A stretch of 39,877 nt of DNA from Terriglobales bacterium (lineage in GTDB: Bacteria > Acidobacteriota > Terriglobia > Terriglobales > Acidobacteriaceae), in assembly GCA_035454605.1 (NCBI GenBank), contig DATIGQ010000014.1, positions 1 to 39,877 on the forward strand, in the 5' to 3' direction. Below are positions 1 through 39,877 of this stretch, piece by piece (positions within the stretch are counted from its first letter, which is position 1; each line of letters opens with the position of its first letter). The translations under genes and the position numbers were made by a program. Under the pieces are notes generated by a model. It did no database searches. It saw only the letters and a program-made list of their open reading frames with translations, and was not told where the DNA came from.

Positions 1-102
1 AGTGCCCAGTACCCAGTACCCAGTGCCCAGTACCCAGTACCCAGTACCCAGTGCCCAGTACCCAGTACCCAGTGCCCAGTACCCAGTACCCAGTACCCAG
101 TA
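1..102. repeat. heptanucleotide tandem array (CCCAGTA/CCCAGTG)
   Basis: Fourteen uninterrupted 7-bp units run from 5 to 102, all CCCAGT followed by A or G, preceded by a partial unit at 1-4, so the array continues beyond the window edge. The G-ending units recur irregularly (units ending at 4, 25, 53 and 74). On the other strand the unit reads CTGGGTA or CTGGGCA, and CTGGGTA also occurs as one unit of the array in front of murD (16626-16632). There are no spacers, so this is not a CRISPR. An open frame through it encodes a PSTQYPV-type repeat, but only as a by-product of the 21-bp frame period. Confidence 0.95.
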
Positions 103-202
103 CCAGCGAGACTCGCGGAAAAATCTTCTGGTTAGCGAAACTTTCCGGCGACTGGCGAATCCCATGTTAATTCTTCCGCAGCGGCCTTCTTCTACGGAAT
201 GC

Positions 203-231
203 TTGTAAGTGCCTCGTGACTGCGATATAAG
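203..231 (+). promoter_or_regulatory. candidate sigma70-type promoter for the TonB-dependent receptor
   Basis: TTGTAA (203-208) and TATAAG (226-231) are separated by exactly 17 bp, matching 4/6 and 5/6 of the consensus. A start near 238 would leave a leader of about 36 nt before the ATG at 274. The rest of 103-273 shows no gene. Confidence 0.5.
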
Positions 232-273
232 TCAGCCGCTTTGCTTTGTGTACGAACCTTCTTGGGGGCCGAC

Positions 274-3264
274 ATGAAAGGCAGCTTGGAGAAAAGGTGG
301 GTGGCGGCGTTTGCGGTCATTGTGGTGCTGTGTATTTCGATCTCGGCATGGGGGCAAGCCAGCGGTTCGACCATCCTGGGACAGGTCAAGGACGTGAGCG
401 GCGCCGTGATCAGCGGCGCCAAGGTCGAGGTGCTGGCCACCAATACCGGGCAAAAGCGCGAGACCCAGAGCGGTAGCGACGGCACCTTCACCGTGCCCAA
501 CCTTCCCGCCGGCCCCTACCGGGTGACGGTGACGCAGAGCGGCTTCGGTGGGCAAGCCAAGGAGCTGACCCTGCTGGTGGGGCAGTCTGCGGACCTGACC
601 TTTACGCTATCGCCCGCAGCACTTGAGGAGGAAGTGAAGGTGGAGGCGGAAGTGCCATTGGTCGAGACCAATACCGCAACCATCCACAAGAACATCACTC
701 CCGAGCAGGTGCAGACCCTGCCCATCAACGGGCGCGACTTCTCGTCGCTGGCCATCTTGGTGCCGGGTGTGACCACGGGCAATACCGCCACCAGCGCCAA
801 CTACGACCCTGTGAAGCGCAATGTGCCGGCCATCAGCATCAACGGTCAAAACGGACGCAACCTGTTCATGGCTATTGATGGCGGCGACAACACCGACATC
901 TTTATGGGCGGCCAGAACCTCACCCTGTCGCTGGAGGCGGTGCAGGAATTCGAGGTCATCACCCACGATCCCAAGGCCCAGTACGGGCGCGGTATCGGCG
1001 GCGTGATCAACGTCGTTACCAAGAGCGGCAGCAACGAGTTCCATGGGTCGGCGTTCGGGTTCTTCCGCGACGACAGCCTGCAGTCCAACAATGCCATCTC
1101 GGAAATGTTCGGCGCGCCCAAGCCGCCTTTTGACAGCCGGCAGTTCGGAGGCACCATCGGCGGACCGATCAAAAAGGATCGGGCGTTCTTCTTCTACAGT
1201 TACGAGCGGCAGCAGAACGACACTTCCCGTGTGTTCAACAGCGGCGGAACATTTCCCTCCCTGGATGGGACCGTCACCCCGCAGGCCTTCCGCCAGAACT
1301 TCCACTTGGGGCGCGTGGACGTGAGGCTGGCTGACAATCACACTCTGTTCGGACGCTACGCGGAGCAGGACAACGATTCCAGCAACGAGTTCTTCAGCGA
1401 CCAGGACGCGCCGGATTCCACCGCCGATGAAAGCAACCGCTTCCACGACGTGGTCATCGGGCTCAGCTCACTCATTGGGAACAACAAGGTCAACGACCTG
1501 CGCTTCCACTACCAGTGGTGGCAGAACCGCATCCAGAACGACCTGAGCTCGAACGACGTTCCCACCATCATCCTTCCCAGCGTGACCTTTGGCGCCAGCC
1601 AGGCGGGCACGCAGGCCCCCAAGGAGATCACCTACCAGTTCAGCGACGACTTTTCCTGGACGCATGGGCGGCACAACATTCGCTTCGGCGGCAACGTCGT
1701 CATCCAGCCGCACATCGGTATCGAGGGCGACTTCCGGCATAACCGCTACCGCTTCAACACCAATGACTACGACCCGGCGACCAACACCATCCTGGCTGGA
1801 AACAGTCTGGCCAACTACCGCTCTTGGTCCTCACCGGGGTTCGACATCGTGAACCGCACCATGACGCACCTGGGTTTCTACGTCCAGGACGACATCAAGC
1901 TGGGACGCCTGACGCTGGCCCTCGGCCTGCGCTACGACTACGTCCACAATCTGTTCTACAACCGCGGCACCGCGGCGGAAGACGTGGTTCGGGACAACGT
2001 CGGAGCGGTTCCAGGAGGGCCATCGCGTTCCACTCCCACGGACGATAAGAACAACTTCGCGCCCCGGGTCGGGTTCGCGTACGACGTGCTGGGCAACGGC
2101 CGCATGGTGGTTCGGGGAGGTTATGCCCGCCTGTTCGACCCGGCGTCCATTCTGGCCAGTACGTTGTTCGCCGACCTGGAAGTGACCCAGGTCAACGGCA
2201 ACCCGCCCTTCAACTTCGTCTTCGTTCCCGGCGCATTTGCCGGCTTCTTCGGTCTCCCTTGCGACACGGTTCCTTGCCAGCCTGCCGTGTTCGATGCCGG
2301 ACCGGCCAACGTTCCGTTCAATTTCCCGATCGGATTCGTCAATTCGCCGGATATGGAAGTAGCTCGGGCGGACCAATTCAACCTGGGATTCGTGTATCAG
2401 ATCCAGGAAGGAGCACTGGCCGGCCTGACTTTTGACGTGGATGGCGTTTACTCCCGCACCCGCAAGCTGGTACAGGGACGCAATCTCAACTTCTGTATCA
2501 ATGCGGATCCAAACTGCTTGGCGGGGGTCTGGACGCCCACCGGAGTCAACTTCCCGCAGGCCGGTCCTAACGATCCCCTCACTAACATCCCGAGGCAAAT
2601 CTTCCTGGAAGACACTACCGGCCGGAACGATTACACGGCCCTCATCGTCTCGGTGCGCAAGGCGTTCGCCAAGCGCTGGCAGCTCTTCTCTAGTTACACT
2701 CTGTCCCGCGCGATTACCGACACCAACCAGTTCACCTTCGTGGTGCTGAACCAGCTGCAGCCCAATGCTGTGGGAGAACTAGGGCCCACAAACTGGGACG
2801 AGCGCCATCGGGTAGTCATCTCTGGATTGGTCGAGTTGCCATGGAAGATTCAGTTCTCGAACATCTTCACTGGGGCTTCGGCGCGGCCCTATACCGCTTC
2901 CGACAGCTCGAATTGCGACGTGAACCTGGACGGCGTGCCCACGGTCTTCGGCGCCATCGACAACGGACCCGGTGGCTCTCGCACGCAAAACGTCTCCTCC
3001 TGCGACAGGGTGGGCGGCCGCGGAGTCTTCCGTGGCGACCCCACCTACAGTTGGGACATCCGCGTGGCCAAGTCGTTCCCGCTGGAAGGGCTGGCCCCCC
3101 AAGCGCGGATCGAAGGCCTGTTCGAGGTTTTCAACCTCACCAACGCCGATAACTTCGGCCAGAACTACTTCGATGATCTGAGCGTTCCAAGTTCATTCGG
3201 CACGCCCATCAACATCATCACGCCGCCGCGCACCATCCAGGTGGGCGTGAAGTTCCGGTTCTAG
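274..3264 (+). CDS. TonB-dependent receptor, Oar-like, with carboxypeptidase-regulatory-like domain
   Basis: Outer-membrane active transporter of the Oar-like family common in Acidobacteriota; the substrate cannot be read from the sequence. The 996-aa product has a signal peptide (about 1-28, ending SAWGQA), a carboxypeptidase-regulatory-like beta-sandwich (about 32-115, GQVKDVSGAVISGAKVEV), then a plug region containing LPINGRDFSSLAILVPGV and a long beta-barrel. It ends in VGVKFRF; a C-terminal aromatic residue is the usual outer-membrane barrel signature recognised by BamA. I chose ATG 274 over an upstream in-frame TTG at 241 because it gives a clean signal peptide and has a G-rich stretch (264-268) at Shine-Dalgarno distance. 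The gene is monocistronic, with promoter 203-231 and terminator 3284-3318. Confidence 0.95.
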   Translation: MKGSLEKRWVAAFAVIVVLCISISAWGQASGSTILGQVKDVSGAVISGAKVEVLATNTGQKRETQSGSDGTFTVPNLPAGPYRVTVTQSGFGGQAKELTLLVGQSADLTFTLSPAALEEEVKVEAEVPLVETNTATIHKNITPEQVQTLPINGRDFSSLAILVPGVTTGNTATSANYDPVKRNVPAISINGQNGRNLFMAIDGGDNTDIFMGGQNLTLSLEAVQEFEVITHDPKAQYGRGIGGVINVVTKSGSNEFHGSAFGFFRDDSLQSNNAISEMFGAPKPPFDSRQFGGTIGGPIKKDRAFFFYSYERQQNDTSRVFNSGGTFPSLDGTVTPQAFRQNFHLGRVDVRLADNHTLFGRYAEQDNDSSNEFFSDQDAPDSTADESNRFHDVVIGLSSLIGNNKVNDLRFHYQWWQNRIQNDLSSNDVPTIILPSVTFGASQAGTQAPKEITYQFSDDFSWTHGRHNIRFGGNVVIQPHIGIEGDFRHNRYRFNTNDYDPATNTILAGNSLANYRSWSSPGFDIVNRTMTHLGFYVQDDIKLGRLTLALGLRYDYVHNLFYNRGTAAEDVVRDNVGAVPGGPSRSTPTDDKNNFAPRVGFAYDVLGNGRMVVRGGYARLFDPASILASTLFADLEVTQVNGNPPFNFVFVPGAFAGFFGLPCDTVPCQPAVFDAGPANVPFNFPIGFVNSPDMEVARADQFNLGFVYQIQEGALAGLTFDVDGVYSRTRKLVQGRNLNFCINADPNCLAGVWTPTGVNFPQAGPNDPLTNIPRQIFLEDTTGRNDYTALIVSVRKAFAKRWQLFSSYTLSRAITDTNQFTFVVLNQLQPNAVGELGPTNWDERHRVVISGLVELPWKIQFSNIFTGASARPYTASDSSNCDVNLDGVPTVFGAIDNGPGGSRTQNVSSCDRVGGRGVFRGDPTYSWDIRVAKSFPLEGLAPQARIEGLFEVFNLTNADNFGQNYFDDLSVPSSFGTPINIITPPRTIQVGVKFRF

Positions 3265-3283
3265 GCGGCCAGCCCCGGATCAC

Positions 3284-3318
3284 AACGGCGCCAGGAACTC
3301 GCGGTTTCTGGCGCCGTT
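3284..3318 (+). terminator. rho-independent-type terminator after the TonB-dependent receptor
   Basis: AACGGCGCCAG (284-294) and CTGGCGCCGTT (308-318) are perfect inverted 11-mers, and the stem can extend inward by three pairs (G-T, A-T, A-T), leaving a 7-nt loop. A short T-rich stretch (CGTTTGT) follows. The hairpin starts 20 nt after the receptor stop and lies before the next gene. Confidence 0.75.
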
Positions 3319-3392
3319 CGTTTGTCCGGGACCGAATCCGTGATTCGGGCTTTACAATCGTGGGACTTTCGGCGCGGAAAGGAAGCAATCGG

Positions 3393-4616
3393 TTGGAAAC
3401 AAAGCAGGCGGCACCGGCGATGAGTCTGGAGCAGGCGCGGGAGCAGTTCCCGGCGCTCCGGGATAAAGTCTTTCTTGACGCGGCCTGCGTCAGCGTGGCG
3501 CCGCGCCGTGCCACCGAAGCCATTGCACGTTTCCTGGAGATGGCGGCGCTTTGCCCCTCGCGCTCGGCGACGCTGCATCACATCGCCATGGACGAAATGC
3601 GGGCCGAGGCGCGGCCGGAGATCGCGCGTCTGCTGAACGCGGCCGCGGACGAGATCGCCCTGGTCGAAAGCACCACCCACGGTCTCGCCATCGCGGCAGA
3701 GCGCATCCCGCTGGAGCGTGGCGATTGCGTCTTGCTCTGTGACCTGGAGTTCATGCAGGTAGCCATTCCCTGGGTCCAGAAGCAGAGCGAAGGAATTGCG
3801 ATCGACGTAGTTCCGCATCGCGATGGCCGGCTGCTACCGGAAGACGTCGCCGCGCGCATGGGACCGAAGACCCGCGTGCTGGTCCTCAGCTCGGTGCAGT
3901 GGTCCAACGGGTTCCGCTGCGACCTGGGGAAGCTCGGGGCGCTGTGCCGCCAGCGGGGCATATGGTTAGTGGTGGACGCCATCCAGCAGTTGGGCGCGTT
4001 TCCCATCGATGTCGCCGCCACGCCCGTCGATATCCTCACCTGCGGCGGGCACAAGTGGCTCAACTCTCCCTTCGGCGCGGGCTTCCTCTATATCCGTCGT
4101 GACGCGCAGGCGCGCCTGCGCCCGCCCATGCGCGGCTACCTGAGCGTCGAGACGCCGGAAGGCGGCTGGGGAAATTATTTTCAAACTCCCTCCATCACCC
4201 CGGTGCGTGACTACCACTTCGTGGGCGGCGCGCCCAGCTACGAGATCGGTGGGACGGCGAACTATCCCGGCGCCATCGGCCTGGCGGCTTCCTTGCGGCT
4301 GATCCATGAACTGGGACAACAGCGCATCGCCGCGCACATCACCAGCCTTACGGACCAGTTGATTGCTGGGCTTCAGACCTTGGGCGTCACCGTGGTAACG
4401 CCGACGGAGCCCGAGCATCGCTCCGGCATCGTCACCTTTTCGATGGGATCGCCGCAGAAGAACCTGCAAATGATGGAACGGCTACTTGACCACAAGGTTC
4501 TGGTCTCGGTGCGTTACACCTCCCACGTGGGCGGCGTCCGGGTTTCCTGCCACTTCTTCAACTCGAAAGCGGACATCGACAAGCTGCTCGAGACGGTGGA
4601 ACGCAGCGAACCATAG
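3393..4616 (+). CDS. class V aminotransferase-fold PLP enzyme (SufS/CsdA-like family)
   Basis: PLP-dependent enzyme of the class V aminotransferase/cysteine desulfurase superfamily, 407 aa from this start. Visible family features are STTHG (PLP phosphate region), VVDAIQQLGA with the ring-binding Asp (about 195), and CGGHKWLNSPFG with the Schiff-base Lys (about 221). The C-terminal region that holds the catalytic Cys in SufS reads SHVGGVRVSCHFFNS and lacks the usual RxGxHC context, so cysteine desulfurase activity is doubtful; an epimerase, lyase or aminotransferase role is possible. The TTG at 3393 is preceded by AAAGGAAG at good distance; ATG 3420 is the alternative. A GTG at 3360 is unlikely because TACAAT (3353-3358) looks like the -10 box. 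The stop is about 22 nt before the permease, suggesting an amino-acid-related operon. Confidence 0.85.
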   Translation: METKQAAPAMSLEQAREQFPALRDKVFLDAACVSVAPRRATEAIARFLEMAALCPSRSATLHHIAMDEMRAEARPEIARLLNAAADEIALVESTTHGLAIAAERIPLERGDCVLLCDLEFMQVAIPWVQKQSEGIAIDVVPHRDGRLLPEDVAARMGPKTRVLVLSSVQWSNGFRCDLGKLGALCRQRGIWLVVDAIQQLGAFPIDVAATPVDILTCGGHKWLNSPFGAGFLYIRRDAQARLRPPMRGYLSVETPEGGWGNYFQTPSITPVRDYHFVGGAPSYEIGGTANYPGAIGLAASLRLIHELGQQRIAAHITSLTDQLIAGLQTLGVTVVTPTEPEHRSGIVTFSMGSPQKNLQMMERLLDHKVLVSVRYTSHVGGVRVSCHFFNSKADIDKLLETVERSEP

Positions 4617-4638
4617 AGGGGAAGGGAAACTGAAACCG

Positions 4639-6039
4639 TTGGACTCGACCGCAGAAGTGCAGCGCGCTCCGGCGCTGGAGATCCTGGAGAAAGAAAAGGG
4701 CCTGGCACGCCAGTTGAGTGAGCGGCAACTGGCCATGATCGCCATTGGCGGCGCCATCGGCACGGGCCTGTTCCTGGGCAGCGCGTTGGCGGTGCGGGTG
4801 GCCGGACCGGCAGTCATCCTCACTTATCTGCTGGGAGCGGTGGTGGCCTTGCTGCTGATGGGCACGCTGGCGGAAATGGCGGTGGCGCATCCCACAGCCG
4901 GCTCGTTCGGCGTTTATGCCGAGATCTACGTCTCGCGCTGGGCGGGATTCGTCATACGCTACACCTACTGGGCGGCCCAGTCCATCGCCATCGGCGGCGA
5001 AGCGGTGGCGGTGGCCATCTACTGTCAGTGGTGGTGGCCGCAGGTACCGCAGTGGATCTGGGTCGTGGGATTCTCGCTGGCTTTGGTGTACATCAACGCG
5101 CGCAGCGTGGGGAACTTCGGCGAGTTCGAATACTGGTTCTCCATGATCAAGGTGGTGGCCATCTTGTTGTTTGTGGTGTTCGGTGCGGCGATGCTGCTGG
5201 GCTTGGGACAGGCCGAGCGCATCGGCCTGCGCAATCTTACCGAGCATGGCGGCTTCTTCCCCTTGGGTGTCAAGGGCGCGTGGATGGCGCTGGTCTTCGT
5301 CATCTTCAGCTACATCGGGACCGAAGTCGTAGCGGTGACGGCAGGCGAGGCCCTCGATCCGCAGAAAGCCGTGCCGCGCGCCATGCGTACCATGGTGGTG
5401 CGGCTCATCCTGTTCTATGTGGCAGCCATCACCGTGCTGCTGGCGGTGGTGCCCTGGAACCAGATCCAGCCGGGTGAGGGCATCACGGCCAGTCCTTTCG
5501 TGCGCGTGTTCGCGCTCATGGGCGTGCCTGCGGCGGCGCACATCGTGAATTTCGTGGTACTCACCGCGGCGCTTTCCAGCATGAACTGCAACCTCTACCT
5601 GGCGACGCGCATGGTGTTTTCCCTAGCCCGGGGAGGCTATGCGCCGTCTAGCTTCGGCCAGGTTTCCGCCAAAGGAACGCCGGTGCTCGCCTTGCTGGTC
5701 TCTGCCGGCGGGCTGTTGATTGCCACGCTCTTTGCCTGGCGATTTCCCGAAACTGCCTACGTCTACATGTTCGGCATCGCTCTGTTCGGCGGCCTGTTCG
5801 TGTGGTTCATGATCTTCATCACCCACCTGTTTTTCCGCAAGCGATGGAGCGAGAGGGAGCTGGCGGAATTTCCCGTGCGCATGCGCGGATCTCCCTACAC
5901 CACCCTGCTGGGCGCCGCCCTGCTGGCCGCCATCCTGGCTACCACCTGGTGGGTGGAGGGAATGCGCATCACCCTCATCGCGGGCCTGCCCTGGCTGGCC
6001 TTCATCTCGGCGGCGTACTGGGTGTGGGGACGGAAATAG
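4639..6039 (+). CDS. APC-superfamily amino acid permease
   Basis: Inner-membrane amino acid transporter of the amino acid/polyamine/organocation superfamily, about 466 aa with about 12 membrane segments. The first segment carries the diagnostic glycine-rich motif AIGGAIGTGLFLGSA, followed by LLMGTLAEMAV. The central YIGTEVVAVTAGEALDPQKAVPRAM is typical of the AAT (LysP/GabP/AroP-like) subfamily; the substrate cannot be assigned. No ATG lies near the expected N-terminus: TTG 4639 or CTG 4630 are the candidates, both behind the purine-rich AGAGGGGAAGGGA at 4615-4627. The gene follows the PLP enzyme by about 22 nt. Its last 38 bp overlap the convergent GT87 gene. Confidence 0.9.
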   Translation: MDSTAEVQRAPALEILEKEKGLARQLSERQLAMIAIGGAIGTGLFLGSALAVRVAGPAVILTYLLGAVVALLLMGTLAEMAVAHPTAGSFGVYAEIYVSRWAGFVIRYTYWAAQSIAIGGEAVAVAIYCQWWWPQVPQWIWVVGFSLALVYINARSVGNFGEFEYWFSMIKVVAILLFVVFGAAMLLGLGQAERIGLRNLTEHGGFFPLGVKGAWMALVFVIFSYIGTEVVAVTAGEALDPQKAVPRAMRTMVVRLILFYVAAITVLLAVVPWNQIQPGEGITASPFVRVFALMGVPAAAHIVNFVVLTAALSSMNCNLYLATRMVFSLARGGYAPSSFGQVSAKGTPVLALLVSAGGLLIATLFAWRFPETAYVYMFGIALFGGLFVWFMIFITHLFFRKRWSERELAEFPVRMRGSPYTTLLGAALLAAILATTWWVEGMRITLIAGLPWLAFISAAYWVWGRK

Positions 6040-7342
6040 GCTGCCTGCCGAAAGCTTCGTCTCGCAGAAACAGGCCTACCAGCAGCAAGGCTACGAAGGG
6101 CAGCGCTGGCTCGCTGCGGATAGGAAGTGAGAGCACAAACAGGTTGGAGCCCCAACGCGCAGACGCTAGGGCGATGAGGCAAACCGCCGCGGCTGCCAGC
6201 CATTGCCAGCCCAGCAACGCCGCTGCAGTCGCATAGATCGCCCGCTTGACCAATCTCCATTGCGGGAAGCCGGCCGCCTGGGTACCCAGCCACAGCGCCG
6301 CCGGCAGCATGATCAGGTGGTCGTAGACGGCATCGGCGTTCGGTATCACTACAGCGGTGCCCACCGCAACCAGCGACATGACCGCGGCCCATTCCTTTGA
6401 GCCCGGATCACAACGCCGCAGCATCCAGCACGTAGCCGCTACGGCTAGAACCACCAATGCTGCCACCAGGACGCCGCCGCTCTCCCCGAACATCACCTGC
6501 GCCAACGGAGGCTTCTGGTACCGGCTGAAGGCCTGCACGGTGGCCCACCAGCGCGAAAACCAGCCCGGAAGTATCAATTCCGAACCTGCCAGCAGGACGC
6601 CCAGCGTAGCCGCGAATCCTCCCAGTACTCCCTTACGGTGCCGCCAACCGCCCACGGACCACAGCAGGAACCACGCTGCAAAGGGAAGTGCGAGATGGGG
6701 TTTGACGGTGGCCAGCGCCAGCAGAACACCTGCCGTTTTGTGGTGTCCTGCTGTCACCGCGGCGCAGGCTCCTGCGATCACAGCCATGGCCAGCAGGGAA
6801 ATCTGTGTAAGCGAGTAGCCCTCCGCGAAAGGCATGCTTCCCAGCACCATCACGCTGGCCAGGAGCAAAGTGCGCGAAGACAATCGCAGTGAGAGGGCCC
6901 AGCTCCATAGCCGCACGCTGCCAACGGCGGCCAGCGGCAGCAGGATCGTAAATAGCAATTCTGCCGTTCCAAACGACACCAACGAGATCGGCGCCAGCAG
7001 CAGGCAGACGTAGATGGGATAGATGAAACGGTGCTCGTCCTTCGGATCACTCGGGCGAGACGGATCGAGTGGGCGCCCGTAGTACGCGGTCTGGATGCGC
7101 TTGGTGGCGGCCGCGCCGTAGGGGTCGCCGCCTTCCCGCAGCACCAGCCGAGTGCCGAACCAATAGGGATACAGGTCCGAAAAGTTGGCTTCCAACCCCC
7201 GCTCCGCCAGCGCCGCCGCCGCCCGCCGATGCACCAGCTCAACATAGGCGTGCATGGAAAGCGCGAACAGGCACGCGGCCAGCAGAACGGCTGGGGACTT
7301 CCAGGACCGTCCTCTTCCGGCGGCTGCGCTCTGGGAATCCAT
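6002..7342 (-). CDS. GT87 family (DUF2029) membrane glycosyltransferase-like protein
   Basis: Polytopic membrane protein of 446 aa in the GT87/DUF2029 family, members of which transfer mannose or arabinose from polyprenyl-phosphate sugars on the outer face of the membrane. The N-terminus has a membrane segment (about 17-35), then a periplasmic DLYPYWFGTRLVLREGGDPYG segment with acidic residues at the place expected for the GT-C active site, then many hydrophobic segments, including the family-like VLLALATVKPHLALPFAAWFLL. The donor and acceptor are unknown. The 3' end overlaps the permease gene tail-to-tail (6002-6039). The start ATG (7340-7342) faces the mraZ promoter region. Confidence 0.8.
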   Translation of the reverse strand: MDSQSAAAGRGRSWKSPAVLLAACLFALSMHAYVELVHRRAAAALAERGLEANFSDLYPYWFGTRLVLREGGDPYGAAATKRIQTAYYGRPLDPSRPSDPKDEHRFIYPIYVCLLLAPISLVSFGTAELLFTILLPLAAVGSVRLWSWALSLRLSSRTLLLASVMVLGSMPFAEGYSLTQISLLAMAVIAGACAAVTAGHHKTAGVLLALATVKPHLALPFAAWFLLWSVGGWRHRKGVLGGFAATLGVLLAGSELILPGWFSRWWATVQAFSRYQKPPLAQVMFGESGGVLVAALVVLAVAATCWMLRRCDPGSKEWAAVMSLVAVGTAVVIPNADAVYDHLIMLPAALWLGTQAAGFPQWRLVKRAIYATAAALLGWQWLAAAAVCLIALASARWGSNLFVLSLPIRSEPALPFVALLLVGLFLRDEAFGRQPISVPTPSTPPR

Positions 7343-7555
7343 CGCCGAGCGTGATTATTTCAGAGCAACATGGCGCTTGCTACGGCCGGATGCGCCGGAG
7401 AATTTCCACAGATACTGATTCGTTAACAGGCAGAGTAACGATTAAGGCACCTCCCTGGTAAACGCAATATCTTGTGGTCAACCAGCCGAAAAGCGCCATT
7501 CCTCGCGCTTTTCGCTATACCCCTGCCTACCCCTTCGCCAGGGTCAATATTCCTG

Positions 7556-7583
7556 TTGACACGCAATGATTTAGCTGTAGCAT
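7556..7583 (+). promoter_or_regulatory. dcw cluster promoter (Pmra-like)
   Basis: A perfect TTGACA (7556-7561) is followed after 16 bp by TAGCAT (7578-7583), a 4/6 match to the -10 consensus. The predicted start, near 7590, falls inside the MraZ box array, the arrangement expected for MraZ autorepression. Confidence 0.7.
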
Positions 7584-7613
7584 GGGTGGTCAAAAGTGGT
7601 CGAAAGTGGTGTC
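7584..7613 (+). promoter_or_regulatory. MraZ operator: three direct repeats with 10-bp period
   Basis: GTGGT occurs at 7586, 7596 and 7606, each in a GGTGGTC or AGTGGT(C/G) context. In several phyla MraZ binds TGGG/GTGG-type repeats spaced by one helical turn just upstream of mraZ. The array lies immediately after the -10 box and would overlap the transcription start. Two further GTGG-type words follow at about 7653-7668 without the 10-bp spacing. Confidence 0.85.
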
Positions 7614-7817
7614 AGATAGAAGGAGAGGCAATCCAAACCCAGCGTCAGTGGAATGGTGGGGAAGTGGGATCGGGGCTCCAGAGGATGGAGAAAAAGACCC
7701 CCCAACACGAGGCAAGCGCGACTGAGATCAGGGAAATTGTGACGGCATTTGCGGGCGCGGCGGTAGTCATCGCGGCCCAGGCAGCAAGAAAGACCCCGGG
7801 GAACCGGGCAAACAGGC

Positions 7818-8258
7818 ATGTTTCGCGGCAATCATCCAACCCGCGTGGACGAAAAAGGGCGACTCAAGGTCCCGGCGGAGTTCAAGCGCCTGATCGACGA
7901 AAAGTATTCGGCCCAGTTCTACATCACCAGCGTGGATGGGCAACGGGCGCAGATTTACCCCTTCGAGGAGTGGGAGCGCATCGAGGAGAAGCTGGCCCGG
8001 CTGTCCAACTTCAATCCCACCAAGAAGAAGCTCTTGAATCGCACCAATTATTACGGCCAGGCCGTGGAGATGGATGCCCAGGGGCGCCTGTTGATTCCGC
8101 CCATTCTGCGCCAGGCGGCGCAGTTGCGGGGCGAGGTAGCGGTGCTGGGCAACCTGACCTACCTGGAAGTGCGGAACATGGAAGCGTTCCGCAAGGAGTT
8201 GGAGGAGAGTCCGTTCACGCTTGAGGACGAGAAGACCCTGGACGACTTGGGTATTTAA
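7818..8258 (+). CDS. mraZ: MraZ, transcriptional regulator of the dcw cluster
   Basis: DNA-binding protein of 146 aa with two swapped-hairpin AbrB-like halves. It starts MFRGNHPTRVDEKGRLKVPAEF, matching the family start (MFRG...D.KGRL..P), and the second half repeats the pattern as VEMDAQGRLLIPPILRQAA. In characterised bacteria MraZ forms ring-shaped oligomers and represses its own operon; the boxes at 7584-7613 fit that role here. It is the first gene of the cluster, followed by rsmH after 43 nt. No strong Shine-Dalgarno precedes the ATG; instead a GNRA-loop hairpin lies 10 nt upstream. Confidence 0.96.
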   Translation: MFRGNHPTRVDEKGRLKVPAEFKRLIDEKYSAQFYITSVDGQRAQIYPFEEWERIEEKLARLSNFNPTKKKLLNRTNYYGQAVEMDAQGRLLIPPILRQAAQLRGEVAVLGNLTYLEVRNMEAFRKELEESPFTLEDEKTLDDLGI

Positions 8259-8260
8259 CA

Positions 8261-8284
8261 GCGCGGCCGGCGAGACCGGCGCGC
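8261..8284 (+). other. GC-rich hairpin between mraZ and rsmH
   Basis: GCGCGGCCGG (261-270) pairs with CCGGCGCGC (276-284) around the loop CGAGA, with one bulged G at 8265, giving a 9-bp stem. No T-run follows, so it is not a canonical terminator. It could act in mRNA processing or partial attenuation. Confidence 0.55.
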
Positions 8285-8301
8285 GGCAGGGTCGGGCGTG
8301 A

Positions 8302-9249
8302 ATGGCAGCAGGGTTTGCAAGCAACGCCCCTCAGGGGGGCGGGCATGGCACGGATGGGGAGTTTGGCCATGTCTCGGTTCTTTTAAAAGAAGCGATCGAT
8401 TTCCTGGCCATTCGGCGTGGCGGCACCTATATCGACGCCACCCTGGGCTCGGGCGGACACGCGTATGCCATCGCAAGACGCCTCGGCGCTCAGGGTCGTT
8501 TGATTGGGCTCGATAGGGATCCCGCCGCGCTCGCGATAGCCCGCCGGCGCCTGGAGCCGCCTCCCGCACAACGGGAGGACTGGCCGCAGGTGGTCGTCGA
8601 GCAGGCCGCATTCTCCGAACTGGAGCGTTGGGTGACTCCGGGTTCGGCGGATGGGCTGCTGGCCGACCTAGGCGTCAGCTCGTTGCAGTTTGACGATCCG
8701 CGGCGGGGGTTCAGTTTTCAGGCGGAAGGACCGCTCGACATGCGCATGGACCCGCGCAGCGAGCGCACCGCCGATCAAGTGGTAAATCGCCTCGACGAGG
8801 TCACACTCGCCAAGGTGATTTACGAATTCGGTGAGGAAAGGAGGTCGCGGAGAATCGCCAGAGCCATTGTCCGGGCGCGGCCGATACGAAACACCGCTCA
8901 TCTAGCACAAGTCATATCGGCCGCGTTCCGGTCAATGAAACCCGGGCGCATTCATCCTGCGACGCGTACTTTCCAAGCAATCCGGATTCACGTGAACCGC
9001 GAACTGGAGGAGCTCGGGGCACTGCTCGGAGCAGCGCCCCGGGTCCTGAGGCCGGGAGGGAGGCTGGTGATCCTCAGCTTCCACTCGCTGGAGGACCGCA
9101 TGGTGAAGGACGCGTTGCGGGAAGGTGCGCGCCAGGCAGTGTACGCCGTGCTGACTCGCAAGCCGGTCCCGGCCGGCGAACCGGAAATCGAGCGCAACCC
9201 GCGGGCCCGCAGCGCGAAACTGCGCGCGGCGGAGCGCCTGGCGGAATGA
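8302..9249 (+). CDS. rsmH: RsmH (MraW), 16S rRNA C1402 N4-methyltransferase
   Basis: SAM-dependent methyltransferase of 315 aa that N4-methylates C1402 of 16S rRNA. HVSVLLKEAIDFL opens the conserved domain. The SAM-binding loop is YIDATLGSGGHA (about 43-54), with LLADLGVSSLQFD further on. The C-terminus carries ILSFHSLEDRMVK and NPRARSAKLRAAERL, both family hallmarks. About 20 residues precede the usual start of the family, but no later in-frame start codon exists before HVSVLL, so ATG 8302 stands. Second gene of the dcw cluster, as in most bacteria. Confidence 0.97.
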   Translation: MAAGFASNAPQGGGHGTDGEFGHVSVLLKEAIDFLAIRRGGTYIDATLGSGGHAYAIARRLGAQGRLIGLDRDPAALAIARRRLEPPPAQREDWPQVVVEQAAFSELERWVTPGSADGLLADLGVSSLQFDDPRRGFSFQAEGPLDMRMDPRSERTADQVVNRLDEVTLAKVIYEFGEERRSRRIARAIVRARPIRNTAHLAQVISAAFRSMKPGRIHPATRTFQAIRIHVNRELEELGALLGAAPRVLRPGGRLVILSFHSLEDRMVKDALREGARQAVYAVLTRKPVPAGEPEIERNPRARSAKLRAAERLAE

Positions 9250-9254
9250 ACAGG

Positions 9255-9338
9255 TTTCGGGACGGCATCGCCTACCTGACTTGGGCGAACGACAAAGCAG
9301 TTCCACAACCAACCTACCTTTACGATGCCGTCCCGGAA
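9255..9338 (+). other. candidate structured RNA element upstream of the 54-aa gene and ftsL
   Basis: The segment 9255-9270 pairs with 9323-9338: a perfect 13-bp core (CGGGACGGCATCG with CGATGCCGTCCCG) plus three outer pairs, one of them G-U. The 52-nt apical part can form an inner hairpin (GAAC 287-290 with GTTC 300-303, and TTG 281-283 with CAA 306-308). CCAACCT (309-315) in the apical part is complementary to AGGTTGG (346-352), which lies just outside the stem and only 2 nt before the Shine-Dalgarno GGAGGTG (355-361). This would allow a pseudoknot or a switch. The element begins 5 nt after the rsmH stop. It could also be a small inverted-repeat mobile remnant. Confidence 0.6.
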
Positions 9339-9365
9339 AAGGTTGAGGTTGGACGGAGGTGAAGG

Positions 9366-9530
9366 ATGCATAGGGGAACGATGATCGACGAATTGATTGC
9401 TACGGTGGAGCGTGCCGAACACACGGCATGCTGCGACCCGGCCCCGCAGCCGGCGCAACCGAAAGCGGAGGTGTTCGTGCCGTACGCCTATTCCGCGGCG
9501 CACGCGCTGGAACTGGTTGAGGTGGCTTAG
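9366..9530 (+). CDS. 54-aa small protein between rsmH and ftsL, function unknown
   Basis: I do not recognise this protein. The ORF begins ATG 9366 with an ideal Shine-Dalgarno (GGAGGTG, 9355-9361, 4 nt spacing) and ends TAG 9528-9530, where the last G is the first base of the ftsL GTG start, so ftsL is probably translated by coupling. The product begins MHRGTMIDELIATVERAEH, has two adjacent Cys (ACCDP), a Pro/Ala/Gln-rich middle and a tail PYAYSAAHALELVEVA. It has no membrane segment. Position and signals argue strongly that it is translated; it may be a coupling ORF for ftsL or a small cytoplasmic division factor. Confidence 0.75.
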   Translation: MHRGTMIDELIATVERAEHTACCDPAPQPAQPKAEVFVPYAYSAAHALELVEVA

Positions 9531-10024
9531 TGGCGGCCGGGGCGATCCCCACCACGCGTACCGTGCGCTCGCAGTTGGTCAGCGGGCGCGCGGCGCGGCG
9601 GCCCTCCCCCGCACGCGCGGGCACCCCGGAGATTTACTTTCCCAAGGCCATCGACAATTCCCGCCTGGTGCGCGTGGTGGACCGGCAGCGCAACCGCGAG
9701 ATGGCCATGTTCACCGTCGCAGTGTGCGCGTTGTTCGCGCTGGTCATGGTCTACGCCGGCCAGCATTTCAGCTCCATCGAATATGGCTACAAGCTGGAGG
9801 CACTGAAGGCGCAGCGCGACGCGCTGGTGGAACAGAACCGCGCCTTGCGCCTGGAGGATGCATCGCTGCGCAGCCCGGAACGCATTGACGCCCTGGCGCG
9901 ACAGATGGGCCTGGAGGCTCCGCGCGTCGGCCAGATGATGCGATTGGAGACCCCGGGCGCCGACCTGGGCGCGCCGGTAATGGCGCGCGCGGCAAGCGTC
10001 CTGGTTATCTCGCCGCAGCCTTAA
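9530..10024 (+). CDS. ftsL: FtsL-like cell division protein
   Basis: Bitopic divisome protein of 164 aa. FtsL forms a complex with FtsQ and FtsB and activates FtsWI. The cytoplasmic N-terminus (1-58) is basic and longer than in E. coli; one membrane segment follows (about 59-79, MFTVAVCALFALVMVYAGQHF), then a periplasmic coiled coil (about 81-115, KLEALKAQRDALVEQNRALRLED) and a short tail with SPERIDALARQMGL, a motif seen in FtsL/FtsB-type proteins. The start is GTG, overlapping the preceding stop by one base. Sequence identity in this family is low, so the call rests on topology and on position between rsmH and ftsI. Confidence 0.88.
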   Translation: MAAGAIPTTRTVRSQLVSGRAARRPSPARAGTPEIYFPKAIDNSRLVRVVDRQRNREMAMFTVAVCALFALVMVYAGQHFSSIEYGYKLEALKAQRDALVEQNRALRLEDASLRSPERIDALARQMGLEAPRVGQMMRLETPGADLGAPVMARAASVLVISPQP

Positions 10025-10094
10025 GGATTCCCTGGAACGAACTCCGGGGAGCAGGACCGGCCTGGCTTGAACCGAAGTCACTGACCGGCGACCT

Positions 10095-10113
10095 GGCGGC
10101 GCAAAGCGCCGCC
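10095..10113 (+). other. GC hairpin in the ftsL-ftsI gap (first)
   Basis: GGCGGCGC (095-102), loop AAA, GCGCCGCC (106-113): a perfect 8-bp GC-only stem. There is no T-run after it, so simple intrinsic termination is unlikely. Confidence 0.6.
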
Positions 10114-10137
10114 GGGAAGGAATTGCAGAAACCCTGG

Positions 10138-10161
10138 CGGCCCGGAGCGGACTCCGGGCCG
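10138..10161 (+). other. GC hairpin immediately upstream of the ftsI start (second)
   Basis: CGGCCCGGAG (138-147), loop CGGA, CTCCGGGCCG (152-161): a perfect 10-bp stem. It ends 11 nt before the ftsI ATG and occupies the place where a Shine-Dalgarno would be expected; none is present there. Confidence 0.65.
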
Positions 10162-10172
10162 CATCTGCATCT

Positions 10173-12329
10173 ATGGCAGGAGGCTGGAACAGCAACGGCA
10201 ACGGCGTCCCGCGGCGGCTGCTGCTCCTGGCGCTATTTCTCTTTCTCTGGGCCAGTCTCATCGGCCTCCGCTTGGTCGATCTGCAGATCCTCCAGTACGG
10301 CGAGCTGCTGGAGCGCGCGCAGCGCCAGCAGCAGCGTACTATCGAGGTTTCGCCCCGGCGCGGCGTCATCTATGACCGCAATGGCCAGGAACTGGCCATG
10401 TCCGTCACCGTGGATTCCGTCTTTGCCGTGCCCAGCGAGATTCCCGACCAGGAAACAGCAGCCCAGCTCCTGGCGCGCGTGCTGGAAACCGACACGGGTG
10501 ACATCCATGCGAAGCTGAAGTCGTCGCGTGCCTTTGCCTGGATCGCGCGCAAGGTAGACGCCCAAACCAGCCAGCGCATCCGGGCGCTCAACCTGCGCGG
10601 CATCTACTTCCAGAAGGAGTCCAAGCGCTTCTACCCCAAGCGCGACCTGGCGGCCCAGGCGCTGGGCTATGTGGGCATGGATGATGAGGGCCTGGGCGGC
10701 ATCGAGTATGCCTTCGACAAGGAATTACGCGGTGGGCCCGGGCGCATGATGATCTCCCTCGACGCTCGTCGCCGTTGGTTCGGCCGCGTGGAGCGCGAGC
10801 CCTCCCCCGGCCAGAACGTCGTGCTGACTCTCGACGAAAAGATCCAGTACATCGCGGAACGCGAACTGGATGAGGCCATGCGCCAGACCCGCTCGGCCGC
10901 CGGCACCATCATCGTCCAGAACCCGCACACTGGGGAGATCCTTGCCCTGGCCAGCCGGCCCACCTTCAATCCCAACACCTTTCGCAAGTCTTCGCCGGAG
11001 GCCTTGAAGAACCGCGCCGTCAGCGACGTGTACGAGCCCGGCTCCACCTTCAAGATCGTCACCATCGCTGGCGCTCTGGAAGAGAAGTTGACCCGGCCCT
11101 CCGAAACCATTGATTGCCAGAACGGCGCCATCTACCTGGGTAGCTTCCGCATCCGCGATCACAAGCCTTTCGGCCTGCTCTCCGTGGCCGACGTTCTGGC
11201 CCACTCCAGCGACGTGGGCACCATCAAGCTCGGGCTCCGTCTGGGCGAAGAGCGTTTCGACCAGTACATCCACCGGTTCGGATTCGGCCAGCCCACCGGC
11301 ATTGAGCTGCCGGGCGAGAGCCGCGGCCTCACCAAGCCGGTGAGCCGTTGGTCCAAAGTCTCGATCGGCGCCATCTCCATGGGGCAGGAGATCGGCATTA
11401 CCGGCCTGCAACTGGTGGCGCTGGTTTCCACCATTGCCAACGATGGCGTGTGGACCGCCGCGCGCATCGTGGCCGGAGTCACCCGCGAGAAAGATGGGCT
11501 GCAGCGGGTGCTCTTCCAGCCGGCCGAGCAGCGGCGGGCCATCTCGCCGGAGACCGCCATCCAGATGAAGCGCATGATGGAAGGCGTGGTGCTTCATGGC
11601 ACCGGACGCCGTGCCATCCTGGAGGGTTACACCGCGGCCGGCAAGACGGGCACGGCGCAGAAGATCGATCCCTCTACCCGAACTTATTCGAGTTGGAAGC
11701 ACGTGGCTTCGTTCGTCGGCTTCGCTCCCGTCAATCAGCCTGCGGTGACCGTGGCGGTCATCCTCGATTCGCCCTTGGGTCCGCATCAGGGCGGACAGGT
11801 AGCGGCGCCGGTGTTCGCCCGCGTCACCCAGCAGGTGCTGGCGTATCTGCGGGTGCCCCACGACATTGACGTGCCGCGCCAACAACTCCTGCTGCGTGCG
11901 GCGGCCAGCGTCGCGGATGACGATGTGTCGGAAGGCTCGCCCGACCATCCGGCATGGAGCGCCGAGCCACCGGAGGCGGGTTCCACGGCGGCCGCCTCGC
12001 TCGCGCCGGAAGCGGCTGAGACCGCGCCCCGGACTCATCTCGTGGCCACAACCGCAAAGCCGGCAAGCCAGCCAGACGCAGCACCGCCGCCGCTCCAGGC
12101 CCCGTCCTTTCCGGGACCGCCGGCCAACGGTACCGTCATGCTCGATACCGAAGGCGGCGTGGTGGTGCCTTCGCTGATTGGCAAGCCCTTGCGTGAAGCC
12201 TTGGTCGTCGCCCAGCGGGCGGGCATCGAACTGGATGTCGTGGGCAGCGGGGTGGCGCGGGAACAGGCGCCTCCGCCGGGCTCGCGCATCCCGGCCGGAG
12301 CCCGGGTGGCGGTGCGTTTCGCCCGCTAG
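10173..12329 (+). CDS. ftsI: FtsI/PBP3-type septal peptidoglycan transpeptidase with C-terminal PASTA domain
   Basis: Class B penicillin-binding protein of 718 aa (E. coli FtsI is 588) that crosslinks septal peptidoglycan with FtsW. One membrane anchor (about 15-35), a PBP dimerisation domain (about 55-210), then the transpeptidase: STFK with the acyl-enzyme Ser 291 and Lys 294, SSD (345-347) in the place of the usual SxN, and KTGT from Lys 491. A Pro/Ala-rich linker (about 590-655) leads to one PASTA domain at the end (VVVPSLIGKPLREAL onward), as in SpoVD/PBP2x-like proteins. The Asp in the SxN position is known from PBP2-type enzymes, so activity is expected. No Shine-Dalgarno precedes the ATG; AGGAGG lies just after it (10177-10182). 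Confidence 0.95.
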   Translation: MAGGWNSNGNGVPRRLLLLALFLFLWASLIGLRLVDLQILQYGELLERAQRQQQRTIEVSPRRGVIYDRNGQELAMSVTVDSVFAVPSEIPDQETAAQLLARVLETDTGDIHAKLKSSRAFAWIARKVDAQTSQRIRALNLRGIYFQKESKRFYPKRDLAAQALGYVGMDDEGLGGIEYAFDKELRGGPGRMMISLDARRRWFGRVEREPSPGQNVVLTLDEKIQYIAERELDEAMRQTRSAAGTIIVQNPHTGEILALASRPTFNPNTFRKSSPEALKNRAVSDVYEPGSTFKIVTIAGALEEKLTRPSETIDCQNGAIYLGSFRIRDHKPFGLLSVADVLAHSSDVGTIKLGLRLGEERFDQYIHRFGFGQPTGIELPGESRGLTKPVSRWSKVSIGAISMGQEIGITGLQLVALVSTIANDGVWTAARIVAGVTREKDGLQRVLFQPAEQRRAISPETAIQMKRMMEGVVLHGTGRRAILEGYTAAGKTGTAQKIDPSTRTYSSWKHVASFVGFAPVNQPAVTVAVILDSPLGPHQGGQVAAPVFARVTQQVLAYLRVPHDIDVPRQQLLLRAAASVADDDVSEGSPDHPAWSAEPPEAGSTAAASLAPEAAETAPRTHLVATTAKPASQPDAAPPPLQAPSFPGPPANGTVMLDTEGGVVVPSLIGKPLREALVVAQRAGIELDVVGSGVAREQAPPPGSRIPAGARVAVRFAR

Positions 12330-12353
12330 TGCAGCCAGGTTTTGGGTGGGAGA

Positions 12354-12406
12354 GCGGGGCTTCCGCCCCGCGTCAGGGAGCGGCACGAAGCGGGGCTTTA
12401 GCTCCG
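12354..12406. repeat. twin hairpin repeat (CGGGGC-TTNN-GCYCCG)
   Basis: Two related 16-nt hairpins stand 36 bp apart in the ftsI-murE gap: CGGGGC-TTCC-GCCCCG (355-370, extendable by one pair on each side) and CGGGGC-TTTA-GCTCCG (391-406, with one G-U). Both follow a GAG or AAG trinucleotide, so they look like copies of one REP-like unit. No T-run follows. Confidence 0.6.
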
Positions 12407-12428
12407 GCAAAACGCATCCTACGGTGTC

Positions 12429-12434
12429 TATAAT
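12429..12434 (+). promoter_or_regulatory. TATAAT -10 box just upstream of murE
   Basis: A perfect TATAAT lies 12 nt before the murE ATG (12447). No good -35 is visible at 16-18 bp. If used, transcription would start at about 12441, leaving a leader of only about 5-6 nt and no Shine-Dalgarno. Confidence 0.5.
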
Positions 12435-12446
12435 CGAAAACAACCG

Positions 12447-13973
12447 ATGACTTTTCGCCAGCTCCTCGACGGTGTCGAAACCCTGGCCCAGCGCGGGAAT
12501 CCTGAGATTACCGGCATCCAGTACGATTCCCGGCGCATCTCGCCCGGCGACCTGTTCGTGGCCATGCGCGGGGAGACCACCGACGGCAACCGCTACATCG
12601 AGCAGGCCATCGCGGGTGGCGCAGCCGCCGTCGTGAGCGACACCGCGGAGACCGCGCCCCACGCCGGCATCGCCTGGGCCCACGTGCCCCATGGCCGCCA
12701 GGCCCTGGCCCGGTTGGCCGCCAACTTCTACGGACGCCCCGCGGTGCGTATGAGGCTCACCGGCATCACCGGCACCAACGGCAAGACCACGTCCGCTTTC
12801 CTGGCCGAAGCCATCCTGGGGGCCATGGGTCGGACGTCGGCTCTGCTGGGGACGGTCGAGTATCACATCGGGCCGGAGGTGTTGCCGGCGCCACATACCA
12901 CGCCCGAATCCCTGGAGATTCACCGCCTGCTCGACCGGGCGTCCCGCCAGGGCGCCAGCGAGCTGGTGATGGAGGTTTCCTCGCACGCCCTGGCGCAGCA
13001 GCGCGTTTTCGGCCTGCCCTTCGACGTAGCCGTCTTCACCAACCTGACCCGCGACCACCTCGACTATCACGGCGATTTCGAAGACTACTTCGAAGCCAAG
13101 AAATTCCTGTTTGCCGGCTGCGGTTCCGAGCCGCCGCGCCTCGCCGTGCTGAACGCCGACGACGACTACGGCGTGCGCCTGGTGCCCTTCGCCAAATCGC
13201 AGGGATCGCTGGTGGTCACCTACGGCATCGAGCGCGGCGACTTTCAGGCTACGCGCATCAACATGGGACCGCAGGGCACCACGTTCGTTCTGGCCACACC
13301 CCGAGGCTCGGCGTCGATTTCGACCCATCTCATCGGCCGCGTCAACGTGTACAACATCCTGGCCGCTGCCGCTGCCGCGGTGGGGCGCGGCTGCTCGCTG
13401 GATGCCATCCGTCGCGGTGTAGCCGCGGTGCACCGCGTTCCCGGGCGCTTCGAGTCGGTAGACTGCGGGCAGCCCTTTGCGGTGGTAGTGGACTACGCCC
13501 ACACCGACGACGCCTTGCGCAATCTCACTGCCGTGGCCCGCGCCTTCGTCAGCCGGGAAGGGCACGCGGGTCGGGTGATCACTCTGTTCGGCTGCGGCGG
13601 CGATCGCGACCGCACCAAGCGCCCGCTCATGGGGGACGCCGCGGGGCGGGGCAGTGACTTCGTCCTGCTCACTTCCGACAATCCGCGCAGCGAGGATCCG
13701 CTGGCCATCATCAACGACGCCCTGGTTGGCCTGCAGAAGACCGGCACCCGCCACCTGGTGGAACCCGATCGCCGCCGCGCCATCGAGCGTGCCATCGCCG
13801 AGGCCCGTACCGGTGACATCGTGCTGATCGCCGGCAAGGGCCACGAGCGCGTGCAGGTGAGCGCGGCCGGCAGCCTTCCCTTTGACGACGTCGAAGTAGC
13901 CCGCGAAACCCTGCGGGCCGCCGGATACACCCTGGAGAGCCAGGAAGCGGCTGTCGCCGGAGGCCGTCGTTGA
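12447..13973 (+). CDS. murE: MurE, UDP-MurNAc-tripeptide synthetase (meso-DAP adding)
   Basis: Cytoplasmic ATP-dependent ligase of 508 aa that adds the third amino acid to UDP-MurNAc-L-Ala-D-Glu. Domains: N-terminal UDP-binding (about 20-95), central ATPase with GITGTNGKTT (106-115) and the YFEAKKFLF region holding the Lys that is carbamylated, and the C-terminal domain with DNPRSEDP from Asp 411. DNPR is the meso-diaminopimelate specificity motif, so the organism should have DAP-type peptidoglycan. The gene has its own TATAAT box and probably a near-leaderless start; its stop overlaps the murF start. Confidence 0.97.
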   Translation: MTFRQLLDGVETLAQRGNPEITGIQYDSRRISPGDLFVAMRGETTDGNRYIEQAIAGGAAAVVSDTAETAPHAGIAWAHVPHGRQALARLAANFYGRPAVRMRLTGITGTNGKTTSAFLAEAILGAMGRTSALLGTVEYHIGPEVLPAPHTTPESLEIHRLLDRASRQGASELVMEVSSHALAQQRVFGLPFDVAVFTNLTRDHLDYHGDFEDYFEAKKFLFAGCGSEPPRLAVLNADDDYGVRLVPFAKSQGSLVVTYGIERGDFQATRINMGPQGTTFVLATPRGSASISTHLIGRVNVYNILAAAAAAVGRGCSLDAIRRGVAAVHRVPGRFESVDCGQPFAVVVDYAHTDDALRNLTAVARAFVSREGHAGRVITLFGCGGDRDRTKRPLMGDAAGRGSDFVLLTSDNPRSEDPLAIINDALVGLQKTGTRHLVEPDRRRAIERAIAEARTGDIVLIAGKGHERVQVSAAGSLPFDDVEVARETLRAAGYTLESQEAAVAGGRR

Positions 13974-15358
13974 AGCTCCCCCTCCAGCGCGTGGCGGAGT
14001 TCGTGGCCGCCGCAGGCGAATTCGACCCCGGCGCCGTCGCCCAGGGTTACTCCATCGACTCACGCACGGTGAAGCCGGGCGAGCTGTTCTTCGCCGTGCA
14101 GGGCGAGCGGCTCGATGGCCACGATTTCGTTCCTCAGGCGCTCGCCGCCGGCGCCGTGGCGGCCGTGGTCAGCCAGAAGAAGATGGGCGGGTTCAGCCAC
14201 CGCTCCCGCCTTCTGGTGGTGGAAGACACACTGTCCTCCCTGCAATCGCTGGGCGCTGCGGTGCGCCGCACCTGGGGTGGTCCACTCGTGGCCGTTACCG
14301 GATCCGCCGGCAAGACCACCACCAAGGAAGCCATCGCCCGGCTCCTCTCCCTCAAGCTTCGGGTGATGAAGTCGGAAGGCAACCTCAACAACCACTTCGG
14401 GCTGCCCCTGCAGTTGCTGCGCCTGGAGCCGGAGCATCAGGTAGCCGTGGTGGAGCTGGGCATGTCACACGCCGGCGAGATTGCCGCGCTCGCGCGCATC
14501 GCTCGTCCCGACATCGGCGTGGTGACGAACGTGGCCCCTGTGCATCTGGGGTTCTTCACTTCGGTGGCGGAGATTGCGCGCGCCAAGTACGAACTCATCG
14601 AGTCCCTGTCGGCCGGTGGCGTGGCCGTGCTCAACGCCGACGACGAGTACGTCTCCCGCTTCGGCCGCGAGTTCGCCGGCCGCGTTGTCACCTTCGCGCT
14701 CCACCATCCGGCCGACGTTCGCGCCGAGGCCGTCGAGGACCTCGGCGTCCGCGGCAGCCGCTTTGAGATCGTCGCCGGAGGCCAGCGTCGTTCCGCCACC
14801 CTGCCGCTGCTTGGCCGGCATAGCATCTACAACGCCCTGGCCGCCGTGGCTGTGGCGCTGGAGCGCGGCATTCCGCTCGACCAGGCTGCTTCCGCGCTCG
14901 CCTCCCTGCCGGCGGGGGAGCGTCGTGGAGAAGTCTTGGACTTGGCCGGCGTCACCGTGGTCAACGATTGCTACAATTCCAACCCGCGTGCCCTCGACGC
15001 CATGGTAGACACCCTGGCCGGCATTCCCGCCCGGCGGCGTATTGTCGTGGCCGGTGAGATGCTGGAACTTGGACCTTCGGCTCCCGAGCTGCACCGCCGT
15101 TGTGGCGCGCATATGGCTCAGGCCGGCATCGACTTGCTGGTGGGCGTACGCGGCAACGCGGAACACATCGTCGAAGGCGCTCTTGCCGCCGGCGTCAAAG
15201 CGCATTTCCTGGCGACTCCCGAAGAAGCCGGAGAGTGGCTGGCCCGCGAGGTCGCTACCGGGGATGCGGTGCTGCTGAAGGCTTCTCGCGGAGTGCGGCT
15301 GGAGAAAGCGCTGGAGGTCTGGCAGGCGCGCCGGGAAGCCGCGGCTGCCACGGGTTGA
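13970..15358 (+). CDS. murF: MurF, UDP-MurNAc-pentapeptide synthetase
   Basis: ATP-dependent ligase of 462 aa adding D-Ala-D-Ala to UDP-MurNAc-tripeptide. The P-loop reads AVTGSAGKTTTKE (108-120), followed by EGNLNNHFGLPLQLL, a MurF signature, and NADDEY in the central domain; NDCYNSNPRALDAM marks the C-terminal domain. The start is TTG 13970, overlapping the murE stop by 3 nt, with GGAGG (about 13959-13963) ahead of it, so translation is coupled to murE. A ddl gene, which supplies the D-Ala-D-Ala substrate, is not found in this cluster. Confidence 0.97.
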   Translation: MKLPLQRVAEFVAAAGEFDPGAVAQGYSIDSRTVKPGELFFAVQGERLDGHDFVPQALAAGAVAAVVSQKKMGGFSHRSRLLVVEDTLSSLQSLGAAVRRTWGGPLVAVTGSAGKTTTKEAIARLLSLKLRVMKSEGNLNNHFGLPLQLLRLEPEHQVAVVELGMSHAGEIAALARIARPDIGVVTNVAPVHLGFFTSVAEIARAKYELIESLSAGGVAVLNADDEYVSRFGREFAGRVVTFALHHPADVRAEAVEDLGVRGSRFEIVAGGQRRSATLPLLGRHSIYNALAAVAVALERGIPLDQAASALASLPAGERRGEVLDLAGVTVVNDCYNSNPRALDAMVDTLAGIPARRRIVVAGEMLELGPSAPELHRRCGAHMAQAGIDLLVGVRGNAEHIVEGALAAGVKAHFLATPEEAGEWLAREVATGDAVLLKASRGVRLEKALEVWQARREAAAATG

Positions 15359-15361
15359 GGG

Positions 15362-15437
15362 TTTCTCGTTTTTCGATTTCTCGAAAAGCCGGCCACGAGA
15401 AACGAGAAACGCGAAACGAGAAACGGGTTACGAGGGG
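15362..15437. repeat. inverted heptanucleotide arrays filling the murF-mraY gap
   Basis: Right arm: six 7-bp units from 396 to 437 (CGAGAAA, CGAGAAA, CGCGAAA, CGAGAAA, CGGGTTA, CGAGGGG). Left arm: TTTCTCG (362-368), TTTTTCG (369-375) and an 8-bp variant (376-383), the reverse complement of the same unit. The arms are separated by AAAAGCCGGCCA and can fold into a long hairpin in the mRNA. The left arm starts 4 nt after the murF stop, and the last unit CGAGGGG lies 7 nt before the mraY start, where it can serve as Shine-Dalgarno. Confidence 0.9.
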
Positions 15438-15444
15438 TTGAGGA

Positions 15445-16578
15445 TTGCTCTACTGGCTGCTGTACCAGCAACTGTTCGAGTACTTCTCGCCCTTCCGTCT
15501 TTTCCGCTACCTCACCTTCCGCACCGCTTTTGCCAGCCTCACCGCGCTGGCCATCGGCTTCATCATCGGCCCCGTGGTTATCCGCCGCCTGCGCCAGTTC
15601 CAGATCGGCCAGTACATCCGCGAGGAAGGCCCGCAGGCGCACCAGAAGAAGGCCGGCACGCCCACCATGGGCGGCGTGCTCATCACCATTGCCGTGGTGG
15701 TGCCGACCCTCTTGTGGGCCGACCTGAGCAACAAGTTCATCTGGATCGCCGTCGGCGCCACCCTGGCTTTCGCCGCCATCGGCTTCGCCGACGACTACCT
15801 GAAGGTCGTCCATCACCGCAACCTTGGCCTCACAGGCCGCACCAAGCTGGCTCTCCAGATTCTCATCAGCATCGTCATCGCGGTCGTCCTGGTGCTCATG
15901 CGCGCCCGGGGCGAGTACTCCACCGTGCTGCTGGTCCCATTCTTCAAGAACCTGCGTCCGGACATGGCCATCCCGCCCCTGCTGGCCGAGCCCCACTTGT
16001 GGCCCCTGGCCTTTCTGCCCTTCATCGCCTTCGTTGCGCTGGTCATCGTGGGCTCATCGAATGCGGTCAACCTTACCGACGGGCTCGACGGCTTGGCCAT
16101 CGGCTGCAGCGTGATTGCGGCCGGGGCTCTGGCCGTCCTGACCTACGTGAGCGGTCACGCCGTTTTTGCCAGCTACTTGGAGCTGCAGCGCATCCCGCAG
16201 ATCTCCGAGCTCACCATCTTCTGCGGTGCCATGGTCGGCGCCTGCATCGGATTTCTCTGGTACAACGCCCATCCGGCGGAGATCTTCATGGGCGACGTGG
16301 GTTCGCTCGCCCTGGGTGGCGCCATCGGCACCGTGGCCGTCCTCATCAAGCAGGAGCTGCTGCTGCCCTTCATCGGCGGCATCTTCGTGATTGAGGCGCT
16401 CTCCGTCATCCTGCAGGTCGCCTCCTACAAGACGCGCAAGAAGCGCATCTTCAAGATGGCGCCCCTGCATCATCATTTCGAGCTGCTGGGCTGGTCGGAG
16501 TCCAAGATCATCGTGCGCTTCTGGATCTCCTCGCTGGTGTTTGCACTCTTTGCTCTGACCACGCTGAAGCTGCGCTGA
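15445..16578 (+). CDS. mraY: MraY, phospho-N-acetylmuramoyl-pentapeptide transferase
   Basis: Polytopic membrane enzyme of 377 aa that joins UDP-MurNAc-pentapeptide to undecaprenyl phosphate, making lipid I. Expected motifs are GTPTMGGVLI near 70, FADDYLK near 114-119 (catalytic Asp pair), NLTDGLDGLAIG near 209-220, MGDVGSLALGG, and HHHFELLGW near 342-350 (Mg/uridine site). About 10 membrane segments. The start is TTG, beginning MLYWLLYQQLFEYF, with GAGGGG from the last heptamer repeat unit at 7-nt spacing. The repeat therefore decides the translation signal of this gene. Confidence 0.97.
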   Translation: MLYWLLYQQLFEYFSPFRLFRYLTFRTAFASLTALAIGFIIGPVVIRRLRQFQIGQYIREEGPQAHQKKAGTPTMGGVLITIAVVVPTLLWADLSNKFIWIAVGATLAFAAIGFADDYLKVVHHRNLGLTGRTKLALQILISIVIAVVLVLMRARGEYSTVLLVPFFKNLRPDMAIPPLLAEPHLWPLAFLPFIAFVALVIVGSSNAVNLTDGLDGLAIGCSVIAAGALAVLTYVSGHAVFASYLELQRIPQISELTIFCGAMVGACIGFLWYNAHPAEIFMGDVGSLALGGAIGTVAVLIKQELLLPFIGGIFVIEALSVILQVASYKTRKKRIFKMAPLHHHFELLGWSESKIIVRFWISSLVFALFALTTLKLR

Positions 16579-16611
16579 GATGCGGTCCGGCGTGGCACAA
16601 TGCGTTGTAGC

Positions 16612-16639
16612 CTGGCAACTGGCAACTGGGTACTGGCAA
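16612..16639. repeat. heptanucleotide array in front of murD
   Basis: Four 7-bp units: CTGGCAA, CTGGCAA, CTGGGTA, CTGGCAA. The third is the reverse complement of a rotation of the CCCAGTA unit at 1-102, so the two arrays belong to one family in opposite orientation. The array ends 7 nt before the murD ATG and fills the second half of the 68-bp mraY-murD gap; no Shine-Dalgarno is visible. Confidence 0.88.
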
Positions 16640-16646
16640 CGGATTC

Positions 16647-18062
16647 ATGGAAGTTAAGAACCAACGCATCCTCGTCGTCGGCCTGGGCAAGTCCGGCGTA
16701 GCCTCGGCCTTGTTCCTCAAGGCCCGCGGGGCACGCGTCACCGTCAGCGACGCCAAGACCGAAGAGGAACTGCGCCAGGAAATCCCTTCGCTGCTTGATG
16801 CCGGCATCGCCGTCGAGGCCGGTGGCCACGGCGAGCGCACCTTCCGCGACCAGGACCTCATCGTCGTCAGTCCCGGCGTGCCCGTGGATGTGCCGCAGCT
16901 CGAGCAGGCCCGCGCCCTGGGCGTCCCGGTGATTGGCGAGATCGAGTTGGCCTCGCGCTTCCTCAGTGGCCACATCGTGGCCATCACCGGTTCGAACGGC
17001 AAGACCACCACCACGGCGCTCAGCGGGGAAGTCATTTCCTGGGGCGGCTACGAAACCCTGGTGGGCGGCAACATCGGCACCCCGGCCATCTCCCTGGTCG
17101 CGGACTCCACTTCCGACACCTACGTGGTCCTTGAGGTGTCCAGTTTCCAACTGGAGACCATTCAGAGCTTCCATCCCTTCATTGCCGTGGTCTTAAATGT
17201 TTCACCGGACCACCTCGACCGCCACCGCAGCTTCGAGAACTACGTCGCCGCCAAGGCCCGCATCTTCGAGAACCAGAACGAAAGCGACTTCGCTGTGCTC
17301 AACTTCGACGACCCCACCTGCCGCGATTTAGCGAAGAAGACCCGCGCTCATGTGCGCTGGTTCAGCCGCAAGGGCGAGGTGGAAAGCGGCGCCTGGGCCG
17401 CCGACGGAAAGATCTGGTGGCGCGACGACGACAACGACCGCCAGGAGCTCATGCCGGTCTCCAGCATCCCGCTCAAGGGCGCGCACAATCTGGAGAACGT
17501 GCTGGCGGCTGCCTGCTGCGGGCGCATCGTGGGTGCCGAGCCGCGGCGTGTGGCCAGTGCCGTCTCCGAATTCAAGGCCGTCGAGCACCGCCTGGAGTAC
17601 GTGGCCACGCTCAACGGCGTCGAGTTCTACAACGACTCCAAGGCCACCAACGTGGATGCCACCATCAAGGCGCTAGAGTCCTTTTCCGGCGGCATCCACA
17701 TCATCCTCGGCGGCAAGGACAAGGGCAGCGACTACTCGGTGCTCGCTCCGCTACTGAAGGCGCGGGTGCGCCGCGTGTACACCATCGGCGCCGCCGCGGA
17801 GAAGATCGAGCAGCAGATTGCGGGTGCGGCCGAGGTCCTGCGCGCCGAGACCCTGGAGAACGCCGTGCGGCGTGCTGCCGAAGCTGCTTCACCCGGCGAG
17901 GTCGTGCTGCTGGCTCCGGCCTGCGCCAGCTTCGACCAGTTCCAGAACTACGAACACCGCGGACGGGTCTTCAAGGAAGCGGTGGCCGCGCTCGAGGCGC
18001 GCGCCAAAGGTCCCTCGGCCGCTGCCATCCCGGGTGAGGGAGGAGCCCAGGCGCATGGCTAA
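16647..18062 (+). CDS. murD: MurD, UDP-MurNAc-L-alanine:D-glutamate ligase
   Basis: Cytoplasmic ATP-dependent ligase of 471 aa that adds D-Glu to UDP-MurNAc-L-Ala. N-terminal Rossmann-like domain with ILVVGLGKSGVAS (8-20), P-loop ITGSNGKTTTT (about 113-123), then LNVSPDHLDRH, EHRLEYVATLNGVEFYNDSKATN and the C-terminal GGKDKGSDY, all typical of MurD. The ATG is at 16647; the preceding sequence is the heptamer array and a 7-nt spacer without Shine-Dalgarno. The 3' end overlaps ftsW by 8 nt. Confidence 0.97.
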   Translation: MEVKNQRILVVGLGKSGVASALFLKARGARVTVSDAKTEEELRQEIPSLLDAGIAVEAGGHGERTFRDQDLIVVSPGVPVDVPQLEQARALGVPVIGEIELASRFLSGHIVAITGSNGKTTTTALSGEVISWGGYETLVGGNIGTPAISLVADSTSDTYVVLEVSSFQLETIQSFHPFIAVVLNVSPDHLDRHRSFENYVAAKARIFENQNESDFAVLNFDDPTCRDLAKKTRAHVRWFSRKGEVESGAWAADGKIWWRDDDNDRQELMPVSSIPLKGAHNLENVLAAACCGRIVGAEPRRVASAVSEFKAVEHRLEYVATLNGVEFYNDSKATNVDATIKALESFSGGIHIILGGKDKGSDYSVLAPLLKARVRRVYTIGAAAEKIEQQIAGAAEVLRAETLENAVRRAAEAASPGEVVLLAPACASFDQFQNYEHRGRVFKEAVAALEARAKGPSAAAIPGEGGAQAHG

Positions 18063-19146
18063 ACGCGTCAGCGTCGACAAGACGCTGTTTACCGCGACCC
18101 TGCTCCTGGTCTTCTTTGGCCTCGTCATGGTGTTCAGCGCCTCCGCCGTCATGGCCGCGGAGCGTTTCGGTTCTCCCTACCACTTTCTTTTCCGCCAGAT
18201 GGCCTGGGCCACGGCGGGTCTGGCCGCCATGGTGGCGCTGATGAACCTGGACTACCGCCGCCTGCGCCATCCTGCGGTGGTGTTCTCTTTGCTCGGTGTC
18301 ACCACGCTGCTGCTGGTCGCCGTGTTCTTCCTGGACCGCACCGCCAACACCCATCGCTGGATCCGTCTGGGGGCGTTTTCCTTCCAGCCCTCCGAGCTGG
18401 CCAAACCCGCCCTCATCCTGTTCCTGGCCTGGTTCCTGGAGACCCGCTTGCGTTCCATGGACGACTGGCGCAATACCTTGCTTCCCGCAGCCGTTCCCAT
18501 CCTGCTGTTCGCCGGGCTGATCGTGAAGCAGCCCGACCTAGGCACCGCCATCGTGGTGGTCCTCATTGCGGCCGTCATCCTGTTCCTGGCCGGGTTGCGC
18601 CTGCGCTATTTCGCCATCGCCGCCGCGGCCTCGCTGGTTCCGCTCTACTTCCTGGTGTTCCGCGTCAAGTGGCGCTACGAGCGCATCCTGGCGTTTCTCG
18701 ATCCCTATTCGGACCCGCTGGGCCGTGGGTTCCACGTCATCCAGTCCCTGCTCGCCGTGGGCACCGGCGGAGTGTTCGGCACCGGCCTGATGGAAGGGAA
18801 GCAGAAGCTCTTCTACCTGCCCGAGCCGCACACCGACTTCATCTTCGCCGTGGCTGCCGAGGAGACCGGCCTGGTCGGCGCGCTCATTCTGGTCGCCCTC
18901 TTCACCGTGTTTCTCTATCGCGGCATGCGCTGCGCGAACGCTGCCGGTGAACCCTTCGCTCGCTTGCTCGCCGCCGGCATCACCGCCATGGTCGCCGTGC
19001 AGGCCTTCCTCAATATGAGCGTGGTGTTGGGCCTCATGCCCACCAAGGGTATCCCCCTGCCCCTGGTTTCCTACGGCGGCTCCTCGCTGTTCGTCACCCT
19101 GGCCTCCATCGGCGTGCTGCTGAACATCACGCAGCACACAGACTGA
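18055..19146 (+). CDS. ftsW: FtsW, septal peptidoglycan polymerase (SEDS family)
   Basis: Polytopic membrane glycosyltransferase of 363 aa that polymerises lipid II with FtsI. It starts at ATG 18055 inside the murD end, behind GGGAGGAG. SEDS signatures seen are VMVFSASAVMA near the N-terminus, HRWIRLGAFSFQPSELAKPA, KQPDLGTAIVV, the extracellular-loop HTDFIFAVAAEETG with the catalytic-type Asp in the PxPHTDF region, and PLPLVSYGGSS near the end. About 10 membrane segments. Upstream in-frame starts belong to murD in another frame and are not used. Confidence 0.96.
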   Translation: MAKRVSVDKTLFTATLLLVFFGLVMVFSASAVMAAERFGSPYHFLFRQMAWATAGLAAMVALMNLDYRRLRHPAVVFSLLGVTTLLLVAVFFLDRTANTHRWIRLGAFSFQPSELAKPALILFLAWFLETRLRSMDDWRNTLLPAAVPILLFAGLIVKQPDLGTAIVVVLIAAVILFLAGLRLRYFAIAAAASLVPLYFLVFRVKWRYERILAFLDPYSDPLGRGFHVIQSLLAVGTGGVFGTGLMEGKQKLFYLPEPHTDFIFAVAAEETGLVGALILVALFTVFLYRGMRCANAAGEPFARLLAAGITAMVAVQAFLNMSVVLGLMPTKGIPLPLVSYGGSSLFVTLASIGVLLNITQHTD

Positions 19147-19150
19147 AGCC

Positions 19151-20218
19151 ATGCGTGTCGTCATCGCCGGCGGCGGCACCGGAGGCCACGTCATCCCCGC
19201 CCTGGCCATCGCCCGCGTCCTCAAGGAAGAGCACGGCGCAGAGCTCTTGTTCATCGGCACCGCTCGCGGCATCGAGAACCGCCTGGTTCCCGCAGCCGGT
19301 TTTCAACTGGAACTGACCGAGGTCGGTGCGCTCAAGAACGTCAGCCTGGCGACCCGTTTTTCTACCCTCAGCGCGCTTCCGCGAGCCGTGCTGCGCTCCC
19401 GCCGCCTGCTTCGCGATTTTCAGGCTGAGGTCGTGCTGGGCGTCGGCGGATACGCCTCCGGCCCCGCCATGTTGGCCGCTGTCCTGGCGGGAATTCCCCG
19501 AGTGGCTTTCGAATCCAACGCTGTGCCCGGCTTCGCCAACCGCGCGATTGCGCGATGGCTTACGACTGCGGCTGTGCAATTTCCGGAAACGGTTGGCAGT
19601 TTCCCCAATGCGCAGGTCACGGGCACGCCCGTGCGCCCGGAGTTTTTCAACGTTCCTCCGCGCCAGGGCAACGCCCCGCCCACGCTCCTCATCTTCGGCG
19701 GCAGTCAGGGCGCGGCGTCCCTCAACCGCGCGATGATGGGAGCGGCAGCCTCACTGCAGAAGAGCGTTCCCGGCCTCCGTATCGTGCATCAGACCGGGGA
19801 GCGTGACTTCGAAGCCGTGATGTCCGCCTACGAGCGCGCCGGGGTCAACTCTACCGTCTCCCGGTTCATCGAGCGCATGTCGGAGGCCTTCGCCTCCGCC
19901 GACCTTCTGCTTTGCCGCGCCGGAGCTTCGACCGTAGCCGAAGTCTCCGCCGCTGGACGCCCTGCCATCTTCGTGCCTTTTCCACGCGCCGCCGACGACC
20001 ATCAGCGCCGCAACGCCGAGGCCTTCACCCAGGCCGGTGCCGCCGTTCTGCTGCCCGAATCAGAACTGACGCCCCAGCGCCTGGTGGAGACGGTACGCGA
20101 CCTGCTCGCCGACCGCGCCCGCTTGCGGGATATGTCCGAATCCGCGCGCCACCTCGCCCATCCTGACGCCGCCCGGGCCATTGCGGCGCTGGTTGCCAAG
20201 GCCGCCACGCGCGAGTGA
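19151..20218 (+). CDS. murG: MurG, UDP-GlcNAc transferase making lipid II
   Basis: Peripheral membrane GT28 glycosyltransferase of 355 aa that adds GlcNAc to lipid I. It starts MRVVIAGGGTGGHVIPALA with the N-terminal G-loop, has GVGGYASGPAM and FESNAVPGFANR in the N-domain, and the C-domain carries IFGGSQGAASLN and the UDP-binding CRAGASTVAEVSAAGRPAIFVPFP. It starts 4 nt after ftsW. It is convergent with the cytochrome gene, 24 bp away. Confidence 0.97.
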   Translation: MRVVIAGGGTGGHVIPALAIARVLKEEHGAELLFIGTARGIENRLVPAAGFQLELTEVGALKNVSLATRFSTLSALPRAVLRSRRLLRDFQAEVVLGVGGYASGPAMLAAVLAGIPRVAFESNAVPGFANRAIARWLTTAAVQFPETVGSFPNAQVTGTPVRPEFFNVPPRQGNAPPTLLIFGGSQGAASLNRAMMGAAASLQKSVPGLRIVHQTGERDFEAVMSAYERAGVNSTVSRFIERMSEAFASADLLLCRAGASTVAEVSAAGRPAIFVPFPRAADDHQRRNAEAFTQAGAAVLLPESELTPQRLVETVRDLLADRARLRDMSESARHLAHPDAARAIAALVAKAATRE

Positions 20219-20242
20219 CGTCCCCGGCCGTCCGGCCCCGCC

Positions 20243-21031
20243 TTATTCTTTTCGCAGTTTTTCAAGCTGCTGGCGGAAGAACGGCTTCCAGTCTTCTGGC
20301 GCCAGCTCCAGGCCTCGCTCGAAACTGTGGATGGCTTGATCACGCAGTCCGGCGTGCACCTCGATTCGTCCGCGCGTGAAGTAGATCGAAGCCGATTCGC
20401 CGTTCACTTCCTTCTCCAGGTCCAGGATTCGCAGCGCGGCATCCACCTTCCCACCGGAAGCCAGGCGTTCGCCCAGGGCAGTCAGCATCCCCGTGCTGAA
20501 GTCATAGGCAAAACCGCCGTAGTTGCTCTTTCGCAGCTCTCGATACTGGGTAATGGCTGCGTCAACGCCTTCCTTCTCGATGGTCCTGGCCAGGATGTCT
20601 CCCAGCATTTCCGGTTTGGAAGCCGTGCGGTGGCACGTCATGCACGTCACTTCCACTCGTTCCTGCGGCGCTGACTCCAGCTTTGTGAGTTGCGTCAGAT
20701 AGGTCTGGTTGATGTCCTGGACCATCTGGATCATCAGGCGCGCTTTTTGCTTGGTGATCTTCTCATCGGAAGGGAAGTCGAACTTGGTGAGGTCCGATCC
20801 TTCACCCACATGGCAGTGCTGGCAACGCACGTCGAGGGCGAAAGCGAACCCACGCATCACCTCGCCCAGTTGCGCCCCTTTGGTGCCTTTGGGCAGCACC
20901 TTCAGATTCTTGGGTTCCTCGGGCCAGCGGAAGCCTTGGGCCGAGCAGTTCGCCGTGTTGAACACCAGGGACCCCACCATGGCCAGCCAAACCATCAGGA
21001 CTCGACGTTGGGTCCGGAATGCCGTTTTCAT
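20243..21031 (-). CDS. diheme c-type cytochrome, photosynthetic reaction centre cytochrome subunit-like
   Basis: Secreted electron-transfer protein of 262 aa. The N-terminus looks like a Sec signal peptide (about 11-32). Two heme c motifs are present: CQHCH (70-74) and CMTCH (130-134). The sequence around them (LDVRCQHCHVGEGSD; a downstream helix ARLMIQMVQDINQTYLTQL) resembles the CytC-RC family, which is widespread in non-phototrophic Acidobacteriota. The C-terminal third contains a TPR-like pair (about 190-255). ATG 21031 has GAGGAG at 8 nt. It lies on the minus strand between murG and murC and so interrupts the dcw cluster. The electron partner is unknown. Confidence 0.88.
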   Translation of the reverse strand: MKTAFRTQRRVLMVWLAMVGSLVFNTANCSAQGFRWPEEPKNLKVLPKGTKGAQLGEVMRGFAFALDVRCQHCHVGEGSDLTKFDFPSDEKITKQKARLMIQMVQDINQTYLTQLTKLESAPQERVEVTCMTCHRTASKPEMLGDILARTIEKEGVDAAITQYRELRKSNYGGFAYDFSTGMLTALGERLASGGKVDAALRILDLEKEVNGESASIYFTRGRIEVHAGLRDQAIHSFERGLELAPEDWKPFFRQQLEKLRKE

Positions 21032-21096
21032 TTCTTCGTCTCCTCATTCTCCCTCGACGGCATGAACCCTACAGGTTCGGCGCCGTCCTTGTCCAT
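21028..21096 (-). CDS. candidate 22-aa upstream ORF of the cytochrome gene
   Basis: ATG at 21096 opens MDKDGAEPVGFMPSRENEETKK, whose TGA overlaps the cytochrome ATG (ATGA at 21031-21028). AAAGGAGGTG lies upstream (about 21109-21118), although its spacing of about 14 nt is longer than usual. The ATGA overlap suggests translational coupling. No function can be assigned, and it may be untranslated. Confidence 0.3.
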   Translation of the reverse strand: MDKDGAEPVGFMPSRENEETKK

Positions 21097-21210
21097 CCGG
21101 CTTTTCAGCACCTCCTTTCGGAGACTGTCAAGCTGAGGTTCTGGGTACTTCGGCGCTAACCGAGCCTGTCGCTTTTCCGTGTCTTAAGCTATGGTGTGAT
21201 GAGGATTGAG

Positions 21211-21263
21211 AGCCAAAAGCCAAAAGCCAAGACCAAGCTGGCAGCTAGGAGCTAGCAGCTAAT
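21211..21263. repeat. two heptanucleotide arrays in front of murC
   Basis: First array: AGCCAAA, AGCCAAA, AGCCAAG (211-231). Second array, in another phase: AGCTGGC, AGCTAGG, AGCTAGC, AGCTAAT (236-263). Read in rotated register, the second is CTGGCAG, CTAGGAG, CTAGCAG, close to the CTGGCAA units before murD. The junction of two units forms AGGAG (247-251). The last unit runs into the possible ATT start codon of murC at 21262. Confidence 0.85.
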
Positions 21264-21282
21264 TTTCGCTCGCATCCAACGC

Positions 21283-22677
21283 GTGCATTTCGTCGGCATC
21301 GGAGGCATCGGCATGAGCGGCATCGCCGAAGTGCTGCTCACGCTGGGCTACAAGGTCTCCGGCTCCGACCTCAAACTGTCTCCCCTGACTCAGCGCCTCA
21401 CCACCTTGGGTGCGACCATCCTCGAAGGCCACCGCGCGGAACACGTTCAGGGTGCCGAAGTGGTCGTCACCAGTTCCGCCGTCGCGCCCGACAACCCGGA
21501 AGTGCTGGCGGCACACCAGCACCACATCCCGGTGATCCCCCGTGCGGAAATGCTGGCCGAACTGATGCGCCTGAAGTACGGCATCGCCATCGCCGGCATG
21601 CACGGCAAGACCACCACCACCTCCATGGTTGCCGCGGTTCTGGCCGCGGGTGGCCTGGACCCCACCGTGGTGGTCGGCGGACGCGTGGACGCCATGGGTT
21701 CGAATGCCCGCTTGGGCAAATCCCAGTACTTGGTGGCCGAGGCGGATGAGAGCGATCGCTCCTTCCTGCGACTCTCGCCCATCCTGTCTGTGGTCACCAA
21801 CCTGGATCGCGAGCACATGGACTGCTATCGCGACATGCGTGATGTGCTCCGGGCTTTCCGCGACTTCATCGAGCGTGTGCCCTTCTACGGCATGGCCATC
21901 CTCTGCCGGGACGACCGTCACCTGCGCCGCCTCCTGCCACGGCTCTCCCGGCGCGTGGTCACCTACGGCACCGGTGAAGATGCGGATTTCCGCGTCGCGC
22001 TGGGCCCGGTCGAGCCGGGCACGGTACGTGAGCGGCCCGTCAGCCGGTTCACCGTGCGTTACCGCGGGCAGGACCTGGGCGAATTCCGCGTGCACGTTCC
22101 GGGCGCACACAATGTCTTGAATGCGGCTGCAGCCGTGGCCGTGGGTATCGGCCTGGACGTCACCCCGTCACAGATTCGTGAGGCGCTGGACGGTTTTCGC
22201 GGTGTAGACCGCAGGTTCCAATTGCGCGGCTCGGCCCGCGGCGTCGCGGTGATCGACGACTATGGCCACCATCCCACCGAAATCCTGGCCACGCTGGCGG
22301 CGGCACGTTCCTGTGGCTATCGCCGAATTCATGTGGTCTTTCAGCCCCACCGTTACACCCGCACTCGGCTGCTCCTCGACGAATTTGCCGCTGCTTTCGG
22401 CGCCGCCGATTCACTGTTCATCCTGGATATCTACGCCGCCAGCGAGAACCCCATTCCCGGTGTCACCGGCGAAGCGCTGGCGGGCCGCATCCGCGAGAAG
22501 GGCGGCAGGGAAGCGGTCTATGTTCCCTCGTTCGCCGAGGCTGCGGCTGCGGTCGCGGCGCAGGCGCTCGAAGGCGACATGATTCTCACCTTGGGAGCGG
22601 GTAATATCTCTCACCTCGGTTCCCAAATTCTGGAGCAACTGCAGACTCAAGGGCAGGCGGTCTCCCAGAAACCATAG
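21283..22677 (+). CDS. murC: MurC, UDP-N-acetylmuramate:L-alanine ligase
   Basis: Cytoplasmic ATP-dependent ligase of 464 aa that adds L-Ala to UDP-MurNAc. N-terminal Rossmann motif HFVGIGGIGMSGIAEVLL, P-loop GMHGKTTTTSM (about 104-114), DREHMDCY, and VIDDYGHHPTEI in the C-domain are MurC signatures. The start is uncertain. GTG 21283 gives a minimal N-terminus with no Shine-Dalgarno. The frame is open upstream to a TAG at 21253-21255 and would add IFARIQR, similar to other MurC N-termini; ATT 21262 lies 10 nt after AGGAG made by the heptamer repeat. murC is separated from murG by the cytochrome gene, and no murB follows. Confidence 0.95.
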   Translation: MHFVGIGGIGMSGIAEVLLTLGYKVSGSDLKLSPLTQRLTTLGATILEGHRAEHVQGAEVVVTSSAVAPDNPEVLAAHQHHIPVIPRAEMLAELMRLKYGIAIAGMHGKTTTTSMVAAVLAAGGLDPTVVVGGRVDAMGSNARLGKSQYLVAEADESDRSFLRLSPILSVVTNLDREHMDCYRDMRDVLRAFRDFIERVPFYGMAILCRDDRHLRRLLPRLSRRVVTYGTGEDADFRVALGPVEPGTVRERPVSRFTVRYRGQDLGEFRVHVPGAHNVLNAAAAVAVGIGLDVTPSQIREALDGFRGVDRRFQLRGSARGVAVIDDYGHHPTEILATLAAARSCGYRRIHVVFQPHRYTRTRLLLDEFAAAFGAADSLFILDIYAASENPIPGVTGEALAGRIREKGGREAVYVPSFAEAAAAVAAQALEGDMILTLGAGNISHLGSQILEQLQTQGQAVSQKP

Positions 22678-22772
22678 TCCTGCTGCCGTGGGCTTGAAAA
22701 AATGCCAGTCCACTCCGGACTTGGCTGAGACGATTTCCCGGCTGGAGCGTCTATAGCAGGGAAGCGCAATTC

Positions 22773-23186
22773 GTGGAACCAGGCGCTCACCCGCTGCGTA
22801 ACCAAGCGCAACGGGCTTGCGAGAGAACGGCCGTGCATACCACTACAAGCCGGGTTGTGATTCTCGCCGCAGCATTCGTCGTTTTGTTCACGGTGGCACA
22901 GCCGTTCCTGCCTGCGCCGGCTGCGGAGACTGCGCATGCCCTCGACCCCAGCGCGTCCCTGAATAAGGCGGACGATCCGCGGGTGCTCTACCTGTTTTCC
23001 CAGGTGGAAATGGCGCTGGGTGATGTGGAATCCGCCGTTCGCCTGGCAGATCGGGCTTCCAAGGCCGAACGGAACCGGACCCAGGAAACGCCCCAGCCTG
23101 CCAAGGGCACCACGCCGTGCAATAGCCAGAGTCACAACCTGCGGGCGAGCATTCCCCCGATTCCGCTGGGACTGAGCCTTCTCTAG
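22773..23186 (+). CDS. hypothetical 137-aa membrane-anchored or secreted protein between murC and ftsQ
   Basis: I do not recognise a family. The start GTG 22773 follows AGGGAAG at about 8 nt; an alternative GTG at 22833 (MHTTTSRVV...) would place the hydrophobic segment (VVILAAAFVVLFTVAQPFL) as a classical signal sequence or anchor ending near PAPAAETAHA. A predicted helix DDPRVLYLFSQVEMALGDVESAVRLADRASKAER follows, resembling a single TPR-like pair, then a polar Pro-rich tail. Codon use fits the neighbours. It occupies the place where murB and ddl usually stand in dcw clusters, but resembles neither. Confidence 0.6.
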   Translation: MEPGAHPLRNQAQRACERTAVHTTTSRVVILAAAFVVLFTVAQPFLPAPAAETAHALDPSASLNKADDPRVLYLFSQVEMALGDVESAVRLADRASKAERNRTQETPQPAKGTTPCNSQSHNLRASIPPIPLGLSLL

Positions 23187-23266
23187 TCCGTCCCTGCTAA
23201 GCCCTGCCCCTCCCGACCACTCATGAATTTGGAAATTTCTTTGTACGCAACGAGAGGAAATGCAGT

Positions 23267-23272
23267 TATAGT
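23267..23272 (+). promoter_or_regulatory. possible -10 box upstream of ftsQ
   Basis: TATAGT (5/6) lies 40 bp before the ftsQ ATG. TTGTAC (23241-23246) is 20 bp upstream, longer than the normal spacer, so this is a weak call. Confidence 0.3.
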
Positions 23273-23312
23273 GTGACTGGCGATTCTTCCGCGCGACAAC
23301 TCGACCTAGCGC

Positions 23313-24356
23313 ATGGCGCGAGACGACGCTTTCATTTCCCGAGCGGGCAGGTCTCCGGCTTCCGCGCGCGGCCGTTCCGCGCGTCCCTTGGACGATTCAG
23401 GCGAGGACGATTTTCCTCGCGAACTGGACATTGATGCCGCAGAGGAATCGCCCTTCCTGCGGGCCGAGAAGCGCATACCGGTCCGCCGCGGGCCTATTCC
23501 CCGACGCACCGCCGACCGCCTGAAGCAGATGCTCATGGTCCTGACCGTCCTGGGACTGGTGGGCAGCGCGGTCACGCTCGTCTACGGTTACGGTGCGCGC
23601 TCCTGGCGCTTCCGGCTGCAATCCGCCGACCACATCCAGATCAACGGCATCGAGAAAGTCGCGCCTGCGCAGGTGCTGGCCGTCTTCCGTCCCGACCTGG
23701 GACACCAGGTTTTCTCTGTCCCTCTGGAAGAGCGCAAGAAAGAGTTGCAGGAGATTTCCTGGGTGGAATCCGCCACGGTGATGCGGCTGCTCCCCGACCG
23801 CATCAAGGTTGACGTGCGCGAGCGTACGCCGGTTGCCTTCACACGCGTGGCATCGCGCATCGCCCTGATCGACGCTGCCGGCGTAATCCTGGAAATGCCT
23901 CCCGGCCGCGCCGAAGGATATTCGTTCCCCGTCATCCTGGGGATGACCGAGGACGAGCCCCTCTCCACCCGTGCCGCGCGCATGAAGATCTACGACGAAC
24001 TGGTGAACGACCTGAACTCCGAAGGCGGCAACTATGCCAACGACCTCAGCGAAATCGACCTCAGTGATCCCGAGGACGTGAAAGTTCTGGTGGCTGATCC
24101 GGCCGGAGCGGTGCTCATCCATCTGGGCTCGGCGCACTACCTGAAGCGCTACAAGGTCTACATCGCGCATGCCGCCGAGTGGCGGCAGCAGTTCCAGAAG
24201 CTGGAGTCGGTGGACCTGCGCTATGACCGGCAGATCATCGTGAATCCGGACTCGCGCTCCTCTCCGATGAAGACGGATGACGCCGCGGCGAAGAAGCCCT
24301 CCGCCAAGACGACGAGCAAGGCCGCCCGCAGCGCGGGCAGAAAAGGAAGACGCTAG
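23313..24356 (+). CDS. ftsQ: FtsQ/DivIB-type cell division protein
   Basis: Bitopic divisome protein of 347 aa. The cytoplasmic N-terminus is long and charged (1-71), followed by a membrane segment (about 72-94) and a POTRA domain (about 103-175: IQINGIEKVAPAQVLAVF through VMRLLPDRIKVDVRERTPVAF), then the FtsQ beta domain with ALIDAAGVIL. The end is a Lys/Ala-rich tail (AAAKKPSAKTTSKAARSAGRKGRR in part), longer than in E. coli FtsQ (276 aa). It ends 4 nt before ftsA. In other bacteria FtsQ links FtsL and FtsB to the ring and regulates FtsWI. Confidence 0.93.
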   Translation: MARDDAFISRAGRSPASARGRSARPLDDSGEDDFPRELDIDAAEESPFLRAEKRIPVRRGPIPRRTADRLKQMLMVLTVLGLVGSAVTLVYGYGARSWRFRLQSADHIQINGIEKVAPAQVLAVFRPDLGHQVFSVPLEERKKELQEISWVESATVMRLLPDRIKVDVRERTPVAFTRVASRIALIDAAGVILEMPPGRAEGYSFPVILGMTEDEPLSTRAARMKIYDELVNDLNSEGGNYANDLSEIDLSDPEDVKVLVADPAGAVLIHLGSAHYLKRYKVYIAHAAEWRQQFQKLESVDLRYDRQIIVNPDSRSSPMKTDDAAAKKPSAKTTSKAARSAGRKGRR

Positions 24357-24360
24357 GCCC

Positions 24361-25611
24361 ATGCCCCACCCGCAAGCCAGCCTGGTGACCGCCATCGACA
24401 TGGGGAGCTCGAAGACCTGTGTGCTGGTGGCTGAAGTGGCCGAGAACGGCCTGCAGTATCGCGGTCACGGCGTTACCGAATCGCGCGGCACGCGCAAAGG
24501 CGCCATCGTGGACCTGGAGAAGGCGATCGCCGGGATCCAGCGCGCCTGCGAGCTTGCCGAGGAGGCTGCCGGAGCCTCCGTGGAACGCGCGCTGGTGGGA
24601 GTATCGGGCGTGCACATCCGCGGCATCAACAGCCGCGCCGGCGTGAGCGTGGCCACGCGGGCACGCGAGATTACGCGCGAAGATGTGCGCCAGGCGGTGG
24701 AGAAGGCGCGCGCTGTCGTGCTGCCCGACGACCGGGAGGTGCTGCACCTGCTGCCGCAAGAGTTCCTGCTCGACGAGCAGAACAGTATCCGCGACCCGCT
24801 GGGCATGCTGGGCAGCCGGCTGGAAGCCAAGGTGCACATGGTGACGGCAGCCGCGGCGGCGACCCAGACGGTGGTAAGCGCGGTGAACCGCGCCGGTGTG
24901 CAGGTGGACGACACGGTGTACGAAGCGCTGGCCTCGGCCGATGCCATCCTGCGTCCCGATGAGCGCGAACTGGGCGTGTGCCTGGCGGACATCGGCGCAG
25001 GCTCGACCGATTTGATCGTCTATCACGAAGGCTCCGTGGTGCATACCGCGGTGATTCCCATCGGCGGCGACCACTTCACCAACGACGTGGCCGTCGGTCT
25101 GCGCACGCCGCTCGGCGATGCCGAGAAGATCAAGTGTGCGTCCGGCAGCGCCCAGGTCAGCCGCGTGCCCGAGGGCAACGAGATCGAGGTGCCTTCGGTC
25201 GGCGACCGGCCTTCGCGGCTCATGCCGCAGCGTTCGCTGGCGGAGATCCTGGAACCGCGCGCGCAGGAATTGTTCGAGATGCTGCGCGACAACCTGGCGC
25301 ATTCCGGCGTGCTCGAACTGTGCGGCGCCGGATTGGTGCTGACCGGAGGCGGTTCCCGCCTGCGCGGCATGGCGCAGGTGGCGGAAGAAGTGCTCAAGCG
25401 CCCGGTGCGTTCCGCGGTGCCGGCGGTGCTGGACAAGATGCCGGCGACGCTCGCGGAGCCGGAGTTCTCTACCGCGCTGGGGATGATCTTCTACGGGCAT
25501 CGCGCCGTGGTGGCGCGCGGAGCCCAGCCGGAGAGTCTGCTGGGACGCCTGAAAGCGATGTTCGTAAAGAACGGCACGAATGGCAACGGAACGAACGGAC
25601 ACGGAAGGTGA
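24361..25611 (+). CDS. ftsA: FtsA, membrane anchor of the Z ring
   Basis: Actin-like ATPase of 416 aa. Nucleotide-site motifs are AIDMGSSKTCVLV (phosphate 1), LADIGAGSTDLIVY (phosphate 2) and LTGGGSRLRGM (adenosine). The SHS2/1C domain sits at about 85-170. The C-terminal membrane-targeting helix SLLGRLKAMFVKNG is followed by an extra Asn/Gly/Thr-rich tail (NGTNGNGTNGHGR). The start ATG 24361 lies 4 nt after ftsQ and behind AAGGAAG; an upstream in-frame start would overlap ftsQ by 80 nt and lacks family similarity. Confidence 0.96.
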   Translation: MPHPQASLVTAIDMGSSKTCVLVAEVAENGLQYRGHGVTESRGTRKGAIVDLEKAIAGIQRACELAEEAAGASVERALVGVSGVHIRGINSRAGVSVATRAREITREDVRQAVEKARAVVLPDDREVLHLLPQEFLLDEQNSIRDPLGMLGSRLEAKVHMVTAAAAATQTVVSAVNRAGVQVDDTVYEALASADAILRPDERELGVCLADIGAGSTDLIVYHEGSVVHTAVIPIGGDHFTNDVAVGLRTPLGDAEKIKCASGSAQVSRVPEGNEIEVPSVGDRPSRLMPQRSLAEILEPRAQELFEMLRDNLAHSGVLELCGAGLVLTGGGSRLRGMAQVAEEVLKRPVRSAVPAVLDKMPATLAEPEFSTALGMIFYGHRAVVARGAQPESLLGRLKAMFVKNGTNGNGTNGHGR

Positions 25612-25685
25612 GCAAAGAGCCTGCGCCGCTTGGGTGAGCACCGGGGGCGCGCCAGACCAGGACACAGCCTGAAGCGAGGGAGGAT

Positions 25686-26909
25686 ATGAGCGAAGGAACA
25701 GGAAACGGCGACATCCGCATCAAGTTCCACGAGGAAGCGCGCAACAAAGCCAGGCTCAAGGTGATCGGCGTGGGCGGCGGCGGCGGCAACGCCGTGAACC
25801 GCATGATCACGGCCCGCATGGAGGGCGTGGAATTCATCGTAGCCAACACCGATCAGCAGGCGCTGGAGCTTTCCAAGGCGCCGGTGAAGATCCAGCTGGG
25901 CGTCAAGCTCACCAATGGGCTGGGCGCCGGAGCGAACCCCGAAGTCGGGCGCAAGGCAGCGCTCGAGGACACGGACAAGATCATCGAGGCCTTGGAGGGC
26001 GCGGACATGGTGTTCGTTACCACCGGCCTGGGCGGCGGCACGGGCACGGGCGCCGCTCCCATCATCGCCTCCCTGGCTACGGAGATGGGCGCGCTGACGG
26101 TGGCGGTGGTGACCAAGCCGTTCGCCTTCGAGGGCAAGCGTCGCCGCCAGCAGGCGGAGCGCGGGCTGGCCGAACTGGTGGAGTCGGTGGACACGGTGTT
26201 GGTCATCCCCAACGAGAAGCTGCTGGGCGTGGCCCAGGACGCCGGCTTCTTCGAGTCCTTCCGCATCGCCGACGACATTCTGCGGCAAGGCGTGCAGGGC
26301 ATCTCCGACATCATCACCATTCCCGGCATCATCAACCGCGACTTTGCCGACGTGAAGACCATCATGGCCGGCATGGGGCACGCGGTGATGGGCACGGCCA
26401 CCGCCAAGGGGGAGCGGCGCGCCCTGGAAGCGGCGCAGAAGGCCATCGCTTCGCCGTTGCTGGAGGAAGGAGCCATCGACGGAGCGCGCGGCATCCTGAT
26501 CAACATCACCGGCTCCAACACGCTGCGGCTGGCGGAGGTGAACGAAGCCTCCACCATCATCCAGACCGCAGCCCACGAAGAAGCCAACATCATCTTCGGC
26601 GCGGTGCAGGATGAGCAGATGAAGGACGAAGTCAAGATCACGGTGATCGCCACCGGGTTCAAGACCTCGATGCCGCAACGGCGGGAGAGCGTGGTGTCGC
26701 AAGCCGCGGCGGCATTAGCCGCCACACGCATGGCTGCGTCCTACGTCCCCGCGGCAGCGGGTCAGCGCGTGGCCACGGCAGTGGCCGCGGGCGGCGCCCG
26801 GCGCGAGACACCGGCGCTCAATGCGGTGCGCGAATCGGTGACGGCCACCGTGGAGCACGACGACCTGGACGTGCCAACCTTCATCCGGCGGAGGGGAGAG
26901 GCACGATAA
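25686..26909 (+). CDS. ftsZ: FtsZ, tubulin-like division GTPase
   Basis: Cytoplasmic GTPase of 407 aa that forms the Z ring. [15 protein letters not shown] (26-40), the tubulin signature [10 protein letters not shown] (about 116-125) and the T7 loop with NRDFADVK are intact. A variable Ala-rich linker (about 335-385) leads to the C-terminal peptide [12 protein letters not shown], which binds FtsA in other bacteria. GGGAGG stands just before ATG 25686. Last gene of the dcw cluster; no clear terminator is visible in the 55 bp before the convergent kinase gene. Confidence 0.98.
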
Positions 26910-26964
26910 AGGGCGCAGCCGGGAGGTCCATCCGCCTCGGCCTGGGCTGGTAAGGCTGCGGGGG

Positions 26965-28665
26965 TCAGCGGCCCAGCACGCGCGCCACGCCCTGCACGGT
27001 CTGTGCGGTGCGAGCGGCTTGCAGGCCCTTGCGCGCGGAGTCGTTCGAGGGATCGATTTCCAGCGCTTGCGAGAAGGCTGCCTCGGCGCCGGCGTAGTCG
27101 CCGCGCTGCATGCGCAAGTAGCCGTCATTCGTCAATTCCTGCGAGCTGACGGTCCGCTGCCCGCTGTTCTTCCCCTTCGGACCTCTGCCTTTGCCCTTGC
27201 CGCGGGCAGCGGCGGAGCGGGAGTTCGGCCAGGCAGAAGGCTCACTCGCCGAACGCGTCGGCGTGACTGCAGCGCGCTCGGTAGAAGATTTGGTGGCTGG
27301 GCTCGCGACGGGACTCGCCTCCGTGGTCTCAGCATAGACCCTTCCGGTAGAGCCATCGCCACCGAACACTGCGATGCCGACAGCGATCAGCAGCACCGCA
27401 AGCGCTGCGGCTAACGCTACCCGGGAGCGCCGTCCAAAGCGGCTTTTCGGTGGTAGTGGAGCGGCCGCTGCCACCGGCGACGGCGTGTCGGTTCGCGTGA
27501 CGCTACCCATCAAGATGGTGCGGGTAAGCGGCGCAGACCCCGTCCTCGGGCCCAGGGACTGCAATGTCGCCTCCACCTGTTGCAGCGCAAGTGGCGGGAG
27601 GATGGCGTCCTCGACCGGCGCGGCTGGCGCCGGCTCGGCGGGTGGAGCGTCGGCCATGGCTGCAGCGGCCAGGGCCGCGGTGCTGAAGACCTGCGCGCAC
27701 GGTTCGGCGGAGACCAGAATGTTCGGATCCGCCAATGCCTGCGCCATCTCTTCACCGGTCTGAAAGCGCCGCGCCGCGTCCTTTTCCAGTGCCTTCAACA
27801 CCAGGTCCGACATGGCGGTGGAAATGTTCAGCCCTGGGTTGGTCAGATGTGGCGCCGTCGGTGGCGTCTGAATGTGGTGCCGCAGCAGATCGAAGGGATT
27901 CTCGGCAGTGAAAGGCACCCGCCCGGTGAGCATCTCAAACAGCACCACGCCCAGCGCATAGAGATCGGCGCGACCATCCACCTGAATGGTGCGGCTGGCG
28001 CGCGCCTGCTCCGGCGAAAGGTACTGCGGCGTGCCCAGAATGATGCCGGTCTGGGTATGCGCCGAGTCCTGGCCTGGGCTCTTGCTGAGCTTGGCAATGC
28101 CGAAATCAAGCACCTTAACCAGGTCGCTGCCGTCCGGTTGCGCGATCAGCAGGATGTTCTCCGGCTTGACGTCACGATGGATGATGCCCAACCGATGGGC
28201 GGCATCCAGAGCGAGCGCGGCCTGGCGCGCAATGCCGGCGGCGCGTTCCACGGAGAGCCATCCCTTGCTCTGCAGGAGTTGCCGCAGGGATTGTCCCTCG
28301 ACCAGTTCCATGACGATGAAGGGGCGCCCGTCCTCGGTGGTATCGAAATCATCTAGGCGGACGGCATTGGGATGGCGCAGCTTGCGCGTGATCACCGCTT
28401 CGGTGCGGAAGCGATCCACGAACTGTGGTTCCGCGAGCAGCTTGCTGCTTACCACCTTGAGCGCGACGTCCTCCTGCAGGTGCACGTGACGGACGCGATA
28501 GACGGTGGCCATGCCGCCGGTGCCGATCTTTTCCAGCACCTCGTACTTGCCGCGCAGCACCATACCCGGAGTGAGCTCCGCCGCGTCCCGCAAAGCGTTC
28601 TGGTCCTTGGGGCAGATGGTGAACTCGGTCGGATATGTCGTACGGCAGCTCTCGCAATACTTCAT
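26965..28665 (-). CDS. Ser/Thr protein kinase with N-terminal zinc-ribbon-like motif, membrane segment and C-terminal TPR
   Basis: Hanks-type kinase, 566 aa from ATG 28665 (28677 and 28680 are alternative ATGs; the frame is open to 28863, but the extra residues look non-coding). N-terminus: CESC...CPKD (Cys 4, 7, 18), a zinc-ribbon-like start. Kinase: KIGTGGMATVY (47-57), Lys 70, HRD (163-165), DFG (187-189), GTPQYLSPEQA. After a Pro/Ala-rich stretch comes one membrane segment (about 415-435, VALAAALAVLLIAVGIAVF), then a Ser/Thr/Lys-rich linker and a single TPR pair at the end. All catalytic residues are present. It converges on ftsZ and is divergent from the transpeptidase at 28994; phosphorylation of division or wall proteins is only an inference from position. 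Confidence 0.92.
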   Translation of the reverse strand: MKYCESCRTTYPTEFTICPKDQNALRDAAELTPGMVLRGKYEVLEKIGTGGMATVYRVRHVHLQEDVALKVVSSKLLAEPQFVDRFRTEAVITRKLRHPNAVRLDDFDTTEDGRPFIVMELVEGQSLRQLLQSKGWLSVERAAGIARQAALALDAAHRLGIIHRDVKPENILLIAQPDGSDLVKVLDFGIAKLSKSPGQDSAHTQTGIILGTPQYLSPEQARASRTIQVDGRADLYALGVVLFEMLTGRVPFTAENPFDLLRHHIQTPPTAPHLTNPGLNISTAMSDLVLKALEKDAARRFQTGEEMAQALADPNILVSAEPCAQVFSTAALAAAAMADAPPAEPAPAAPVEDAILPPLALQQVEATLQSLGPRTGSAPLTRTILMGSVTRTDTPSPVAAAAPLPPKSRFGRRSRVALAAALAVLLIAVGIAVFGGDGSTGRVYAETTEASPVASPATKSSTERAAVTPTRSASEPSAWPNSRSAAARGKGKGRGPKGKNSGQRTVSSQELTNDGYLRMQRGDYAGAEAAFSQALEIDPSNDSARKGLQAARTAQTVQGVARVLGR

Positions 28666-28993
28666 GGCAGTGTCCATCATAGGATCAGGTGGTGAGCCAG
28701 GAGCAGGTCTCATAAGTGAGGGGCGTATACCTGCCCTAAGGTCACGGCGGCGGAGCGAGAGCCAGTTGTCAGCGAGCAGAGACCCCGTCACCAACCGAGT
28801 TACGGGGGCGAACTCGCCCCGAGGTGATGCTTTAATCCATTGATTACAGACGGTTTGCCGCAATCCATGCGCGAAGGTACACCACCATTTGGGTATTGAA
28901 ACCGGAGTGCAAATCCCTTACTATCACGCCATTGATACTCCGTGTGGGCCGGCGGAAGCCGGATACCACGCGGCTAATTTTTTCGGACTCCAC
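28666..28993. other. divergent intergenic region between kinase and transpeptidase genes
   Basis: A 328-bp stretch with no supported gene. It holds the plus-strand promoter at 28896-28924. I found no convincing promoter for the kinase on the minus strand. Both flanking frames stay open into this region, which is why longer versions of both genes can be drawn. Confidence 0.6.
28896..28924 (+). promoter_or_regulatory. promoter of the penicillin-binding transpeptidase gene
   Basis: TTGAAA (28896-28901, 5/6) and TACTAT (28919-28924, 4/6) with a 17-bp spacer. Transcription from about 28931 places the promoter inside the longest open frame, supporting the later GTG start at 28994. Confidence 0.55.
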
Positions 28994-30220
28994 GTGACCA
29001 GAAAGCTCCCCATTCGAGCGACCCTTATCTCGACTGCACTGCTAGTGTGGCTACTTTCCGACCTTGCCGGCGCAGCCACCGCCAGCCAGACGACAAGCCA
29101 AACCGCCAAAACGAAATCAGGTTCCACGCAAGCCAAGAGCGGTTCCAAGAAGTCCACAACTCGGAAGACCGCGACGAAGAAGCGGCGCTACCGTCGCTAT
29201 GAACGCTTTTACACCAGCTCCTACGCGGACGACGTGACTGCGGGGGACGAAATCGAGGGCGAAGACCCGGTGGTGCGTGAGGCCGCGCTGGAAGCTCTGG
29301 GTCGCATGAACGGCACAGTGGTCGTGATTGACTCGTTCACGGGGCGCATCCTGACCCTGGTGAACCAGAAGTTGGCGCTTTCCGAGGGCGCGCAGCCTTG
29401 CTCCACCTTCAAGGTGGCGGTGGCGCTGGCGGCGCTGAATGATGCCGTGGTGACGCGCGAGGAGGAAGTGGTGCTGGGATTCACCCGGCGCCGGCGCCGG
29501 GTTCCGCGCCGGCCCATCACCATGAATCTGACCAAGGCCACGGCGGAGTCGAACAACGGGTACTTCCAGGTGCTGGGCCGCAGACTGGGGTTCGAACGGG
29601 TGAGCCGCTACGCGCACGAGTTCGGGATGGGCGAGCTGGCGGGCTGGGGGATCGAGGGCGAGCATCCCGGCACCTTCCCGGAGACGGAGCCGGCGGCGGG
29701 CGTGGGCCTGTTGTGCTCGCACGGCGAGGGCATCCGCATGACACCGCTGCAACTGGGCGCGTTCATGGCCGCCATCGCCAACGGCGGCACGCTTTACTAT
29801 CTGCAGCACCCCACCACGACGGAAGAACTAACGTCCTTCCAGCCCCGCATCAAGCGCGAATTGAACATTGGGTCGCTGATCCCGGAGGTTTCCGAGGGCA
29901 TGGTGGGCGCGGTGGAGTACGGCAGCGCGCGCAGCTTGCGCTACAACTTCTGGGAAGAGACGGTGGCGGGCAAGACCGGCACCTGTTCGCACAACGGTAC
30001 CCGCTTCGGGTGGTTCGCGTCGTGGACGCCGACCGAGCGCGGACCCCTGGTGACGGTGGTGTTCCTGCAGGGCGGACGGCCGACGTTCGGTCCGCGCGCC
30101 GCGGAAATCACCGGCCGCTTCTACCGCAACCTTTACGATCGTAACTACTTCGCCGGTCGCGCGACCGCGCAAACGCAGGGAGCCTCCGAGGAAACCGGCG
30201 GCAGCGGCACGTCGCACTAG
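28994..30220 (+). CDS. penicillin-binding transpeptidase-domain protein, secreted or membrane-anchored
   Basis: Serine acyl-transferase of the PBP class B/class D beta-lactamase fold, 408 aa from GTG 28994. N-terminal signal or anchor (LPIRATLISTALLVWLLSDLAGAATAS), a 45-residue Ser/Thr/Lys-rich linker with basic KKRRYRRYERF, then the catalytic domain: STFK with Ser 137 and Lys 140, SNN (186-188) and KTG from Lys 327. All three catalytic motifs are intact. No PBP dimerisation domain is present, so it is much shorter than FtsI or PBP2. VVVIDSFTGRILTLVNQK resembles the strand before the active site in class B PBPs. A role in side-wall crosslinking or beta-lactam response is possible. No Shine-Dalgarno is visible at the GTG. 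Confidence 0.82.
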   Translation: MTRKLPIRATLISTALLVWLLSDLAGAATASQTTSQTAKTKSGSTQAKSGSKKSTTRKTATKKRRYRRYERFYTSSYADDVTAGDEIEGEDPVVREAALEALGRMNGTVVVIDSFTGRILTLVNQKLALSEGAQPCSTFKVAVALAALNDAVVTREEEVVLGFTRRRRRVPRRPITMNLTKATAESNNGYFQVLGRRLGFERVSRYAHEFGMGELAGWGIEGEHPGTFPETEPAAGVGLLCSHGEGIRMTPLQLGAFMAAIANGGTLYYLQHPTTTEELTSFQPRIKRELNIGSLIPEVSEGMVGAVEYGSARSLRYNFWEETVAGKTGTCSHNGTRFGWFASWTPTERGPLVTVVFLQGGRPTFGPRAAEITGRFYRNLYDRNYFAGRATAQTQGASEETGGSGTSH

Positions 30221-30298
30221 CGCGCTTCGCGCAGACCTCCTTCAACCGGAGCCATTGAGCAGCCGGGGGGTTCTCTCACCGACAGGTCCGGTACGGGT

Positions 30299-30304
30299 TA
30301 TAAT
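30299..30304 (+). promoter_or_regulatory. TATAAT -10 box upstream of the PEGA-domain gene
   Basis: A perfect TATAAT 52 bp before the ATG at 30356; no good -35 is seen at 16-18 bp. Confidence 0.5.
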
Positions 30305-30355
30305 GCGGGTCGTCCTTGGGTTCCCATCCCCAATCCCTCACCGAGGATTTCCACA

Positions 30356-31060
30356 ATGAACCTTTCACGGATTCTCCTTCTCCTGCTCCTGATTAGCCCA
30401 ACAGTGGGCCTAGGCGAAAACCCACGAGTGTTCGTTACCGATAGCAAGAGCTGGGAAGTTTCCGGCGGGTTCGCCGGCACCAGCGAAGGCTTCGCCGGCG
30501 GTACGAGCGGCGGTGCCCGCCCACAGACTGCGGAAATCATCAAGACTTTTGGGGAAAAATGCTCTGGGGTGACCATCAACAACCGTCCAGACCGCGCCGA
30601 CTATGTGGTTCTACTGGACCACGAAGGTGGTAAGGGCTGGATTCGGAAGGACAACAAGGTCGCAGTGTTTAACCGCGATGGAGATTCGATTGTCAGCAAG
30701 TCCACTCGTTCCCTGGGTGGATCCGTAGAAACTGCATGCGAAGCGATTCTGAGGGAGTGGTCCAGCGGCGGCGCTGAGCGTGCAGCCGCGGCCGCGCGAG
30801 AACAGACCACCGCCAAGGCCGCTTCTCCGGCGCCGGCACCCGCTGCTTCGCCCGCCAAAGTCGACGTATCCTCGGAACCAAGCGGAGCCGATATAGAGGT
30901 GGACGGAGCCTTTGCGGGCAGCACACCTTCGACGTTGGAGCTGGCGCAGGGGGAACACGTGATCGCGGTGAAGAAATCCGGATACAAGCCATGGGAGCGC
31001 AAGGTCAAGATTACCGGCGGAAGTATTCGACTGAGCGCGGATCTCGAAAAGATCCCATAA
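30356..31060 (+). CDS. secreted protein with C-terminal PEGA domain
   Basis: Secreted or periplasmic protein of 234 aa. Signal peptide about 1-20 (ILLLLLLISPTVGLG). The middle region (about 25-130) contains a Gly-rich stretch and DRADYVVLLDHEGG, resembling proteins that detect or carry unknown ligands, but I cannot name a family. An Ala/Pro linker (about 140-165) leads to a PEGA domain: VDVSSEPSGADIEVDGAFAG, then TPSTLELAQGEHVIAVKKSGYKPWERKVKI. PEGA domains are surface-protein modules found near envelope anchors. GAGGA lies 8 nt before the ATG. It converges with the ABC ATPase gene, 49 bp away. Confidence 0.82.
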   Translation: MNLSRILLLLLLISPTVGLGENPRVFVTDSKSWEVSGGFAGTSEGFAGGTSGGARPQTAEIIKTFGEKCSGVTINNRPDRADYVVLLDHEGGKGWIRKDNKVAVFNRDGDSIVSKSTRSLGGSVETACEAILREWSSGGAERAAAAAREQTTAKAASPAPAPAASPAKVDVSSEPSGADIEVDGAFAGSTPSTLELAQGEHVIAVKKSGYKPWERKVKITGGSIRLSADLEKIP

Positions 31061-31109
31061 CACCCACCTTATCCCAGTTGCTGATCCCAGTTTCCTGGCA
31101 GAACGCTTA

Positions 31110-31847
31110 CTACGGTTTGCGCTCGTCCAGTTCGACCTTGCCGTCGCGGATGTGGATCACGCGGTGGGCGTGCTCGGCGATATCGTGCTCGTGAGTGACG
31201 AGAATGATGGTGTTGCCCTGTTTGTGCAGGCGGTCGAACAGCGCCATGATCTCGGCGCCGGTCTGCGAGTCCAGGTTGCCGGTGGGCTCGTCGGCCAGGA
31301 TGATGGAGGGAGAGTTCACCAGAGCGCGAGCGACGGCCACCCGCTGGCGCTGGCCGCCGGAAAGCTCGTTGGGCTTGTGGTGCATGCGGTCGGCAAGGTC
31401 CACCGCAGCCAGCGCGCCCTCGGCTTTCTGGATGCGCTCGGCGGCGGGCGTGCCGTTGTAGATGAGCGGCAGCTCGACGTTGTGCAGCGCAGTGGCCCGA
31501 GCCAGCAGGTTGAAGGTCTGGAAGACGAAGCCGATCTCCTTGTTGCGGATGCGGGCCAGTTCGTCGTCATCGAGTTCGCTGACCAGTTGTCCGTTGAGCC
31601 AGTACTGGCCCTTGCTGGGGGTGTCCAGGCAACCGATCAGGTTCATGAGGGTGGACTTGCCGGAACCCGAGGGGCCCATGATGGCGACGTACTCGCCGCG
31701 GTCAATACGCATGTCGACGCCGCGCAGAGCATGCACTTCCTCGGCGCCCATGTCGTAGGTCTTCCACAGGGCGTGGGTGAAGATCATGCAGTTGGGCGGC
31801 GGTGCGGGGATTGCGGCCTCGACCACGCTTGCGACTTGCGTTGCCAT
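31110..31847 (-). CDS. ABC transporter ATPase, LolD/MacB-like
   Basis: Cytoplasmic ATPase of 245 aa of the LolD/MacB/FtsE-type family. Walker [10 protein letters not shown] (58-66), Q-loop Gln 110, signature LSGGQRQRV (162-170), Walker [13 protein letters not shown] and the H-loop VTHEHD are all intact. The start ATG 31847 has GAGGAG at 7 nt; two upstream ATGs (31865, 31877) give longer forms with a worse site. It follows the MacA-like adaptor by 102 bp on the same strand, so the two probably form an operon. The permease expected for such a system is not in the window. Confidence 0.92.
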
Positions 31848-31949
31848 AGATTTCTCCTCGCTCATGACGCTTCCCACAGCCGGGCGGCCGTCGGGTCCCT
31901 TCGTATTCCTACCGTATTCCGGATTAGACGGCGGAAACCCGGCTTTGTC

Positions 31950-33329
31950 TCACGATTCCTGGTCCTCTTTCTTGCGCTCCGACGGTTTTTCCACCTTGAC
32001 TCCGGCGCCGTTACGCAGCGAACGCAGCACACGGTAGCTGCCGGTCACGATGTCTTCGCCGTCCTTGAGCCCGCTGGTGACCTCGATCTCGGTCACGCCG
32101 GTGATGCCGGTTTCCACCGGCACAAATACGGCCTTGTGATCGCGGATGACAAACACACCCTGAATATCTTCCTTCTTCTTGTCCGCCGGGGCCGGGGCCG
32201 CCGCCTGGGCAGATCCCTTGTCGCCTTTCGGCTCCAGGTCCGACTTTTGGCGGATGGTAAGTGCCTGGATGGGGATGGTCAGGACGCCCTGGCGAGTGGC
32301 GGTGGTGACCTTGGCGGTGGCCGACAAGCCGGGGCGCAGGTTGGCTGGCGGATCCTGCAAGGTGACCACAACCTTGAAGTCCTTGGCCTCCTGACTGCTG
32401 GTGGTGGTCTGCGAGGTGGCCAGGCCGGTGGAACGCACCACGGCGATGTTGCCGATCTCGGTCACCTTGCCCTGGAAGGTCTTGCCGGGAATGGCGTCGA
32501 TGGTGACCTCGGCGGGCTGATCCAGCTTGACGTTGACGATGTCGGTCTCATCCACCTTGACCTCGGCCGTGATGACCGAAAGATCAGAAAGCGTCATGAG
32601 AGTGCTGCCCGGCGAGTTCTGGATGCCGACGACCACGGTTTCGCCCTCACGCACCGGCAGGTTGGTGATGACGCCGTCAAAGGGCGCGGTGTAGAGAGTC
32701 TTACTGAGGACATCCGAGGCGCGGGTGAGAGTGGCGGCGGCCTGGCCGACACGACCGGCGGCTGACTCGCGCTGCGCGTGCGCCTGAGCGAGACGGGCCT
32801 GGGCTTGCGCCAGGCCGGCGTCGGCGGCTTCAAAGGCGGCCTTGCGGCTGTCATACTCGGCCTTGGAGATGAGCGCCGCCTGGTAGAGACCCTGGGCGCG
32901 GTCGTAGTCCAGCTTGGTGCGCTCCAGTTCGGCCTTGGCGCGATTGAGGTCGGCCTGGGCGGTGCGCATGGCGGCCTGGGCGGCCACCTCGTCGGTGCGC
33001 GAGGCCTCGAGCGAGGAGCGCATGGCGGCCACATCCGCGGAGGATTGGACGTTCTCCAACTGGGCCAGGAGCTGGCCCTGCTGGACGCGGTCGCCCTCGC
33101 GCACGTGCAGCTTCACAATCTTGCCGAAGGCGTTGGCGCTGATGTTCACGTAGCGCTGAGGTTTGATCTCGCCCGAGGCGGTGACCACGGAAGCCAGATC
33201 GCGGCGCTCCACCTTGCCGGCCTGCACCTCTACCACGTTCTTGCGGCTCTGCCGCACGGTGAAGCCGACGATGGCCAGCACCGCCACAGCAGCGCCCGAA
33301 ATGATCGCTATCTTCTTTTTCCGACTCAT
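31950..33329 (-). CDS. MacA/RND-type periplasmic adaptor (membrane fusion protein)
   Basis: Envelope-spanning adaptor of 459 aa. It starts MSRKKK with one membrane segment (about 7-24). Then comes the first half of the barrel and lipoyl domain (ASGEIKPQRYVNISANAFGKI, VREGDRVQQGQLLAQLEN), a long alpha-helical hairpin (about 90-195, rich in Ala, Gln and Arg), the second lipoyl half (LYTAPFDGVITNLPVREGE), the beta-barrel domain (SVITAEVKVDETDIVNVKLDQPAEVTIDAIP) and the membrane-proximal domain. In MacAB-type systems it couples the ABC motor to an outer-membrane exit duct. ATG 33329 was chosen because it gives the short basic N-terminus before the anchor. Confidence 0.92.
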   Translation of the reverse strand: MSRKKKIAIISGAAVAVLAIVGFTVRQSRKNVVEVQAGKVERRDLASVVTASGEIKPQRYVNISANAFGKIVKLHVREGDRVQQGQLLAQLENVQSSADVAAMRSSLEASRTDEVAAQAAMRTAQADLNRAKAELERTKLDYDRAQGLYQAALISKAEYDSRKAAFEAADAGLAQAQARLAQAHAQRESAAGRVGQAAATLTRASDVLSKTLYTAPFDGVITNLPVREGETVVVGIQNSPGSTLMTLSDLSVITAEVKVDETDIVNVKLDQPAEVTIDAIPGKTFQGKVTEIGNIAVVRSTGLATSQTTTSSQEAKDFKVVVTLQDPPANLRPGLSATAKVTTATRQGVLTIPIQALTIRQKSDLEPKGDKGSAQAAAPAPADKKKEDIQGVFVIRDHKAVFVPVETGITGVTEIEVTSGLKDGEDIVTGSYRVLRSLRNGAGVKVEKPSERKKEDQES

Positions 33330-33475
33330 CGAATGCTCAGTGTCGCGACCGCGGCCCCGGCCCCGACAGGGCACAAGGCCACCTAGAAATAGTTACGAGA
33401 AAACCGCCGCAAAAGTTTCCCGCCCGAACAGGGCAGGATCGGCGGCGGCCGGATACTCCCCGGGGGCTAACTGAG

Positions 33476-33481
33476 ATTATA
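33476..33481 (-). promoter_or_regulatory. TATAAT -10 box facing the adaptor-ATPase operon
   Basis: On the minus strand the hexamer reads TATAAT exactly. A start near 33469 would give a leader of about 140 nt to ATG 33329. No convincing -35 is visible. Confidence 0.45.
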
Positions 33482-33618
33482 GCGGGGCAGGCTTGCGGGC
33501 GCATCCGGGACGGACGGTCCCAGGCAACTTGCCGTGGTCCGGACGCTTCCTACAGGAAAAGCATCCAAATGACTGGTAGAGGTGTGCTTAGGGGCTGGGG
33601 CCGGGAGGATAGTAAGCC

Positions 33619-33647
33619 TTGATTTTGACCCTCAGTGCACCTAGAAT
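33619..33647 (+). promoter_or_regulatory. promoter of the GWxTD-barrel operon
   Basis: TTGATT (33619-33624, 4/6) and TAGAAT (33642-33647, 5/6) with a 17-bp spacer. A start near 33654 lies 22 nt before ATG 33676, with GAGGAG (33659-33664) as the ribosome binding site. Confidence 0.6.
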
Positions 33648-33675
33648 CTAAGAGCCCAGAGGAGTCGTCTCCCGA

Positions 33676-35427
33676 ATGGCCGTGGACCGATTTAGAGCCC
33701 TCCCTGTTGTCCTGCTTCTTGCCCTATGGAGTGTTGCCGGTGCGCCCGTGTTGGGGCAGGAAAACACCCCCGAGAACAAGGATGCGAAAGCGTCGACCTC
33801 CGGCAAGAACTCGACGGAACAAGAAGCCGACCCCCTGAAGCGTCCCCTCAGCGAAAAGCAGCGCAAGGAACAGGAAAAGAGCTTGCGCAAGGAGCTCGGC
33901 AAGACCTACAAGCGTTGGCTCGACGAAGACGTGCGCTGGATCATCATGGACGAGGAGATGCAAGCCTTCAAGCAGTTCTCCAACGATGAGGAGCGCGACT
34001 CATTCATTGAGCAGTTCTGGCTGCGCCGCGACCCCACACCGGACACGATCGAGAACGAATACAAGGAAGAGCACTACCGGCGCATGGCCTATGCCAACGA
34101 ACGCTTCGCCGCCGGGAAGCCGGGATGGAAGACGGACCGCGGGCGGATCTATGTGATCTTCGGGCCGCCGGACCAGATCGATGCGCATCCGAGCGGAGGT
34201 CTGTACCAGCGGCCGATGGAAGAAGGCGGCGGCTCCACCTCGACCTACCCCTTCGAGGTGTGGCGCTATCGCTACCTGGATCTGCCGGGCGCAGGGCAGC
34301 AGGAGGTGGAGATCGAGTTCGTCGATACCTGCATGTGCGGCGACTATCACATGACCATCGACCGCTCGGAGAAGGACGCGTTGCTGTACGTACCCAACGC
34401 GGGGCCGACCTGGTTCGAAGAGATGGGCCTGGCCAGCAAGACGGACCGCTTCACCCGCGGAGGCATGGAGCGGCTGGGAGTGGGTCCCTTCAATCGGAAC
34501 CTCGTGACCAGCCAGTTCGACCGTTTGGAGCTTTACGGCAAGCTGCAGAAGCCCCCGCAGATCAAGTTCAAGGAACTGGAAGAGGTGGTCACCAGCAAGG
34601 TCCGCTACAACCTGATGCCGTTCGACGTGCGGGTGGATTTCGTGCGCATTACCACCGACACGGTGATGGTGCCGGTGACCATCCAACTGAAGAACCGCGA
34701 CCTGACGTTCGTGAACAAGGAGGGAGTGCAGCGCGGCGTAGCCAACATCTTCGGTCGGCTGACGACTCTGACCGGGCGCATCGCGCAGACCTTCGAGGAC
34801 ACGGTGCAGGTGGACGTTCCCGAGGCCCTGCTGTCGAAAACGATTCTGAACGCGTCGGTTTACTGGAAGGCGATGCCCCTACGCCCGGGACGCTACCGCC
34901 TGGACATCGTGGTGAAGGACGTGAACGGCGACCGGGTAGGAACCTGGAGCCGCGGGCTGCTGGTGCCCTCGTTTGACGAGGACAAGTTGGCGGCTTCCAC
35001 GCTGATCGTGGCCGACCAGATGGAAAAGGTGCCCACGCGCCAGGTGGGCTCAGGCAACTTCGTGATCGGCACCACCAAGGTGCGGCCGCGGGTGGAGCCG
35101 GCCGATGGCAAACCTGTTTCTTTCAAGCGCAGTGCGAATGACAGAGTGAACTTCTGGATGCAGGTCTACAACCTCTCGGTGGATGAGAAGACGCAGAAGC
35201 CGTCGGCCACCATCGAGTACGACTTGGTTAACGTCCTCAACAAGCAGTCGCTGATGAAGCAGGTGGAAAGCACGGATCAGCTGGGCAATGTCGGGGAACA
35301 GGTGACGCTGGAGAAGAGTCTGCCCATCGAGAACCTGCCCCCGGGAACTTACCAGCTCACCATCAAGGTGAACGACAACCTTTCCAAGCAGACGATCTCA
35401 CCCACGGCGAAATTCTCGGTGGAGTAG
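33676..35427 (+). CDS. GWxTD-domain secreted protein
   Basis: Protein of 583 aa with a signal peptide (about 1-28, VVLLLALWSVAGAPVLGQ) and a charged stretch (about 40-80). The GWxTD domain (about 80-260) includes DEEMQAFKQFSNDEERDSFIEQFW, GWKTDRGRIYVIFGPPDQI with GWKTD at 150-154, and an unusual CMCGDY. The C-terminal half is beta-rich (about 290-583), with several strand-like repeats. GWxTD proteins are common in Acidobacteriota, Bacteroidota and related phyla, and their function is not established. The gene is first in an operon with the beta-barrel gene, whose start lies 20 nt downstream. Confidence 0.88.
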   Translation: MAVDRFRALPVVLLLALWSVAGAPVLGQENTPENKDAKASTSGKNSTEQEADPLKRPLSEKQRKEQEKSLRKELGKTYKRWLDEDVRWIIMDEEMQAFKQFSNDEERDSFIEQFWLRRDPTPDTIENEYKEEHYRRMAYANERFAAGKPGWKTDRGRIYVIFGPPDQIDAHPSGGLYQRPMEEGGGSTSTYPFEVWRYRYLDLPGAGQQEVEIEFVDTCMCGDYHMTIDRSEKDALLYVPNAGPTWFEEMGLASKTDRFTRGGMERLGVGPFNRNLVTSQFDRLELYGKLQKPPQIKFKELEEVVTSKVRYNLMPFDVRVDFVRITTDTVMVPVTIQLKNRDLTFVNKEGVQRGVANIFGRLTTLTGRIAQTFEDTVQVDVPEALLSKTILNASVYWKAMPLRPGRYRLDIVVKDVNGDRVGTWSRGLLVPSFDEDKLAASTLIVADQMEKVPTRQVGSGNFVIGTTKVRPRVEPADGKPVSFKRSANDRVNFWMQVYNLSVDEKTQKPSATIEYDLVNVLNKQSLMKQVESTDQLGNVGEQVTLEKSLPIENLPPGTYQLTIKVNDNLSKQTISPTAKFSVE

Positions 35428-35447
35428 GGGAGGCGGATTCGGAGCGG

Positions 35448-37136
35448 ATGTCGACGAACCACAAACTCCGCTGGATGCTGGTGATACTGGCGGTGGCCAT
35501 TCCGGCTGCGGCCGGGTCGCCCAAGCCCAGCACCATCAGCGGCTCGGTGACCAACTCCGCGGGTGTTCCGCAAATGGGCGCGGCGGTCGAGATTTTCCTT
35601 TCCGCCACGGAAGTTCCCCGCAAGGTGTTTACCGACGAGCGCGGACACTTTCTGGCCTCCGGCCTGGTGCCGGGGCGCTATTACGTGAAGGTGAGCGCTT
35701 CATCTTTTCTGCCTACGCTGCGGGAGAACGTGGAACTGGGTTCGGGCACGCACGCCATCGTTAACCTCACGCTTAACACGCTTTTCGAGGCGCTCCAGCT
35801 CTTGAGTCCGGAGGCGCGGCCCCGCGAGGAGGATGACGATTGGAAGTGGACCCTCCGCTCGACGGTGAACCGCCCCGTGCTGCGCCTGAGCGAGGACGAA
35901 TCCCTGATGGTGGTGACCCGGTCGGGGAAGGACGAAGATCGCGTGCTCAAGGCGCGGCTCGCCCTGGTGGCCGGCGAGCCCGGCCTGGGATCGGCCGACA
36001 TGAATGCGTCTTTCCTGGTGGAGCGTTCGCTGTTCTCCACCGGCAGGCTTTCGGTGGGCGGAAACCTGGGGCAGGGAACGGGCACGCCAGGCGTGCTGCG
36101 AGCCAGCTACGTGCACGAACTGCCGGACGGCTCGCGTCCCGAGGTCACGTTCACCATGCGGCGCTTCGCGACCGCGGAAACGGTCGACCACGGAGCCGCA
36201 CTGCAAGCCGTGGCGCTTTCCGTGAGCGACACCGTGACCGTCGGGAACCTGCTGGAGGTCAAGGCAGGGGGCGAGCTACAGAGCGTGGAGTATGGCAGCC
36301 GTGTGCATGCGTTGAAGCCGTTCGGCTCCGCCGAGCTCCACCTGACGCCCTACACCGTATTGGCCTACCGTTACGCCACGTCGCAGCCCAACACGCGGGG
36401 GGCCAAGGGTTTCGATACGGCGCCGGCCGACCTGAGCGAATCCGGTCCGCGCTTCACTCTGGAGGGCGGTGCGCCGGTGCTGGAACAGGCCCGGCACCAG
36501 GAGGTCGCTCTCTCCCGGCGTATCGGTGAGAACAACCTGCAGGTGGCCGCCTTTACCGACCGGTTGGTGAACACCGCGCTGCTGGGCGTGGGTGATGTTG
36601 GTTTCAGCGACGATGATCTTCTCACCGATGTGTATTCCAACACCTTCGCCTACAACGGCGGCAATCTCTCCACCGATGGCGTGCGAGTGGTGTTCGAGCG
36701 TCCCCTGCTGCCGGATGTCACCGCAACGTTCGGTTATGCCTTCGGTGGCGTGCTGGACGTGCTGGTACCCGGCGTTTCCCTGGAAGAGGCGCGCGCCTCG
36801 CTCCACACCGCGCGTCGTCATGCGGCCACCGCGAAGCTGGCCGGACGGCTGCCGGGCGCCAAGACGCGCTGGATCGTGTCCTACAAATGGACCAGCGGGC
36901 GGGCACTGACGCCGGTGGACATGTTCGATGCCTCGCCCGGCCAGGCCGATCCCTACCTCAGCTTGTTCATCCGCCAGCCGATTCCCTTGCGCGGCCCGGG
37001 ACAAATGGAGGCGCTGGTGGACGTCCGCAACCTCCTGGCGCAGGGTTACGTGCCGATGGTGGCTGCCGATGGCCAGACCCTCTACCTCGTCCAGGCGGCG
37101 CGCTCGGTGCGCGGCGGTATCGCCTTCACCTTCTAG
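35448..37136 (+). CDS. carboxypeptidase-regulatory-like outer-membrane beta-barrel protein without plug
   Basis: Probable outer-membrane protein of 562 aa. Signal peptide about 1-23; a carboxypeptidase-regulatory-like beta-sandwich (about 28-110: STISGSVTNSAGVPQMGAAVEIF, GHFLASGLVPGRYYVKVSAS); then a long barrel-like part with alternating strands, ending GIAFTF, a C-terminal Phe as expected for BamA substrates. It resembles the outer half of Oar-type receptors but lacks the TonB plug (compare LPINGRDF in the gene at 274). It is co-transcribed with the GWxTD gene, so the two probably act together at the outer membrane. Confidence 0.75.
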   Translation: MSTNHKLRWMLVILAVAIPAAAGSPKPSTISGSVTNSAGVPQMGAAVEIFLSATEVPRKVFTDERGHFLASGLVPGRYYVKVSASSFLPTLRENVELGSGTHAIVNLTLNTLFEALQLLSPEARPREEDDDWKWTLRSTVNRPVLRLSEDESLMVVTRSGKDEDRVLKARLALVAGEPGLGSADMNASFLVERSLFSTGRLSVGGNLGQGTGTPGVLRASYVHELPDGSRPEVTFTMRRFATAETVDHGAALQAVALSVSDTVTVGNLLEVKAGGELQSVEYGSRVHALKPFGSAELHLTPYTVLAYRYATSQPNTRGAKGFDTAPADLSESGPRFTLEGGAPVLEQARHQEVALSRRIGENNLQVAAFTDRLVNTALLGVGDVGFSDDDLLTDVYSNTFAYNGGNLSTDGVRVVFERPLLPDVTATFGYAFGGVLDVLVPGVSLEEARASLHTARRHAATAKLAGRLPGAKTRWIVSYKWTSGRALTPVDMFDASPGQADPYLSLFIRQPIPLRGPGQMEALVDVRNLLAQGYVPMVAADGQTLYLVQAARSVRGGIAFTF

Positions 37137-37188
37137 CCTCTCTAGCGCGAAATCCCGCACAGTCGAGAACCCGGTGTCTCTAGCCGGA

Positions 37189-37212
37189 GGTGTACACCGG
37201 CCGCCGTATAAT
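37189..37212 (+). promoter_or_regulatory. palindrome and TATAAT box upstream of the SnoaL-like gene
   Basis: The perfect palindrome GGTGTACACC (37189-37198) lies just upstream of a perfect TATAAT (37207-37212), at a position where a bound regulator would meet RNA polymerase. No -35 match is visible, which fits an activated promoter. The ATG follows at 37243. Confidence 0.45.
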
Positions 37213-37242
37213 GCTGATGAGCGTGGCCGGGAGGTGAGAGAA

Positions 37243-37626
37243 ATGGCTAACGCCAAGGCGATTCAGAGGGAAATCCTGCGGCTGGAGCGCGAGCAGGCGC
37301 GCGCGTTCAACCGCCGCGATATCTCGGGCGCCATGCGGATCTTCAGCCCCAGCTTTGTGGGCTTCTCGTCCACAACGCACAGCCGCATCCGCGGCCTGGG
37401 TGCCCAGCGCAAGACCTTCCAGTTCTACCTGCGGCAATCACCCAAGATGACCTACCGCATCGAGAAGCCCCACGTGCACGTGAGCGGCGATACCGCGGTC
37501 GCCACCTTCTACTGGAAGGTGGGACTGGGGCCGCGGCGGGCGGTGCACGGCCGCGGCACGCACGTCTTCGTGCGCAAGGGCAGGAACTGGCGCGTGGTCC
37601 ACGAGCACTTTTCGCGCCCGCACTAG
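37243..37626 (+). CDS. NTF2-like (SnoaL/DUF4440-type) small protein
   Basis: Cytoplasmic protein of 127 aa with the cone-shaped NTF2-like fold expected from its pattern: helix EILRLEREQARAFNRRD, then ISGAMRIFSPSFVGFSS, and strands VHVSGDTAVATFYWKVGL, GRGTHVFVRKGRNWRVVHEHFSRP. The ending WRVVHEHFS is typical of DUF4440/SnoaL-like domains. The substrate or partner is unknown. GGGAGGTGAGAG just before ATG 37243 supports this start; the same frame is open far upstream inside the beta-barrel gene, but only this start carries family similarity. Confidence 0.85.
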   Translation: MANAKAIQREILRLEREQARAFNRRDISGAMRIFSPSFVGFSSTTHSRIRGLGAQRKTFQFYLRQSPKMTYRIEKPHVHVSGDTAVATFYWKVGLGPRRAVHGRGTHVFVRKGRNWRVVHEHFSRPH

Positions 37627-37675
37627 CGTGCTGGAGAAATGCTTCCGGCTGGCCGGTGTGCCGCAAGCCGAATGT

Positions 37676-37681
37676 TATAAT
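37676..37681 (+). promoter_or_regulatory. TATAAT -10 box of the tRNA-Lys gene
   Basis: A perfect TATAAT 33 bp before the tRNA 5' end. No good -35 is visible at 16-18 bp. Confidence 0.5.
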
Positions 37682-37714
37682 CGACCGTTGTTGTCCTCAG
37701 TCTGTTCCCACCGT

Positions 37715-37790
<76 letters not shown>

Positions 37791-37971
37791 CGTAACCCAC
37801 TCCTTGAGATTCACCAGCAGTAGGTCCTGTGACCTCGCGTTATCGTTTTGCCACGTGGCCCGTGGAATCTAGCAGCCATCGCCCGAGAACCTATCCAGCC
37901 GCGTTTCCTTTTTGTGTCTGATCGACCTGCCCTCTGCAGTAAGATGAGCCACCGCGATTGAGCGGGGTGGC

Positions 37972-39877
37972 ATGGTCGGACGCACAGTCTCCCATTACAA
38001 AATTCTCGCGAAGCTGGGCGGCGGGGGGATGGGTGTGGTGTATGAGGCCGAGGACCTCAGCCTGGGCCGCCACGTTGCTCTAAAGTTCCTCCCCGAAGAC
38101 CTGGCACAGGACCGCCAGTCGCTGGAGCGCTTCCGCCGTGAGGCGCGCGCTGCTTCTGCACTCAACCACCCCAACATCTGCACCATCCATGAGATCGGCG
38201 AGCACCAAGGGCGATCGTTCATTGTGATGGAGCACATGGATGGCACGACGCTGAAGCTGCGCGCAGCGGGCCAGCCGCTGGAAAACGAGGTGCTGGTGGA
38301 CCTGAGCATCCAGATCGCGGACGCGCTGGATGCGGCGCACGGGCAGGGCATCGTGCACCGGGACATCAAGCCGGCCAACATCTTCGTGACCAAGCGAGGC
38401 CAAGCCAAGGTGCTGGACTTCGGTCTGGCCAAGGTGGAGAAGTCGCCGGTGGCGCCGAGGGACGCCACGGCTTTGAGCGAGACACACTTAACCACGCCGG
38501 GAAGCCCCATGGGCACGGTGGGTTACATGTCACCGGAGCAGGCGCTGGGCAAGGAGCTGGACGCACGCACGGACCTGTTCTCCTTCGGGGTGGTGCTCTA
38601 CGAGATGGCGACCGGCAACCTGCCGTTCCAGGGCGACACGTCTACGGCCGTATTCGACGCCATCCTGCACAAGCCCCCGCTTTCGCCGCTGCGGCTGAAC
38701 CCCAACCTGTCGCCGGAGCTGGACCGAATCATCTCGAAGGCGATGGAGAAGGACCGGAGCCTGCGTTACCAGAGCGCCGGGGACATGCGCACCGATCTGC
38801 AGCGCCTGAAGCGGGATACCGAATCGGGTTACGTGTCTTCCTCGATCGCAGCAGCGGCAGCAGCGGCGGCCGCAGCCAAGCCTCGGCGAAGCGCGCTGTG
38901 GACCGGGGCCGGTGTCGCGGTGGTGGTGCTGGCGGTGGCTGCCGGTCTGTGGCTCGGACGCGGCAGGCCCGCTTCGGAATCAGCCCAGGTCGCGCCTTCC
39001 ATAGCCGTCCTGCCCTTTGTGGACATGAGCGAGGAGAAGAATCAAGAGTACTTCTCGGACGGGCTGGCCGAGGAGCTGCTCAATAACTTGGCCAAGATCC
39101 CGGAACTCCGCGTGGCCGCCAGGACCTCTGCCTTCCAATTCAAAGGAAAGAACGAGGACCTGCGTACGGTAGGCGAGAAGCTGAACGTGGCCACCGTCTT
39201 GGAGGGGAGCGTGCGCCGGGAGGGCAAGCGGGTGCGCATTACCGCGCAGTTGATCAAGGCCGCCGACGGGTTTCATTTGTGGTCGGAGACCTACGACCGG
39301 GAAATCACCGACATTTTCACGGTGCAAGACGAGATTGCGCGCTCGGTGGCGGGATCGCTGAAGGTGACCCTGCTGGGAGGAAAGACGGCAACGCCCTCCG
39401 CCCCGGGTAAGAATGCCGAAGCCTACAGCGCCTACCTACAAGGGCGGTACTTTAACGAGCGGCTCGGCAAGGGAAACCTGGAGAAGGCGATCGGTTACTA
39501 CGAGCAAGCCATCAAACTGGACCCAAGCTATGCCCCGGGGTGGGTGGGTCTTGCTGAGGTACGCAGTCGCCAGGCGGATGCCGGTTACCTTCCAACGGAG
39601 GAGGGCTACCGGAAGGCGCGGGAGGCGGTGGAGCGGGCCTTGGCGCTCGATGCAAACCTGGCGGAGGCCCACGCGGCCATGGGATGGATCAAGAAGGGCT
39701 ACGACTGGGACTGGGCGGGGGCGGATGCCTCCTACCAGCGGGCGCTGGCCCTGGAGCCGGGAAACGCCAGGGTTATGCGGGGGGCTGCCACTCTGGCCAA
39801 TACCCTGGGCCGCTTTGAAGAGGCCCTGGCCCTGGACCGCCGGGCCGTAGAGCTGGATCCGCTTAGCGCGGCTGCCC
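37972..39877 (+). CDS. Ser/Thr protein kinase with TolB-like and TPR domains (partial, runs off the window)
   Basis: At least 635 aa, open to the window end. Start ATG 37972 gives [28 protein letters not shown] directly at the kinase domain: Lys 38, HRD (129-131), DFG (149-151), [12 protein letters not shown] juxtamembrane segment with an Ala run ([18 protein letters not shown] in part) and one membrane segment (about 305-325) follow. Outside lies a TolB-N/FlgO-like module ([27 protein letters not shown], then [20 protein letters not shown]), then at least three TPRs. This kinase-TolB-TPR architecture is common in Acidobacteriota; the target is unknown. No good promoter is seen in 37791-37971. 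Confidence 0.9.

Follow-up and report, generated by a model that had tools for sequence, protein, structure and literature searches.

A conserved structured RNA between rsmH and ftsL in an acidobacterial family, a candidate control element for FtsL synthesis

The gap between the genes rsmH and ftsL in a family of Acidobacteria holds a structured RNA whose stem of 14-16 bp is shown computationally to be maintained by compensatory mutations, to be active as coding-strand RNA and to occupy one fixed genomic place. About 30 genera have retained its shape through matched mutations, which makes a role in controlling FtsL production probable. The reading favored here, with a probability of roughly 0.6, is that of a cis-acting ftsL control RNA with a recognized core, which would work at translation initiation or mRNA processing. 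In some well-studied bacteria the division protein FtsL is scarce and activity-limiting, and in Bacillus subtilis its level is reportedly set by MraZ. With a conserved RNA in front of ftsL, division control in a family of Acidobacteria would gain a layer at the RNA level. The RNA would also be a new Rfam family, comprising two subtypes, and could be tested in culture if any cultured member carries a copy.

The element was found in a window of 39,877 nucleotides (the whole stretch of DNA that was analyzed), in which the element and the genes around it lie on the forward (+) strand. The dcw-cluster gene mraZ (7818-8258; Pfam PF02381, 6e-22) lies upstream, and rsmH, also called mraW (8302-9249; Pfam PF01795, 1.5e-95), immediately precedes the element; both identities are clear from Pfam and NCBIfam. 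The inverted repeat sits in the gap between rsmH and an open reading frame (ORF) of 54 amino acids (9366-9530), which starts with an ATG at 9366, is served by the Shine-Dalgarno (SD) sequence GGAGGTG at 9355-9361 and is kept in type A relatives (defined below) without a match in Pfam or NCBIfam. It is followed by ftsL (9530-10024), which has a weak Pfam DivIC/FtsL match and an NCBIfam ftsL_broad match (6.7e-8) that is under the cut-off of that model. The two overlap by one base (TAG/GTG, 9528-9530), just as an earlier sequence-only reading of this DNA had it, and the positions it gave for CCAACCT (9309-9315), AGGTTGG (9346-9352) and the SD were correct. No promoter-like or intrinsic-terminator-like site was seen in window positions 8900-9600. 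The N-terminus of the small ORF is conserved as M(Y/H)xGTMIDELI..VERAE in the window and in relatives L011, L049 and L053. Elsewhere in the window, more inverted repeats (22 nt, 82%; 18 nt, 83%) lie at 15354-15424, where the ORF 13970-15358 ends.

The stem, P1, is formed by a 5' strand at 9255-9270 (TTTCGGGACGGCATCG) and a 3' strand at 9323-9338 (CGATGCCGTCCCGGAA), both defined by the inverted repeat, the fold and covariation. The 16-bp stem with one G-U pair and 52-nt spacing that had been proposed is indeed present: 15 of its 16 pairs are Watson-Crick and one is G-U, with the arms 52 nt apart. Folding positions 9250-9345 returns exactly P1 at -35.9 kcal/mol (z = -4.0; none of 200 shuffles equals it). 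For the longer stretch 9240-9375, the energy is ordinary (z -0.3) and the minimum free energy fold competes with P1, so the case from the window by itself is modest. P1 is the sole perfect 13-bp inverted repeat with a gap of 20-100 nt in the window; about 0.18 such repeats are expected by chance, which makes it only mildly unusual on these grounds. It is the comparative sequence evidence that settles the reality of the stem.

In the type A alignment of 41 sequences, 98.1% of the P1 cells are paired and 12 of the 14 pairs show a double compensatory change; in type B (51 distinct sequences) the figures are 98.3% and 9 of 15 pairs, and both alignments lean towards the structure because they were fitted to a covariance model. 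The type A covariation score was reached by none of 500 shuffles, and slid controls were 38-52% paired. The same signal is seen in the first alignment, A2, which was made with MAFFT free of structure from 14 sequences and has eight pairs with a double compensatory change. Across both subtypes, P1 contains 188 G-U cells against 6 A-C cells, and it is therefore the sense-strand RNA, that of the operon's coding strand, on which selection acts. Compensatory changes beyond the shuffled and slid controls, together with this strand-specific wobble, argue that the element is a conserved structured RNA, and the earlier claim of an RNA structure located in cis is borne out, with the structure conserved, covarying and tied to ftsL. 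A long inverted repeat within the dcw cluster could also be a DNA palindrome to which a transcription regulator, for example MraZ, might bind. Such a palindrome is already contradicted by the wobble asymmetry, as only one strand accepts G-U pairs (188:6), and with arms 52 nt apart and an asymmetric loop core it is scarcely credible.

The distribution of the element was followed outwards from the window. By DNA search, the sister species and two further genera proved to have the stem in the corresponding gap, and the rsmH-ftsL gaps of 30 relatives found via RsmH held many more stems with arms that were altered and still complementary. A covariance model built from type A sequences, R1, matches 42 of 300 genomes of the family and 20 of 79 genera. 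Wherever rsmH coordinates are known these matches lie just downstream of it, and there is one match per genome, except for one additional copy in the window's own genome and a few antisense matches at the same place. In a sample of 298 genomes of the order, the type B model R3 matches 89 genomes and the type A model R2 matches 34, five of which match both. The element is thus present, essentially as a single copy, in 118 of the 298 genomes and 30 of the 70 genera, where E-values are rough (short calibration) and many matches come from related species and are not independent events. The absence of the stem from relatives had been named beforehand as a refutation; the stem is instead kept in about 30 genera. 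Around 60% of the sampled genomes of the order are without a match, which indicates that some lineages can dispense with the element. The covariance models found no match outside the family, in the class samples or the phylum sample, and two patterns run against IMG/VR for viral carriers gave none. The loci of the named RsmH relatives (Acidobacteriaceae and Terracidiphilus MAGs; Terriglobia) had no R2 match, and for this reason the family name is one that we infer.

Two subtypes can be told apart. Type A, which includes the window, is located before the 54-aa ORF and ftsL. Type B, first met as weak matches in genus g34, has no small ORF and sits immediately in front of ftsL; its consensus is GAUCGGGCCGGGGUYGUCCCACC...AGGCGAAAG...CCUUCC...AGCRAYCCCGGCCCGGUU. 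The genus g70 is matched by both the type A and the type B model, which supports common descent and joins the two subtypes. Of all matches, 46 of type A and 55 of type B were read as sequence: 45 of the former precede FtsL, and 52 of the latter have rsmH upstream. Apart from one orphan copy described below, the exceptions to this context stem from short stretches or from the strictness of a pattern. That the element depends on the 54-aa ORF was considered and rejected since type B does without it, and the link to this gene drawn in the sequence-only reading does not hold as a general feature. In some type A members (L021, L029, L035, L082 and L083) a large extra hairpin is inserted in the variable loop region downstream of GGCGAA, and genus g66 (L068, L070, L071) shows an additional hairpin, with GUGGUA at its apex, just upstream of the element (CCGTGGTAGG).

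The only copy that is truly elsewhere, away from ftsL, is the second one in the window's genome, on contig C35 at 8419-8517 on the minus strand (8418-8519 by sequence search; L002:1502-1600). It is 73% identical to the first, diverged yet foldable (56.7-63 bits), with no rsmH or ftsL in its stretch, and lies about 1.1 kb from tRNA-Leu(taa) with an integrase fragment between. This second copy had suggested a mobile inverted repeat (MITE or REP-like) that inserted before ftsL, until the stem appeared in place in other genera. Synteny and covariation already contradict an insertion: the element occurs as a single copy in the same place in about 30 genera, its stem evolves by compensation, its wobble is strand-asymmetric (188:6) and no target-site duplication was seen by eye at either copy, all of which leaves a mobile origin extremely improbable. 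The search for copies scattered at unrelated loci with target-site duplications, proposed along with this alternative, yielded nothing beyond that one diverged orphan in this genome.

The orphan also bears on whether the RNA acts in trans, as a small RNA (sRNA) freed from the operon transcript between rsmH and ftsL. A precedent for an sRNA within untranslated RNA of the dcw cluster exists in UpsM, which lies in the dcw leader of Rhodobacter sphaeroides and affects dcw mRNA levels (PMC8625941), and a diverged, foldable copy away from ftsL would suit such a role. However, the position before ftsL is fixed in all other genomes examined, and there is neither a terminator after the element nor a promoter before it, so a trans-acting sRNA is unlikely. 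UpsM resembles the element as a structured untranslated RNA of the dcw operon; it differs in lying at the 5' end of the operon and in an alphaproteobacterium, and is, together with the mraW motif discussed below, the closest by theme, not by sequence.

Above P1, both subtypes have G(U)CC opposite GGCGAA, within a near-invariant loop core of the form G[U]CC...GGCGAA...CC.UCC. In the window, a hairpin atop P1 termed P2 (9270-9286) is formed by GCCU at 9270-9273 with GGGC at 9283-9286. A longer form, UCGCCUA/UGGGCGA, is possible, which competes with the uppermost pairs of P1. In the type A alignment, 99.4% of the P2 cells are paired and mostly invariant, and covariation in P2 is weak for that reason. 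The near-invariant core word of this region, GGGCGAA in the window (9283-9289), has its counterpart in GGGCGA at 43 of 45 type A loci and in GGCGAAAG at 49 of 51 type B loci. Type B offers the upper P1 5' strand an alternative partner in an inner GACAAC or GACGAC. One type B member (L103) has a G-to-A change that is matched in both partners of the P1 5' strand, as would be expected of a strand-exchange switch, though a member of genus g78 (L220) breaks the inner alternative pairing.

A further candidate helix, P3, would join the loop to the sequence that follows the stem. In many members, the C-rich end of the loop pairs with a sequence beginning a few nucleotides 3' of P1, and the letters differ by genus: examples are UCCUUCCA/UGGAAGGA, CCUUCCUCA/UGAGGAAGG, UCUACCUUC/GAAGGUAGA and CAAAAUCCU/AGGAUUUUG. 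In the window, the 5' side is the C-rich 3' part of the loop (9300-9321; GUUCC...CCAACCUACCUUU), and the 3' side is the flank at 9338-9352 (AAAGGUUGAGGUUGG), which ends 2 nt before the SD. The longest Watson-Crick run is greater with a member's own flank than with swapped flanks (p=0.0096 for type A, 0.0008 for type B), p-values that are optimistic because this test was picked after seeing two others. With shuffled flanks and G-U allowed the combined p is about 0.03, and RNAduplex energies give a weak signal at the genus level (A -1.3 +/- 0.6, B -1.2 +/- 0.7 kcal/mol). The register varies; genera g24 and g66 have no clear P3 and g2 only a weak one. This lends moderate support to a pairing between the loop segment and the flank that directly follows the stem. 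P3 would be sterically tight when P1 is fully formed, and it may therefore be an alternative to P1, not a simultaneous pseudoknot. The loop-flank switch of the sequence-only reading survives in part: the pairing beats swapped flanks in both subtypes, but CCAACCT:AGGTTGG itself is this genome's own version, the sister species having ACCTTTT:AAAAGGT. The proposed contact with the ribosome site is not supported as a general feature, as the type B start codon is about 60 nt away.

How the element might act can be outlined as follows. It would set the output of the next cistron, which is FtsL, in type A via the overlapping small ORF; the association with this one downstream gene is fixed across genera. 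The choice would lie between P1 and the competing pairings of the core and of the C-rich loop with the 3' flank, and that choice would alter ribosome access. The trigger would probably be a protein or ligand that recognizes the conserved core. Intrinsic termination was dropped as a mechanism, with none seen in window positions 8900-9600, and translation initiation or mRNA processing is therefore likelier than transcription attenuation. In type A, the start codon follows P1 by a median of 34 nt, and blocking the P1 5' strand lowers the predicted SD accessibility from 0.53 to 0.31. Formation of P1 may thus hold the ribosome site open, and the site may close when P1 is lost. The same shift, however, is what the release of a C-rich strand would produce in any G-rich context. 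In type B, the distance from P1 to the ftsL start is 14-103 nt (about 60) and the effect on SD accessibility is small, so occlusion of the ribosome site is not the whole story. Such a variable distance does not fit simple SD sequestration, and the idea that the C-rich loop generally sequesters the SD, hinted at by type A and with little effect in type B, was set aside.

The same variable distance, particularly in type B, is among the points in favor of the stem acting in mRNA processing or stability. A long mid-operon stem rich in G+C, with neither promoter nor terminator seen, could be cut by an RNase III type enzyme or protect an end, so that the rsmH and ftsL transcripts diverge in fate with no ribosome switch. 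A plain stem, however, leaves both the near-invariant GGCGAA and G(U)CC core and the loop-flank helix unexplained, and this account is held only tentatively. Also rather unlikely is a new class of riboswitch-like or protein-sensing RNA through which a signal (a cell-wall precursor, the state of the ribosome or a dcw-encoded protein such as RsmH) would be coupled to FtsL synthesis. If true, a signal-sensing RNA class would feed through FtsL synthesis into the decision to divide. Pseudoknot translational riboswitches and protein-binding leaders share with the element a closing stem, a conserved core and, in type A, a candidate loop-flank pairing by the SD. The element differs from them in its single target operon and in the distance of type B from the start codon.

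The cis-acting element favored here is an RNA family absent from Rfam 15: neither the window nor the type A and type B relatives gave a match at the gathering score. The closest by neighborhood is the mraW RNA motif (RF01746), a candidate cis-regulatory RNA of Actinomycetales (Weinberg et al. 2010, PMC2864571). Both are candidate cis-regulatory RNAs beside the same gene (mraW is rsmH), but the window element is located after rsmH and did not match RF01746 at the gathering score or at E<=10. Acido-1 (RF01686) and Acido-Lenti-1 (RF01687) are likewise structured RNAs described from Acidobacteria, and differ in that Rfam 15 gave no match of either to the element or its relatives. Searches of the open-access literature gave no description of the element, which may nevertheless have been mentioned earlier outside Rfam, as in a 2017 catalogue of 224 motifs.

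Some genera that are free of the element have another conserved structure in the rsmH-ftsL gap (L215, L216, L224, L030, L032, L038, L125 and L126). It consists of CUCCGGAAAACCUGCCGGAG, then CCCGGCACAGCUGUAAUGGCGUGCCGGG and often GGUUCCGUGGUAGGAAUCC, and has no Rfam match. One locus, L026 (genome G015), carries both this structure and the element.
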